In this document: positions 1 through 64,000 of the stretch, in pieces | Numbering within the stretch: position 1 is the stretch's first letter | Layout: every line of letters starts with the position of its first letter | Source: Druceiella hillmani | Lineage: Eukaryota; Arthropoda; Insecta; Lepidoptera; Hepialidae | Direction: 5' to 3' | Assembly (NCBI GenBank): GCA_039881145.1 | Contig: JAYKKI010000139.1 | Location: forward strand, 620,001-684,000 | DNA: 64,000 nucleotides | Translations under genes and position numbers: made by a program | Notes under the pieces: model-generated | Database searches by the model: none | Told to the model about the DNA's origin: nothing | Seen by the model: only the letters and a program-made list of their open reading frames with translations

Positions 1-1199
1 ATATTTACATACTCTATAAGTACTATATAAGAACTTGGACCGATGCGGTGGTAATTAGCATTAAAAATGAGGAATAACGTTAAATGATGACATTATTTCT
101 GATAGGATGAAAAAAATACAAACTTTTTCAATACAACCACATCTTTATTTCATACATTTCTACTTTTGAAAAATATGATTTGGAAAGATGACTATCATTT
201 CGAAGTTGGGAATTATTTATGTTAGATAATTTTTAGTCAAATTTTACTATTGGTTTACTAACACTCTAACTAATGTTTGACTAACACTTTAGACATTTGG
301 ACTGATGCTTTAAAGACAGTTATATTTTAAACATTCAAAACATATTACAGAAAGTCTTAATTGTGGACGATGTGATCGTCCGTTCAAACTGAACTTTTTA
401 ATCAAGCTAATTTTGACAAGAGAAAAGTTGAGTTTATCTTTTGTTTGTTTTTTTTTCAGTATTAGACACAAAAACATTGATGCAGATGTACATAGAGCGT
501 ATGATATCTGTATAGTATATACAGAAATAGAACCATAAACAACAGTGAATTAAGTGAAGTGGGTGAAAATATGCCAGACACACATTCGAGTTTAACAAAT
601 CACCCTTGCAGCCTCGTTGTACTAAACTATTATAGATACATCACAGTAATTTTTAAAAGAATAATTATGGAACGTATATACGATAACAAAATTAATGGCC
701 ACGAAATCTGAGAATTAATATAGCTAATTCTTGAATATGGTTAATTATAAGCATTTTTAAAAAAAATTCGGGCGTACAGTTTTATACTCGACGGAAAAGA
801 ACTGAACAATTGAGAATACGATCAATAATGAACCATAAATAATTGTTAACAAGCGATTAAACAATAAAGTTTTTTTACAAAAAATTTAACTGACTTCAAC
901 TAACTATGAAAGAAGAAGCGCACAGAAAAGTGTAAAATAATGAAAATGCGAGTATTTAGTTGAATCTTTGGCTGTAAAATTCGTCGTCCTTCAAAGCTGT
1001 CATGGTCCTTTTTTGCCCGACTGTAATACGCCAAGGAGTATATTGTGTTTGTTACCAGTCTATTTATGTATGATTGAATGGGTTTGTGTTCATATGTACC
1101 TCCGATGTACCACTGTCTAAAACAAATAGGCGTACGTTTAATAGAATCTCTGTGTAGACAATGGGAATAATGTGAAGGAAAAAATGTTACCAGTTTTAT

Positions 1200-1200
<1 letters not shown>
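1..1200. other. AT-rich sequence, nothing recognised
   Basis: No frame reads as a known protein and no clear repeat was seen. The only sizeable open frame here (minus strand, about 900-1232) runs into the adjacent dinucleotide repeat and has no supporting motif. Confidence 0.6.
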
Positions 1201-1202
<2 letters not shown>

Positions 1203-1237
<35 letters not shown>

Positions 1238-1250
1238 TATATATATATAT
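1203..1250. repeat. (AC)n-(TA)n compound microsatellite
   Basis: An uninterrupted run of about 15 AC units passes through a short 'ATGTA' junction into a (TA)n run. The same TA/TG compound arrangement recurs at 18.9 and 21.6 kb. Confidence 0.95.
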
Positions 1251-1251
1251 A

Positions 1252-2142
1252 CGAGTTCACATATGATGTGAGTTCGAGGCCCTTACTCGTCCAGTTTACT
1301 TTGCGACTCTGATATTATATTACTAGAAGATAAATGGAAAGAAATTGGTTTGAGCATCCGCTTTATAATACCCATATTTGAAAGAAGACTGCTTCTTTCC
1401 AAAATAAACAACGATATAGTACATAAAGCTACCGACTTAGAGAACTTTGCATTTCAATGCGGAACTTAACTTGTCGATATAATTTCTAACAAAGTTAGGA
1501 TTGTCGAAGAGATGCAATTTAAAATACTTACTGACATTTAATTTGATGAAACTTTTTAAGTGAGTTAACTTTCGATTATGAAATTAAATGCAGCGAATGG
1601 ATTATCGCGAGCGTATCGGCTGACAAAGTGACAAAGGAACATTCCATTTACACACTTAGAAATCTGATGAAAATATTTATTTAATAAACATACATACATG
1701 TGTAATCTCAACGTTCCTATCAATAATTTTTTCGTCATATTATTTTATTAAAGACTTTTAAATAAAAACTTCTTTAGATGGAACCAACAGAAATCGTCTA
1801 GTGACAATTATTGCTTAACTTAACTTTCATGACAAAAAAATATTCCGAACATGACCTTTTTAATAAAAATATTCATCTTCTTATAGAATTTATTCGAAAT
1901 TTAAATCATATAAAGAGCTCGTAATCGATTTTTTATGTGTAGTTATATGCTGGTGCAAAAAAATATAGAGTACTAATTATTTAATTATTGGTTAAGAAGC
2001 AAAAATATAATTTATTCGTAAGTTATTCGTTATAGTCATTATAACATAAAAATTCAATTATAAGAGTATTATTCCTTCAATAACCTGTATTCAGTAATAA
2101 ATTGGCAATAAAATATCAAGTTAAAATGTTGGTGGCAACACT
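1252..2142. other. No gene seen; possible SINE B-box scrap
   Basis: At about 1270-1300 the words 'GAGTTCGAGGCCC' and 'ACTCGTCCAG' resemble the B-box and following segment of the SINE family found at 11.8 and 60.9 kb, but no A-box side is visible. The rest is featureless AT-rich sequence. Confidence 0.3.
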
Positions 2143-2252
2143 ACATAATATGTCAAAACGTCAACGTGAAATAATTATTTATTCACGTCAACGTGAAATA
2201 ATTATTTATTCACATAATATGTCAAAACGTCAACGTGAAATAATTATTTATT
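2143..2252. repeat. Short tandem duplication, 26-42 bp units
   Basis: The block 'CGTCAACGTGAAATAATTAT' occurs three times. The first and third copies are preceded by 'ACATAATATGTCAAAA'. Copies are identical where compared, so the expansion looks recent. Confidence 0.9.
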
Positions 2253-2308
2253 TGCTTGGCCATTGCTTGTGTTTGGTTATCAAAAGGAAAATACAATATT
2301 CTTGAGAA

Positions 2309-2499
2309 CACACTTTCAACAGACTAGTGATATCAAAGTCGGGCCAATATTAAATGGTTCATTTCCTGTCGACGCCATATTAGAATCGACGCCGATATTA
2401 TTGATGTCGTGCAGATACCACCATGTTGAATATTGTGAAAACGTCCTATTAAAGATTGATCCTCAGGTCATTCCGACATTCCTATTAATGAACAAGTAA
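2309..2499. other. GC-richer island with open frames, unassigned
   Basis: This stretch is visibly less AT-rich than its surroundings. On the plus strand an open frame runs from an AG-ended pyrimidine stretch to a TAA near 2499. On the minus strand another frame stays open for most of the island and contains a Trp-Trp pair. Both translations look protein-like but I recognise neither, so I do not choose a strand. It may be a transposon remnant. Confidence 0.2.
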
Positions 2500-3734
2500 C
2501 AATATTTATCACAAGTTGAGTGATTACGTATCTCATGTTAACATAATCTACGTATTTCCCGAAATAATTTTTATTTGTCATGTTTCATTGACACCTTAAT
2601 TTGAAGGTAAGTTATTAACCGAATTGAACTGCGTATATATAAATCTGGTAAAGTTATTAGTTAAAAACATGGCTTAATTCGAGTTTTAAAGACTTATCTT
2701 TGTTGATTGTATACCAGTGAATTTGTATCCGCTTTGGAGCCAAAACTCCTATTTAAAGTAGCCATTTCCTTTTCCACTATCTGGACATAAATCTTTTAGC
2801 AGAGTGAACAGTACTCATAAGATTAAGCAAGAAATTCTCGGATTGGCATTGAACGTAGTGTGTTTCAACACCAGGCAATAAACAAAATATTATGGTAATT
2901 AGTATATAGTACCCGTAAGTAAAACAATTTTGTGAAAAAAAACCACCATCAAAATATTCTTCCCTACAATGAATAGTGTTTTATGAAACCGTATTAAATT
3001 TAAATAAAGTTGTTATTTTTTTTAAGTACAATTATTTAAGAGACTAAATAATAATTTATCCCTGACTCCATTTATCACAACTATTGTTGTTAATTTAAAT
3101 ACGTATAGTTATTAATAAATGTAACTTTAAAGTTTTTAAACGACGAAAAATGAAGCTAGGTAAATTTTTAATAAATGTATTTCAGAGTAAGTCGTCTACA
3201 GTAAGATAAAGTCTGGTATCTGATGAAAAGACAAAAATAATCTCGGGATTTTATTAATAAAATATTTTTATAGTAATGGTGTATAAAATGTTATTTTCCA
3301 TGTTGACTTATTCTTTCACAGTTATCGGAGAATATCAGTGGAAAACTGGAAGTCGTTCTCAATTATTAGAAATTAAATGTAATTATTCAATTGCCTTATT
3401 GAAATTATTTATTTTTACCTTAGTTAAACGACCAAATAAATTTTAAAAGTTCTACTATTTATTTTCTTTTTGTTAAATTTAACCTAAATTTTTAAATTGT
3501 TTCGAACATACATTTCTCCGTTCTTGATGTTATTTTATTATATTTATTTATCATCTTTTATGCATAATGCCTATAGCGGACTTATTGTACATAAGAAATC
3601 TCTTCCAATCAACCATAACAATTGGTATTGAAATTTAGTTGGTAGACCGTAAGAGATTTCACAATGTAAATTATTTATAGTACATTAAACAAAATAAATA
3701 AAGAATACAAATGTTTTAATAATACAACTTATTG
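2500..3734. other. AT-rich sequence, nothing recognised
   Basis: No coding signal, RNA gene or clear repeat seen. An isolated donor-like 'AAGGTAAGT' occurs near 2607 without an identifiable exon. Confidence 0.6.
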
Positions 3735-4640
3735 AAATGATTTGGGTCGGGAAAGGCAGGAAAAGACAAGGGCACAAAGGAAAAGGTTTCATAAAAGGCA
3801 GGAATTTTTCCCTCGATCTTCAAAAATATTTAGGAACGTGATTTCCCTGGTTTCAGGAAAATCACTTTCCTAAGGATCCAAGTGATTCCAAATTTTTGCT
3901 ACTTGGACAGTAAACGATTTTTCTTAAGAGGTAGAGGTATGTTTAGGAATAAGTAGGGTGAGTAAACTTTCAGATCGTATCCCAAGACCGTGAGGAGAGA
4001 AATCTTTAAATTTGATATTAAGATAAAATTTGCTCTGAGGATTTTTTCGTATATAAAAAAGAAGTGTAAGTATGCAAAGTTGGCGTGGATTACGGACCTC
4101 CAGCCATTTGTGAAATGTCATAAATGAAATATGGTCATATTTTTTGAGGCTGAAGATGTACCTAATGCATAAATTTTGAAGACGTTCAAATTTTTACAAA
4201 TATTCTTCATTAAGATCAGGATAGCACACATCTCCATAATCAATTAGTGATAATAGAGTGTTTGATAAATGTAGATTTTCATTTTAGTCAGAAGACAATT
4301 ATGACGTTTCAAAGAGTGTATCCTATTGAAAACACGACGACTAACATCAGTTACTTGAGGGTGCCAACTAAGATTTTGATCGTTGAGTAGGCCCGAGTTT
4401 TTAACAATTGACGTATATTGTATTATTTAAAACAATTTTAAGCCAACTAGGTTTACTTTAGAAATCAGTTTTGATGATAGCTTGAGACTTGCTTGAGTTA
4501 ACCAAAGACCCATTTCTTGAGCCCACTGACAAATTAAAGCGCGATCTCGTTTAAGGGCGTCGATGCTTTTTGATAACGGATGCGCGTATTCTGACTTTGG
4601 ATAAACTATTATCATTGTCATATGGTGTACTTTAATAATA
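3735..4640 (-). pseudogene. Truncated LINE ORF2, reverse-transcriptase C-terminal half (Jockey/CR1-like)
   Basis: Read on the minus strand, this is the 3' half of a non-LTR retrotransposon reverse transcriptase. In order: a stretch reading IDALKRDRALICQWAQEMGL (4427-4621), typical of the region just after the catalytic YADD box; then 'LLNDQNLSW', 'VSRRVFNRIHSLKR', 'DYGDVCYPDLNEE' and 'LCIRYIFSLKKYDHIS'; then the C-terminal 'FTVQVAKIWNHLD' (near 3870-3915), equivalent to the SFTV-AxxLWN block that closes these proteins. The expected YADD motif itself is degraded at the 5' edge. Several frameshifts and stops separate these blocks, for example near 4130-4260 and 3880. A 3' tail of about 130 bp follows. 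Family assignment rests on recalled motif order. It is dead and 5'-truncated, as usual for LINE insertions. Confidence 0.88.
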
Positions 4641-4802
4641 TATCGCCAGCCTAATTCGTTAACCTACTAAATCCACTTATGGTTAAAATTTACTTTTAAT
4701 ACAAGTCGAAATGTATAGATTATTATTTACCGTGTCGTAAAGGAATAACGACTGCCTTAGCTTAAATAAGCGCGAAATGCTTTGCCCGAAAAATTACTTA
4801 CC

Positions 4803-4992
4803 GACCGTCGAGCTCCACATCAAAAACCTGCTTTATCCTGTTGGGGCCTCAGTTTTGAATCTAGCTGTATTTTTTGTGTAGATATGTAAATAGCAAATTA
4901 CGAAGCTATTAAACTTACCTTACGTTTATTTTGTTCTATCTGTAACTTTTTCTTCTGTTTAGCATTGAAATTTTCAATCACATTCAACTCCT
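4803..4992 (-). other. Two exon-like blocks with donor sites, unassigned
   Basis: On the minus strand an open block at about 4992-4917 (Lys/Gln/Asn-rich) ends in the consensus donor AAG|GTAAGT. After roughly 70-80 bp there is an AG, then a second short block ending at about 4803 in TCG|GTAAGT. A phase-0 join is possible if the second block begins at 'GTTTTTGATGTGG'. The decayed LINE lies immediately downstream on the same strand, so any gene would be cut there. I do not recognise the peptide, and chance donors are frequent in AT-rich DNA. Confidence 0.2.
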
Positions 4993-5158
4993 AACCTAAA
5001 CATTAGTGGCTTGACAGATTTGCGGACTGTAGATCTTTATGGAAAAGGATTTAGCAGTTTATTAATTCAATATTTTTCGTTGCTCGAATTTGTTAGTTTG
5101 TAAATTTCATTACCTAAATGATACAAGTAAGCATATTACGGAAACGGTTTATTTTTAG

Positions 5159-5692
5159 GTCGCTTTGGCTATCGAGCTTTGTTACTTACTGGATGATCTT
5201 AATAAAGAATTGAAGCCGAATATAATAGAACCTTCGGTTGCTAACAATATTTACTATAGTTGATGATGTCTACATAATAATTTGATTACAGAAAAAGTAG
5301 ATAATTTTTTTTCTGACATTGCGTATTATCCCAGAACCACACTTGATTATGTACCTTTAGATCACTTCCATTTGATTACAAATAGGAATTTGATTATAGT
5401 ACCATCACAAATCGAAATACAATATTAAGCAAGTGTTTTAACCTTAGACCACGTAAATTGCTCCGATACGAATACAATTCAAACGTATAATATTACATGT
5501 CCTGAACAACAGATTAATCCACATCAAGCTATTCCTAATAACCTAGATACAACACAAAGCATCTTAATTTCAGACAGACCTGCACGAAATATATCTCAGT
5601 TTGTATCTAATCCGATATCAGATAATATAGACACTGAAAGGAAACTAGTGTTTAAACATAAAATTTTGCTCTTTGTTTATCTTACGACATAC
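5159..5692 (+). pseudogene. Degraded coding-like stretch, unrecognised
   Basis: After a polypyrimidine-AG ('TTATTTTTAG') at about 5150-5158 the sequence is open for about 34 codons (starting VALAIELCYLLDDLNKELKP). It breaks at tandem TGA codons near 5261-5266, then is open from 5267 to a TAA at 5426-5428, and again in the same frame from 5429 to a TGA at 5693. The translation is rich in Asn, Thr, Ile and Asp, with Pro and Cys spread in a protein-like way. Three nearly collinear segments with few stops are unusual in such AT-rich DNA, so I suspect a decayed transposon or host-derived ORF. No family motif was identified. Confidence 0.3.
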
Positions 5693-8615
5693 TGAAAAAG
5701 GAACAGTGTACAATTTTAGGTTTCTATAGGCAAATGGCTAAAATGTATAATTTAAAATAAAATTACAAGGGTTCTGTTGTTCGTCTCTATGCCCGTATAT
5801 TGACTTTGGCTCTGAAATTTGAAATGTAAATGTGTTCCATGAACTGCTATACAATGAAAGAGTGGAATTATGAAAAAAAATATACAAGGGGTGGCCATGT
5901 ACGAGGAAAAAAATCCAGTGTACGTTGGCACGTGGGGCATCTTTAGACAGGTCTTACTTTTATTATTAATATAATAATATTTGATACAAAAATGATACAT
6001 CTCATTCTTAGTTTTAGTATATTAATGAACAATAATCATGCTTACTAATTAATGAATATTTATTTCATCTGAACTAAATACTAAGATAACGTCGTAAAAA
6101 AATGAACCGCCAATCGAGCAATATTATATCAGATGAATACCTGAAAAAGGCTCTATATCATGTTATATAATAACATTATTTTTAATATATAATAAAATAC
6201 CATTTGAAAATCAACTAGATGGCGATATTTTCATTGCTTTTTGTGGCATATAAAAATTCCAATTCAAAAGTAATTCTTTGGACAACTTAAATGCTCATGC
6301 ACTATGTCTGATTATTAATTTTTTTAATAATGCGACGTGCATTATTTTTCAAAAAGTTTACAAAATTCACTTTTGCAATCAGCACTTGCTATCGATGTTA
6401 TTACAGTTTGAAGTACTATTGAATATTTTTTGACTTTAACATTGTGAACACGTGTATTGGGATATAGTTAGCATAACAGCAAAGTTAACAATCTTATCTA
6501 CCGTTGTTCCATTGAAATTTATTTTATCTTTCTAATATTACGACAAATATGATAACTTAGTGAGAGAATATATTACATTTTCTAATTTATTTTTCGCGTA
6601 TTTCCCTTAAACCCAATCTAGTGAGTGGATTGGAAAAAGGGTAACCAATATCCTATTCTTTATGTGCAAATCCTGGGGCTAATCGATATTATCAATAACC
6701 CTCAAGTTTATAAATAAGTTTGAAAACTGTAATTAAATAATATGATAAGGAATTTAAATACAAAATTATGCAAGACGAGAAACTTTCCAAATCTAAATGC
6801 AATCCTACCAGTACATGTACAACAATAAATTAGACTTAACTCAAAAACAATGTTTTTTATATAGTATATTTAAACTAAAGTGTAATTAAATGAATTCTAT
6901 TCATTGCAAAGCCTCACAATGTTCAGATATAAAAAAAATTTTCTAGATCAATTGAAATATTTTTACGCGACCATAATCTGCCCTTCCTAAATTAATGATT
7001 TTATTAACGCATTTTGACGTATTTTTATGAAAAATTCAGTTTTCATTTTTTTTATACAGGTAAAATGGGTAAAACGAAAACAGTATCAAATTTTTACCCA
7101 AGTTTTAGGTAAATATCTTATAATGAGATATTTCAATGAATTGTTTTGCACATTTTACACTACCCATAATAGTAACTTAAAATAAAGAAACAATAGTTTA
7201 AGGTTCTGCTACATGTGATTTAATGACATTTTCAATCTAAATTTAAAATAAATTGATAAAATGAAAAAAGGACTAATCCTTTTTTCATAATAGGTAATTC
7301 AAACTTTCCAAACCTATAACAAAATAACATTAATTTAGCAATCACTGGAGGAATTTAGCAAATAATATGCGTAAATCATTCCAGTCAACAAAATATTTGT
7401 CTGTAAAGTCATTCCTACTCTACTCGTGTTTTTAAATAAGGAAAACAATTTTTTTTTTCAAGAGTAAAAACAAGTTTTATAGTAATGTTTATAAAGAAAT
7501 TGATAAATTCGAAGGGAATCATAAATTTATTATTTCATCGTTTATCCTCTAAAATTGTCTCAATAGTTTTCTATAAAACGATTAAACTTTACAAGTATAC
7601 TAACTATGAAAATGTAATTAACTGTTTTTGCAATAAATAATTCCTTTAACGGGACAATTATCGCTGTCATTAAGTGTGGCCGTATATGTTTTATTTTGGA
7701 CAAAATAGCTAGTCCTTGAAGATGCAAGTACGGTTTATTATAATTAGGATTGACAAATTTAAGAAGCCGTAAACAAAACCAAAATTTTTAGTGAAAAAAA
7801 CTGCCCATTGCATTTAAAAAAATTCCATTAATTTTTCATTATATTGAAGAGTTTTGAAAAAAATCGAATATTCAAATACGTTTTCCACTTATGGTCTTAA
7901 GTTTAAAATTATATTTAAAATGACCCGGCTACATAGGGTGTATACCGGGTCCATAAAAACGTTTTTTCTAAGTGGAAGTCCTTATTATGTAAGGTATAAA
8001 ACTTCTCAAGGGAAGATGATTAAATTTTCTTTCACCTTACCATTTTTCACTTCATCGTTTTCGTTTTATTAGTCGTTTTCTTTACCACTGTTCAAGTTTC
8101 CGGAACACAAATATGAAGTGTTCATTCCATAAAATTGTTTTCCAATTCTTCAATTTCAAATACCGCGCGACAATTTTATCATTATAATTCCTTATAGGAG
8201 AATTGATCTACAAAATAAATAATCTTCAGTTAGAAAAAATTGCAATGCTTTCCCGTCCGCCTTGCTGGTGCTGCCAGCGCAATTTTCAAAAATTACCTTC
8301 TATGAATTCTTCTAATTTTAGTACGAAATTTTGTAAACTTGTTCCATAAAATATATATTAAAAATATTATTTCCTTTAATCGAGCAAAATGTAATAAAAT
8401 TTAATAAACTAAGTTTGATATTGTGTCTCCTTATTATCTGTTCAACATGTATTGAGAAACTTAAAAATAATATTATTATTACTGCACATTAAAATAAAAT
8501 CTTTTATTAAAATAAAAAGGACAATTAAAGTTTTTCTCTTGTGGCTCTTTTTATAAATTATTTTCTTTCTAATCCTCAAATAATGTCTGTATAATTTTCT
8601 TTTATAAAAAAGGGT
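5693..8615. other. AT-rich sequence, essentially featureless
   Basis: No gene or RNA recognised. The one local structure is an imperfect hairpin at 7921-7951, where GACCCGG is matched by CCGGGTC around a 17-base interior. Open frames at 5752-6000 (minus) and 7854-8072 (plus) have low-complexity, AT-driven composition. Confidence 0.6.
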
Positions 8616-8718
8616 TCAACGGCCATCTCGGTGAAAGCATCCGTCTTGCGCTTTTAAATACTTGCTCATGTCTTCTTTAAATTTTCCCTGGCGGGCATAC
8701 AACGTGATCACGTGATCT
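8616..8718 (-). other. Candidate 3'-terminal coding exon, unrecognised
   Basis: On the minus strand a strong acceptor-like tract ('CCGTTTATTTTTTAG') ends at 8719. The next 33 codons are open and end in TGA at 8616-8618. The peptide (start DHVITLYARQGKFKEDMSKY, end GCFHRDGR) has balanced composition unlike the AT-driven translations around it. If real, the intron splits a codon after its second base. I do not recognise the family and found no partner exon. A transposon scrap is an equally good explanation. Confidence 0.25.
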
Positions 8719-8799
8719 CTAAAAAATAAACGGTATTTTTGATCTGGAAAATAACAGGATTTATGAACTGTTGTGACAAGTAATATCAAATACATGTAT

Positions 8800-8804
8800 G
8801 TATA

Positions 8805-8864
<60 letters not shown>

Positions 8865-8865
8865 A

Positions 8866-8900
<35 letters not shown>

Positions 8901-8901
8901 A
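8800..8901. repeat. (TA)n microsatellite, about 100 bp
   Basis: Nearly pure TA run with a short central interruption ('TGTAAATATA'). Confidence 0.97.
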
Positions 8902-9409
8902 TTTACAAATTTCTTATGATACTATTTCATTTACAAAAATTAAATATATTATATTATGAGGACTGAGTTTATCTGTTTTGATCTTATTAATATACATTTT
9001 ATGTATTTTTTTATAATCTAATGCGTACGTTGATAATGTTATATAAAAATGAAAACAACATTTTATAAAAGAAACTATTCTTATTCAATTCAACTTCCTC
9101 TCATCTCTATACTTACTTAGTTGTAATTAAAAATGTAAATAAACTTTTATAATGAATAATCGATTCTTTGTCATCAGTTTATTTTTTACTTGGACGTTCA
9201 TCCGTCCAAAACACTGACCATAAAAACTTTCTTTAAATAGATGTTTACTTGCCAAGACTACTTAGTAAATCAGATGTGGACAAATGGGGATTTAACTGAT
9301 TATGAAAAATGTTTTCCTTGCTTTCCTTGTCTGCGGCTTATGGCACTATTCCATGTCTGAAATAAATCTTTTTCATATTTTCTTTATTTTATATTTTTTT
9401 TCTAAAATA

Positions 9410-9503
9410 CAGGTACTATAAATTATTGTACTATACTATATTATATTACAGGTACTATAAATTACTAATAAATACAGGTACTATAAATTACTATACTATA
9501 AAT
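9410..9503. repeat. Degenerate tandem repeat of an 'ACAGGTACTATAAATTA' unit
   Basis: Three copies of 'ACAGGTACTATAAATTA' are separated by short ACTATA-type spacers. Confidence 0.85.
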
Positions 9504-10760
9504 TCCGTTATTGAAAATGAAAGTTTATTCAAGTATTTCTTCATTCACCAAAAATATGCTCTAGAAATAGCTATATTAAACCCTTGCTGATTGTTCAACT
9601 GCTGGAGCAGCGCTCCCAGGGGGAAAATAATTATTTGAGGGCAGTTTAAAATCTTATTAAATCTTATTAAGATTTAAAAAAAAATCATTTGAAACCCAAG
9701 AAATTACTTACGTAGTGAGAATTGACTGAAAATAAACCATCAATCGATGAATAATTTATTAGATATATTAACATAATAAAAAACTAATAACTACTATATA
9801 TATGAGAAGAAAGATTTTTAGACAGATTTTTAGATTTTGTAATATATTTTTAATCGATCTAATCAAGGTAATTTAAAAATAAAATATTATTAATTTTATT
9901 CAAGCTTTTACTTAAATCTTAAAATATAATTATTTATCAAAATTGGAAAGCGAATGTTTTTCCACTCAGGTTAATAATTCGTATTAGTAGAGGGTTAAAA
10001 TATTGTTAGCATTATCTAAAAATCTTTTCTCTGAAACTCATTTCTCCTCCACTAGGACATTGAATGGAAAAAGTTTTATCACTGACCAATTAATGGGATT
10101 CATAAAGAATATATCATAATATTAATCACAAATCTTAACAAATATTTTATCAATAAACTTTAAAATGAAATCATTAAACAATTCCGTCTTTTAATGAATC
10201 CTATTTTTGCTATAAATAGAACAAAAAAGACGGTAAAATTTTAAAGCTTTGCTGTTTAAATTCTCAAAAAAAAAAATTCTGTGAAGTTGTCACATATACG
10301 CAAAATAATTAAAAAACAATTTTTACCGTTTATTAATCTGACCACATTGTCTGACCGTTAATGAATTTTACTGACCGACTATTGAAAACTAGTGTTTGAT
10401 CGATTTTGTGTTTGTTTCGGATCAAATACGATAATGTAGTGTATAAAACTGAATCTAACAAATATGCGTTACAATCTAGTAGATAGTTTTCTTTTTAATT
10501 CTATTGCACCCAAAGAATAAATAATTTTGACTGATATGACTTTTAAAACACCAACCAAAGACACTTCTCCTTAAAGTAATTGCTAAAACTTTGTAAAAAC
10601 TCAAAAAAAATTAAAATTAAGTTAAAAATGTTTTATGGCTGGCCAATTAACGAGTTTAAGTTACCAATTATGTTCTGTTCTTGATTTATTAGAAGGTATT
10701 TTTTATTCTTCTTTTGACGGTGTTTTTTATTCTATTAATTTCTGAAATACTATGTTCGTA
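9504..10760. other. AT-rich sequence, nothing recognised
   Basis: No gene seen. A GC-rich imperfect hairpin ('CTGGAGC' and 'GCTCCCAG') lies at 9601-9619 and a direct repeat of 'AAATCTTATTA' at about 9648-9672. Confidence 0.55.
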
Positions 10761-10763
10761 GAC

Positions 10764-10850
10764 TTGTGACAGATGGTCAGATGTACAGACGGACGGATAT
10801 GTGATTGATCATGTAGAGGTTTTGTTTTCTTTTTCTTTCGTGGCATAGAA
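10764..10850. repeat. Dispersed repeat, 'CAGACGGACGG...CATAGAACCC' type
   Basis: The sequence 'GTGACAGATGGTCAG' is followed by 'CAGACGGACGG' and, after a T-rich stretch, 'GGCATAGAACCC'. The same order recurs near 30.7, 37.35 and 61.35 kb, and the end part near 15.93 and 60.67 kb. Elements ending in TACGGAACCCTAAAA are, from general knowledge, very common in Lepidoptera. Confidence 0.65.
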
Positions 10851-11742
10851 CCCAATAAATATATATTATTACTAATGTATGCGGTCTGTTAAAAACTCTA
10901 AAATATTACTAAATCACAAAAGCACATATTATGTGATCACAGATAAACGAATGTTCATAAGATTTTATTATGTCAACTTTTGAGTATATTAGATAAAGCT
11001 TCGTAAATATTAAAGAGCACTTAAGACTTATAATGCATTACCTCATTCCGACGGAAATGATAAATTTAGCTATAAAAACGGGAAACGATACTCGTAAAGC
11101 GGATACCGATTACGGTACGCGGAAGTGCTGAAATTTATTGCCTTTACAAGATGGCCTTTTTATTACATAATATACTTGTTTACTTCTTATACTTGTTTAC
11201 ATTATTTGGTTTATATTTTTGAATATATAATTTTTTTAAATATGATATATTTGTATTTATATATGTCGACTGTACCTAAAAGGCACCAAAAATATTATTT
11301 CAATATTTACTCAATCTCTCAAAATATTCTGCGTATAGTTTTTGTCATAAAAGAAAAGAAAAATATAGCATGTTTTTGTATAACTGAAAAAAATTGTAAG
11401 TAATTTGCTGTATTTTTATATTTATTGCCAACACAGAACTGGTATACAAAATTTCGAATATTAAGTCTTCTTGTAATTAAAGTCGGTTTTGTTACATGTT
11501 AAAAATATTAATATTTGGTGAACACATATTTTTCTTCAAATGTTTGAGCAAGTATCAAACCATGAAATATTTGTATTAGTGTCGACGCTAAAATAAACAA
11601 TTATATAATTTAGCAAAAACTAGCATTTACAACAACAGTTATGTCATTTAAAAGTACAATCTGCTTTAAATTTATAAAGCCTGCAAAACCTGTCCGATTT
11701 TTTCTTTGAAAATTTGTTCAAAATATGAAGTGTAATAGAATT
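10851..11742. other. AT-rich sequence, nothing recognised
   Basis: A 92-codon open frame (11125-11403, plus) is dominated by Tyr, Ile, Phe and Leu. It lacks any motif and is probably chance. Confidence 0.55.
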
Positions 11743-11895
11743 AGTCATCACCGAGGTATATTGAGTTGATCATAGGTTTAGAACCTTTGACGGTGCAATG
11801 TAACACGGGGTTCCTAGTTCGATTCTAGGCCACTCGTCTAGCGGGGTTTCTGGTTGGCTATAAGAAATCGTTCCCTTAGCAATAAGCTTGTTATA
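11743..11895 (+). mobile_element. tRNA-derived SINE, copy 1
   Basis: The copy starts 'TCATCACCGAGGTATATTG' (A-box side). It carries a B-box-like 'CTAGTTCGATTCTAGG' and then 'CTCGTCTAGCGGG' and 'TGGTTGGCTATAAGAAATCG', and ends 'CTTAGCAATAAGC'. Matching segments in the same order occur at 36.9, 60.9 and 62.5 kb. Length (about 150 bp) and the pol III box arrangement fit a tRNA-headed SINE. Confidence 0.75.
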
Positions 11896-12111
11896 TTTAT
11901 CAATCTTATATGGTAATATCTTCATTAAATAATAAATAAGTTAACACTTTGGCTTCAAAATTTACAATGAATACCAGAAAGCTCTTTACTTCTCCTTTCT
12001 AATCGTGGAATTTTGTTATCTTTGTGAGAAAAGCGCTGCCTCCAAAAATTTCTACAAAAAATCCTCAGCATGTTGCAACGTGACTGTATCCAGAACAAAA
12101 AGATGTGAATA

Positions 12112-12191
12112 GACCGTGAAAATTAGACAAAAATCTGTATATATATATATATATATATAAATATACAGATTTTTGTCTAATTTTCACGGTC
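12112..12191. repeat. Inverted repeat flanking a (TA)n core
   Basis: The left arm starting 'GACCGTGAAAATTAG' at 12112 is matched exactly by the right arm ending 'CTAATTTTCACGGTC' at 12191. Both arms run inward through 'ACAAAAATCTGTATATA' into a TA core. A second 'CATCTGTATATATA' run follows at once (12192-12240). Arms are about 30 bp or more without mismatch. Confidence 0.9.
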
Positions 12192-12193
12192 CA

Positions 12194-12242
<49 letters not shown>

Positions 12243-12257
12243 TTCATGCACTGGCCA

Positions 12258-12445
12258 TGAGAGGAAGAGAGAAAGAAAATGTGTGCGCGCACTGCTCTCT
12301 CTTGCTCCTACAGTGTGATACAGACAATAGGCTTGCACTGTGTCTTAGATATACGAAACATAACTAGCTATGAGAGAAAGAGAGAAAGAAAATGTGTGCT
12401 CGCACCTCTCTGTCTTGTTCCTACAGTAATATACGAAACGTAACT
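12258..12445. repeat. Imperfect tandem duplication of a GA/CT-rich segment
   Basis: Two copies of 'GAGAGAAAGAAAATGTGTGC' are each followed by a CGCAC, CTCTCT, 'TCCTACAGT' and 'ATATACGAAAC' series. The second copy is shorter. The GA-rich runs resemble GAGA-type tracts, but no promoter can be argued. Confidence 0.8.
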
Positions 12446-12887
12446 CTCTCTCCTTCTGTCTTCACTAACTTAATCTCCCTCTCAACTTCCGTTCGCCTCG
12501 CCCGATCACACTTTTCGTAACGCTCTCGTCACGCATTCACCAGCTTACTCCCCAAGTCAAGCGTGCGTAAAGAAGTTTTATTTCAAAAAAACAATAACTG
12601 CAAAGGGTAATGTCATTGTTATCGCAACTATCCGAATTTCGTTTAATATAATTTGTGACAGTATTTTCATGACGAATTCAAGTATCAATATTTGTCTGCC
12701 TTATATTTCTAGATATCTGTAATAGATTGTATCCGAAATATTCTCAATTATTTTAATTTACTTCTCTGCTTGATTGAGTTTTGTGTCATTTAAACTGACC
12801 TCATCCATTGTTAATTGAAGTCGTGCTCCAATTTTTTTGGGATCTCAAAACTCTATGAATTATATACTATGTGTATTACTAAAAACG
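12446..12887. other. No gene seen
   Basis: The segment continues CT-rich to about 12560 ('CTCTCTCTCCTTCTGTC', then 'CGTGCGTAAAGAAGTTTTA'), which may be the remainder of the element duplicated upstream. After that it is plain AT-rich sequence. Confidence 0.5.
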
Positions 12888-13145
12888 CTAATAGATGGCG
12901 ATGACAGTACCGATATTGTAATATCAACCAAGGCAGGGTCTTTTTTTATACATGACATCCAGACTACTTTTTAACACCATACCATACCATGTATGTTGTT
13001 TGAAGTTAGAAACTATTACCTCACCAAATTTCATCGAAATCCGTCGAGTATATTTAGCGTGATTGAAGAACAAATTAACACACAGATAGACAAAAACTCG
13101 AAAAACTGGTGTTCTGTTCGTTAATATTTTAATATATATAGATTG
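12888..13145. repeat. Transposon-derived tail ('CCAAATTTCATCGAAATCCG')
   Basis: The phrase 'CCAAATTTCATCGAAATCCG' followed by 'AGCGTGA', 'AACACACAGATAGAC' and an AT-rich end is typical of tails of widespread insect mobile elements. A weaker 'AAATCGGTTGAGTAGTTTT' version lies near 40.34 kb. No protein is encoded here. Confidence 0.5.
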
Positions 13146-13363
13146 CGTAGAAGCTAACTAAAACCAACTATAGTACGATCATTCATTACCTCAATGCACA
13201 AATAGAAAAGTGATCATTTGTGGAAAATGAAAAGTGAATCAAATTTTCTAAGTTAAGAACTTCATGACTCGTTTACATTGGTCTATTTTATCTTCTACAA
13301 CAAGTCAAGCCCACTTCATACACGTGCCATATTTTATACGTATTGTTTCCATAATACGACAAA

Positions 13364-13716
13364 AATGAAACCATTGCTTACATATCTACCCGAATGCTGC
13401 GTAACGTCCAGCAACGTTGATTAAAATGACATCACTTCCAACGAGACAAGAAAATCGACATTGGCCTCATGCATACTGCAATACTTTCACTCCACATGTA
13501 AAAACCTATTTGGCGAACTTTTCCTCGATTACACAAATGTATCAATTATAGCGTTATTTATTTGAGCAATCTTGATGCGAGACAATATCAGATCTATTAT
13601 CAACATTCTAATAAGAAATATAAACTCTCAAGTTATTATTCAAGAGAAGAACTTTATACAGTGCGTTGTATAAGATCGGTAACCAATTATTGAGTTTTTC
13701 TCCCTTGCGTTTTCTT
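13364..13716 (+). repeat. Dispersed repeat A, copy 1
   Basis: This segment aligns along its length with 56788-57095 in the same orientation. Shared landmarks are 'GAAACCATT', 'ATCTACCCG' or 'GTCTACCCG', 'CACTTCCAA', 'CATGCATACTGCAATACTTTC' or its variant, 'TTTGGCGAACTTTT', and 'AAGATCGGTAACCAATTATT' or its variant. Many substitutions and small indels mark it as old. It is noncoding as read. Confidence 0.75.
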
Positions 13717-13916
13717 ATTCATTGTTTCTTTTTTAATATGTATCTTTTTAATAAGTTCAGAAAAAGCTCAAACTAGGTAAGGAAACCTCGGTAGACGATC
13801 CAGACAAGCACTTAACTGATTTTTTACATTAATATACAAATCGAAATTCTTTACTCAACCAGGTATTGTTAATTAATAGATCAATAATCCTTAAATAAAA
13901 TGAAAAAAATGGTATA

Positions 13917-14171
13917 GTTTAAAAATATCGTCAAGAATATGGCTTAGAATATATTTTAAAAATATGGTCTAAAAAGAGACACTTAAAATATGCTCTAAAA
14001 ATAAGCTTAAATAATAAGATCTAAAAATATACCCTAAAAATATTGTCCAAAAATGTGTTTCAAAAATATGGTCCAAAAATGTGTTTCAAAAATATGGTCC
14101 AAAAATATATATCGAAAATATGGTCTGAAAATATGTTCTAAAAATATGCTCTAAAAATATGGTTTAGAAAC
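13917..14171. repeat. Degenerate minisatellite, about 14-bp unit
   Basis: About eighteen variants of an 'AAAAATATGGTCTA' unit follow one another. Inside, a 26-bp higher-order pair ('TGTGTTTCAAAAATATGGTC' repeated with its spacer at about 14055-14100) indicates a later duplication. Confidence 0.92.
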
Positions 14172-14399
14172 ATAAGAAATATCTTTTATTAATTTTATTC
14201 ACTAATTGTTCGGACTTCTGTTTTAATCTCTGAACAATTTTTTTCCTTTAATTTCAAGGAAATTTTAATTCTTGAAGCAGTGATCTCGAAATTATGTTAT
14301 TAAATTCGATCATTTGATTAATCGAAAACGATAAAAAACTGCAATTTTCTGATACTCCACAAGTTATGTTTTAGCAAGTGTATTTAAATATATATAGTG

Positions 14400-15010
14400 T
14401 ACGGGAGACAATTACGGTACACTTACATAATCTTAATTGCAAATACATCGTGTGATGATTCCGAAGAGAATGTTGTAAATCTATTTTTTTTAATTATTTT
14501 AAGTAGGCAGCATAATTTAGAAAACATATTTTAACAATAAACAAATAATTAAGGAATATTAAATTTATTAAGAACCACATATTTTTGAAATGCCTTTTAA
14601 TTACTTTAGGACGATACTGTACCAGATTGAAGTATTTGATAAGTAAAGTGAAAGATTTTCCACGCCAATAAGCAACAGCTTGTCTGCGTGGGAAATCTTA
14701 TAATGCGCCGAAAGAACGGGGCCTGGCTGTAGATCTCATCATACCGTTATCATTAGAGTAACACCTACCGAATGATCGTAGGATCATTTTTGTTTCGCGT
14801 GTATAGTGCCCATCGATAATTTTATATATTTCACGGATATTACATATTCTGGCTTCAGAAATTATAAAAGTGTAGTTTTACAATTATTTAAATATTTTAA
14901 ATATTATGTAAACCAAACGGAAAACATCAGTTTATGTGCCCAACTGCCTGAAGTATTTGTCAATATTTTTAGTATCAGAGGAAGCGATATCATTATTTAT
15001 TTATTTAAGA
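14400..15010 (+). repeat. Dispersed repeat B, copy 1
   Basis: It aligns with 58690-59235 in the same orientation. Shared landmarks include 'AATTGCAAATAC' or 'AATTGTAAATAC', 'TGTTGTAAATCTATTTTTTT', 'AGCTTGTCT', 'GGGCCTGGCTGTA' or 'AGGCCTGGCTGTA', 'TATTTCACGGA' and 'GAAAACATCAGT'. The small open frame inside it (14806-15021) is not supported because the second copy does not keep it open. Confidence 0.75.
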
Positions 15011-15764
15011 TTAGAAAATAAACATTTAATTTTCCTATAAACCGTTAAGAAAACGATTCAAAAATTATTTCAGGCTTAAATATTTGTATAAACCTGACAG
15101 TTATTTGAAATTCTATATTATTTTCAGTTTTGATATTCAACGTAAATCTTATTTGTTTTTACGTTTTTCTATTACATACAAAAATATGGAGTGTAATTTA
15201 ATCACTCGATGCATGGATTTTAAGAACGTAAGTATTCCTGATTATTTATGTACTCGAGGAGCTGACCGGCGCGCTAATCATAAATGACGTACACGCCCGA
15301 TATTTTATCCTTATTTTAAAGTGTGAGAGTTTAAGAGAACTGATCACAGTAGGTTGGGTTTGTATATGCTTGTATGTGATATAAAAGTAATAACACGCCT
15401 TTGCCGATAGAAATAAAATTAATGTTTTCTTTCAGGTGAATATTCAATAAGGTGAATACGTATATTGAACATTAAAAAATTGAAAAGATCTTTGAAACGA
15501 AAATATTTCCAAGAAGTAAGATTTCTGTCCCGGGCGTGTAGGTCGAGGAATACATATCGTAATTCTTTTTTATCATAAAATCATATCCGTTACTATATTA
15601 CTAATTTTATTTAGTTATTTTTATGGTTCCGCACCTGATAAGAAAAACTTGTGGAGTACGAGCAGAACTCACCCTAAGAGCGTCCCATATACTTTTAGGC
15701 AGAAATAACGAGTAAGGGTAGGGAGTGTCTATTGAATAAGTAACAAACATTAATTTTACACAAT

Positions 15765-15767
<3 letters not shown>
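15011..15767. other. No gene established; weak exon-like block at 15128-15227
   Basis: A pyrimidine-AG tract ('TATATTATTTTCAG') precedes 100 bp of open sequence that ends in AAC|GTAAGT at 15227-15228. It fits an internal exon formally but no homology is recognised. The rest is AT-rich. Confidence 0.2.
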
Positions 15768-15810
<43 letters not shown>

Positions 15811-15811
15811 T

Positions 15812-15845
<34 letters not shown>
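15768..15845. repeat. (TA)n microsatellite
   Basis: TA run with a central 'TGTATA...TTTACATA' interruption, giving a roughly symmetric palindromic array. Confidence 0.97.
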
Positions 15846-15849
<4 letters not shown>

Positions 15850-15883
15850 AAATAGTGTGCGAGCAAAAGACTCCAACTTAAAA

Positions 15884-16215
15884 ATGAACAGAGAGACAAA
15901 CGGACTTTGCAGAACTAGGGTTTATCGTTTGACTACGGAACCCTAAAAGCAAATTTTTTAGAAGATTGTTTATATAATTTTAGTATATTTCATACTAAAA
16001 AATTTGCAATTTAAATTTGTTCTACCCACTTATTTGGAAACTACTAAAACTAATATTATCAAAACAACAAGTTTTTAGAAGTAACTATTGTTGGAAAACT
16101 AAACAGATGTCATAATTTTTTGAAATATTTACGATAATCCAATGAAGTAATTTCACTTTGAATTACGGAATCTTCGAGGCGCAGGCCAGACCGCAACTTG
16201 ACCGGTTTTTTCATA
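15884..16215. repeat. Dispersed repeat with 'TACGGAACCCTAAAA' and 'CTTGACCGG' ends
   Basis: 'GACAAACGGACTTTGCAG' and 'AGGGTTTATCGTTTGACT' precede 'CTACGGAACCCTAAAA'. About 240 bp later comes 'CAGACCGCAACTTGACCGG' with a T run. From general knowledge these two blocks belong to one very common lepidopteran repeat. Here they are separated by AT-rich sequence, either part of a long variant or an insertion. Confidence 0.55.
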
Positions 16216-17012
16216 TTCATTAAAAATATATATTTACGATAACAAATGATACCACGGCAGGAACCTTGATACCTACGCATAGCCGTTGATATGACAGCTA
16301 TTCGCTATCATAAATTACATCACTTCATTAAGTTCTAGTATAAATTAATGGGGCCAATTTGTTCTACTTATTGCAAGATCGAAAACGGCATTAAAAACAC
16401 TAACTTTCCTAAATAATTATCTTGCAAGGCGGTGAGAGTAAAAGAGGCCAAGTTACGTATATCTATGGATGATGTTTTCCTAAGCTTTTTTGTTACATTA
16501 TTTAAATTTTGTAATTTTTTCAGTTAGTTTTATTTTATCTAAACAACGCAATGTGCCCAAGTATAGACATATAAATGGATAAGACCGAAAAATAATAAAT
16601 ACTGTAATTTATTACTTCTTTTAAATGGACCGACTCAATTTCTAAAACCTTAAACATACGAAAAAATTAAAATTTCATAATTTGTAAATAAAAACTATAT
16701 TTAAAAATATGATCATATTTAGTACTCACTGTTGTGCTGCGTAGTAATCCTATAATTAAACTATTAAAATAATAATCAAACTAAACACAATTTTAACAAT
16801 GCGCAGAATACACACATTGAACTTTCCTCGTAGTATATTTAATTTATACATACACAGTACTAATGTTGCATAACACGTCACCCTTATACCTACATATATA
16901 CTACTATTACCTATCCAAAAAGCGGCAAACGCGTTCATAATAGAGTCAGATGTATACAATGTGTTGGTGTATTTATGTATATACGTGGACCAGCTAGTGC
17001 CAGAGCAATATA
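16216..17012. other. AT-rich sequence, nothing recognised
   Basis: No coding, RNA or repeat signal beyond base composition. The minus-strand open frame entering from 17091 is driven by the neighbouring dinucleotide repeat. Confidence 0.55.
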
Positions 17013-17082
17013 TATTTACATACACACACACACACACAAATATATGTATATATATATGTATATATATATATATATATGTATG

Positions 17083-17130
<48 letters not shown>
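17013..17130. repeat. (CA)n-(TA)n compound microsatellite
   Basis: About eight CA units are followed by an interrupted (TA)n run of about 90 bp with GTATA and ACATA variants. Confidence 0.95.
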
Positions 17131-17131
<1 letters not shown>

Positions 17132-17879
17132 GATAAATAAATATCTTAAGTAAAAGTTGAATTCGCGTCACGAGACATCCACTTATACTTATGCGTAGGG
17201 GGCGGATTTCGCAAATAGGCGAAAATTGGTATTTGGTTTCGCAAAATACTCAATAACTACCAAAGGTAGACGTTATATTAAAATACCAGGGCATAGAATG
17301 GCCTTTGTACTATGTTACTGTGCGACATTTTTTTTAAATTATGTTTCAAACTTAAAAAAAAATAATCTCAAATTAACCTCGTTTACCAAAAAGGCTCTTC
17401 GCTGTTTCGCATATTCAAATAATATTATAAAAATACATCGATTTTCAGTTCACTGTGTCTAGTTTTAATTAATGTAGCTACGTTCTTGTATATGGATTTA
17501 ACTATGACATAAATATGAACCCTTTGGTATTAGGTCAAATTTGCCGAATTTTTACGGCACTCCGCGCGCGAATTTTCCATACTAGCTTCTATGAAAACAA
17601 AAACGATTATTATCTACGGCGCTCACGCATATTTTGAATTCAGTACCGTTTGCGCTTGCAAACAGTTAGGACGTGGGATCCGGTCGCTCTTCGTCAACCT
17701 GTGCCAAAGATTTATAACGCGTACACGGCTTGTACACAGTATAAGTTTTATGTTGTATGTTACGATAAAATGCAAATTACGTATAAATGATTATTACATA
17801 ATACTTCTATGATACATTCTAAATGCATAATGTTTTGTAAATTAGTGGATATATTTGTTTATATTCTGTATATTTTCAG
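17131..17879 (+). promoter_or_regulatory. Possible 5' region of the Mutator/YqaJ-like relic
   Basis: The stretch upstream of the first coding exon contains CpG-bearing patches unlike the flanking DNA, for example 'CGGCACTCCGCGCGCG' near 17555 and 'GGGATCCGGTCGCTCTTCG' near 17675. A pyrimidine-AG at about 17865-17879 ('TATATTTTCAG') sits six bases before the ATG at 17886, which suggests a 5'-UTR intron. No TATA box or terminal inverted repeat could be assigned. Open frames at 17226-17462 and 17591-17812 have no recognisable product. Confidence 0.3.
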
Positions 17880-17885
17880 ATATTA

Positions 17886-17971
17886 ATGGGAAAACGTAAA
17901 ATTTCCTACAGGCGTCCGGTATTGGGAGCAAAAATGAAAAAAAGAAATTTATTACGTGCCCTAAACAAAAG
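17886..17971 (+). pseudogene. Mutator/YqaJ relic, exon 1 (basic N-terminus)
   Basis: The ATG lies in 'ATTAATGG'. It opens 28 codons starting MGKRKISYRRPVLGAKMKKR, very rich in Lys and Arg and suited to nuclear localisation. The exon ends AAAAG|GTTTGT at 17971/17972 after the second base of a codon. The acceptor of exon 2 supplies the third base, giving an Arg codon. Without splicing the frame meets TAA within a few codons. Confidence 0.6.
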
Positions 17972-18655
17972 GTTTGTAGAAATTTTATAATAGAGAATTA
18001 TAAAGAATTATTAAATATACTCGTATTTTAGAAGTAATAAATCGGTATTTGGACTTTACTGAGTATTAGGGAGATACATTTTATAATTTCATTGTATACG
18101 TAAAGATGTATATTTTTTTTAAATATTAAAGGTTTAAGTTTTTTAGATGTATCTGTGCGTTCAATATCGTATTTTATTGAATATTGTAATGATTCTCTTT
18201 TAGTATTTTATCAACATTTTAAAAACAAAATACTTGCTACTCTGTGTTTGTTTGTGTGCATTTTACAGCCATTTATCGTGGGAACGCTGATTTAGAAAGA
18301 TGATATAAAATTTTACATGTTTATAGCTTCTGGTAAACGCAGACGTAAAACATAAAACTATAACTCAGGCTGATTTGTAGAGAGAGGGGGCAATTTATGG
18401 GGTTTTTATCGTACTCATTATGTGGGATATAAAATGAATGTCGGTAAAATAGGGGTTCAAAAATATTAATATTTTTGAAAAAATTGCAAATTTTTGTTTA
18501 AACGTCGAGAAATTATTATTTGACTACTAGAAAATTATTCTATTTTTAATTTTGTAATTTTTTATTAGTTTTTTATTATTGACATTGAGTTGCAAATTTT
18601 TCGGATGCAATTCTATTCTATCATTAAAAGAAAATAATCGTCGTAATTGTTGCAG

Positions 18656-18737
18656 GAACCATACTGTAGACGAAATTGAAAATAATGTTGCAGGGGGCAA
18701 CATTGAAAGAGAAGGGGTATGTACTAGGGCAGAAAAT
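18656..18737 (+). pseudogene. Mutator/YqaJ relic, exon 2
   Basis: The acceptor is 'GTAATTGTTGCAG|G' at 18655/18656. The exon encodes 27 residues after the split codon (Asn, Glu and Val rich, ending GVCTRAEN). It ends at the consensus donor AAAAT|GTAAGT at 18737/18738 in phase 0, matching exon 3. Phase agreement at both junctions is the main support. Confidence 0.6.
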
Positions 18738-18870
18738 GTAAGTCTGATATAATATTCCTGAGGTAACTGAAAATGTTTTCCACCAATCTGATTAAACCTA
18801 TTAATTCCACATGATAGTTCCAGGACTAAGCATATAATGAACCATAGTATAATCTTATGTATTAATTTAC

Positions 18871-18872
18871 AA

Positions 18873-18933
<61 letters not shown>

Positions 18934-18948
18934 TGTGTGTATGTGTGC
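18871..18948. repeat. (TA)n-(TG)n microsatellite inside intron 2
   Basis: A long TA run ends in 'GCGTGTGTGTATGTGTGC'. It lies wholly within the 413-bp second intron of the Mutator/YqaJ-like relic. Confidence 0.97.
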
Positions 18949-19150
18949 TGTTTCCGGTTTGGTATTTTGGCCGTAATTCCAACTCTGTTTGTAACGTGTC
19001 TATTTCAATTCGACAACGTTGAAATTCGTAACATTTAAATTCAACTATTTTAAAAATGATTAACTGAGCTATTGATTGCACACCTAATCACAATTTTTTC
19101 ATGCGTAAACTTAGAGATTTCTCACAAGTAACTTTACAATTAGTTTGCAG

Positions 19151-21518
19151 ATACCTTTAAATCTCATTCTTGAAATGGAAGAGGAAACAGCAGGAAATGG
19201 TATTGTGATTGAAGGCAGGAGAATAGTTAATTTTATGCATTTTTTCAATCTTATGAAAAACATTTCTACACACGGAAATATGGATTGTAATTTAGGTTAT
19301 ATTCAAATCATTTCAGAAGTCGTGTTGGACTAATTTCAAATTCCGTTTTGATATGTCGCATGTGTGGAGAGAAATTCATTTTGAGTACGGATGAAATGAA
19401 AGGTATTGGTATAGACATAAATCACGCTACTGTATCTAGTATTATGTCGGTAGGTTCTGGTCATGCTCATCTACAAACTATTACTGCTGCTTTAGAAATT
19501 CCGGCTATATGTGCAAAATTGTATGTATCTGTACACGACACTGTGTGTGAGTGGTGGGAGAAGACCGCGGCACATTGTATGTCAGAAGCTGCCAAGCAAG
19601 AATCGAATTATGCAATATCTATTGGTAATGTTAATAAGCATGGAACACCTATGATCACAGTGGTTGCTGACGGATTTGGTCAAAAAGGTCATATCGAACC
19701 AACTATTCCGCTTTATCCGGTGCAGCTGTTATTGTAGGTCATAAATTTGGAAAGGTTTTATATTTGGGAATAAAAAATAAATATTGCATGATTTGTGCTC
19801 GTTCTGCTAATAAGAATGTGGAGCCTCTAGAGCATTTTTGCTATAAAAACTATTCAGGTTCATCTACCGCGATGGAATCTACTATAATTTTGGAGGGGTT
19901 TAAAAGTTCTCTTAAAGAATACGGTCTCATATATGAAAAAATAATAGCTGACGGAGATTCCAGTACATATAAAAAAATTCTTGATTCGCGACCATATGGT
20001 GATTTTATTGTTGAAAAAATTGAATGTAAAAACCATCTATTACGAAATTACTGTAAGGCATTATTAAATATTTCAACCAATACGCAATATCCTAGTGAAC
20101 TACGTAAATTTGTAAAAGATCGGTATTTACGTTTAAGAAAGAGTGTAGAATGTGCAATCAGATATTGGGGTGAGCAAAATTTACAACTTCACGAAAAAAT
20201 TTCACAACTTGCTGAAGATATCCTGAACGGTCCACATCACGTATTTGGTAACCATGTAAATTGTGCCTCTTATTTTTGTTCACAAGAAAGTAGACGCGTT
20301 AATGAAGTAAATTTAGTTAATAACTTGAAAGTATCAGGTGTACTAACAAAATTAGAAGATTTAAGTAGTAAATTGTCTCGACAATCTCGTAGTTTAATTT
20401 ATAATGTAACGAGTAATATAGTAGAAAGCTATAATTCTCAGGTTGCCAAATTCGTAGGAGGTAAAAGAATAAATTATTCTCTTCGACGTTCTTATGGCGG
20501 GCGATGTGCTGGTGGTCTTGTGTCTTTTAATACGGGAGCACTTCATTCCGTTACTCATGAAGTTATATTCGGCATAAAAGCCAATTCTTTAATATCGCGA
20601 GTGGAGAAATCTAGATTACACAAAGTTGACAAAAATATTAAAAAGAAGAAATTTACTCACACTACCTCTGTATCTAACGATCCCCACTATGGGCCACAAT
20701 GCCAACAACCTGACTTGAGCTCTGAATGTTTTGAACAGGCGAAGTCAGATTTTATGGCTAAATTGTCGTTTACAGATCTCCAGCGCCAGCAACTAGAGAG
20801 GAATACGATTTTGCAGAGTAGTAGTGGTGACTGGTTGAGCATACGTAGAAAGCTTTTAACGTCTTCGTGGTTCGGGAAGGTTTGTAAGAGAGGAAAGGCT
20901 ACCAGTTGTGCGCCTCTAGTTAAATCCATACTTTATGGCAAATGTTTGAATAATATTCCATCCATTAGGTATGGTAAAGATGACAAACAAATCGCAATTA
21001 GACAATTAAGTGTCCAAGAAGATAAAATAATCGAGAAGTGCGGTTTGTTCATAGATGGCACATATTATTTTCTGGGAGCATCGCCAGACGGTAAATACGC
21101 ATAAGGAATTGTGGAGGTTAAATGTCCTTTCATTTTTTCCAAACTTGAGGTAGTTGATGCCATGAAAAAACACTCTTTTTGGAAATTAGATAAAGAAAAC
21201 AATTTCATAATTAATAAAAACCATGACTGGTATTTTCAAATTCAAGGACAGTTGCATATTACCAAAAGTCACATTTGCCTGTTTGCCGTCTGGATTGGCG
21301 AGAGGACACCACTTAAAGTCTATCGGATTGAAAGAGACGACCAATTTTGGAAAGATAAAATGGAACAAAAGCTGATCGAATTTTATAATAATTGTTTACT
21401 TCCAGAATTGGTAGATCCGCGCATCCCAAGGTCTATGGATATTCGGAATCCTCCATATATCTTACGATCTACTCTTTTCTTCCATAGCATGGAAGAAAAG
21501 AGTAAACAAACATGTTAG
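19151..21518 (+). pseudogene. Mutator/YqaJ relic, exon 3 (both catalytic domains)
   Basis: After the acceptor 'AATTAGTTTGCAG' the frame reads 'GRRIVNFMHFFNLMKNIS' and stops at 19331-19333. Shifted by one from about 19320 it resumes with 'CRMCGEKFILSTDE', a Cys pair typical of the family, and 'VVADG'. A second shift near 19690 restores 'YRTNYSALSGAAVIVGHKFG' and 'GIKNKYCMICARS'. Then 'IADGDSSTYKKI', 'ECKNHLLRNYC' and 'VESYNSQVAKFVGGKRINYS' complete the transposase part. The YqaJ part has 'SSWFGKVCKRGKATSC', 'GASPDG' (Asp codon 21087-21089) and 'VEVKCPF' (Glu 21114, Lys 21120), the usual metal-binding and E-x-K positions. The TAA at 21102 falls between them. Most length is otherwise open, so inactivation is not ancient. 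Confidence 0.9.
21471..21503. terminator. Perfect 15-bp-arm hairpin at the 3' end of the relic
   Basis: 'ACTCTTTTCTTCCAT', a three-base loop AGC, and 'ATGGAAGAAAAGAGT' form a perfect inverted repeat exactly where the family's C-terminus is expected to end. The last 16 or so codons of the open frame are produced by the hairpin. It could be a 3'-end RNA structure or a mutational foldback; no function is shown. Confidence 0.9.
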
Positions 21519-21608
21519 ATGAGGCCGACTGATGATAGTTTAAGTTCTTTTTAGATGTCTTTGATTGTATTCTGCGTTATTTTTTATCTATGATAACGGT
21601 TTGGGTTT

Positions 21609-21611
<3 letters not shown>

Positions 21612-21683
<72 letters not shown>

Positions 21684-21688
21684 AGTGT
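21612..21688. repeat. (TA)n-(TG)n microsatellite
   Basis: About 27 TA units run into about ten TG units, about 95 bp after the relic's last stop. It has the same TA-then-TG polarity as the array in intron 2. Confidence 0.97.
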
Positions 21689-23090
21689 ACCGGACTGGAA
21701 TCATTGCTGGATAGATAAACAATTATTCAGAATAATGAATGATAACCATGCGACTTGCATAGAAGGATGTCCATACATATCTTATTTTAATAAATGCTTA
21801 CGATCTTGGTCACTGTATTATTTTTATAATGTTATATTTCTAAATTGTTTTTCTTATTTTTTTGTACCAAATAATAAAATAGGTCTTTTATATTATTGCT
21901 AATTTCAAAAATTTAAATTACGATTAGAATTATAATTGCACATGTAGTCTATAAAACATTAATGTACATTAATTTTGATCTAAAATTGTCTTATAGCTAT
22001 AAATTGTTCGTTAATTTTTTTGGTATTCTGGAAGCAATGTTGCGTTTCCTAGTGAATTTTCAAGAAACCACGTATTCGTAAATCTTAAATTAAAAATATT
22101 TATAATGTTGGATTTGATTTCGTATTATTATTCGTAGCTTAAAAAAATTAACCGCTTGTCAGTGAAAGCCAAGATAAGAAACATATTAAACCTTGTTTTT
22201 TCTTGCCACTTTTTTCTTCTTTAATTTATGTAAATTTCTGAAATGAATTAAATGTTTTAGAAAATTTAGGACATATGGTATTATTAAAAGTATCTAAATA
22301 TAAAGTTTAAATGTTGAAACATAGATATGATGTACATATGGGATGTAATTATAAAATATTACAAACTTACATTGGGTAAAATTGAAAAATTACTGGAATA
22401 ATATTTTAATCAATTATAACATATTAAGACGTTTGTTATCCAACTGATTCACGGAACATCGTAATGGAGACATTATATAGGCTTTTTCATTTTTAATAAT
22501 TTTATAAAGTATATTTATTTTAAACCTTTACGGGTTTTAATTTTTTTTCTTATTTACAAATAAATTTTCTTTAAGTTTTCTTTTATACGTAATTTTATTA
22601 TTTTAACATTACTTCGTATTGTATAACATTAATTTATATTAGATGTCCCTAAGACTTCGTTTGCGTGTAATTATGATTTCTTTCCTTTAGACATAGCTCG
22701 TGGGTATGCAATATTAGCACAAAAATCCTAAAAAAAGTTCTTTTACTGCTATTATCATTCTATACGGTAAATTAGTCACTCCTTTAAAAATGTGATAGTG
22801 CAATTATTTTATCATAATTTGCACAAAGTTTTTTTAGGGATTTTATTCTTATCTTAGTCTACGCTTGCCATACTAATTTACAAAAAGATTATACATAAAA
22901 AATAGTAAATTATACATACAAAATATGTGCAACATTTTGTTCATTTTGGAATTCCCCAAATTCAGTCAAAAACCGACCTAAATCATATCCAAGGTTAAAT
23001 CGTATTCCGTATCAAGAGATTTACAAAGAAATTATAACACAGAAATCAAGCTCAGATTTACTTTAATAATTAGTCTAAAAAGCGTCTCAA
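21689..23090. other. AT-rich sequence, nothing recognised
   Basis: No coding or RNA signal. The open frame at 21669-21902 starts in the TG repeat and has no recognisable content. Confidence 0.55.
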
Positions 23091-23094
23091 TCGA

Positions 23095-23185
23095 TCCCAT
23101 TGTGCCGAGTGCGTTCGTGTAACGCACACTACTAACAGTCACACAGCACGGCCGGGGCCGGCGCATGCGCGTGTGTATTAGTAGA
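23095..23185. promoter_or_regulatory. GC-rich island with palindromic GCGCATGCGC
   Basis: In very AT-rich surroundings about 90 bp carry 'GGCCGGGGCCGG', then 'GGCGCATGCGCG' (a perfect match to the NRF-1/Ewg-type site core), 'TGCGTTCGTGTAACGCACAC', and imperfect inverted flanks 'CTACTAACAGTCACACAGC' and 'GTGTGTATTAGTAG'. It may be a promoter fragment or the end of a mobile element. No gene start is visible nearby. Confidence 0.35.
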
Positions 23186-25145
23186 AAACCAAATATTTCA
23201 TAGCATACATCCGACCCTTAAGCGTAGGTACACAATGTTTTGATAAACTTTTTGTAAATATTATTATTAGCTTCCATTCCATTTAAACGTGTTATCTAGC
23301 ATATCTTTAACAAGTATAAAATATTACGAATATCTCAGGAAATATGTAGTTTAGAATCATTGCTATAGTTTCCCAATAAATTTTAATTAAACTTCTAACG
23401 TTACTTTTAAAAATGTTAACTTTAGCAATTTCAAAGATAAGGAAGACATATTGTGTTAAAAAAATCTTAATTGTTGGCTTTAGCGATTTTGAAAATGGGG
23501 GAAAGCAACATATTGTATTTATACCATAACCATATTACGTAAAACCTAGTAAAAATATTTTTTAATTTTTTGTAAATAGCTCTTTCAAATATTATCCCAT
23601 GCTATTCAAAAAAATTAAATAGTTATTTAATTTGCTGCTTTTAACAATTCTAAGTAAACATTCATTGAGTGAAAAACAATTTTCAATGTTTCAAATATTA
23701 CAAGTCAAATATTCTACGTACACTACTTTTATAAAACTGGCTCTCCATTGATCACACTACAAACCCGAAAGTTCCCGGATTACTGCAAAATGCAATATGA
23801 AATTCTTTTTCATAGTATTTTGGTATATGATCTTAAGTCGTTTTTGCCTTTTACGAGTGTATTGTTGTGTATTTCCTATCCGACATTTGATCCTGTTTCC
23901 AATAGCAATATATTTTTTCACATTTGATTTCGCCTCAAAGATTGTTTGGAAAAGATCCTTGAAATTTTGCAGTGATAAAATGTATACGTCAAAAATCACC
24001 TATCTAAATATTCATATGGAAATTATAATAATTAACTATTAATTAGTAATAATTTACTATAGTACTTCTTGAGATATTGCGACAAATGTCTATAACAACA
24101 ATTTCCGCAAAAACCGTTTAATATAAGAACTTGAAATTAGGTGTTTAATATTATAAACACATGTAAACTCGCACTTATTTGAATACATAACTGTCACAAA
24201 CATAAACTAGAGAGTTTTTGAGATATACACCTATAAAAGTTAGCGTTAAGATCACCTTCAGGTATATTCTGGCGACAGCTTTCATCAAGCGTTACTCTTT
24301 AATGGTTTTAACTACAGCCCCGATTTTTTTTTCTTTCATTAAATAAATTGTAGTATACGCTTTTCAACGTTACTCGAATCATAGATTTAAAAAAAACATG
24401 AAATTTGCCTAGAACTGAAACCGATAAAAGTTTGTCCCATTATAATTAAAGTAAGGTAAACATATGTTTAACTCAGACATATATTAAGTTGGCATGGTCT
24501 ACAGAATAGTTAAATATTGCACTGTTTCTTTATTATGCCAACTTAATCACGTCTGTTTTAATACAGAAAAACATAAACCGTAGCTCTTTAGCTTGTACCG
24601 TACCTTTGAACTTGTTGACTGGCAATAGATCGAACAAATTACACGCACAAACTCACACAACTACAAACCGTCTGGTTGCAAATCTCTCTATGATGCCCTT
24701 GCTTAGGTATTTCTTTGAAAACACGATTGATACGGAAAGCGAATTTAGGGAAACTTATTTCTTTCATCTATATCCATGGTTCAGCTAGTTTTTCTTTTCA
24801 ACTGCTGTTTTAATAAGAATTTCAAGAATATACGGAAATTGTAAATGCTCCTTATTTCTTGCTTAAGCTAGTTCATACTTAACAGTTTGATCTGATTCTT
24901 CAAACTGAAGAAGAAATATTTCAGCCTATATTATATATTTTAGCGATAGAAGTAATTATGATTTCAATAATTTTACAAGTAAATTAGCTTTCAATATAAA
25001 TTTGTGAAAAGAGGAGAATTTTCTCTAAAAATGAGAACGTTTTTAGAACAAAATTATTATGATCTGAATTTAATAAATAACATGCCTCTCCATCCGTTAG
25101 TTAACAAGTTGTATCTTAACCGAGGGTGATAGATCTTTTTTTTTT
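23186..25145. other. AT-rich; contains dispersed repeat C pieces
   Basis: Two adjacent copies of 'TTTAGCAATTTCAAAGATAA' or 'TTTAGCGATTTTGAAAATGG' with 'ACATATTGT' lie at 23410-23460 and 23470-23520. They resemble repeat C (43.2, 48.85, 56.35 and 58.4 kb). Opposed open frames at 23757-24042 are mutually antisense and unsupported. No gene recognised. Confidence 0.4.
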
Positions 25146-25187
25146 AAATTAAACTATTTTACAGTTGTTTGTAAAATAGTTTAATTT
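25146..25187. repeat. Perfect 18-bp-arm hairpin
   Basis: 'AAATTAAACTATTTTACA' at 25146-25163 is exactly complementary to 25170-25187 around a 6-base loop. Confidence 0.92.
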
Positions 25188-26739
25188 TCTACAAAAATTA
25201 GCTTTTCTATGCTCGGCAATGGTCCTCGGTTCTTTTTATGCAAAATTTTCCTTTCCCTTCTCTTAATTTATATTTTATTTTATCTTTCACTTATTTATCT
25301 AATAAACAATAAAAAACCCGAAGTGAGCACTTTTGGTTTTACAAAAGTTTTACATTCTTACCTTGAATATGTTGAATAAACCTTGGAACTCATTAGCAGA
25401 TCCAAAAATATACGTTTTCTTGGTTAAAATTTATATTCTGAAAACTTATTTGCCCTCCTTATTTTTAAATATATTACTGTCTCTTTAGAAGAATTATTTA
25501 TTTTACTAGTCTTTTCACTATCTTTTTCCTCGATTTCTTAACGTCAGAAAACACTATTAAATTAAATTTTATTATCTATTTAAAAAGGTAGAAATAAGTC
25601 TATGCGAGTATAACCGTTGAACGCAAATGGAAAACCAGCTTAATATACACATAGAAAATATAAATATACCCTGCTTTTCAAAAAAAGGTTTTCCCCAAGA
25701 GCAATATTATTAAACTGCGTCCAGAAAAACAACCTCTACGTAATTAAGACTTATCGTTCGCTGTCCCAAACTCGAGCTAACAATCTCATTAAAAGTAAGA
25801 CGTGCCTCGCCCCTGATGACATTTCCATTTGTTGCTTAATCGATACTTTCCAGCTTGGTGTAAGCGGATTTGCAGGTTTGATTTCATGACAATCGTGAAG
25901 TTTGAGTTAGTTTTGTGGTTATATTTGTTTTGAGCTGGGTTTAATAAGTTAGGCTGGACAAAAGAGTATTTTAATTCTTCTGGCGAAATTTAAATATTTT
26001 TTTTTGTTAGTAGGCAATAAGTAATCCATAATTTTGAAACTCATACTACATTCAATTCTCGAAATAAACAAAAATAATTTCAAATTATTTAACGAAGACA
26101 TTCTAAAATAAATGCTTTTGTATTGCTTTGTTATGATGTTAACACGAATTTAAAATACTACCAAATGCTTGGCAGACTGCACTCAGTGTATAGTTCTGTA
26201 GTCAGTACGGCTATATACGTACCTATATATTTACTTAAGACTTTGAAAACGCTTATACAAGACGAAGACAACTATCGAAAAAATTATGTTTTCCCATTTC
26301 ATAAGGATAATTTGAGAAAAAGTCGAGGTAATGACCAAAACCTTAAGTACTGTGGACTGAATCTAAATACAAAATACATCTATTATGCTACGTGCACAAT
26401 TAACGTAAAGTGTGATACACTGTCCTCTTTATGTTAAATTATAAAAAAAAAATTTAAAAAAAAAGTTGTTTAAATTAATTTCCACGGAGTCTTCATGACT
26501 TTTTACACACCCTACAGTATTATATGTATTATTCTTAAACTAGTAGTTCTGACTCAGCTGTGTTGGGTGGGTTCTATTAGTAATATAAATATCTAATAAA
26601 TTTTATTCTTCATAACCTACAATGTTTAATTTAGAAAAACAAAATTAAATTCCAGTAGCACTTTTTTTCGCTCTTTGAAAGCCCACACTCAATTTCTAGA
26701 GAATGAGGAAAGAATTTTGATGGTGATATAGATATAACC
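25188..26739. other. No gene established; GC-richer patch at about 25705-25905
   Basis: The patch stays open for 30 or more codons in several minus-strand frames at once, which argues for composition and against coding. A donor-like 'TTCAAG|GTAAGA' on the minus strand at about 25362 follows a short protein-like block without a start or acceptor. The 104-codon plus frame at 26123-26437 is unrecognised. Confidence 0.3.
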
Positions 26740-27330
26740 ATGGTATTATGTTGTACTAAGAGAGATACATTTACATTGGAGGAACTCTAAAAGTGGGAAG
26801 AGATAACGTACAGTTGAAAGTAAAAAGAGTATTCAGCTGGACTGTTTAGAATTGGGAAAATTGCATCAGGTCTTCGCGTCGCATGTCTCATCAAAGTCTC
26901 CGATCAGTTAATCCTACCTGTAATTACTTACGGAGCCAAAATTTTAATACTAAGAGAATCTAAAAGATTCTAAGTAAGTTATGGGACGAGTTATGCTCAT
27001 CGCTTCTCTAAACGGTCAAATCCGAAATCAGACAATCCGTTAAAGAGCTAAAGTCACCCACATAGCTCAAAAAATAAACAGCCCGAAGCTGAAATAGGCT
27101 GGTTACAATTGTCGAAGAACTAACAGCAGATGAAGTAAAGAGTTCTGGTGTGGAGGCCATGTTAGGCAAACGTTGTGTAGGAATTCTTCCGGCTAGTTGG
27201 AGTGACGACTTGTGCAAGCTGCCTAGCTGGTAGTGATTGCATGAGAAGAGCCAAAGACCTGGCTAAATGACGAATATTGGGAAAGGCAAATGTTCAGTAG
27301 TGGATAGAGGCGGGCTCTTGGTTTTGATGA
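26740..27330 (+). pseudogene. RTE-like LINE 3' end (reverse transcriptase C-terminus), heavily mutated
   Basis: Scattered across frames, the plus strand retraces the C-terminal region of insect RTE-type ORF2 proteins. In order it shows a 'GKL' block equivalent to the 'FGKLRHVF' motif (26860-26885), 'VLPVMTYGA'-equivalent 'LILPVITYGA' (26910-26945), an 'RNQTIR' segment (about 27020), 'AGHNC' in place of the usual 'WAGH' block (about 27095), the 'VLEWRP' position (about 27145), 'SWSDDLCKL' (27197-27225) matching the RWSDDL motif, and a final 'QWIEAG' (27296-27315) like 'QQWTSIG'. Frameshifts and stops are frequent. This is the 3'-most part only, consistent with 5' truncation on insertion. Confidence 0.82.
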
Positions 27331-28004
27331 ATATTATACAAGTTACCTGACCCAGTTTGGCTCGGGTAAAAAAGGAAAAACAACTGAATATTTCTTTAAG
27401 CGTATGTTACAATAGATCTTCCTCATTCTCAAATATTCCTTTTCTATTTTTTGCAGAAAATATTCTAAAAATGCAGAAAAATATTCAGAACAAATGAGAG
27501 CAAAAAATCTTACAAGAGATTTATAGTGCAACTTGCAAAAAGAAGTAAGGGAGAAAATTAATAAAATATATTTACAACCTCTACGATCTTCCTTCAATAG
27601 TTTTGGACATCAAGACCCCCTTGTCTTGTAAATAGCTGGATAATATACAACGAATGGAAGAACCCGTACAGTGCGAACACGGGTACCTAACAAGGTACTT
27701 AACCACAAAGGACCAAGAGTGCTTTTGCTCGTTGATGTAATGAAAGCTTAGTATCTAATATGGTGGATAAGGCCCAAATGCGAGTCTACACGCGTGACTT
27801 CCAAGCTCCTAACCCAAGGATACATTTTTATTCTGCGAGAAAACGTATTCCATGTTAATTTATAGCAAAGCAAAAATTGTAGATACTCAATAATAGTAAC
27901 TGAGGAATAAAAATAAAATAAACAAACGAAAAAAAACTCTTTTTGGCATTTATAATATTACGATAATTATTGTACGAAGAGCCGGCCTTTATTATTTCAC
28001 TTTG
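27331..28004. other. No gene recognised
   Basis: About 27600-27860 is less AT-rich but gives no convincing frame. The minus open frame 27343-27597 is unsupported and partly overlaps the end of the LINE relic. Confidence 0.45.
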
Positions 28005-28077
28005 GTCTCTTTTAAATATAAAAGAGACAAAACTGAAATAATTTCAGTTTTGTATCTTTTAAATGTAAAAGAAAAAA
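28005..28077. repeat. Nested palindromes
   Basis: 'GTCTCTTTTAAATATAAAAGAGAC' (24 bp, self-complementary apart from its centre; halves 'GTCTCTTTTA' and 'TAAAAGAGAC') adjoins 'AAAACTGAAAT' and 'ATTTCAGTTTT'. A further 'ATCTTTTAAATGTAAAAG' mirrors the first palindrome, so the whole block can fold as one arm pair or as separate hairpins. Confidence 0.85.
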
Positions 28078-29094
28078 ATATAATAATACTTTTTTCGTTC
28101 CTTCCATTCACTAAAATCTACATATAAATACGGGAAGAGAAAACTTTGTACCCCTTTTTAAGCATATCGTGTGGAAGGAGGAGTATAAGATTCGGCATAC
28201 TTAAAGTTTATATGGAGAAGGAGTGCAAAACGCTAAAATTTACATAACGTTCAACCTTTAAAAATGTAAAGAATTACGATCGAATTTCGACCATTGACCA
28301 TTACTAGCTATAATAAATTGATATATTTACTGTTAACCATATCTACCAAATGTCCATTAGTCGACATCCAACTACTAATCGATAATGATCACTAGTCAAC
28401 GAGCGACCTGATTTAAATTGTTCTTACAATTTGTACGTTTTAACCCATGTCATTTAACTTTCGCAGATTAATACCATCACAAGTGACACGACTTTAATCT
28501 GCACTAAGACAAAGACCTTTATTTCCTATAGTTTTATGCAATAAGCACCCATAATCCTGAAATGATGTTAGAAATAGAAACTTTTAAAATATAAAATTTT
28601 CTTTATTAGAAATATCCTGGTGCCCGGTGTTACATTACATCCATGAATCTAATTGTTCTTGGATAATATTTATTATGATACTCATTTTTACTACGTATTT
28701 TCTCTACAACCAAGGAAAAAGAATAATATAAATGCGGAATCCATTAATTTAGAAATAAAAGTAACAAGATATATTATCAAAAACAAAAAAAATTCGACTC
28801 CACAAAAACAACACAAAAATTTCAAATTTGTTTAACGCCGTCAAAGATTCATTGAACATTTGATTTGACTATAAACAAAACCCAACAATCAAATGTCTGT
28901 TTATTACGATTTATTGCGTCAAAAAATCTTTACTGCGTTAGTAAAATTTGCTACTTTCTTTTCGTTTTTCTGCGTAGTCTGTTGTTTGTTATTTAACAAT
29001 TGCAGCAATTGCATATGTATATTTTTTTAAACTTACTGAAAAGTTAGGAATTTTTTTTTAAATTTTTCATTTATATTCAAACAAACTTTTAAAA
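28078..29094. other. AT-rich sequence, nothing recognised
   Basis: No coding, RNA or repeat signal found. The 60-codon plus frame at 28653-28835 is Lys/Asn-rich and compositional. Confidence 0.55.
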
Positions 29095-29490
29095 CCAACA
29101 AAATAATTGACACTAACGCCAAATTTTTGACTGGTATATATAAAAACAAGGACACTTTTGATTTATGTGATTTATTTGAATATTTTTCATCAAGTATGTT
29201 AAAAACTACACAAAGGTTTTCCAGAAGGTTTGTAAGATGGGCGAAGCTAAGGATATCGTATCAAATATAAAGCATTCACACAATAAAATATGATCTCTCT
29301 GGAACATTATAAATAGTGAAACGAAGAAGTTTTAAATCAGTCCTTTAAATTTCACGATAATATTCATCCCGGGAAATCAATAATAAATTTATCAATTCGC
29401 AATCGGATATAGCTAATTCCTTTAAGGAATTGTCACTGATATTCGTATTATCATTACTATTATCATTGCGCATTAAACTTGGTACCAGAT
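29095..29490 (+). pseudogene. LINE ORF2 linker fragment (between endonuclease and reverse transcriptase)
   Basis: The plus strand reads 'DLCDLFEYFSS' (about 29163-29195), then in the next frame 'KYVKNYTKVFQKVCKMGEAK', 'SNIKHSHNKI', a TGA, and 'SLWNIINSETKKF' (about 29300-29333), then 'FINSQSDIANSFKELSLIF' (about 29388-29445). This order, ending in a 'TWxIIN' block and an 'IANxFNxFF' block, is characteristic of the linker preceding the reverse transcriptase in Jockey/CR1-type LINEs. At least two shifts and one stop break it. No reverse-transcriptase core follows. Confidence 0.75.
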
Positions 29491-30679
29491 GACGCCGCCC
29501 AATTATTGTATTGTTGTATACTGTTTATTACGCCTATTATATGGAATGGTTTAATTGAAAAAATTTTCTTTTCTAGGAGTTACGAATAAAAGTATTGAAT
29601 GTATTAAGCAATTTTTTACAATTTGCTATATTCCTAATGTAACAAATGTCGGATTATCAATCGCATGACATCACCTTGCGGAGAATCCCTGCAAGTGGTT
29701 TAGACTCCGCCTCGTCGTTTCACAAATTAAGTAAGTCTTCATGAGTATAAGTAAAGATGAATATTTATTATTGCTGGGAAGAAAATTCAACTAAGGAACA
29801 ATGCAATTTTTTTCCAAAGTCTACGACGAGTGTTTACTCAGCACTCACTATTTCTTTTATTTTTTTCAAGTAGGTGGCTCCTATGTATTAAAGATAAATT
29901 GCGTATACTTAGATACAATCACCTGTTAGACTCCAAGACAAAACATTAGTATCTATTTGCCATAACGCATATGATAAACAGTACTTTATGGAATAAGAAA
30001 TAGTACCATTTGGACAACAATTAACATGTTTATGAAGAGCTTTAATTTGGAATGAAATAAAAGGCTTACAGTTCAAAGCAAGCAAGCGTTCAGCAATGAA
30101 TTTTAACTGAGCCAGCACTACTATTTAGTGCGGACAAATAAAGAGTAGCGTGAAGGCTTTTTTATCAACTTAATGAACATATTAAATACAGGTGTTTCAA
30201 AATAATACTGTCTCCCATAGCCATCGAGGTTTCTGATATTATAGTAAAGTGTAACTTGAGAAAGAAACACTTAGGTATATTCCATTAAAAAAATTCAGTA
30301 CTAGTATTGCGACCCAAAGTGGAGGTTATAGTTTAGCAGCAAATATTCAGATGAGTCACCATTCGGTCTTAAGGATGTACCGATCTCTATATATAATCCA
30401 TAAACGGAATTATTTATAATACATGTGGGATTTTGGTAGATCCACGATGCGGGTCTTTGGTGTCGATTGTGTTAATTCATCGAATGTCAGATTCAATACG
30501 AAATTGACGTTTCATTGAAATGTGAAATCAATTCGACTTTTGAATTTATACATATCCATAGAATATTATTACATATCCGTAGATAAACCATATATTAATT
30601 TTCTATTCCATTTTTTACGGTTTTTCATCAATATATTTAGAACTGACTGAAGCGAAATTTTCAAATTGTAAAATGGCTG
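29491..30679. other. AT-rich sequence, nothing recognised
   Basis: No gene seen. The minus-strand open frame 29909-30118 has no recognisable motif. Confidence 0.5.
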
Positions 30680-30770
30680 TGATATACTGACAGACAGATA
30701 AGGAAATGGACGGACGGTGAGTATCTTATAAAGTACTATTTTTTGCCTTTTGTGGTACATAACCCTAAAA
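30680..30770. repeat. Dispersed repeat, 'GACAGACAGA...ACATAACCCTAAAAA' type
   Basis: 'TACTGACAGACAGAT' and 'GGACGGACGGTGAG' precede 'TTGTGGTACATAACCCTAAA'. It is the same module order as at 10.77 and 37.35 kb. The chance minus-strand frame across it (30569-30823) is discounted. Confidence 0.65.
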
Positions 30771-31413
30771 AATTTAAAAACTTTGATACAAGCGAAGATG
30801 AACTCGCAGATCCCTTTGAACAACGACCATCTGTGTGGTTTCAGCTTTAATTCTAAGATAGATTAGTTTAGTTATTCGTATTAAAATACAAAATTACCAG
30901 TTTTTGACGTCTTTTAAATCAATACTGGATACATGAAGGCAATTCCTCCCAGTTGAGTGTTAATTTCAAAAAAGTAATTTAAAATTTTAACAACTCTGCG
31001 TAAAATATATAGCGCCGCAAATTTGGTCTTAATATCTATATACAAGTGTGCCAAGTTTCAAAACTATAATATTTATTCCGTCCAGATGACCATAAATGCT
31101 TAAATATTTTAAAGTACTTGTTTGGCACGGAAATACAATTCACGTTCATTGGTCTTTGGAGTTTTTTATAAATTTATCAAATTTCTGGTTTATGTTCATA
31201 TATTTTAATTGCAAAGGCTAAGGATTATTGCTACTGAATATAGAGTATGCCTTGAGTGTCGAATGGTGACTTATCAGTGTTTAAGCCTGAGTAACGGTAC
31301 AAAATGACAAATAAATTTATTGTAAAAATAAACAATATTTGCGATTGCGAACTCATTGTGTTTTTTCACTGTGGTTTTTTTTATTTTAGTAATTTTTAAT
31401 AATTTACCTTAAG
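30771..31413. other. No gene recognised
   Basis: Around 31050, 'CCAAGTTTCAAAACTATAAT' resembles 5' parts of the dispersed 'ACGGAACCC' repeat. Otherwise AT-rich. Confidence 0.4.
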
Positions 31414-31483
31414 TACACCAACAAACCGCTGCCTATATTCATCTGATTTACACCAACAAACCGCTGCATATATTCATCTGCTT
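31414..31483. repeat. Tandem duplication of 35 bp
   Basis: Two 35-bp units beginning 'TACACCAACAAACCGCTGC' differ at two positions. Confidence 0.95.
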
Positions 31484-33001
31484 TATTTCGACTTAATAGT
31501 TTTTTATACATTCAACATTTCATTGAAATTGTATAAATCGAAATAATGTTAAGAAGATGGGGAAGTATAATTCAAGTGATTTAGAAGCCTAATATTTCGG
31601 AAAAGTGGCTAAAAATTAAAAATAGTAAATGGAATTTAAACTTCCTTATAGGAGAGATTGCTAACGAAACACTAGAAAATATGTTAAATTAAGGTTTCCT
31701 CTTAGCGGGGAGGAATCTTGAAAATAAAAAAAAAATCCTCTTTGTGCTCTAGACCACAACAAGGGATATAAGTGAAAAATTTTAATTTAAAATATTTATG
31801 TAATTACATTGATATTATATGGTGGATATTATTTTGGCGAATCAGAAACAATGCGAGATTATTATTTTAAAGTACAATAACATACCTTTATCATATTTCT
31901 CTTATTTCAAATAAAATAATAAACACTAATAGCAAGCACTTGATTTGTTCCACTTACTATATATATAATAACATGCGTGCGTGTGTGCGTGTCTTAGTTT
32001 CTAAGACAAATATTAGGATTACATGTAGTTCCAAATAAACCGCTGAAGTTTTAAAATACATTGAAGCAAAAATAAAACAAAACGGGAATTCTGTGAACAA
32101 ATTTTTTAATAACGCGCTGAAAAGTACAAAGTTATAATTATCGCCAAAAAGTAACTACAGTAATATTAATGTATGTCCGTACGTTGTATATTTATCGTAT
32201 GAAAGTGATCAGTCTTTTTTTTTAGTCGGTGTTAAATCCACATAAAAATGAAAAGCTGAAATGATAAAATTCGACGTAAGATTAATTTGGTTTATTTCCT
32301 TATCAATGTATTTCTCTCTTGTTTTTTTTGAATTTCACTATTGTCGTTTAAAATAATGACGAGATTATTAGTTAAACAAAAATAAACGAATAATTAAAAT
32401 AGGGACGAAAGCAATGATTACTTTTTTAAAACTTATTTTACAATTTTTTCTTCGCCACATGAATGCTGAATTAACAAGAAAAATGTTTTCCTCACAAAAT
32501 ATTGATGTGCGAGTCTTATAATAATCATGTAATATACCACATTACTCCAAAATTAATCACGCAAATCTTCTCATAAATATTTTTCAAAGTTATTAAACGT
32601 GCTAAAAATATCTTCGAGCCGCCGTAATATACAATTTCTACACCGTATTTTATTTTACACTTTTCCCAACTCTTGATGAAAATATCGAGTATTTAAGTAT
32701 CTGTTAGCCTAATTCTGTATCTAAATTATCTTGAACGCAGACAGGCAAGGCTTCTTGTCTCTGGGCGGTTCGTTTTCATTTTAATCATGGTCGACGGACG
32801 ACGCACGATGACACGGCATTATGATCCAATTGTAAGGATTCTTTTCCAATTGTGAGAAGCAACGTTCAAATAAAAGAAGTTAATTATGAAAATACACTAT
32901 GTTTTGTAACGGATAAATCGTAAAGTGTTATACGAAAAAAATTAAAGAAACTTTTAAGCCTAAAAATATTTAAAACATTAATATTTTGACCGCTTTACCT
33001 G
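31484..33001. other. AT-rich sequence, nothing recognised
   Basis: A short (GT/GC) run ('GTGCGTGCGTGTGTGCGTG') lies at 31974-31992. A GC-richer spot near 32735-32820 ('GGACGACGCACGATGACACG') has no readable frame. Confidence 0.5.
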
Positions 33002-33032
33002 TGGGATTATTAGAATTTTTCTAATAATCCCA
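33002..33032. repeat. Perfect 14-bp-arm hairpin
   Basis: 'TGGGATTATTAGAA' and its exact complement 'TTCTAATAATCCCA' flank a 3-base T loop. A partial third copy 'TTTTTCTAATAACC' follows at about 33063. Confidence 0.9.
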
Positions 33033-33533
33033 GAATTTATCAGAATTTGAGATTTTGAGAATTTTTCTAATAACCTACAAAACTTACTTCAAAATGTTAA
33101 TTATTTAGAACTATTCATACATATACGAATTCAAAGATTTTTTTAATTACTTCCTTTCATTTAAAAATTTGTGTCTCGGTATGTAGTAGTTGTTAAGTTA
33201 CGAAAGTGCACATTCTTCTGTCCAAAATTACACCAATTTATTCCCATTTGTTTTTATATTTCCTAGTAATAAAAACAAGCGACGATGCTAAGCTAACATG
33301 AGAAGAATTTTATGTTTTCTTACAAAATACGAATAAAATAACTAACAACTCCTGAAATATCAGTCAAATGTAATGAAACTATTGTTATATCCAAAATCGC
33401 TTATGGAAAACTTGTTCTAATTTAATAAAAAATGAGCAAGTAAGGAGTTTCTGAATTTAATGTTAGTGATAAAGTGGAAACATCTTTCTGATCCATTCGC
33501 TCTCTAACTAAAAAATTACTTCACAATTCAGCA

Positions 33534-33620
33534 TATCTAAATTATGTAAACATTATGTAAAACATTATGTAAACATTGGGGTTACATTATGTACATTATG
33601 TTACATTATATAAACATGGG
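33534..33620. repeat. Irregular tandem 'ACATTATGTAA' repeat
   Basis: Six or so close variants of ACATTATGTAA occur, including two 'AAACATxGGGGTTA' joins. Confidence 0.85.
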
Positions 33621-34026
33621 GTTAAACCTTGGTAAGTCCGTGAATATCCAAGTTTAAAAAAATCACTCCCCGTTACCTTATAACTTAAAATGACTGATAT
33701 AAAAATATTAGTCAAATACTCCCTTGATTCACATTTATAAAGGTTATTGGTATATTTGTTTATAAAGGTAACTTAACTGATTATCTTTGAAGATAAATTT
33801 TTGAGAAACACAGGAATGAAAATAATTTAATATTTGAAACAAAACTTAAGTTTTTTAAACTGCATAGACGAAAGTAAATTAATTTCATTTATGTTATATA
33901 ATTTAAATGATAATTTATATAAAAAACCAATAAAGAAAAACGATTTAAAGTTGTTATGAAAAAATTCGAAAACGAATGGAATTTTCAAAAATATATTTAT
34001 TAATTGTGGATGCTTTAAATGCACAT

Positions 34027-34725
34027 CCCCTTTGAGTTGGATTTGTAGTAGATAATGCAACGTTAGCCCGATTTTATACTTTTAATTTTTTATTACCTTT
34101 TATTTTAGATATAATAACTATAATTAATTTATTATTTGAACACTAATATGCTTACTTTAGGTATTAAGAGAAATTTAGATAAAATTCCTTTCATCCTTAT
34201 TTTTCATTTAAAGATACTTTTGGGTTTATTATACTAATAATAATGTCAATGTTAAAATTAATTAATAATTTTATGAACTCCCTATATATAAGGAGATACT
34301 GATAACTTTATTCCTGCTAATCCATTAGTAACTCTTATTCATATTCATCTTGAATGATATTTTTTATTTGCAAATCAATTCCTGATAAATTAAGTGGTGT
34401 AATTGCATTATTTAAATCTATTGCTATTTAATTATTTTACCCTTTACTTTTTAAAAAAAAATTCAATGTAATCAATTTTGTAATATTAATAAATTTTAAT
34501 TTTGAGATTTATTAATTATTATAATTGTTTAACTTGAATTGGAGCAAGACCAGTAGAAAATCCTTATATTACAGCAAGACAAATTTTAATATTTTCTTAC
34601 TTTTCTTTTTATTTATCAACTCCTATCATAAAAAATTATTAAGAGAATTTCTTAAATTAATTTATGTGAAATAAATGAGCTTGAATAAACATATGTTTTG
34701 AAAACATAATACAAAAATATAATTT
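34027..34725 (+). pseudogene. Nuclear mitochondrial insertion: cytochrome b 3' part plus tRNA-Ser(UCN)
   Basis: From about 34034 the plus strand follows insect mitochondrial cytochrome b in order: '[19 protein letters not shown]', 'GIKRNLDKIPFHPYFSFKD' (with a frameshift at about 34186), 'DNFIPANPLVTLIHIHLE', then TGA-coded Trp and 'YFLFANQF', later 'TWIGARPVENPY' and 'YFSFYLSTPI'. At least three frameshifts break it, yet TGA stands where Trp is expected, which shows mitochondrial-code ancestry. It is followed at about 34660-34720 by 'AATGAGCTTGAATAAACATA' and 'TGTTTTGAAAACA', the D-arm and anticodon arm (UGA) of tRNA-Ser(UCN), its normal neighbour in insect mtDNA. It is a dead NUMT with no nuclear function. 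Confidence 0.93.
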
Positions 34726-34734
34726 TTTATTAAT

Positions 34735-35140
34735 TTAATATTGTTTTAAATAAATTAATTTTATTTAATATTATGTTTTTATATAAATTAATATTAATTT
34801 AATATTAATTAAATTAATATTAATTTAATAATAATTAAATTAATATTAATTTCATATTATTTTTTTATTAATTTAATAAATTAATATTAAGTTTTTATTA
34901 ATTTAAATAAATTAATATTAATTTAATATTAATTTTTTATTAATTTAAATTAATATAATATTAATTTTATTTTATTTTTATAATTAATATTAATTTTTTA
35001 TTAATTTAATAAATTAATATTAATTTAATATTAATTTTTTATTAATTTAAATAAATTAATATTAATTTAATATTAATTTATATTAATTTAATATTTAAAT
35101 AAATTAATATTAATTTAATATTATGTTTTAAATAAATTAA
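34735..35140. repeat. A/T-only satellite-like array ('TTAATATTAATTTAA' units)
   Basis: About 400 bp are almost without G or C and are made of irregular 12-30 bp permutations of TTAATATTAATTTAA and TTTTTATTAATTTAAATAAA. It starts straight after the mitochondrial insertion and ends at the next LINE relic. Confidence 0.93.
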
Positions 35141-35145
35141 TTCAC

Positions 35146-35460
35146 TCAGCGAGCTACAGAAAGGTTTGTTCCAGCATTTCTCTATGAGATATAATGCGTA
35201 GGAAAACTAAGGCCCTGCATGGGTTGTAGGTTTGGTAGACTGAAGTATTCATGGGCAAGTAATATAGTATACAGAACCAACAACCGCTAAGGAAAAAAGG
35301 TTCGTGAGTGTAGACCATGCACCGAATGACTCAGAGTTGAACTGCCCCTCGTTAGGTGGATAAATGACCTGATAAAGGTCGCTATAATCATTCGATCCAG
35401 GCAGTACGAGACCTGTATGGGGGTCTTTATGGAGGTCTATGAAGAGACGGTTGATTATAA
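35146..35460 (+). pseudogene. RTE-like LINE 3' fragment
   Basis: The plus strand reads 'RATERFVPAFLYEI' (compare the RAMERxMLGxSLRDxI motif), then 'FGRLKYSWASNIVYRTNNR' (compare KLKWxWAGHIARRTDxR), then 'LPLVRWINDLIKVA' (compare the RPPxRWxDDLxKVAG motif), and a block in place of the AAQDRxxWRxLGEAYVQQW motif. Frame changes and one in-frame stop separate the blocks. It is the same C-terminal region as at 26.7-27.3 kb but a separately diverged copy, again 5'-truncated. Confidence 0.75.
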
Positions 35461-36330
35461 TGATATTTAGTATTTCTTGAAAAGTGTAAGAAGTACCAAT
35501 AACAAATTAAGTGAAAGGTATCGAAGGTAAATATATTTCTTGGTAAATATGTTAAACAGTAAATGCTGCATTGAAAATACATGAAGCTATTGTAAACAAC
35601 ATGAAAATTTACAGATATTCACCAGTATGTACTAATTATTACATGTTTCCTAATACGACTCGTTTTTTGTTGCACAATCGAACCGTAGAAATATTTTTGA
35701 ATTACAAAAAGTTAAAAATAGCCGGTACGCAAAAATATTGTTTGAGAGAATTGTAAAGTAATATCACATATATTTATAGTTAGACCGTCAAAATATTATA
35801 TAATACGAAAAATAATAATACGTTTCTACGTAGTCTCAGATGTGTTTTTAGCTAACAATATCAAATATTGTAATTGAACTTTCACCTCCTCGTTAACCGA
35901 TTAAGATGATATTTTGCGCACACTTGTAGTCCCAACAAAAATACCATGTTATTTAATAACTAGAATGATTAATCTAATTCAGAGTCATGGTGGCCCATGA
36001 TTTTATATTCCAAATGATTTATGAAACTATCAATCCACATTATGCCTTTTGTTTCTTCACCATGTTTCCTAGTAGTTTGATATTATATATACTAACAACT
36101 TTGCATTTTACAGCTCGTATATGATACGAAATGGTTAGACAATTATTGTATATGGTATAGTGCAAGACTGTTATGAAAAAAAAAATAATTTCATTTTATT
36201 TACTTTATTTATCACCCGTATACCTCGTTGGCGTATTAAATGTTAGTACAATAAATACATCGACACTGTCTTCAACTTTCCAGTAACCTCTCCATATAAA
36301 TTGGATTTTCTGGTTTCTCAATAAGGTTAA
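35461..36330. other. AT-rich sequence, nothing recognised
   Basis: The 61-codon plus frame at 35571-35756 shows no recognisable motif. No RNA or repeat seen. Confidence 0.5.
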
Positions 36331-36334
36331 TTAA

Positions 36335-36595
36335 ATGTCGACAATCGTGCAGAGAACAAAGAATAAATTAGATAGGTTGCTTCGACGACATGATTTGGCG
36401 CCGTCGTAAATCAACTAAACGTAGAAATTTACGGACGGTTGTCTGGTGAAAGGGCATAAATTGAGTTGAAAAGGCGTACAACATCTGTAGAGACAAGGAA
36501 ATAAAAGATATATATTAATCAGGGGTTACACTCGATACATGGAAAATATGGGTTGAGCATAAACGTACTGCAGTCAGCCAATATCTCATTGCAAA
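36335..36595 (+). pseudogene. Possible Penelope-like retroelement fragment
   Basis: 'MSTIVQRTKNKLDRLLRRHD' (from about 36336) resembles the segment that precedes the GIY-YIG endonuclease of Penelope-like elements. About 150 bp later 'KIWVEHKRTAVSQYL' (about 36544-36590) resembles the 'R-EH-R---S-VAEH' block of that nuclease. The intervening Cys-Gly and GIY-YIG core is not readable. The resemblance is weak and could be chance. Confidence 0.25.
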
Positions 36596-36918
36596 CTTTT
36601 TTATTAAGAACTCTGCTAAGAGTAATAAGCCATATAGAAATTGTACGAATGTGAATTTCAGAGTTTAGCTTAATTACTTTGGGTTACCAGAAACCTGGAA
36701 TATTTTAGCAATGTTTAAACTGTTAATGCTACTAGTACTGCTAAGGGCAGTAATTTTTCTAACTTTATATGCTGTTAATATTCTGTTAAATTTAAGTAAA
36801 ACAAATCTTTTGCAGTATTTTGCGAATTTGTGGAATGAATTGAAACTATGACTTCACAGATCACATGTTTGAGTAATGCTATAAAAATGCTTTATTATGT
36901 AGAATAATAAATAAATAT

Positions 36919-37065
36919 CGTCATCATGGATATTGGAGTCGGTCAAAGGCTTACGGACTTTGACAGCGTGACAGGTCTCGGATTCGGTTCCCAGCCGCTC
37001 ATTGCGCAGAGTTGGACTGAAGTTCTGGCCGGTTGTAAGCGATTGTTCTCGTGGCAATATATCAG
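36919..37065 (+). mobile_element. tRNA-derived SINE, copy 2
   Basis: It starts 'CGTCATCATGGATATTGGAG' and carries a B-box-like 'GGATTCGGTTCCCAGCC', then 'GCTCATTGCGCAGAGT' and 'CTGGCCGGTTGTAAGCGATT', ending near 'GTGGCAATA'. It is collinear with copies at 11.8, 60.9 and 62.5 kb. The minus frame across it (36854-37126) is discounted. Confidence 0.7.
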
Positions 37066-37344
37066 CTTTATGTACATCAATTGTGTAAATTAAGCTATAT
37101 AAATCTAGAGAAAAATATACACGCACTAAATACCACCAAGGTAAGGATTATTGACGAAAATAAAAAAGGTTCCGAAGGACATTTTTAAATATCCTTTCAA
37201 ACGTCGTAAGAATTTTAAAAAATTGGGGTTTATTTGTCTCTTCCAAAATTACTATATCTTAAAGTGTTAACTTTTGCAAAATAGACTATTTATAATTATT
37301 TGTAAGCATTTGAAGTTTATACGTTATACGGTTTCTGAGAAAAT

Positions 37345-37420
37345 TGATGTGACAGACGGTCAGATACCTTAGTGATTTTATAATATTCTATTTTTCCGTT
37401 TAAGATACGGAAACCTAAAA
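37345..37420. repeat. Dispersed repeat, 'GACAGACGGTCAG...TACGGAAACCTAAAA' type
   Basis: 'GTGACAGACGGTCAGATACC', a T-rich spacer with 'TTTTTCCGTTTAAG', and 'ATACGGAAACCTAAAAAC' follow the same plan as at 10.77 and 30.7 kb. Upstream 'TTATACGGTTTCTGAGAAA' probably belongs to it. Confidence 0.65.
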
Positions 37421-38126
37421 ACTTGCAATTCCGTAACTTCCCAAAGGCTGTTATGAAACATTTTAATATTCTGATATTTTTAATTTTTGTCTCTGAAATT
37501 ATCCGCTAAAATATTTGAAACTGAAGGTTATCTATAAGTGAAATGGATCTGGGAAGTACGCGGCAGAAAAATCTTGACGAAAATAATCCTGAAGTGTCAA
37601 TGGGGATTAAAAAGACTAAAATAAATCTAGGAAATAAAACATGTCGAGATATATTCTCATACTCTCCTGTGTTTTTTGTTCAAATTTAAAATAAACCGGT
37701 GCAACATAAACAAATTCATAATGTCATAACTCGCTTATTTTTTAATAGATTTTTTTATTATAATACTGATTTTAATTAGCCTGTATTTTAATGATTTTTA
37801 CGAAAATAAGCAAAATCGTGAGTAATAAGCCATACAATCATGATGAAAAGATGTTAAGAGTTTAACGTCGTTTGTTGGCACTAAAGCCTATTTATATTTT
37901 CTATTATCTTATTTATTTTTATCAAAGCAATGTAATTCGCGTTATTTACGTAAAAGCTATGACACTATCCAAACTTAAATATTATTATCTTACTTGCTAA
38001 ATGCTCAGAAATGCACGTTACGAATGTAGACAAATGTGGAAAATTTAGGAGAAATCGGTTGATAATAATGAGGGTTTATAAAAAATTTACACAAAAATAT
38101 ATAAACACAAACATAAAACAAGCACG

Positions 38127-38128
<2 letters not shown>
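37421..38128. other. AT-rich sequence, nothing recognised
   Basis: No coding, RNA or repeat signal. Confidence 0.55.

Positions 38129-38202
<74 letters not shown>
38129..38202. repeat. (TA)n microsatellite, uninterrupted
   Basis: About 37 TA units without interruption, likely a young and polymorphic array. Confidence 0.98.
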
Positions 38203-38206
<4 letters not shown>

Positions 38207-40150
38207 TGTTTTACTAATATTATTAAGTTAGTAGCCATTTAAAGATTAATTTGTAATCCTGTGACACTTCTATTTTAAAATAAGTATCAAACAATACAAT
38301 CCCATTTATTCAGTTATTAATCGAAATTGCGATAAGGAGAACGTCCGTTTCTACGCAATGGCCAGATAAAATGAATCAATGGTAAAACCCGGACATTTCC
38401 ATTAAATATTTTTCCTAATGTGAGGTTTGTACTTTCTTAATTTTATCTAAACCCATCTATTAACATATTCTAATAATAAGATTGGCATTACGAAATTTAT
38501 GACTAGATTAGGAAAATTATGAACGTATTTTTATTTTAAACAGGAAAGTGTTTTCTTTTAAGATAATAAAGATCACGTTCTATGGAATAATTTTTTTCTT
38601 TTAAATATATAACGACCACCTTGTAAAAAGGCGAAGTTGTAACGAATATAATGAAAAGTATTTAATTAACTCATCACAGTTTTAATATTTAAGTACCGGT
38701 GGCTTTTTAAATAGCTCGCGGGTTTTCAAAGAAAGTAAAGAAATAGTTGAAACAAATTTGCGAAAATAATTTTCCAAAATTAACTTTAGAAAGATAAAGG
38801 CGAATCATTTGAGCAAAAAGACGTTTTTATGCATTTGTATGCAACAGACAAAATAAAATAAATACATAATTGAAGTAAGCTGTAGGTACTTTGGAAACGA
38901 AAGTATACCGCGGCGATTATTGAAGCTCGAAATCAAAGAAACTAAAATTAGGAAAATAAAACGGGTTTATAAGTAAACCTGTTACTTATATGAAAAATAT
39001 AAAGAAAAATGATTTGCTACTATTTTGGCAACAAAAAAGCTTTCATGTCTATTTTCTACGAAAAATTTACTCCTCGTTACTAATAAATAAAGTTTATATT
39101 AAAAATAAAAATTTACGACTGGTTCATAAAATAAAGAGAAAGTTAAAAAACTTGGAAAGAAATATCAACGCAATCGTTTTCAAAGCAGTTGGGTTCTCTG
39201 ATTTCAAAACACTAAGTTTTAAGGAAAACTCTTACCATGTGGACATGCAATTTTCTTTAAAATAGGAAGTTTTAAACACTTAAAATGTCACATATTTTAA
39301 TGAAAAGTAATTATGTCAGCGAGATGGTACGATCCGGGGATAAGAATTACAACAATTTTGTATTATAGACTTGCCAAATATTTTATTATTTAAAATATTG
39401 TATTTTTTTAAAACATAGTAATAAATTAATTCATTGCATACAATATGCAATTGAATAATTTTATGGCAAAATGATTTCTTTTTCTATCTTAATTTTTCTC
39501 AGTAGTATTAAACTGTTCTCTTGTTTTTCGTAATGATTTTTTTTTATTCTATAACGATTTTCACAATTTGTGTAACAAAGTTAATTGCGTATAAATTTTG
39601 ACCCTATTTTAAATAAAAATTGTACCTTAAAAATCTAAATATGCATGTGTACATCATAAATATGTAAATTTAACATAGTAGAAGCATTATTAAAATTCTT
39701 AACAAAAATTCTACCGTTATTTTTTATTTTTCAATTAATTCTTTTTCACGCAACCGTGTTTTTAATTTTTTTAATTATTTAATTTTGTAAGTATCCCACT
39801 GTTCTGAAGATTTGATTTCATTTTATCGCTTTTTTCCATAATACACACAAATAAAATATGGAAAACTATTGCATGGTTTTATAAATAGAAGTAAATATGT
39901 AACAAAAATCTGTAAATATTTTAAGCTGTTAAATTCTTTGGTTGTTTCTTTGTCGAGAGGCTCGTATTTGGTTTTCTTGACTGAATACTACATAATACAT
40001 ACCTTCTCTCATGCGTACCTACACTATCAAAAAATCATTTAATTCATGTGATGAAAATAAGTATCCTGTTAACGTAAAGTATATTTTCTGAACGAATTCT
40101 CGGCGATGATACCAAACTCAGTAAGTTTTGCAATAAATTTTTTCGTATTA
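38203..40150. other. AT-rich sequence, nothing recognised
   Basis: A 91-codon plus frame (38990-39265) is Lys/Phe/Leu-rich with no motif and is probably chance. Confidence 0.5.
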
Positions 40151-40230
40151 AAAATTTAAAACCACAAGCGCTTATTTTGGTTTCATCAATTATGATGAAA
40201 CCAAAATAAGCGCTTGTGGTTTTAAATTTT
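40151..40230. repeat. Perfect 38-bp-arm hairpin (80 bp total)
   Basis: Arms 40151-40188 and 40193-40230 are exactly complementary around the 4-base loop ATTA. The arms contain 'ACCACAAGCGCTTATTTTGG', more mixed in composition than the flanks. Outside, pairing continues with small gaps ('CGTATTAAAA' with 'TTTTAACG'). Confidence 0.97.
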
Positions 40231-40616
40231 AACGAATAACAGACAAGTTATTTGTTACATCAGAGTATATACAATATACAACAACAGAGTATATACAACA
40301 TACCAATTTTACGGTACTTTAATAAAATACAAATATTAAAATCGGTTGAGTAGTTTTCTAGCTATGAGGACATAAAAAACTTTTATTAGTACGTAACTTC
40401 TGAATATATTAGGCAGTTGCATAAAAAATCAGCGAAACAGAAATCGACTGCGAAATAGAAAATGCCGAAAATTCTGTGATAATAATTAATGCAATAGCGA
40501 AGCATAATGAAGAAATGTGTTAACGAAAAGAATATGAATTTTGTTGGAATAATATGATCGTATACGTAATATACATTGTAGTCATAATTTTTTTTTTAAA
40601 TATTGAATGATGAATG
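40231..40616. other. No gene; weak transposon-tail resemblance
   Basis: 'CAGAGTATATACAA' is repeated at 40261-40300, and 'AAAATCGGTTGAGTAGTTTT' at about 40340 resembles the element tail at 13.03 kb. Confidence 0.4.
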
Positions 40617-40980
40617 ATCAAAGTCGCATCGATATTATTAAAAGTCACAGTCATATTGAATGATGACTTTCGCATCGACATTATTAAAAGTCACATTCAC
40701 CTTCAGGCAATAGGCATAACTTTTTTTAAATTTAAACAAGGTAATACTGGTATTAAATGTATTAAAGTGTGTTTTGATATATTTTAAAGTCATGATATAG
40801 GTGTATTTGTTAAAAAAGGTTATAACTTCATTATTCATAAATTACGAAATATTAGGTTAAACATAATTTTCGACGTGACTTTAATAATGTCACGTTCATT
40901 TTGATACAATAGGCATGTATATTTGTTTAATTTAAAGAGCAGATACCGGTATGAGGTTTATTAAAATAGAGTTTATTGTA
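40617..40980. repeat. Degenerate tandem repeat, 48- and about 206-bp periods
   Basis: 'AAGTCGCATCGATATTATT' with AAAAGTCACAGTCAT recurs 48 bp later as 'CTTTCGCATCGACATTATTA' with AAAAGTCACATTCA. About 206 bp on it recurs again as 'CGACGTGACTTTAATAATGT' with CACGTTCATT. The last two copies also share 'CAATAGGCAT', 'TTTAAATTTAAACAAG' or its variant, and 'TACTGGTATTAAATGTATTA' or its variant. Confidence 0.75.
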
Positions 40981-42311
40981 AATTTAATTTACAAAAATAA
41001 TGCATGTATTTTGAAAGCGTATATAATGAGTGAATCAAAACACGTACATATGTAGAGACAGAGGTGATGACAGCCTTTCATTGCGGCTCATCGTAGTAAA
41101 ATGAAAAATTATTTGAAACTGAAGTCAGATTTATATTTTAATTCCACTTTCCAAACTCTTTCTTTAGACCTATCATTTAATTTTGATCTCTCGTCTGCAC
41201 TATAAATATTGTTTTGTATGATAAATCCAGTTTTATATAAAGCTCAAATGAAAAGTTTTTAAAATAAAAGCGAACCTTAACCTATCGAACTACAGAGAGA
41301 AACGAGGTACTAGTATATAACCATATACATATGTATAAGCAGTCTCTTAAACATAAATTTCGGGTACAATCGGATAAAAAACGAACACAGAATAACATAA
41401 GAGACACAAGGTAGGTTCGAGAATGACATATACCGGAAGTAAGAGTAGGCGTATTACCCTTTTGGCATTTCCTTTACAAAAGTTTCCGGATTCGCCATGT
41501 ATGCAAAAAATCGTTTGATGCGCCTGATGTTTCCCCCAAAAAAAAAAGTTTTTTTCCTCGCTGTAAGAAAAATACGCCACCATATTCAGTGTGAATAAAT
41601 TTACTCTGAATATAGGTTTCTCGCGTTATACGAAGATTTTATAACATCGAACACAGGTTTCGCGCGTAACATGAAAATGTTATTGTGTAAAAACGAAATT
41701 GATTTTTCTTTTTTATTATCACTTCATTAAAGTTAGATAACTTAAAATATAAATACGTAATCCTCATCTAATATGTTCCTGACGGTCTATTGGTAAATTA
41801 TGACGTCTGATAGATGCTATAGTTAGCAACGAAATAAACTGATGACTCTTTCAAATTCACTTGCAACTGCTATTAAAAAAGTGTTGTTATTTAAGCTGAT
41901 ATGTTAATTGTTTTACTGAAAATAATATGTTAACTAAGGTATCTAGATGATGTAACAAATAACCTGTCTGTTATTCGTGCAAATGATTCTTGCATCAAAG
42001 TAAATATATTTGAAGTATGTTTCAGGATAAAAAGTGAATTGTTTTCGTTAAAATTGCAATTTTAGTAGTGTTATTTTCCGGACACAGTTGGAAATTTCTA
42101 TCTTTTCTTTAAATACTATTAGTATGCAATGATAGATGTGGATACTGAAAAATATTTTCATTTTAATGAGATTAAGACTAGATGCGACCCACCATTATAG
42201 AAAGTTGGTATATTCGCCTAAAGTAGAGGACTAATTACGTCACCGTATACAAACTCTTCAGTTTTTATTTTGTGGGCTGAATGAGATGAATTTTGTTTTC
42301 TTTTAGTTTCG

Positions 42312-42316
<5 letters not shown>
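40981..42316. other. AT-rich sequence, nothing recognised
   Basis: The minus open frame 41347-41583 crosses an A run and has no recognisable motif. No RNA gene seen. Confidence 0.5.
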
Positions 42317-42374
<58 letters not shown>

Positions 42375-42381
42375 TATATAT
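42317..42381. repeat. (TA)n microsatellite abutting the palindrome
   Basis: About 30 TA units lie just before the left outer edge of the 2.6-kb inverted repeat. Confidence 0.97.
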
Positions 42382-42387
42382 GTATAG

Positions 42388-44990
42388 AAATTGAACACTA
42401 GAACAATTTCTTTTCTGTTATTAGTAAAATAAATTAAAGTTAGAAAAATATTAACAATGTTAGTAGACTGAGCACATATTTCATATTACATACTTCAATG
42501 GAAAGCGCTACATTTAAGTTGGCTCAGGATAATGAAATCGATCGATATATTAAAAGCAAAGCCGAACAAAATTACAAGTAATCCAATTTAAAATATGTTT
42601 GCAATGAAGTGGATAAATTGTAAATTATGACGCAATAGTTAATATGATCTTTACAAGTCACATGTATGTTTCTCAAGATTCCGACCCAATAAAAGACAAA
42701 GGGGTACAAAACTATAGATGCAAACCCAACTCTCATTTAAATTGTAATTTTCGTAAAGGGGTTAAACAAAGAGAAATTTTTAATTACAAATAATTTTTCT
42801 TTTGTAATATTAAAATATACTGTTTGGAATGTCATTCATTTCAGTACAAACAGCAACACACAAAGAACGACCTAGAAACTGCAGATGACATATTAGCGGA
42901 AGGCGCCCCCCAACCAAAAAACATTCAGTTCGTTTTATCATTATTCGAATAATATTATTTACTTGATCGTAATCGTGAAAAGAAAATTATTTTTCGTGTC
43001 AAAATAAAACCTATCGAGTATGAGTAGGAGTCTGTACTATATTATGACTATATTTAACACACATGACACATATTATATATATATATGTATAGAAATCATG
43101 AATTAGCTAAGTTGTAATCGTACAAACATGACACATATTTAAAGCAAATACTAAGTGTATATTTAAAACATGTACTAGGATTATAGCTATAGTTATACTA
43201 TATATCAAATTTTAACAATTCTGTCTTTTCGTGACTTTTATTTCAATAGTTTCAAAAATAGGGCAGAAGGAGACATATTTTTTAGTTCATATTTGAAAAT
43301 ATGCAATTTAAAAATTTGAGAAAAAAATATAGTTTTGCATTCCTCGTAACAATATGTAAAATTTAAAGTATGTGATTACTCAAAAATGTTGTGTTAAATT
43401 TTACATATTGTTACGAGGAATGCAAAACTATATTTTTTTCTCAAATTTTTAAATTGCATATTTTCAAATATGAACTAAAAAATATGTCTCCCTCCGCCCT
43501 ATTTTTGAAACTATTGAAATAAAAGTCATGAAAAAACAGAATTGTTAAAATTTGACGGATATTACAGCATAACTATGGCTATAATACTGGTACATGTTTT
43601 AAATATGCACTTAGAATTTATTTTAAATATGTATCATATGTGTACGACTGTGTTAAATATAGTCATAATATAGTACAGAGTCCTGCTCATACCCGATAGG
43701 TTTTATTTTGATACGAAAAATAATTTTCATTTTACGATCATAATGACTAATCAAGTAAATGATATTATTTCAATAATGATCAAATGAACAGAATGTTTTT
43801 TGGCTTCTGGAAGCGATTCACCATATTGTGACTGCCCTTGTCAAGATATGCACGATATTACTTGTAACATTTCCTCTGCGAAAGGAATAAAAAAAATTGA
43901 GCCGCTGATAGATGGCAGGCGTGTGTGTAGTTGTTTTTTGTCGGTTAAATACACCTTGTAAAGACTAAGACGGTGGAATAAGACCGACCGGTATTAACCG
44001 ACTTTCCCTATTTCCATAAACTAGTTTTTAATTTTTTACTAAATTGTAAATAAATTCTTAAAAAAACAATACATAATATTGAAAATGAGAAGATAATCCC
44101 GCCGATGGGTAATTTAAGTGATAAATCTGAAGCTATGCTGTCATGAATTAAAACATTAGAGAGGTATAAAAAGGAGCGCAGTTTTAACCCATTATACACC
44201 CTTAACATAATTTATATAAATAAGTTTTTTTTAAAGTTTTTAGAGTTTCCTTTTTACACACGCTTCCAGATGACAAATAAGTTGAAAATTGTATTTAATT
44301 ATTTTAGGTGTTTACCCAGTTTCTGCTACTTTGCGAGCGTCAATGGATACTCAACAGATAACAAAACATTTGCATACATACATTAATTTACTCATTAACT
44401 AGATAGAGCAGCGAGTAGCACAAATTATATGCAGTGTACGAGATCCTCAGCAGTCAATGACAAAGTAACAATCAGCCGGGAAAGAGGGTGGACGACGCTC
44501 TCCTGCAGTTTCTTATTCGTTCTTTGTGTGTTGCTGTTTGTACTGAAATGAATGACATTCTAAGTGGTATTTGTTAATAATATAAACGAAAAATTATTCG
44601 TAATTAAAAATTTCTTTTCGGTTAACTCCTTTACGAAAATTATACTTCAAATTAGAGTTGGGTTTGCATATATAGTTTTGTACCCCTTTGTCTTTTATTG
44701 GGTCGGAATATTGAAGAACACATTCGGCTTGTAAAGATCGTCTTTCATGTGGCGTCATAATTTACAATATATCCACTTTAATGTAAAAATATTTTAAGTT
44801 AGATTACTTGTAATTTCGTTCGGCTTTACTTTTGATATATCGATTGATTTCATTATCAAGTCAACTTTACACATTATCTATTGGAGTTAATCTGAAGCTG
44901 CATTAGAATATCAGTCTACTTACATTGTTAACATTTTTCTGACATTAAGTTATTCTACTAACAACAAAAAAGAAATATTTCTAGTGGTGG
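42388..44990. repeat. Large inverted repeat (near-palindrome), 2.6 kb
   Basis: The left arm 42388-43365 is mirrored by the right arm, in two blocks. The inner block, 43395-43805, pairs with 43365 back to about 42911. The outer block, about 44500-44990, pairs with 42900 back to 42388. The loop is 43366-43394 (29 bp). Near the centre the arms match almost base for base, for example 'CATTCCTCGTAACAATATGT' against its complement; outward they diverge by substitutions and small indels. The right arm carries about 685 bp (43815-44499) with no partner on the left. I see no ORF in the arms. The minus frame 44008-44208 lies in the unpaired insert and is unsupported. It may be a foldback element or an inverted duplication. 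Confidence 0.93.
43243..43330 (+). repeat. Dispersed repeat C inside the palindrome arm
   Basis: 'TTTCAATAGTTTCAAAAATA' with GGG, GGAGACATATTTTT and TATTTGAAAATAT is shared with 48845-48925, 56335-56420 and 58370-58450. Its mirror copy is at 43435-43520. Confidence 0.7.
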
Positions 44991-45356
44991 TTTTATGCGT
45001 ATAAATATTGTGTATAAATTATAACTTCCCCTCTTTGCCACAAAAAGACCATGCGTAATTAACGAAATTATATATCTGGGATCTTAATAACAGTTGAATT
45101 TATCCGTTTATGAGTCGCGATTTGATATTTATGTTTTATGAGACAAAAATTGTTAATTCGTAAAAAAAATATTTGCAACAACTGACGTCGGTCAGAAATA
45201 AAATACTAACCGTTAGAAATGTTGCCATCAAGTCAATAGGGATCCAAATCTATTACAAGCCTGTATTTGTTTATATTGTAAAAATACGGACAACAAAAAC
45301 ATAAATATATACATACTCACAGGTATAAAATAGGACAAATATTTGTATACGTATAA

Positions 45357-45359
<3 letters not shown>
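44991..45359. other. AT-rich sequence, nothing recognised
   Basis: Nothing beyond base composition. Confidence 0.55.

Positions 45360-45404
<45 letters not shown>
45360..45404. repeat. (TA)n microsatellite
   Basis: TA run with one 'GTATA' interruption. Open frames on both strands across it are repeat-encoded Tyr-Ile. Confidence 0.97.
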
Positions 45405-46624
45405 CTCTTTTTATTATACTTCGATTAGTATGTATATCGGGAAAACTTATTGCTGCAGGAGCCATTTCTTGCAGTCAATCAAAATTGCACGTATTTACAA
45501 TGGTAAAAAGTTTCCAAAGAATAATAAAAAATAATTAATTTTTGAGAGAAGTAAAATCAAAATCCAGTTGATTTTGATATGTCGCGTTCGGAGCTTTTAT
45601 TGTAATACAGTACTGAGTTTCGTAAGGTTTTTGTTCTTGAGTATTTCACGAAACGATGAAATCATAGTTTATTCCATCTGTCTAGAGCGCACACGAGCAT
45701 CCTGCAATCCTCATCTGTTTATCCCACATTACTGTGAGAGGCGTCAAATCTTTATATATTTTTCTGCTCCACTGACCGCTTTATGCGGTTATGGAATCGT
45801 TTGATTGTTCAGTATTGATAATTAGACAGTTTTTTTGTTTAATTGGAATTGATATATATTTTTCCTGTTACAATAAAGTCAGAAATTAATAATAGTTTTG
45901 GTTATATTTTATTTAAAACTATGTTACTTCAGGTGCTTCCATGCGTTTAAATCTTTGGGGACAATCTCTAAAGTAGTCATGGATTTTTTAACAAACAAAT
46001 AAATATATTATCAAAACATTACGTCGATAAACAATAACGGTTTGAGTGAAAAGTCGAATAATGAAATGTGTATTTTAGATTTAAACTTTTAATCATAAGA
46101 AACGAAGTTAGATGGGCCGTCGACATGGCCGCGTGTATTGAGCGTGAAAATCTGTGATAAAATGTGAATAGTTTGTGTTGTTTAGTTTCCTTCATGCGTA
46201 TTAAGTAATTTTTTCTGCAAATTATTAATATCTCAAAATGAATAAACGGTAAAAGAAAATTTTCTTTTATATTTTTGAAGTTCACTTTTAAGTTGGGTTG
46301 AGTTTACTTTTGATTGGGTTGGGCTAGATTGGGTTTGGCTTGGATTGAAATTGCAATTGACTGTAATGACCAGTTATAGAATCGAGCGGTGGAAATTATT
46401 TTCCAATTATACTAATGTTTGAGAGGATTGTGTACGATAATGGAATCTACAAAAAAGTCCCAAAATTTGTATAATTAGTTACTAGCGATTGTATTTTATA
46501 AGAGTTTATACGTTATAAGATTGAACAATGGTCCTTTGGTCGACTGAAGTTAGTTCTAAATAATAAATAGAATAAGGGTAAAAAAACGTAAAAGACGCGC
46601 TACTCTCTACAAGAAATTTTAATA
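45405..46624. other. No gene recognised
   Basis: The 78-codon plus frame at 45568-45804 covers a GC-richer patch but shows no motif. At about 46290-46350, 'TTGGGTTGAGTTTACTTTTG' is repeated irregularly as GGGTTGGGC, TTGGGTTTGG and TTGGATTG. Confidence 0.4.
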
Positions 46625-46694
46625 AAAATAAGCTTAAGAATAAATAAAAGGTTAAATGTCTTTTTTCCATTTCATTTATTCTTAAGCTTATTTT
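46625..46694. repeat. Perfect inverted repeat, 21-bp arms, 28-bp spacer
   Basis: The arm starting 'AAAATAAGCTTAAGAATAAA' (46625-46645) is exactly complementary to 46674-46694. Confidence 0.92.
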
Positions 46695-48844
46695 AATATA
46701 AGTGCAATATAAATTAAAAAGTCTTAAATTGTCCTACGAATAACTGGATATTACATTTTTACCTATAATTCGATTGTACCTCCAACATTTATAATAATAA
46801 ATTGCATTGAGCAAACATAGATATAATTAAGAGTAAGTAAATTTTGTCCCACAAACGATAAAGTTAGGGGGAAGACTTAATAAAATCCCTTCCCACGTGT
46901 AATCTTGTGATTAATTAAACTTTAATTAGTTTTACATAGGTAGCTCTTTTTACCATCTAAAGGGTCAACATTAGTGATTCATCAAAACATTGGGGGATGC
47001 TTTTCAATTTAAGTAGGAAGTACTGCCATTACGAGCACAAATTTGTTAAGCCCTATTTATAACTCGCTACGTTTAGGACTAAAGTACCGACATAAAACCA
47101 TGTTTTACAACAATGGTGGCTATTGGCCGCTGTCTTGTGTTGCGATTTAGTCCTATAAGCAGTATTCGAAAATTTATGTGTCAAATTCCGCAAAACGATT
47201 TTTTCATAAATTTATTCATCAACAGATGGACAATGGATGATATTTAATAGATTTCACTGAAATAATGTTGGCTATCTATAATTTTTTTATTTATTTTTTA
47301 TATTTCTATTTATTTGCGTCAATGATTCCAATTACAACACGATGTACGTATTGGCTTACATTAGGGTGGCAATTGCCCATGATTTGACGATACATCCACT
47401 CTACTAGCCATTAGGCGTGTTCTGAAGCGGCAAATCCCTAAAAGTTAATCTCCTTCGTTTCAGTATGCGTGCGTCTTTGCCAATTTGTAAACAAATCAAA
47501 ATGAATTGTTTCTTTTTTAATTAATGTGAATATATCCTGCAAAAATAAACACAAAACTTTATACACACATGTATACATAAATCCACGCTCATACGTAGAT
47601 TCAACGCATACATGGGTCCACACTAAAATGTATTAATTTGCATATTAGGTATTACACCGTAAAACACAGTTTTCACGTCCATACATCTTCACTCACATAT
47701 ACGGAAACATACAAACACACAAACCAACTGGTTCATACAATCAATTGGTTACATTCATTGTGTGTATTCGACGTGTTTAAATTCATTCAATGATCAGAAA
47801 CTCGGTCCCAATGCTACTACCATACAGCAACCAGCTCATAACTGTCCTTTTACAAATATCGAGAATTGTATCATGTATTCCCGGTATGTTTTTTGGTTAG
47901 TTAATTGAATTGCGTAGTATGTACAGTGTCTCTGTCTGTTTAGTATTAGTTGCATGTATTAGGGAACTGTAAGCACACTTATATCTACATTAATATTTTT
48001 TAGTATCCCAGTTTTTTTTTCATCTCTTCGAAAGACAAAAACCAATAGACAGGCGTAAAAACAAACAGAGATTAACACAGAAAAGCCTTTAATATGTTGA
48101 TAGCTTAAAGAATTCCGATAATTATTATTCTGTGATGCACTAAACATGAATGAATAAAGGTATCTCCAATAAAATTATAAACTATGAAAGTCTGTTTATT
48201 TATTAGTTTGTCATTTCTTACCAAATAACTACGCAGTTAGCAACGAATTACCACCTTATTTACCTTACACCGTGTTTATCGCAAAGCGTGTTCAGCACAG
48301 ATGCGGTTCGCGTAGGGAAGTAAATATAAAGGCTGCTTGCTTTTGTCCGTGGCTTCGTTTCAAACAATTTTCATAAAATAAAATGCATTTCATATTTACC
48401 TCAATGAGATAAGTTATTTTTTAAGCGCTGTATTATATAGATTTATTAAATAGTTGAGCCATTAAAAATACAAAAAATAATACGTTGTTTTAGGACATGG
48501 AAGTATGAAACAAATGGATATATTTTTATAATATTAGGAAAAAAAATGAAGACGTAATGAGAGGAACATAGTAAAATAGAAAAAAACTGGTAAAGTACGA
48601 AACATGGGTTCTAAGATTCCTTTCCTAGTTTGCACAGAATTTTGTTTATTTCCCACAAGTCGTCAAAAATATAGGTTTTCTGGTGCAATAAATATACGAT
48701 AACATTAATATACATAATATAATTAAGTATGGCATGCATATTATTGTTAATATTCCAAAACTTTTATACATAGAATCATCATTACTGTTGTGATACAACT
48801 TTTGTTTAGGCTTTTAAAATTATTGTTTTTTTTCAAAACTTTTG
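46695..48844. other. No gene recognised
   Basis: A TATA-like 'AAATATAAAGG' at 48325-48335 in a GC-richer context (48280-48350) could be a core promoter but no transcript is visible. Minus frames at 47438-47623 and 47959-48147 are unsupported. Confidence 0.35.
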
Positions 48845-48925
48845 TTTCAATAGTTTCGAAAATATCAGGGGTAGGACATTTTTTACATATTTCTTAGTAT
48901 ATATCTGAAGATATACTTCGTAAAG
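48845..48925 (+). repeat. Dispersed repeat C, single copy
   Basis: 'TTTCAATAGTTTCGAAAATA' then GGGGTAGGACATTTTTTAC and 'ATCTGAAGATATACTTCGTA'. The best relatives are the palindrome arm at 43.24 kb and the copy at 58.37 kb. Confidence 0.65.
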
Positions 48926-49477
48926 TTATAAAAAAGAAATATTATGAGACTCCTAAAATTAATCTTTTCATTCACACTTATAACTAAATTCCGCGCTATG
49001 CACGAAATTAGAAATGTTTTTCAAGTACATAACTTAATTCCCTGAAATTTTTACTCAGATATTTTCAAGTGTTAGCTATTGAGACACTTACAGGTTAATA
49101 CATTTTTTTTATTATATTGCTAAATTTGAAGTTTCCAAGTTAAACGATTTCTGGAAGAAATGGTTGGAATTTATCGACGCGTGAGTGAAATTATTCGTCC
49201 TTCTCAATTATTTCCATTCGAGGTACGGAGGCATAAAATAAAATGCGTCAAATATTTTTATTCAATACTATTAATTTGAAATACATTTTTATCAAAAATA
49301 ATACATACTTATTTCATTTTACATATCTGCAAATGAAACGTTTATTTACATTGAACTCTTAATAGTTTTGAAATAAAATTTAAGATAAATAAACACTTCA
49401 CAATTGTTTTTAATTCATTATGAAACTAACTGTTTAAATTCACACCTGGGTTATAAAAACTATAATTATTTAGTAAC
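48926..49477. other. AT-rich sequence, nothing recognised
   Basis: No coding, RNA or repeat signal. Confidence 0.5.
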
Positions 49478-49720
49478 TTAATTTTTTTTAATTAATTTTC
49501 CTTCGCCAGCTTTCTTGGCAACTGACAATTCCTGTAAGAATTTTCCAACATCTAGTCGGAAATACAAGCCTCCTAGTCATCGTAGGTTCCTCTTGTAATA
49601 CGGAAAAGAACCATTGCACTTTTGTTTCACTCGACAACGAAAGAGTTTCGTCGCGCGTATTCGGGTCAGAAGCTTTTCAAAGAGAAAAATGCTCTCTTGC
49701 TTTTGAATGCATCTATTTAT
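49478..49720 (-). pseudogene. Coding-like island on the minus strand, unrecognised
   Basis: Read on the minus strand, a frame opens after a TAA near 49720, runs about 46 codons (ending 'KCNGSFPYYKRNLR'), meets one TGA at about 49576, then continues in the same frame for 31 codons ('YFRLDVGKFLQELSVAKKAG') to TAA at 49478-49480. Composition is balanced and GC is higher than the surroundings. Alternatively the last part is a terminal exon preceded by the AG at 49573-49574. No family was recognised, so this may be a decayed element or host pseudogene. Confidence 0.3.
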
Positions 49721-50164
49721 TTACGTCATTAGTACTTTCTGTGACAAAACGAGTAGTGTAGTAGATGAATATTCTACTTTCAATTTCGAGAGATAATTTG
49801 TCCGTTGCCTTACTCAATTCATATTTTTCGAGGCCAGTCGAACACTTAAAGTTTCGTTAACCTAACATGAGTTTACTATTTTTATGATTTTATATTAAAG
49901 TTCGATGATACATTAATTAGCATGTTTAATGGAATTTAAAGTCGTATACAATACGGTTGCTTTTATTTTACAACTAAGCGATTAATCTCTAACTTGTGAT
50001 AATTAATAAAGGTCGATAACATACTCATATTGTGCTGAAGTTTGCAAAATATCAGTTGTAATAATTATTAATATTACTGCGATAGTTACATCTCACCCAC
50101 ACATTTGTTTTCCGCTATGTTTCTTTGGTGTGACAATAGGGTATGAAGAAACATATTTCAAAAG

Positions 50165-50440
50165 GGCATCCACGGTGCTTGGCTACGCTGAAATATGTGT
50201 TCTGTGAATACTGCGCAAATTGACCTACGCCAACACAGTTGACTTCAAATGGTCACATTCCCTTGTCTCCTTAAGTTTTCAGTCCAAACTTTATTTGGGA
50301 TTATGCGCGAGTTCCCTTCCAAGTATATGGCTAATCCAGTTCCATTTGCGGCATTTTATTTCATGTTCAAATTTCTTTGGATTGATCATGTCCTACTTCC
50401 GACTCATTTTCTGGTTGTGGAGAAAGTAAAATATTGAATG
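50165..50440 (-). pseudogene. LINE ORF2 C-terminal fragment
   Basis: On the minus strand 'KCRKWNWISHILGRELAHNP' (about 50365-50310) matches the 'RKWxWIGHxLRR' block that ends many insect endonuclease/reverse-transcriptase LINEs. After an in-frame TAA it is followed by a 'WTENLRRQGN' block and 'LCWRRSI' (about 50215), the expected 'GRPxxTWRRS' position. The two plus-strand frames over the same interval are antisense artefacts. It is a separate family or copy from the RTE-like relics on the plus strand. Confidence 0.6.
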
Positions 50441-51589
50441 ACAACTTTTTTTTATTAAAAAAATTGTTTTTAAATAATCTAGGCACTCGCCTAATTTATT
50501 ATATTACTTTAATATTATCTTTCTAGAAGCTAAACAGAAATTAGCAAGTCTGATTTCCCACCTTACAATATGTCCGAAGGCTAATATATTCGAATATGAA
50601 CGTTTTATGAAACATGATGTTCAATTAAATAGATTAAATTATATTTTATTAAAATGAAGTTAATTTGTTTTGACTCGCCATCAATATAAAACTGAATATC
50701 TTTTATTATTATTTCGTTTCATATAATTATTACAAGGAAAATGTATTTATTCAATGTTTTGCCAAAGGGTTCATGAGATAAACAATTATAAAAAAGTTCA
50801 ATCACCAAATGACAACACTATGATTGAATTACTCCAAAAACTTCTCGAACAATAAATTTTTCATTTACGTTATCAAAAAATCGCTCATATTTTTATTCTC
50901 TCTGTCATATATTTTGTGTGCTACTATTTACAATTTTTTGTGAGTATTAATTCTTTGCTTACTCCGTATAAAACACCGAACTACTACTAACTAGTCACAA
51001 ATTGTCGTAATTTTACATTTAGATCAATTTTTCTACGTTGTTTCACATAGATAATTTTTTCTACGGAAACGAAAATCTGCAATTGGGAAATATCATATTT
51101 ATGGAACCAGAATTATATATTTATTTTGCATAAGCTGCATTGTCCTATTTACTACTTTAATAATTTATACGCTTGATGCTCAACTTTTATAGATCTAGTT
51201 TACTTCCTTAAACTTATAAAAGCTCGTTGTCTAACCCTTTGTCCAACCCTGAACAAGGAATGTTTATTTTTTTCTGATTATTGTTCATAATAAATATGTT
51301 ATCTTCATAAAGTTTTTTCAATGTTGATGGGATCATACATATTTACCATGCCTCTTTCCAAAGTTTTGCATTGTTAGTTTAAAACAATTGGAATAATAAT
51401 TAAGTGCTACTTTCCGTTTTTCGGTGTATAATGCGTGAGGAATTAAATTTATTTCTACGATAATAATACGATTTTTTCCCAGAGGATAAGTGCTGACGGT
51501 TTTCAAATAATGTTTTATATTCATAAAGCTTTATTTCCTTTGCCACCTGTACAGTAGCAAAATCACTCAATCCATTAGGGTGATATGCT
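50441..51589. other. AT-rich sequence, nothing recognised
   Basis: The minus frame at 51333-51524 has no recognisable motif. Confidence 0.5.
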
Positions 51590-51992
51590 ATATGCTATCC
51601 GACAGCTGGAAGCGACGTAATGCAATCAGTGTTTGATCCTGCTTCATGGACGTCGAAAATTCTCTCAGACGAGCTACCGATTAATTACTTGGCTTATGTG
51701 CCTCTTTTTGTTGTTTTTAAGCGTAAAAATAACTGAGTTGCAAAACTTTGTATTTAGATGTGGTGCAATTATAATTGCAATTTTGTGGGAACAATTTTCC
51801 CAACAGAATGAATTTGCTTTCATTATTTTATATGGTTTAGTAAAAGGGGAAAAATGTTTTTCTTACTATTACCTACTTACAGAAATTGTACTATTTATTG
51901 AATTGGTTATTTGTAAAACGCGATTAAAAGGTTCAACAAGACATGACCCTAACGACTATTATGATAATACAATTGAACGATTAATAAATTAA
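51590..51992 (+). other. Long open frame of unknown status
   Basis: A 119-codon frame (51633-51992) is the longest open stretch in the window apart from the transposase relic and repeat-encoded frames. Its first ATG-initiated part starts well inside, at 'ATGTGCCTC', and is hydrophobic, as for a membrane segment; its end is polar (ending DYYDNTIERLIN). A different overlapping frame (about 51590-51730, including 'SVFDPASWTSKILSDELPIN') also looks protein-like. Two candidates in different frames weaken both. No homology recognised. Confidence 0.2.
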
Positions 51993-54152
51993 CACCGTGT
52001 AAACACAGAGCACACCGGTAAACACGAGTATATAATTTATTCTCTTTCTTTTTCTATTACGAAAATAAATTTTCTTTTCAAAAACTTTCAGATTGGAACG
52101 ATGATATTATAAACGTAAGGAGTAAAATAGAAAACTTTTATGTCAATGTTTCTTCTCTCTATAAATGTCCAATAGAAGAGTAATTTCACAAAAAAGTTTC
52201 TCGTTTAGGGAAAAAATAATATTTTTTCTACTGTCTTGTTGGCGTAACTAGCGAGCATTTCGCGACCTGTTCTTTCTTTATATGTTTTAACTTCACCCAT
52301 TTTTATTATTTCAGTACAAAATTTTGTATACATATTTAGAAAATTATATACTTTAAAAAGGTGTAATACAATAATATTATTTTCTTCAACTTATTGTTTA
52401 AGGTAAGAGACTAAGCTATGGCCTTTTTACGAATTTGTTTGCAATCAATATAAGGAAAATTTAGCGAAAAGTCTCTTACGAAAGTGAAATATGATTCACT
52501 TTTATGATCAAAAGTATTATCTTTAATTACGAAATAACAGTTTCTACAATATTTTTGTTATGGTCGAATTGATCGCGAGCTTTAAAGGTAATTATTATCT
52601 TGGCAGAAGCGTTCGTGTTTCTCTTTCGAATACTTACTCCTGTCGCCTTTGAATTTGCGCATGTATACATAGGGAGGACAAAGTGCTGTGAAAAAGATGA
52701 TAGCCTCTTTTTTTGAAACAATAAGGTAATGTTAATTTTCTTTAGACAATAACGGAATCATTACAGCACATAATTATGTAAATATTTATTTGTTATATTT
52801 CATCAAAACTGTATTGTTTTGACTATTACTGCCAGACAGGCAATTCGTTTTTAATATCGCCTTTGTACAATGAAATATAAAAAGTCATGTGATTTTAGTC
52901 CTGAATTCGCGGACAAATTTTCTTCTTAATCCTAAACAAAAATGACAAAAAAGGCAGTGACTATTTTTCAAAGCGCCGTGTCAAAGACGACTATAAAAAG
53001 TGAATCTTATGCTTTGCTGAATGGTTTGATAATGGTTGATTGTTCCCTGATTGAAAAAATCTGGTTTTGTGAAGTATTTCTTGTATTAATTATATAATTA
53101 TATATTAAAAATATTGAGTAACTTAGTATTTCTATTATACACATTTAACAATAAGAAAAATAGTTATCTTTTTATACAAATTAATTACTGCCTACAGCTT
53201 ACACAGATGAATTACCATGGTTTTTAAAATACGTTAATGTGAGAGAATGAAAAAAGTTAAGATGCAGAAAAATTGCATTTAATTTATTAAGCCCTGGACC
53301 GTCCTGGCTCTAAAACGCAGCAGAGGCTGTTTCGTCGCATCCAGTAAAATAAAGCATGACTCCGAAATTTGGTATTCGATTGTAATTCTTTTTGTACATA
53401 GAAAAGAAGAGTACTTATAAAAGGGTACTTTAAATGAGTGGGAGTTATTATTTTACAATAAAAGTGGTAAAATTATTCTCTGGCTATTAGTTAAGAGTGT
53501 AAAAATTAGGGAAAATATTAAATAGAAAATTTCCTCTTTCCTAGATAAAAAAGTCTTATATCAAAATTCTTTATTACCGTATAAAAACATAAACAATAAT
53601 TAGACTAAACACATATAAAAAACAAATTTATCCTAATAAAATTTATGTTGCTTTAAGTTTTTGGTGAGCTATCTCAGCATTGTCCACAAAATACAATTGA
53701 AAGAAAGAAACGAACGAGACCGCTGTAACCAAATGCAATACAGAAAGTAATGAAATTAATTTAATAAGGATTTTGAGGTTTTTATGCAATTAAAACGAAA
53801 AAGAAAATAATGCTATATAAAATTTGTAATACCCAAAAAATGTTTAAATGCAATAACTTAAAAAAGTGTGAAATTTTTGGCAAACATTTCAATAAATAAA
53901 TAAAAAATGCAGAGAATTATTGTCGCAAATGAGAAAAACGTTATGTTTTCCTCTTCTTAATAAATTTTTATTCAAAAACATGAAATTCAACATTATTACT
54001 AAAATTTTTCGTAACTAAATATGCGTTCTTAGAACTTTTTTATATATTTTGTCACTTTTAGAAAAAAGAACATTGTTTATTACGCTAAATTAGGTAAGTA
54101 CAAAATAAATATTAAAGCGATAGTAAATATAGACAAAATAATGTTTATAAAA

Positions 54153-54160
<8 letters not shown>
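51993..54160. other. AT-rich sequence, nothing recognised
   Basis: A minus frame (52527-52721) includes an internal donor-like AGGA|GTAAGTATT at about 52633. A GC-richer spot at 53284-53335 is unreadable. No gene supported. Confidence 0.45.
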
Positions 54161-54213
<53 letters not shown>

Positions 54214-54278
54214 TATATACGTATATATATATGTATATATATATATATATATATATACATACATACATATGTATATAA
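54161..54278. repeat. (TA)n microsatellite with GTATA/CATA variants
   Basis: About 115 bp preceded by a 12-base A run. Three overlapping minus open frames here encode only Tyr-Ile repeats. Confidence 0.97.
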
Positions 54279-56334
54279 AATATTTAAACACACTTAAGTT
54301 CATTCCATAATTTAAAAAAAATAACAACAATAAAAATATCTGTACACTGAAGACGACTGTGTTTTACTATTCGATTCGTTAATTTTGTCTTGTGTCCTGT
54401 GACATACACTTTTATAACGTTTATTTCATTTTAAACTAGTATGTAATATAAATAACACGATTTCTAAATTTATTGAATTTAAAGATATTTCATAATTCAA
54501 CTGAACGTTTAGTAAGATTTACTATTTTAAAGGGGAAAATTGTCACTAAACGACTTACACCTGTAAATAATCTAAAGGCAAATTTAATATAAATTATAAT
54601 AATAAGGGTTATTTGACAATTAATACACTTCTTGCGAGATTATTTCTCTCAAAGACAAAATTAATCATTGTTAAAACTTAGGATGATTAATTGTTTTGTA
54701 CTAGAAACTTACGGATGTATTCAAACCGTATTCTATTAAAATAAATCAACTAAATAGTTTTGCTTGTTACTTCTGAAGTTAACAAGTTTTTGATTATTAT
54801 TATGACTCTTAGAAAAAAATAAAAATAAAAATACTGTAAGACGAAAATTAGATGATCATTGTTTTAATTAACACACTATATAACCTATGATACTTTTTTA
54901 CATTCTCACCAGCTTCATTATCGGTAAAGCTAATAAATTTTGACACTTGAATTTTGCTCATTGTTTACGTGGCTAAGAAGTAAATTACTACGTGCTCGTT
55001 TTCTTCATCTGAATTTAAATATCTTATGCTATTTTTGCTTCAAATTTAATAATTAATAAAACCGGTCTCCTTATTTTTTATTTCTAGTCACAAAATTTGG
55101 CTACTTTTCCGAAAAGGACTGTCGTTGAACTTTGTTTTTCAATTTATTTTTGATTTCATCTTGGAAGTTCTTTAGGACTGAATGGTTAGTCATAGGGTGA
55201 TTAATAATTTTTGCATCCACACATTTTAAAATATAACAACTTATGCAGGAGATGTTGTTGTTACTACTGAACATCTCTTGCATCAGTTGGTGTTACAGTG
55301 CTCTTTCCAAGTTTAGTTTCAGTAATAAGTCAGAAAAGTATTTCATTTTGCCTTGGAAATAGTTATAAGTAAAGGTAATACGTTTTCGTAATCAAGTTTT
55401 ATAATAGTACGTCTGTCATGATTGTATGTACATATAATACTTTTGGTCTTTTACAGCCCTATATTGGTTTTGTACGATGTTTGTAACTTAAAATCTTAGG
55501 TCAGCACGCAAATTCTTCATGTGTTATTATAAAGACACCCTATATTTTGATGTAGTCTAATAGCATATTACTTTTATAATATTTGTATCTTAATTGAGCC
55601 CCGAAAGATAAGAACTCCAATACTTTCACTTTCATTGGTCTTTTCTTCTACAATAAAACGTCTCAAGTAGGACTAAATATCGCATTACAAGAGTTCCGTG
55701 CAGATTTCGATACTCTAAGCCTTTAAACTAACTTAGCATTCCTATTAAATATTTACAAATATTAATTTTGCACAATGTAAATATATTCTATCTTATTATG
55801 TACAACATATTTCACAGGAGTTAAAACACGGGGCATATTTTAAAAATTACAATGCATATTTCCTGTGATTTTCTAGTCAAGTTTGACCAACATTTTTTTG
55901 TATTCTTTTGTCTCATTATATTCGGAAATAAGGCGTTGGTACCGTATTTTTTTGCATTTTTTTAGAATATCTTTATAAATACGTAATATAAAATTATGAA
56001 GAAAGTATTTTTGTATTCCTTTTGATAAGCCTTTGTAAATAATATTCCACGTGACAAGACCTTCATTCATCTATTTATTTGTTATAAGCATATTTTATAA
56101 AAGTTGCCAGTTTAAATTATATGCAAAATATGTATTTATGTAAGATGTGTTACAGCTCCAACTTTTATATTTCCATGACGTATTTTTTCCGAGGATGTTA
56201 GCTTTGAAAACACAAAAATGTAAATGCAATACCTGCTGTGTCATTTGTAATTCGTGTGTCACAAAAACCATGGCATGAAGAATCATCCATACAGTTTTGT
56301 TATAACTTTTGTATGGGTTTCTAAAAACAATTTC
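54279..56334. other. AT-rich sequence, nothing recognised
   Basis: No coding, RNA or repeat signal. Minus open frames at 55101-55283 and 55873-56070 are compositional. Confidence 0.5.
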
Positions 56335-56420
56335 TTTTTTAATCTGGTTTGATTGGTTTGGAAAATAAGGAGAGGAGAACATATTTCCTTGTACATTTTT
56401 CATCATATCTTTGAAGGAAC
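56335..56420 (+). repeat. Dispersed repeat C, diverged copy
   Basis: 'GATTGGTTTGGAAAATAAGG', 'AGAACATATTTCC' and 'TCATATCTTTGAAGG' correspond to the core of the family seen at 43.24, 48.85 and 58.37 kb. The 130-codon minus frame across this position (56095-56487) is therefore probably not a gene. Confidence 0.5.
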
Positions 56421-56787
56421 AATAGTTGAAATTAAGAAAAAATATTTTTGAAGCCCTTATAACTAATATTTTTAAAGGACCCTCCACATAGAATTTAAAA
56501 CAAATGGAGTAATCAATTTCCTTTCTAAAATTTTCAATTGAGTATTTTTAAGTTTTAAATCTTTCCAACTTGACATGTTTTATTACTGCACCCAATTTTA
56601 AGTTTCTACTTCAAGAGAGTTCGGAGAAAAACGGCTGTGACCAACATGTGAACATACACGTGGGTAATCATAAAAGAGTTTTGTTTTTCTTGTAAGATAT
56701 GGAACTCTTAAAATTAAATATCCTATTAACATATCTGCGACATTTTATCGTAATGTTACCGAGATACGCCACAAGAAATCCCACAGA

Positions 56788-57095
56788 ATTGAAACCATTA
56801 CTCACATGTCTACCCGGACACGGTATAGCTTTTGGCTATGTTGATTAACATGACGTCACTTCCAATTGACACGAGAAAATGAATGTTCGCCCCATGCATG
56901 CTGCGATGCTTTCATTGGATACGGAAAAATATATTTGGCGAACTTTTTCTTGGCCAAGTAATCAAGATGTGAAAGAGTGTCAAGTCTGTTGTTCACCATC
57001 TTATAGTAAATATGAGCACTCCATAAATTAGTTTCGGCAGAAAAATTTTGTGTAAGATCAGTTACCAATTATTAAAATTTTCTCTTTGCATTTTT
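56788..57095 (+). repeat. Dispersed repeat A, copy 2
   Basis: Collinear with 13364-13716: 'GAAACCATTACTCACATGTC', 'ATGACGTCACTTCCAATTGA', 'CCCCATGCATGCTGCGATGC', 'TTTGGCGAACTTTTTCTTGG' and 'TAAGATCAGTTACCAATTAT'. The minus frame 56856-57068 within it is not kept in copy 1. Confidence 0.75.
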
Positions 57096-58008
57096 TTCCC
57101 CTTTTTGTCACTTTTAAACATTTCATATTTGCTTTTTTAATGAACCTAAAAATTAGTTATTTCTTGCGTATTTAAGGAAAAAATACCAGGAAAAACTGTT
57201 GTAATTTGGCATGTTGCTTTCAAGATTAGGCATGTTGCTTTCATTTTTAATGTAGTTAATCAAATCTCATTAGAATTAGTGCAACATTTTTTCTCTAAAA
57301 TAATTTTTGGTGCCATGTGCTCATGTAAAAATATTCTTATTATGACTCACAATGTTACTTGTTGATTTACTGAGGTCTGAATCGGTATTTGAAAAAGTTA
57401 ATTCAGAAAAATATAATTATTTACAAATGCGTTAAATATAGTAATAAACGTTTCTCTGTAAACATATAAGTACACGGTTGACTCTAAATATGAGTAGGAT
57501 AATATATCAAAGACCAAGGAAATAAAGGGGAATCTAATTACGAAATAACATTTCACTAAGTTGAAATAAACAAATTTTTGAAAATTATAATGGATAAATT
57601 AAAAATAGTTTCATAATAAAAGGTAATTTTCATAAAGTTGATATCATTTCAGGACTTTTTATTGTCTATGAGAAAGATGTGATAAAGACAAACTATTTTA
57701 AAAAGTAAACTTTTTTTGTCTGTGTAGGTAAATGTTAATGATAAATACATAATTTAAAAGCTATTTAATTTATAAAACGTTATTATATTTATTTTTTAAC
57801 AACACCTAATACATTTCATTTAATTAAATAGAACGCAAAGTAAGATAACTAGTTTTAAAATACAAACCTTTAGCACTTTCAAGAACTTTTATAAAATGAC
57901 TGTCGTAAAGGTCATTTTACATAGAACTTCCAAGAGAGAGTTACTCGTATTAGATTGATACGAAGTTAAGAATTAAAGAGTACAGTAACGTTTTTATCTA
58001 TTTTCTAG
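57096..58008. other. AT-rich sequence, nothing recognised
   Basis: 'GGCATGTTGCTTTCA' is duplicated at about 57208-57243. No gene or RNA recognised. Confidence 0.5.
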
Positions 58009-58154
58009 ATAGTAACATCTTAGAATCTTACATAAAACTTTGGAATGAAGAAGATCCTAATATTCAAAACGCAGCAATAAATAAATACGCTAAAAAAGTA
58101 AAAAATAATGCGAAATATTTCAATCTTTATGATGATAATTTTTTTCCAAATTAA
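58009..58154 (+). other. Candidate 3'-terminal coding exon, unrecognised
   Basis: A good acceptor ('TTTTTATCTATTTTCTAG', ending at 58008) is followed by 47 open codons to TAA at 58152-58154, with the first codon split after its first base. The peptide (including 'SYIKLWNEEDPNIQNAAINK' and ending NLYDDNFFPN) is acidic and Asn/Lys-rich with a Trp. The other two frames are full of stops. No upstream partner or poly(A) signal was found. Runs of this length are expected by chance a few times in 64 kb of such composition. Confidence 0.28.
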
Positions 58155-58369
58155 TATCAAACCTTTCATATTTGTCTTACAATAGCAACAATACGTTATT
58201 GAAAAAAAAATTTATGAAGATACTTAATATTATCTAATATCACTAAGGGTAATTAATACATTATGGTGAATATATCAAAAACTATGCCGTCTAGGATCAA
58301 CGTTGAAGCTTTCATACAACCGTTGCATAATTTCTTAAAATCCTCTATTTCCGTAACTTTAGGTTGAGT
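58155..58369. other. AT-rich sequence
   Basis: No feature seen. Confidence 0.5.
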
Positions 58370-58450
58370 AGTTCTGGAAATAATAGGGCGAACATATCTT
58401 TTGCATATTTTTCAGTATATTTCTGAAGATATAGATAAGCCACTTGAAAT
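58370..58450 (+). repeat. Dispersed repeat C, copy
   Basis: 'GGAAATAATAGGGCGAACAT' and 'TTTTCAGTATATTTCTGAAG' match the palindrome-arm and 48.85-kb copies. Confidence 0.6.
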
Positions 58451-58689
58451 TATGAATGTATATATCTGAGACCTTTATAACTAGCCTGAGTCCATTCAAA
58501 CGAAGACGCAATCACCTGGAGCATCAGAAATAATAAATCGTGCGAATCAAAGGTAATAAAAAAAAGCAATTCAATTGTGAGATACTTCTGCAATAAAAGT
58601 TTATTATAAAAAACAAATCTGCAATTCGCAGTTTAATATTCGCAATTTAGTATTTTCGAATATGTAGTATACAGTGAGTGTCGAAAAAA

Positions 58690-59235
58690 AAACATGTTGC
58701 ACTGGTGCATGGTTAATTGTAAATACGTCGTACGATGTTTTCAAAAATAATGTTGTACATCTATTTTTTTCATAACCAAAACTTGTTTAAGGAAATACAA
58801 TTTTGCAATAAAAATAAATAAAAATCAGAAATTTATTAAAACTCACATGTTTCAGAAACCCCTTTTTCTAAAAGTTGACAAGTGTTGACAGTGCCTACGC
58901 ACATCCAGTGATTAATTTACGACGATATTAAAAAGAGCTTGTCTACTTGGGACATTTGCGCCGTACCATGGGAACAAGGCCTGGCTGTAATTTGAACCAT
59001 CTCCTTATAATTAGGGTGGTACCTACTCATATTGTGTGTTACACGCATTTTAAATTTTATACATTTCATGGACGTCCGACACTTTATATGTAGAAATGAA
59101 AGTTATATTTTTAAAGTTATTTATGTTTTAAATATTACCTAAACTAAACAGAAAACATCAGTATGTGTATGCACATGCCGAAAGCATTTGTATTTTTTTC
59201 AGTATTGGAATAGGTGAGATTATAATATAGCTCTT
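58690..59235 (+). repeat. Dispersed repeat B, copy 2
   Basis: Collinear with 14400-15010: 'AATTGTAAATACGTCGTACG', 'TGTTGTACATCTATTTTTTT', 'AGCTTGTCTACTTGGGA', 'AAGGCCTGGCTGTAATTTG', 'CATTTCATGGACGT' and 'AGAAAACATCAGTATGTG'. Copy 1 and copy 2 both lie downstream of a copy of repeat A. Confidence 0.75.
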
Positions 59236-59625
59236 TTTGATTTTTGAAAACAGAGTTAGTGTGCAGGGAACCAATAAAAAATTATTGTATGTTCCATTGT
59301 TGTATTAATTAAAACAGTTCAATTTCTTAATTTTAATTTATAATTTATTTGCTTTAAAATTTTATTCTCATTCTGAAAAAATGGATAAACATAGACTGTG
59401 GTTTAAATTAATGGTATTTCAACAATTTGATCATTTTGAAATTTCTAAGTTTTGAAAAATTGTTCAATATGCCTTTTATTGAAAGTTTATAAGTATATAG
59501 ACTACGTTTTTAGTTTCACATCGATTCTTTTAAGTAAATTTGGACAGTGTTAAGAACAATGAAAGTTTAGGCAAAGCAAACTGTACTAAATCACAATATG
59601 TTGTGGTGCGTGTGTGCGATATAAA

Positions 59626-59628
<3 letters not shown>

Positions 59629-59690
<62 letters not shown>

Positions 59691-59707
59691 TATTTATATG
59701 TATATAT
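59629..59707. repeat. (TA)n microsatellite
   Basis: TA run ending in 'CATATATATTTATATGTATA'. Confidence 0.97.
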
Positions 59708-60267
59708 TAATGAACGCCCGCGGTCTCACCTGAGTGGACTAACATTTTATTATATTTTTCTACTTAACAGTGAAAACAAAACCTTTTCCGGCATAAATAG
59801 CTTATGTCATCATCTAATATTTTGTAATAACCTTTTTTGCAAAGTTTTACAATTAATTATGCTTTGAATTCATTTATTAATTAAAAACTCTATTTCTTTA
59901 ACGTCCGCTGCGTAGGAAGTCCATCGTGCCGGTGCTGTACTGCGATCCTTCTCATAGCCCTAAACTCCGCACAATCTCTCCACTTCTCACCCATATCATA
60001 TCTTTACATTGAGTACCGACTCGCTTGGTCGTTGTGATGAACCGAAAAATGTGATTTTCAGTGTATCTCCTAAATTATTAGACCAAATAGAATTCAATAG
60101 AAATCTCCAAATAGAAATCTGTAGTTAAGCAGCACTTTTTCTTTCCAGTCAATTAACTAATGTCGACATTTCGATCAGAATAAAATATAACCTGTATTAT
60201 TTAGGAATAATCTAGCTTTCTACTAGTTTACTAGTACTTTTTAGAATCGATCTGGTAGTTAATTAAA

Positions 60268-60270
<3 letters not shown>
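59708..60270. other. No gene recognised
   Basis: A GC-richer patch at 59900-60010 reads open on the minus strand ('GEKWRDCAEFRAMRRIAVQH'), which could be a mobile-element scrap, but no family is identified. Confidence 0.3.

Positions 60271-60342
<72 letters not shown>
60271..60342. repeat. (TA)n microsatellite at a LINE 3' edge
   Basis: About 35 uninterrupted TA units. On the minus strand it lies directly after the short LINE tail fragment at 60343-60400. Confidence 0.97.
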
Positions 60343-60344
<2 letters not shown>

Positions 60345-60400
60345 AAAGGTGTCGTTCGGTCCCGAAATCGGAAAGGATTTAAGAGAGGTAGAACTTTTAT
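60343..60400 (-). mobile_element. LINE 3'-tail fragment
   Basis: On the minus strand 'AAAAGTTCTACCTCTCTTAA' with ATCCTTTCC matches 'AAAAAGTTCTACCTCTCTTG' with AACCGTTTC in the tail at 61.2 kb. Only about 30 bp are shared. The TA array beside it may be its terminal simple-sequence tail. Confidence 0.45.
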
Positions 60401-60850
60401 AATGAAAATTATACAAAACAAATCGGTTCTGAATCCCCACCTCTTATGTTCAAAAATACATAACCCAAAGTTACGAAAAAACAGGGTTTTTAGAAGCTTG
60501 TTCAAAGGTTGTTTCAAAATTTATAACAATGATTCTAGTATTTTGATGAATGAGTCTACGTTTTTTGTCTTTATTGTATTACGTATTATCCAATAATCAT
60601 TGCATTAAGAAGTCCTTATGAGTGATAACTTATGATCCATAAATTTCACTTTTAGCGAAGTACGGAACCCTAAACTTCCTTAGCCTATCATATTCCATTA
60701 AATAACGACACCGTAACATGTATCCGATACTAAATCCTTTACCTACTAGTTACATCACAATATAGTTGTTTACCTTGCCAACGGATTATATTATTTATTT
60801 ATTAAATTTATTTTTTTATAAATGACGTACTTATGTTTTCGTGAGCAATA
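60401..60850. other. No gene recognised
   Basis: 'AAGTACGGAACCCTAAAC' at 60658-60675 is the end block of the dispersed 'ACGGAACCC' repeat. The open frame 60342-60596 begins in the LINE tail and is unsupported. Confidence 0.5.
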
Positions 60851-60990
60851 TCTTCGTCATCGTGGTGTGTTGGGTTGAGCGCAAGACACACACCACGAGG
60901 ATCCGGGTTCGATTCCCGGCCGTTTATCAAGCGGGACTAGAAGAAATCTAACCTTTCGAGGCTCTGGCAACCATTTTTCCATATGAGATT
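60851..60990 (+). mobile_element. tRNA-derived SINE, copy 3 (best B box)
   Basis: It starts 'TTCGTCATCGTGGTGTGTTG' (A-box side, ending GGGTTGAGC). A perfect T-arm-like 'CCGGGTTCGATTCCCGG' at about 60904-60920 is followed by 'CGTTTATCAAGCGGGACT' and 'AGAAGAAATC'. I do not call it a tRNA gene because the acceptor and anticodon arms do not pair and three further diverged copies exist. Confidence 0.8.
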
Positions 60991-61159
60991 TTCTTCATCT
61001 CATGTGAACACGACAACAACAACAGCAATTTCTTCCAGCTAACAATAACAATATGTTTGGAAATATTGTTTAGTGAACTGTAAGAAATATTTACAATAAA
61101 ATTATTAATAGAATAGTAAGTTAAAAAAGTCAAAACAAATATATTACAAGCTATGAGTA

Positions 61160-61300
61160 CGTTAGGATGGGAATAGTAAAGGACAAGGGAGGAAAAATGA
61201 AACGGTTCAAGAGAGGTAGAACTTTTTCGTTCGATCCTGATGTCACAATCCAGTTGATTCCAAAGTTTCCCTGCTTGGACAGTAAAGGGTTAATGAAAAT
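61160..61300 (-). pseudogene. LINE ORF2 C-terminal end plus tail
   Basis: On the minus strand 'PFTVQAGKLWNQLDCDIRIE' (61293-61234) is the closing block of the same LINE family as 3.7-4.6 kb ('FTVQVAKIWNHLD'). It is followed by 'TSLEPFHFSSL' and a tail. Only the last 140 bp or so are present, an extreme 5' truncation. Confidence 0.75.
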
Positions 61301-61334
61301 ATATGAAGGTATCTTTAGAGACTGACGTCTATGG

Positions 61335-61385
61335 TCTTATTAGTGTCCTATTTTTTTCCTTTTAAGGCATAGAACCGTAATTAAT
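61335..61385. repeat. Dispersed repeat, 'TTTTTTTCCTTTTAAGGCATAGAACCG' type
   Basis: 'GTGTCCTATTTTTTTCC' then 'GGCATAGAACCGTAATT' parallels the end block at 10.83 kb. Confidence 0.55.
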
Positions 61386-62291
61386 AGGTCATTCATTTGA
61401 ATTTATATGAAAATAATTTTTTTTATTTTTGTAAAAATGATTCTACTTATCTAATAAAATCAATAAATATTCATTTCTATTTAGCTAATTTATATATTTT
61501 CTTACTTATTTACTGAACAATTTTAATGATATGCTGACAATGAGGAATTTTATTTGTAGAGTCTTAATATCAGTATTGAAAAGAATTAAAAAACAAACGA
61601 TTCCACAATCCTTTAAAATAATGTTTTAATGATTGATAGCATAATTAGCCACTTTTCTGGAATATGACTAAGTAAAAATCAGTATTAAAAAATTAAATAT
61701 TCCTTTTAATTATAAAGTACTATATTTAAAAAAATTTAGAATGGCATTTGAAATTTGTACTTAAATATGAAAGCAATTGTTGCCAATAGCATATCGAGAA
61801 ATGTAATGAATTATATTTACAAATTATTTTGTTTTGATATTTTTCAATAATTTTGTCATTCATATTTTAGGTGTGTAAAAGTTGAATTTAAAATGCCGAA
61901 ACTATTATCTGCTGACCAGCCACTGAGCTTCGTAATTTTCAATTAACTTTTAGTAAATGTATTGTATACGTTTGAAAATACTAATAGGAACTACTATCAT
62001 TCGATTTATGTACTATTTACAAGGAAACTATGTAGGTAAATTTATAACAAATTTCGATATTTGTCTAATATCTTATCGCGAAATACACCTATGACGATTG
62101 ATTAACATGAATGAATCCAATGCTTTTTAGTTTTTGAGATATTCGTTTATATTTACCCTACGATTCAATGCAATAAAATTACCATACAAGTGGCGCATGG
62201 CGATGTGGCGCTGGGGTTAAGTTTGAAGACTCTAGCTCGGCCCGAGCTCACCTTTCTATTTTTCCTTTAATTATATATTATTATTGTAACA

Positions 62292-62294
<3 letters not shown>
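61386..62294. other. AT-rich; weak tRNA-like segment at 62190-62260
   Basis: 'GTGGCGCATGGCGATGTGGC' followed by 'GCTGGGGTTAAG' resembles a tRNA or SINE A box, and 'GCTCGGCCCGAGCTCACC' stands where a B box could have been, but the T-loop sequence is absent. Otherwise nothing. Confidence 0.3.
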
Positions 62295-62338
<44 letters not shown>

Positions 62339-62339
62339 T
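62295..62339. repeat. (TA)n microsatellite
   Basis: About 20 TA units ending in 'CATATATAG'. Confidence 0.97.
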
Positions 62340-62454
62340 AGTTTTTAATTTTGATTCGTTGCTCCATTTCATATAAAGAGTTAAAATTTTAGAATAAAAC
62401 AAAATGAAAATTATTTATTTTTAAGCTTTGATGTATCTGATTGATACATATTGC

Positions 62455-62615
62455 GGATTTATTGCTAGGAAAGCAATCCCTTACAGCCAACAAGAATACC
62501 AGTCCGGACTCGTTCAATGAGCGCCCGGGATACGCCGCAAGGATCCCCGTGATACGCCGCGCCTTCAAAGACTGTATGTCTTGTGATCAACCCAATACAC
62601 CACGGTGACGAAATT
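62455..62615 (-). mobile_element. tRNA-derived SINE, copy 4
   Basis: On the minus strand it starts 'TTTCGTCACCGTGGTGTATT' and 'GGGTTGATCACAAGACATAC'. It contains a duplicated 'GCGGCGTATC' and GGATCC in place of a clean B box, then 'GCGCTCATTGAACGAGTCCG' and 'TTGTTGGCTGTAAGGGATTG', ending 'CTAGCAATAAATCC'. The head matches copy 3 and the tail matches copy 1. Confidence 0.75.
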
Positions 62616-64000
62616 ATGTTTCATTTTAAGTTATTCGCTATAGTAACAAATGGAAATATTTAAGAAATCATTATATTTTTCCTTTAATACCTTATAGACT
62701 AAAGAGCTTTGGATTGAATCCTTTTCTCTCACTATGATGATGTTAATCTACAATACATTACATTGTGATCAAAATCCACCATTATCGTGCCTTGTGTTCA
62801 TGTACAAGATGTTAACGAAAACCGTTACTCTTTTTACTAGTGGTTAATGATAGTAATCATTACGGTCGACGTCTTTTGCTGATACTATTCTTGACGCTCT
62901 CATTAAAAACAAACAAAAAAATTATGATTCTCTAAAGACAATTTTATACATTTAAAAAAATAAGAAATAAGGGTATAATCAAATATCCATAGTGAGGGTA
63001 TAAATTTAAGATTGAACGCAAGCGTTTTGCACCTTCCCACCCGCACGCTAAGTGGCTCCCTCCTTGGCCCACTCGCAAAGCAATACGAATACAGTTTTGA
63101 GTTTACAATTTCAGCTCAAACATAGAGGGAGGGGCACAAAAAACCGAGTTTGGTTATCTTCCTTTAATCTCAATAATAGCATAATAGTTTGAAGAAAAGA
63201 GTTAAAGTATTCTTTATTTATACAATCTGTTACTTTAATGTAAACGTTTGGTATATAAGCGGATATATTTTTATGAGATTAATCTCTGTATTATAGTATA
63301 ATGCGCTATAGAGAAGGCGTAAATAAACTATCATTTAAACATTTATATTCTTAAATATAAGATATTATTTTAAAACACGTGGATTCGACCGTTCAACATT
63401 AAATGAAAACCCAGTCAGTACAAAATGATATACGGATAGAGAAGTAATCCTATAATGATTCCGTGTTGTTTTTTTTCAATATGTTGACCATGCAGCGCGT
63501 TCCCTTCAGGACTATTATCCGATGGTTTAAAATAGAAATAATGGTTCTGATTTTCTGAAACAGAAAATACAACATAAAGTATCAATAATTATAATCGCTT
63601 TACTTTCTAGTCAAGAAAATGTGGAAACGGACTTGCTATGTGAATTTAAGAATAATGCCTTCGTGTGTTGAAAAAAAATTACTTTTTCCGGCATATATTA
63701 TTGTCCACTTTGGTGCCTCAAAATTCAATTAAAGTACGGTGAAATACATTGCAACATCAATATATTACGCGGAATTAAAAGAAAAGATCAAATACGCGTC
63801 ACACAGAACAAATGCATCTAAGCGCAATGAGTGCGGGAAATAGACTGACACTTCATTCCCTATCTTCTCTCGCAATAATCGTCATCCATGGTGTATACAT
63901 AGTATCGTAACCAACAGATGGCGACACGTGCTTAAAACATCGTATTAATCACCGTTACCTCTACTTTCAAAGTAACCGATATTTTTATTTCGATTGTTTC
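62616..64000. other. No gene recognised
   Basis: A GC-richer spot at 63030-63075 ('CCTTCCCACCCGCACGC') and 'CAACAGATGGCGACACGTG' at 63914 resemble nothing I can name securely. The rest is AT-rich. Confidence 0.5.

Follow-up and report, generated by a model that had tools for sequence, protein, structure and literature searches.

The locus examined in the window, a 64,000-nucleotide stretch of the Druceiella hillmani genome (contig C139, positions 620001-684000), is one dead and freshly decayed copy of an autonomous KolobokE DNA transposon. A sequence-only reading had placed a recently broken fusion of a transposase and a nuclease at 17886-21518; the gene does lie there, but the unit is larger, spanning 17199-23217 plus TTAA. 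The features, numbered by position in the window, are as follows.

17199-23217, plus strand: entire body of the KolobokE element (about 6.0 kb), running from GGGGCGGATTTCG to ATCCGACCC, delimited by BLASTN match limits in regions of the same genome
17199-17207, plus strand: 5' terminal inverted repeat GGGGCGGAT, from the ends as read
17886-17971, plus strand: proposed exon 1 with a basic N-terminus; plausible, splice sites intact in 15 of 15 sister copies retaining exon 1
18656-18737, plus strand: proposed exon 2; plausible from splice sites and an open join
19151-21518, plus strand: exon 3 with transposase and nuclease, lesions included, from comparison with sister copies
19327-20279, plus strand: PF20700 transposase domain in two pieces split by a frame break, from Pfam matches
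20829-21267, plus strand: YqaJ / lambda-exonuclease-like domain, approximate and split by a stop; extent taken from sister copy L001, with a sub-threshold match in the first part only
21470-21504, no strand: near-perfect palindrome of 35 nt (32 of 35 positions) made by a private 18-nt insertion
23209-23217, minus strand: 3' terminal inverted repeat GGGTCGGAT, 8 of 9 positions like the 5' end
23218-23221, no strand: right-hand TTAA target-site duplication; at the left end TTATGCGTAG adjoins 17199, with no TTAA

A check for terminal repeats and target-site duplications had been proposed, and both were found. The element ends read 5'-GGGGCGGAT...ATCCGACCC-3' and form short inverted repeats of 9 bp, and the BLASTN limits in most regions of the same genome started at 17196/17199 and ended at 23221/23222. 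Both ends were located in 16 of the 20 sequences examined (19 loci and the window copy). TTAA was present on both sides in 13 of these 16 copies and at one end only in three (L020, L021 and the window copy), and the flanks outside TTAA agreed over at most 2 bp. The copy in L009 was inserted into a 75-bp tandem satellite (approximately 1739-3063 and 9025-9699 of L009), which supplied natural empty sites. A first pattern search of this satellite yielded TTAA at the insertion point in seven of the seven best matches, and among 25 empty monomers one TTAA was present in 18 and GTAA in 7, all seven GTAA being on the left side. Taken together, the 13 copies with TTAA on both sides and the empty satellite monomers indicate that the duplication is TTAA. 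The window copy carries TTATGCGTAG before GGGG (17189-17198) and TTAAGCGTAG after CCC (23218-23227), a 10-bp near-direct repeat (9 of 10 positions) instead of TTAA on both sides; this single case may reflect an atypical insertion in which the stagger was longer, or else repair at a later time. Two TA/TG microsatellites lie within the element, at 18870-18945 (intron 2) and 21605-21690 (3' region), the former being shorter in L001. An Rfam scan of the window at gathering scores yielded no matches.

When positions 17886-17971, 18656-18737 and 19151 onward were joined, the frame was open with GT/AG at every site. Exons 1 and 2 are retained in 15 other close copies, and each of these has the splice sites intact. 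In those 15 copies, exon 1 was 86 nt long in five, 85 nt in seven and of other lengths in three, with a varying A-run, and the peptide of exons 1 and 2 had no significant match in the 120 listed homologues (best E 0.074). From the sequence, it is plausible that both are real parts of the gene; the open frame and intact splice sites agree with the two upstream exons as first proposed; the variable exon 1 length and the lack of a significant homologue match limit the confidence in them. The open pieces within 19327-21101 matched Pfam PF20700 (Mutator-like transposase) with E values of 5.2e-18 and 1.8e-51, and the broken piece matched YqaJ (PF09588) at 18.8 bits versus a cut-off of 22. The open sister L001, a locus identical with L009, has a 795-codon open frame that includes exon 3, and both domains were found on that frame (PF20700, E 2.8e-90; YqaJ, E 2.3e-11, residues 561-706). 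One open frame of 783 codons covers exon 3 and both domains in L009, L015 and L016. The DDE transposase and lambda-exonuclease-type YqaJ domains claimed from the window are therefore real, as these L001 matches demonstrate.

To locate sister copies, the host genome (2.59 Gb, 181 contigs) was searched with PF20700, yielding at least 118 matches (114 of 1461 candidates scored), while none of 14 control genomes had a match. Copy counts of the family in this genome are lower bounds. PF20700 matches clustered on contigs C73 (nine of those listed) and C103 (five); most of these lie outside the listed exon-3 DNA matches and probably come from more distant families. Twenty regions around strong matches were fetched and compared with the window by BLASTN. 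Nineteen matched, 16 of them at approximately 96-99% along all or most of the element and three (L023, L024 and L025) at approximately 88-94%; the latter three were excluded from the divergence statistics, and L028, with no BLASTN match to the window over 80 bp, was dropped. The 17 close copies (the window copy and 16 sisters) differed by a mean of 1.19% pairwise (range 0.88-1.69%), with 22-45 private substitutions per copy. The data show a star-like recent burst, as distinct from current activity. The neutral rate in Drosophila is about 3e-9 per site per generation, and at that rate the divergence of about 0.6% per copy corresponds, to an order of magnitude, to two million generations. Exon 3 was open throughout in three of the 17 copies read, and all three proposed exons were open together in one. 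The question of which lineage carries intact copies is thus partly answered: this genome does.

All three lesions originally described were confirmed, and their recent origin was borne out by the sisters. Exon 3 has two one-base frame breaks, near 19.32 and 19.68 kb, that were present in none of the 16 close copies; where the window copy has its stop, near 21.10 kb, 14 of the 16 sisters have a sense codon and the other two a gap. The earlier inventory had missed an in-frame insertion of 18 nt close to the C-terminus, private to the window copy and absent from all 16 sisters. The palindrome that it makes resembles what might be a snap-back copying error. The lesions either arose in the window copy itself or are errors in its assembly. 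It is very unlikely, however, that the gene is alive and its lesions are all sequencing or assembly errors. Such a gene would need just three disabling lesions explained away, two of them one-base frame breaks, but the window copy also exceeds the other 16 close copies in private substitutions, with 45, which together with its altered left border and private insertion fit ordinary decay, and exon 3 is also interrupted in 13 of the 16 sisters.

Within the family, differences in exon 3 fell at codon positions 1/2/3 in numbers of 68/69/84, and against the diverged copies in numbers of 29/33/43 (L025), 33/22/30 (L023) and 21/15/15 (L024). Distributions of this kind are close to neutral and are not taken as a sign of selection. 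Exon 3 diverged by 4.0-4.5% in L025, L023 and L024, compared to 7.1-9.4% in the 3' region, which faintly suggests past constraint. Older derivatives were also present. The exact 5' terminus with TTAA occurred 102 times in the genome, and the reversed control occurred 0 times. Among 100 listed termini, at least 24 were within 8 kb of a listed exon-3 match (40 of 434 candidates scored). Ten derivatives were picked by hand from the other 76 listed termini without a nearby exon-3 match, and 2.4 kb of each was read: eight were internally deleted, and two keep just short terminal matches. Six (L109, L110, L111, L114, L115 and L117) share an identical deletion, from 1889 to 5103 of the element, that removes exon 3; they were about 85% identical to one another (82-87%), and their 5' flanks were unrelated. 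This degree of divergence together with unrelated flanks indicates that a deleted form was mobilised in trans earlier, and we infer that the family has gone through more than one wave of activity.

With the exon-3 protein of L001 as query, at least 357 proteins were recovered, 120 of them listed (7994 best candidates scored), and PF20700 and PF09588 were both present in all 120. Where named, the hosts of the listed homologues included moths, butterflies, stick insects, fireflies and other beetles, aphids, a leafhopper, an ant, a mayfly and a tick. The same two-domain order thus does occur in other insects, as anticipated, and the fusion, which had been called unusual, is common among the listed homologues; its lineage is already named KolobokE in the available portion of PMC9587614. 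Twenty-one sites, numbered on exon 3 of L001, were tested against the 120 listed homologues. The DDE triad (D174, D268 or D270, E426) and C293xxH296 were conserved in 118-120 of 120, the rest being gaps; D268 and D270 are both candidates for the second catalytic D. Two predicted zinc fingers, an HHCC set (H364, H369, C372, C377) and a CCHC set (C213, C216, H229, C231), were present at each position in 120 of 120. The nuclease residues E613, P646-D647 and E656xK658 were invariant wherever aligned, and the sole change across the 21 sites was one E at Q701.

Among PDB entries, a profile of 117 homologues matched LHK-Exo and lambda exonuclease. For homologue P0002, the C-terminal portion of an AlphaFold2 model (pLDDT 91.4, pTM 0.68) matched lambda exonuclease, and the N-terminal portion matched ISCth4, followed by Hermes. 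These modelled fold matches fit the assignment and are by themselves insufficient to decide the superfamily; for the YqaJ part, both the fold and the PD-ExK active-site residues of the lambda exonuclease / YqaJ nucleases were found. An alignment scan of IMG/VR yielded 244 relatives, with no viral copy of the fusion among the best 80. All matches of those 80 start at or beyond query residue 450, past the transposase catalytic core. A viral origin was rejected on the lack of that core in the best 80 of the 244 relatives.

The element was classified by published diagnostics rather than by a reference tree. In the portion of Kojima and Bao (2022, PMC9587614) available to us, the Kolobok superfamily is described by TTAA duplications, 5'-RR..YY-3' ends, unlike the termini of piggyBac, and a C/DxxH motif, most lineages also having a zinc finger that lies between this motif and the last E, with a near-invariant C at its third position. 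The same portion assigns a CCHC finger downstream of the first D to lineages P, E, D, 5 and a few others, and describes KolobokE as having, downstream of its transposase, a PD-D/ExK nuclease that resembles lambda exonuclease. The element ends in 5'-GG...CC-3' and encodes a DDE domain with CxxH, an HHCC set between CxxH and the last E, a CCHC set after the first D and a lambda-exonuclease-like domain downstream of the transposase. Since each testable KolobokE diagnostic in that portion was found, we assign the element to KolobokE with high confidence, and the name "Mutator" comes from the Pfam model. Counted against this placement was the TTAA at one end only in 3 of 16 copies, the window's included.

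That a Mutator-like (MuDR/MULE) element captured a YqaJ nuclease is scarcely credible. The Pfam name of the domain speaks for it, as does the 10-bp near-repeat at the borders of the window copy, one exception to the TTAA pattern, and the C/DxxH motif is common to MuDR, hAT, P, Kolobok and Dada according to the available portion of PMC9587614. Yet the HHCC set corresponds to a zinc finger that the same portion describes as absent from MuDR, P and hAT, and L001 exon 3 matched no other Pfam transposase model at E values up to 1. Mutator membership was rejected on the duplication: as far as the available part of PMC6446971 goes, MULE duplications are 8-11 bp, versus the 4-bp TTAA seen in 13 of 16 copies and in the satellite empty sites. 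The original label of a Mutator transposase was thus misled by the Pfam name.

DDE domains of such transposases cut and join at TTAA. In KolobokE, the DDE domain would recognise the element ends, cut at the TTAA borders and join the element to a new TTAA, and the fused nuclease is predicted to be a 5'-to-3' exonuclease that works on the DNA ends exposed when the element is excised. In resecting the donor break, the nuclease would then favour repair by homologous recombination. That every one of the 120 listed homologues has the nuclease, its active-site residues intact wherever aligned, indicates that this domain matters to the element. Judged from sequence, we prefer this resection role, at roughly even odds, over end-trimming or the processing of another intermediate; counted against it, no footprint or repair product indicating resection was seen. 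It is doubtful that the role of the nuclease is limited to removing a few 5' nucleotides from the element ends or the TTAA overhang before joining, with no part in the choice of repair. The lambda-exonuclease fold, with PD-ExK residues intact wherever aligned, and the exact insertion borders in most copies are consistent with trimming, but a processive exonuclease would exceed what trimming needs, and piggyBac, which also uses TTAA, is not known to carry such a domain.

Somewhat less likely still is a copy-out or circular route like that of ISCth4, in which the nuclease would handle a circular or branched intermediate and not the donor break. ISCth4 is a copy-out element, and it was the best match of the transposase domain and structurally the nearest. 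The available portion of PMC9587614 also mentions a circular form where it discusses the sister lineage KolobokP and its own nuclease. A bolder extension of the resection role, offered tentatively, is that KolobokE brings its own resection enzyme and thereby forces the donor break to be repaired by homology to the sister chromatid; an element that moves by cut-and-paste would then copy itself at each move. If this is true, DDE transposons have several times recruited repair-steering enzymes, in KolobokE and ISL2EU and, with other enzymes, in KolobokD and KolobokH.

The window locus itself is ordinary, because open sister copies exist elsewhere in the same genome and the element type has already been described. 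Its wider relevance lies in annotation and in experiment. A gene type labelled "yqaJ-like viral recombinase" in insects and, by Pfam, "Mutator-like transposase" here belongs to a KolobokE transposon rather than to a virus or a Mutator element, and a young family with open frames alongside older deletion derivatives makes the role of the nuclease approachable by experiment.

Compared with known systems, the fusion belongs to a type already described, and the window copy is another member of it. The available portion of PMC9587614 gives KolobokE the same TTAA, 5'-RR..YY-3' ends, DDE with CxxH, zinc-finger residues in the interval from CxxH to E, CCHC set beyond the first D and downstream PD-ExK lambda-exonuclease-like domain, and no difference was found in the published features compared. 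A literature search pairing Kolobok with YqaJ found no paper. KolobokD, KolobokP and KolobokH, in the same portion, belong to the same superfamily and each have an accessory enzyme, carrying instead a DnaQ exonuclease, a His-Me nuclease or a RecQ helicase. MULE / MuDR elements share the DDE core with the C/DxxH motif and the Pfam model name; they differ, in the available part of PMC6446971, by their 8-11 bp duplications and usually long inverted ends, neither of which the window family has, its inverted ends being just 9 bp, although some MULEs also lack long ones. ISL2EU, in the part of PMC9179366 available, is likewise a DDE transposon encoding a YqaJ-type alkaline exonuclease, but it is Harbinger-like and its exonuclease is a second ORF, whereas in the window family the two are fused in one frame.
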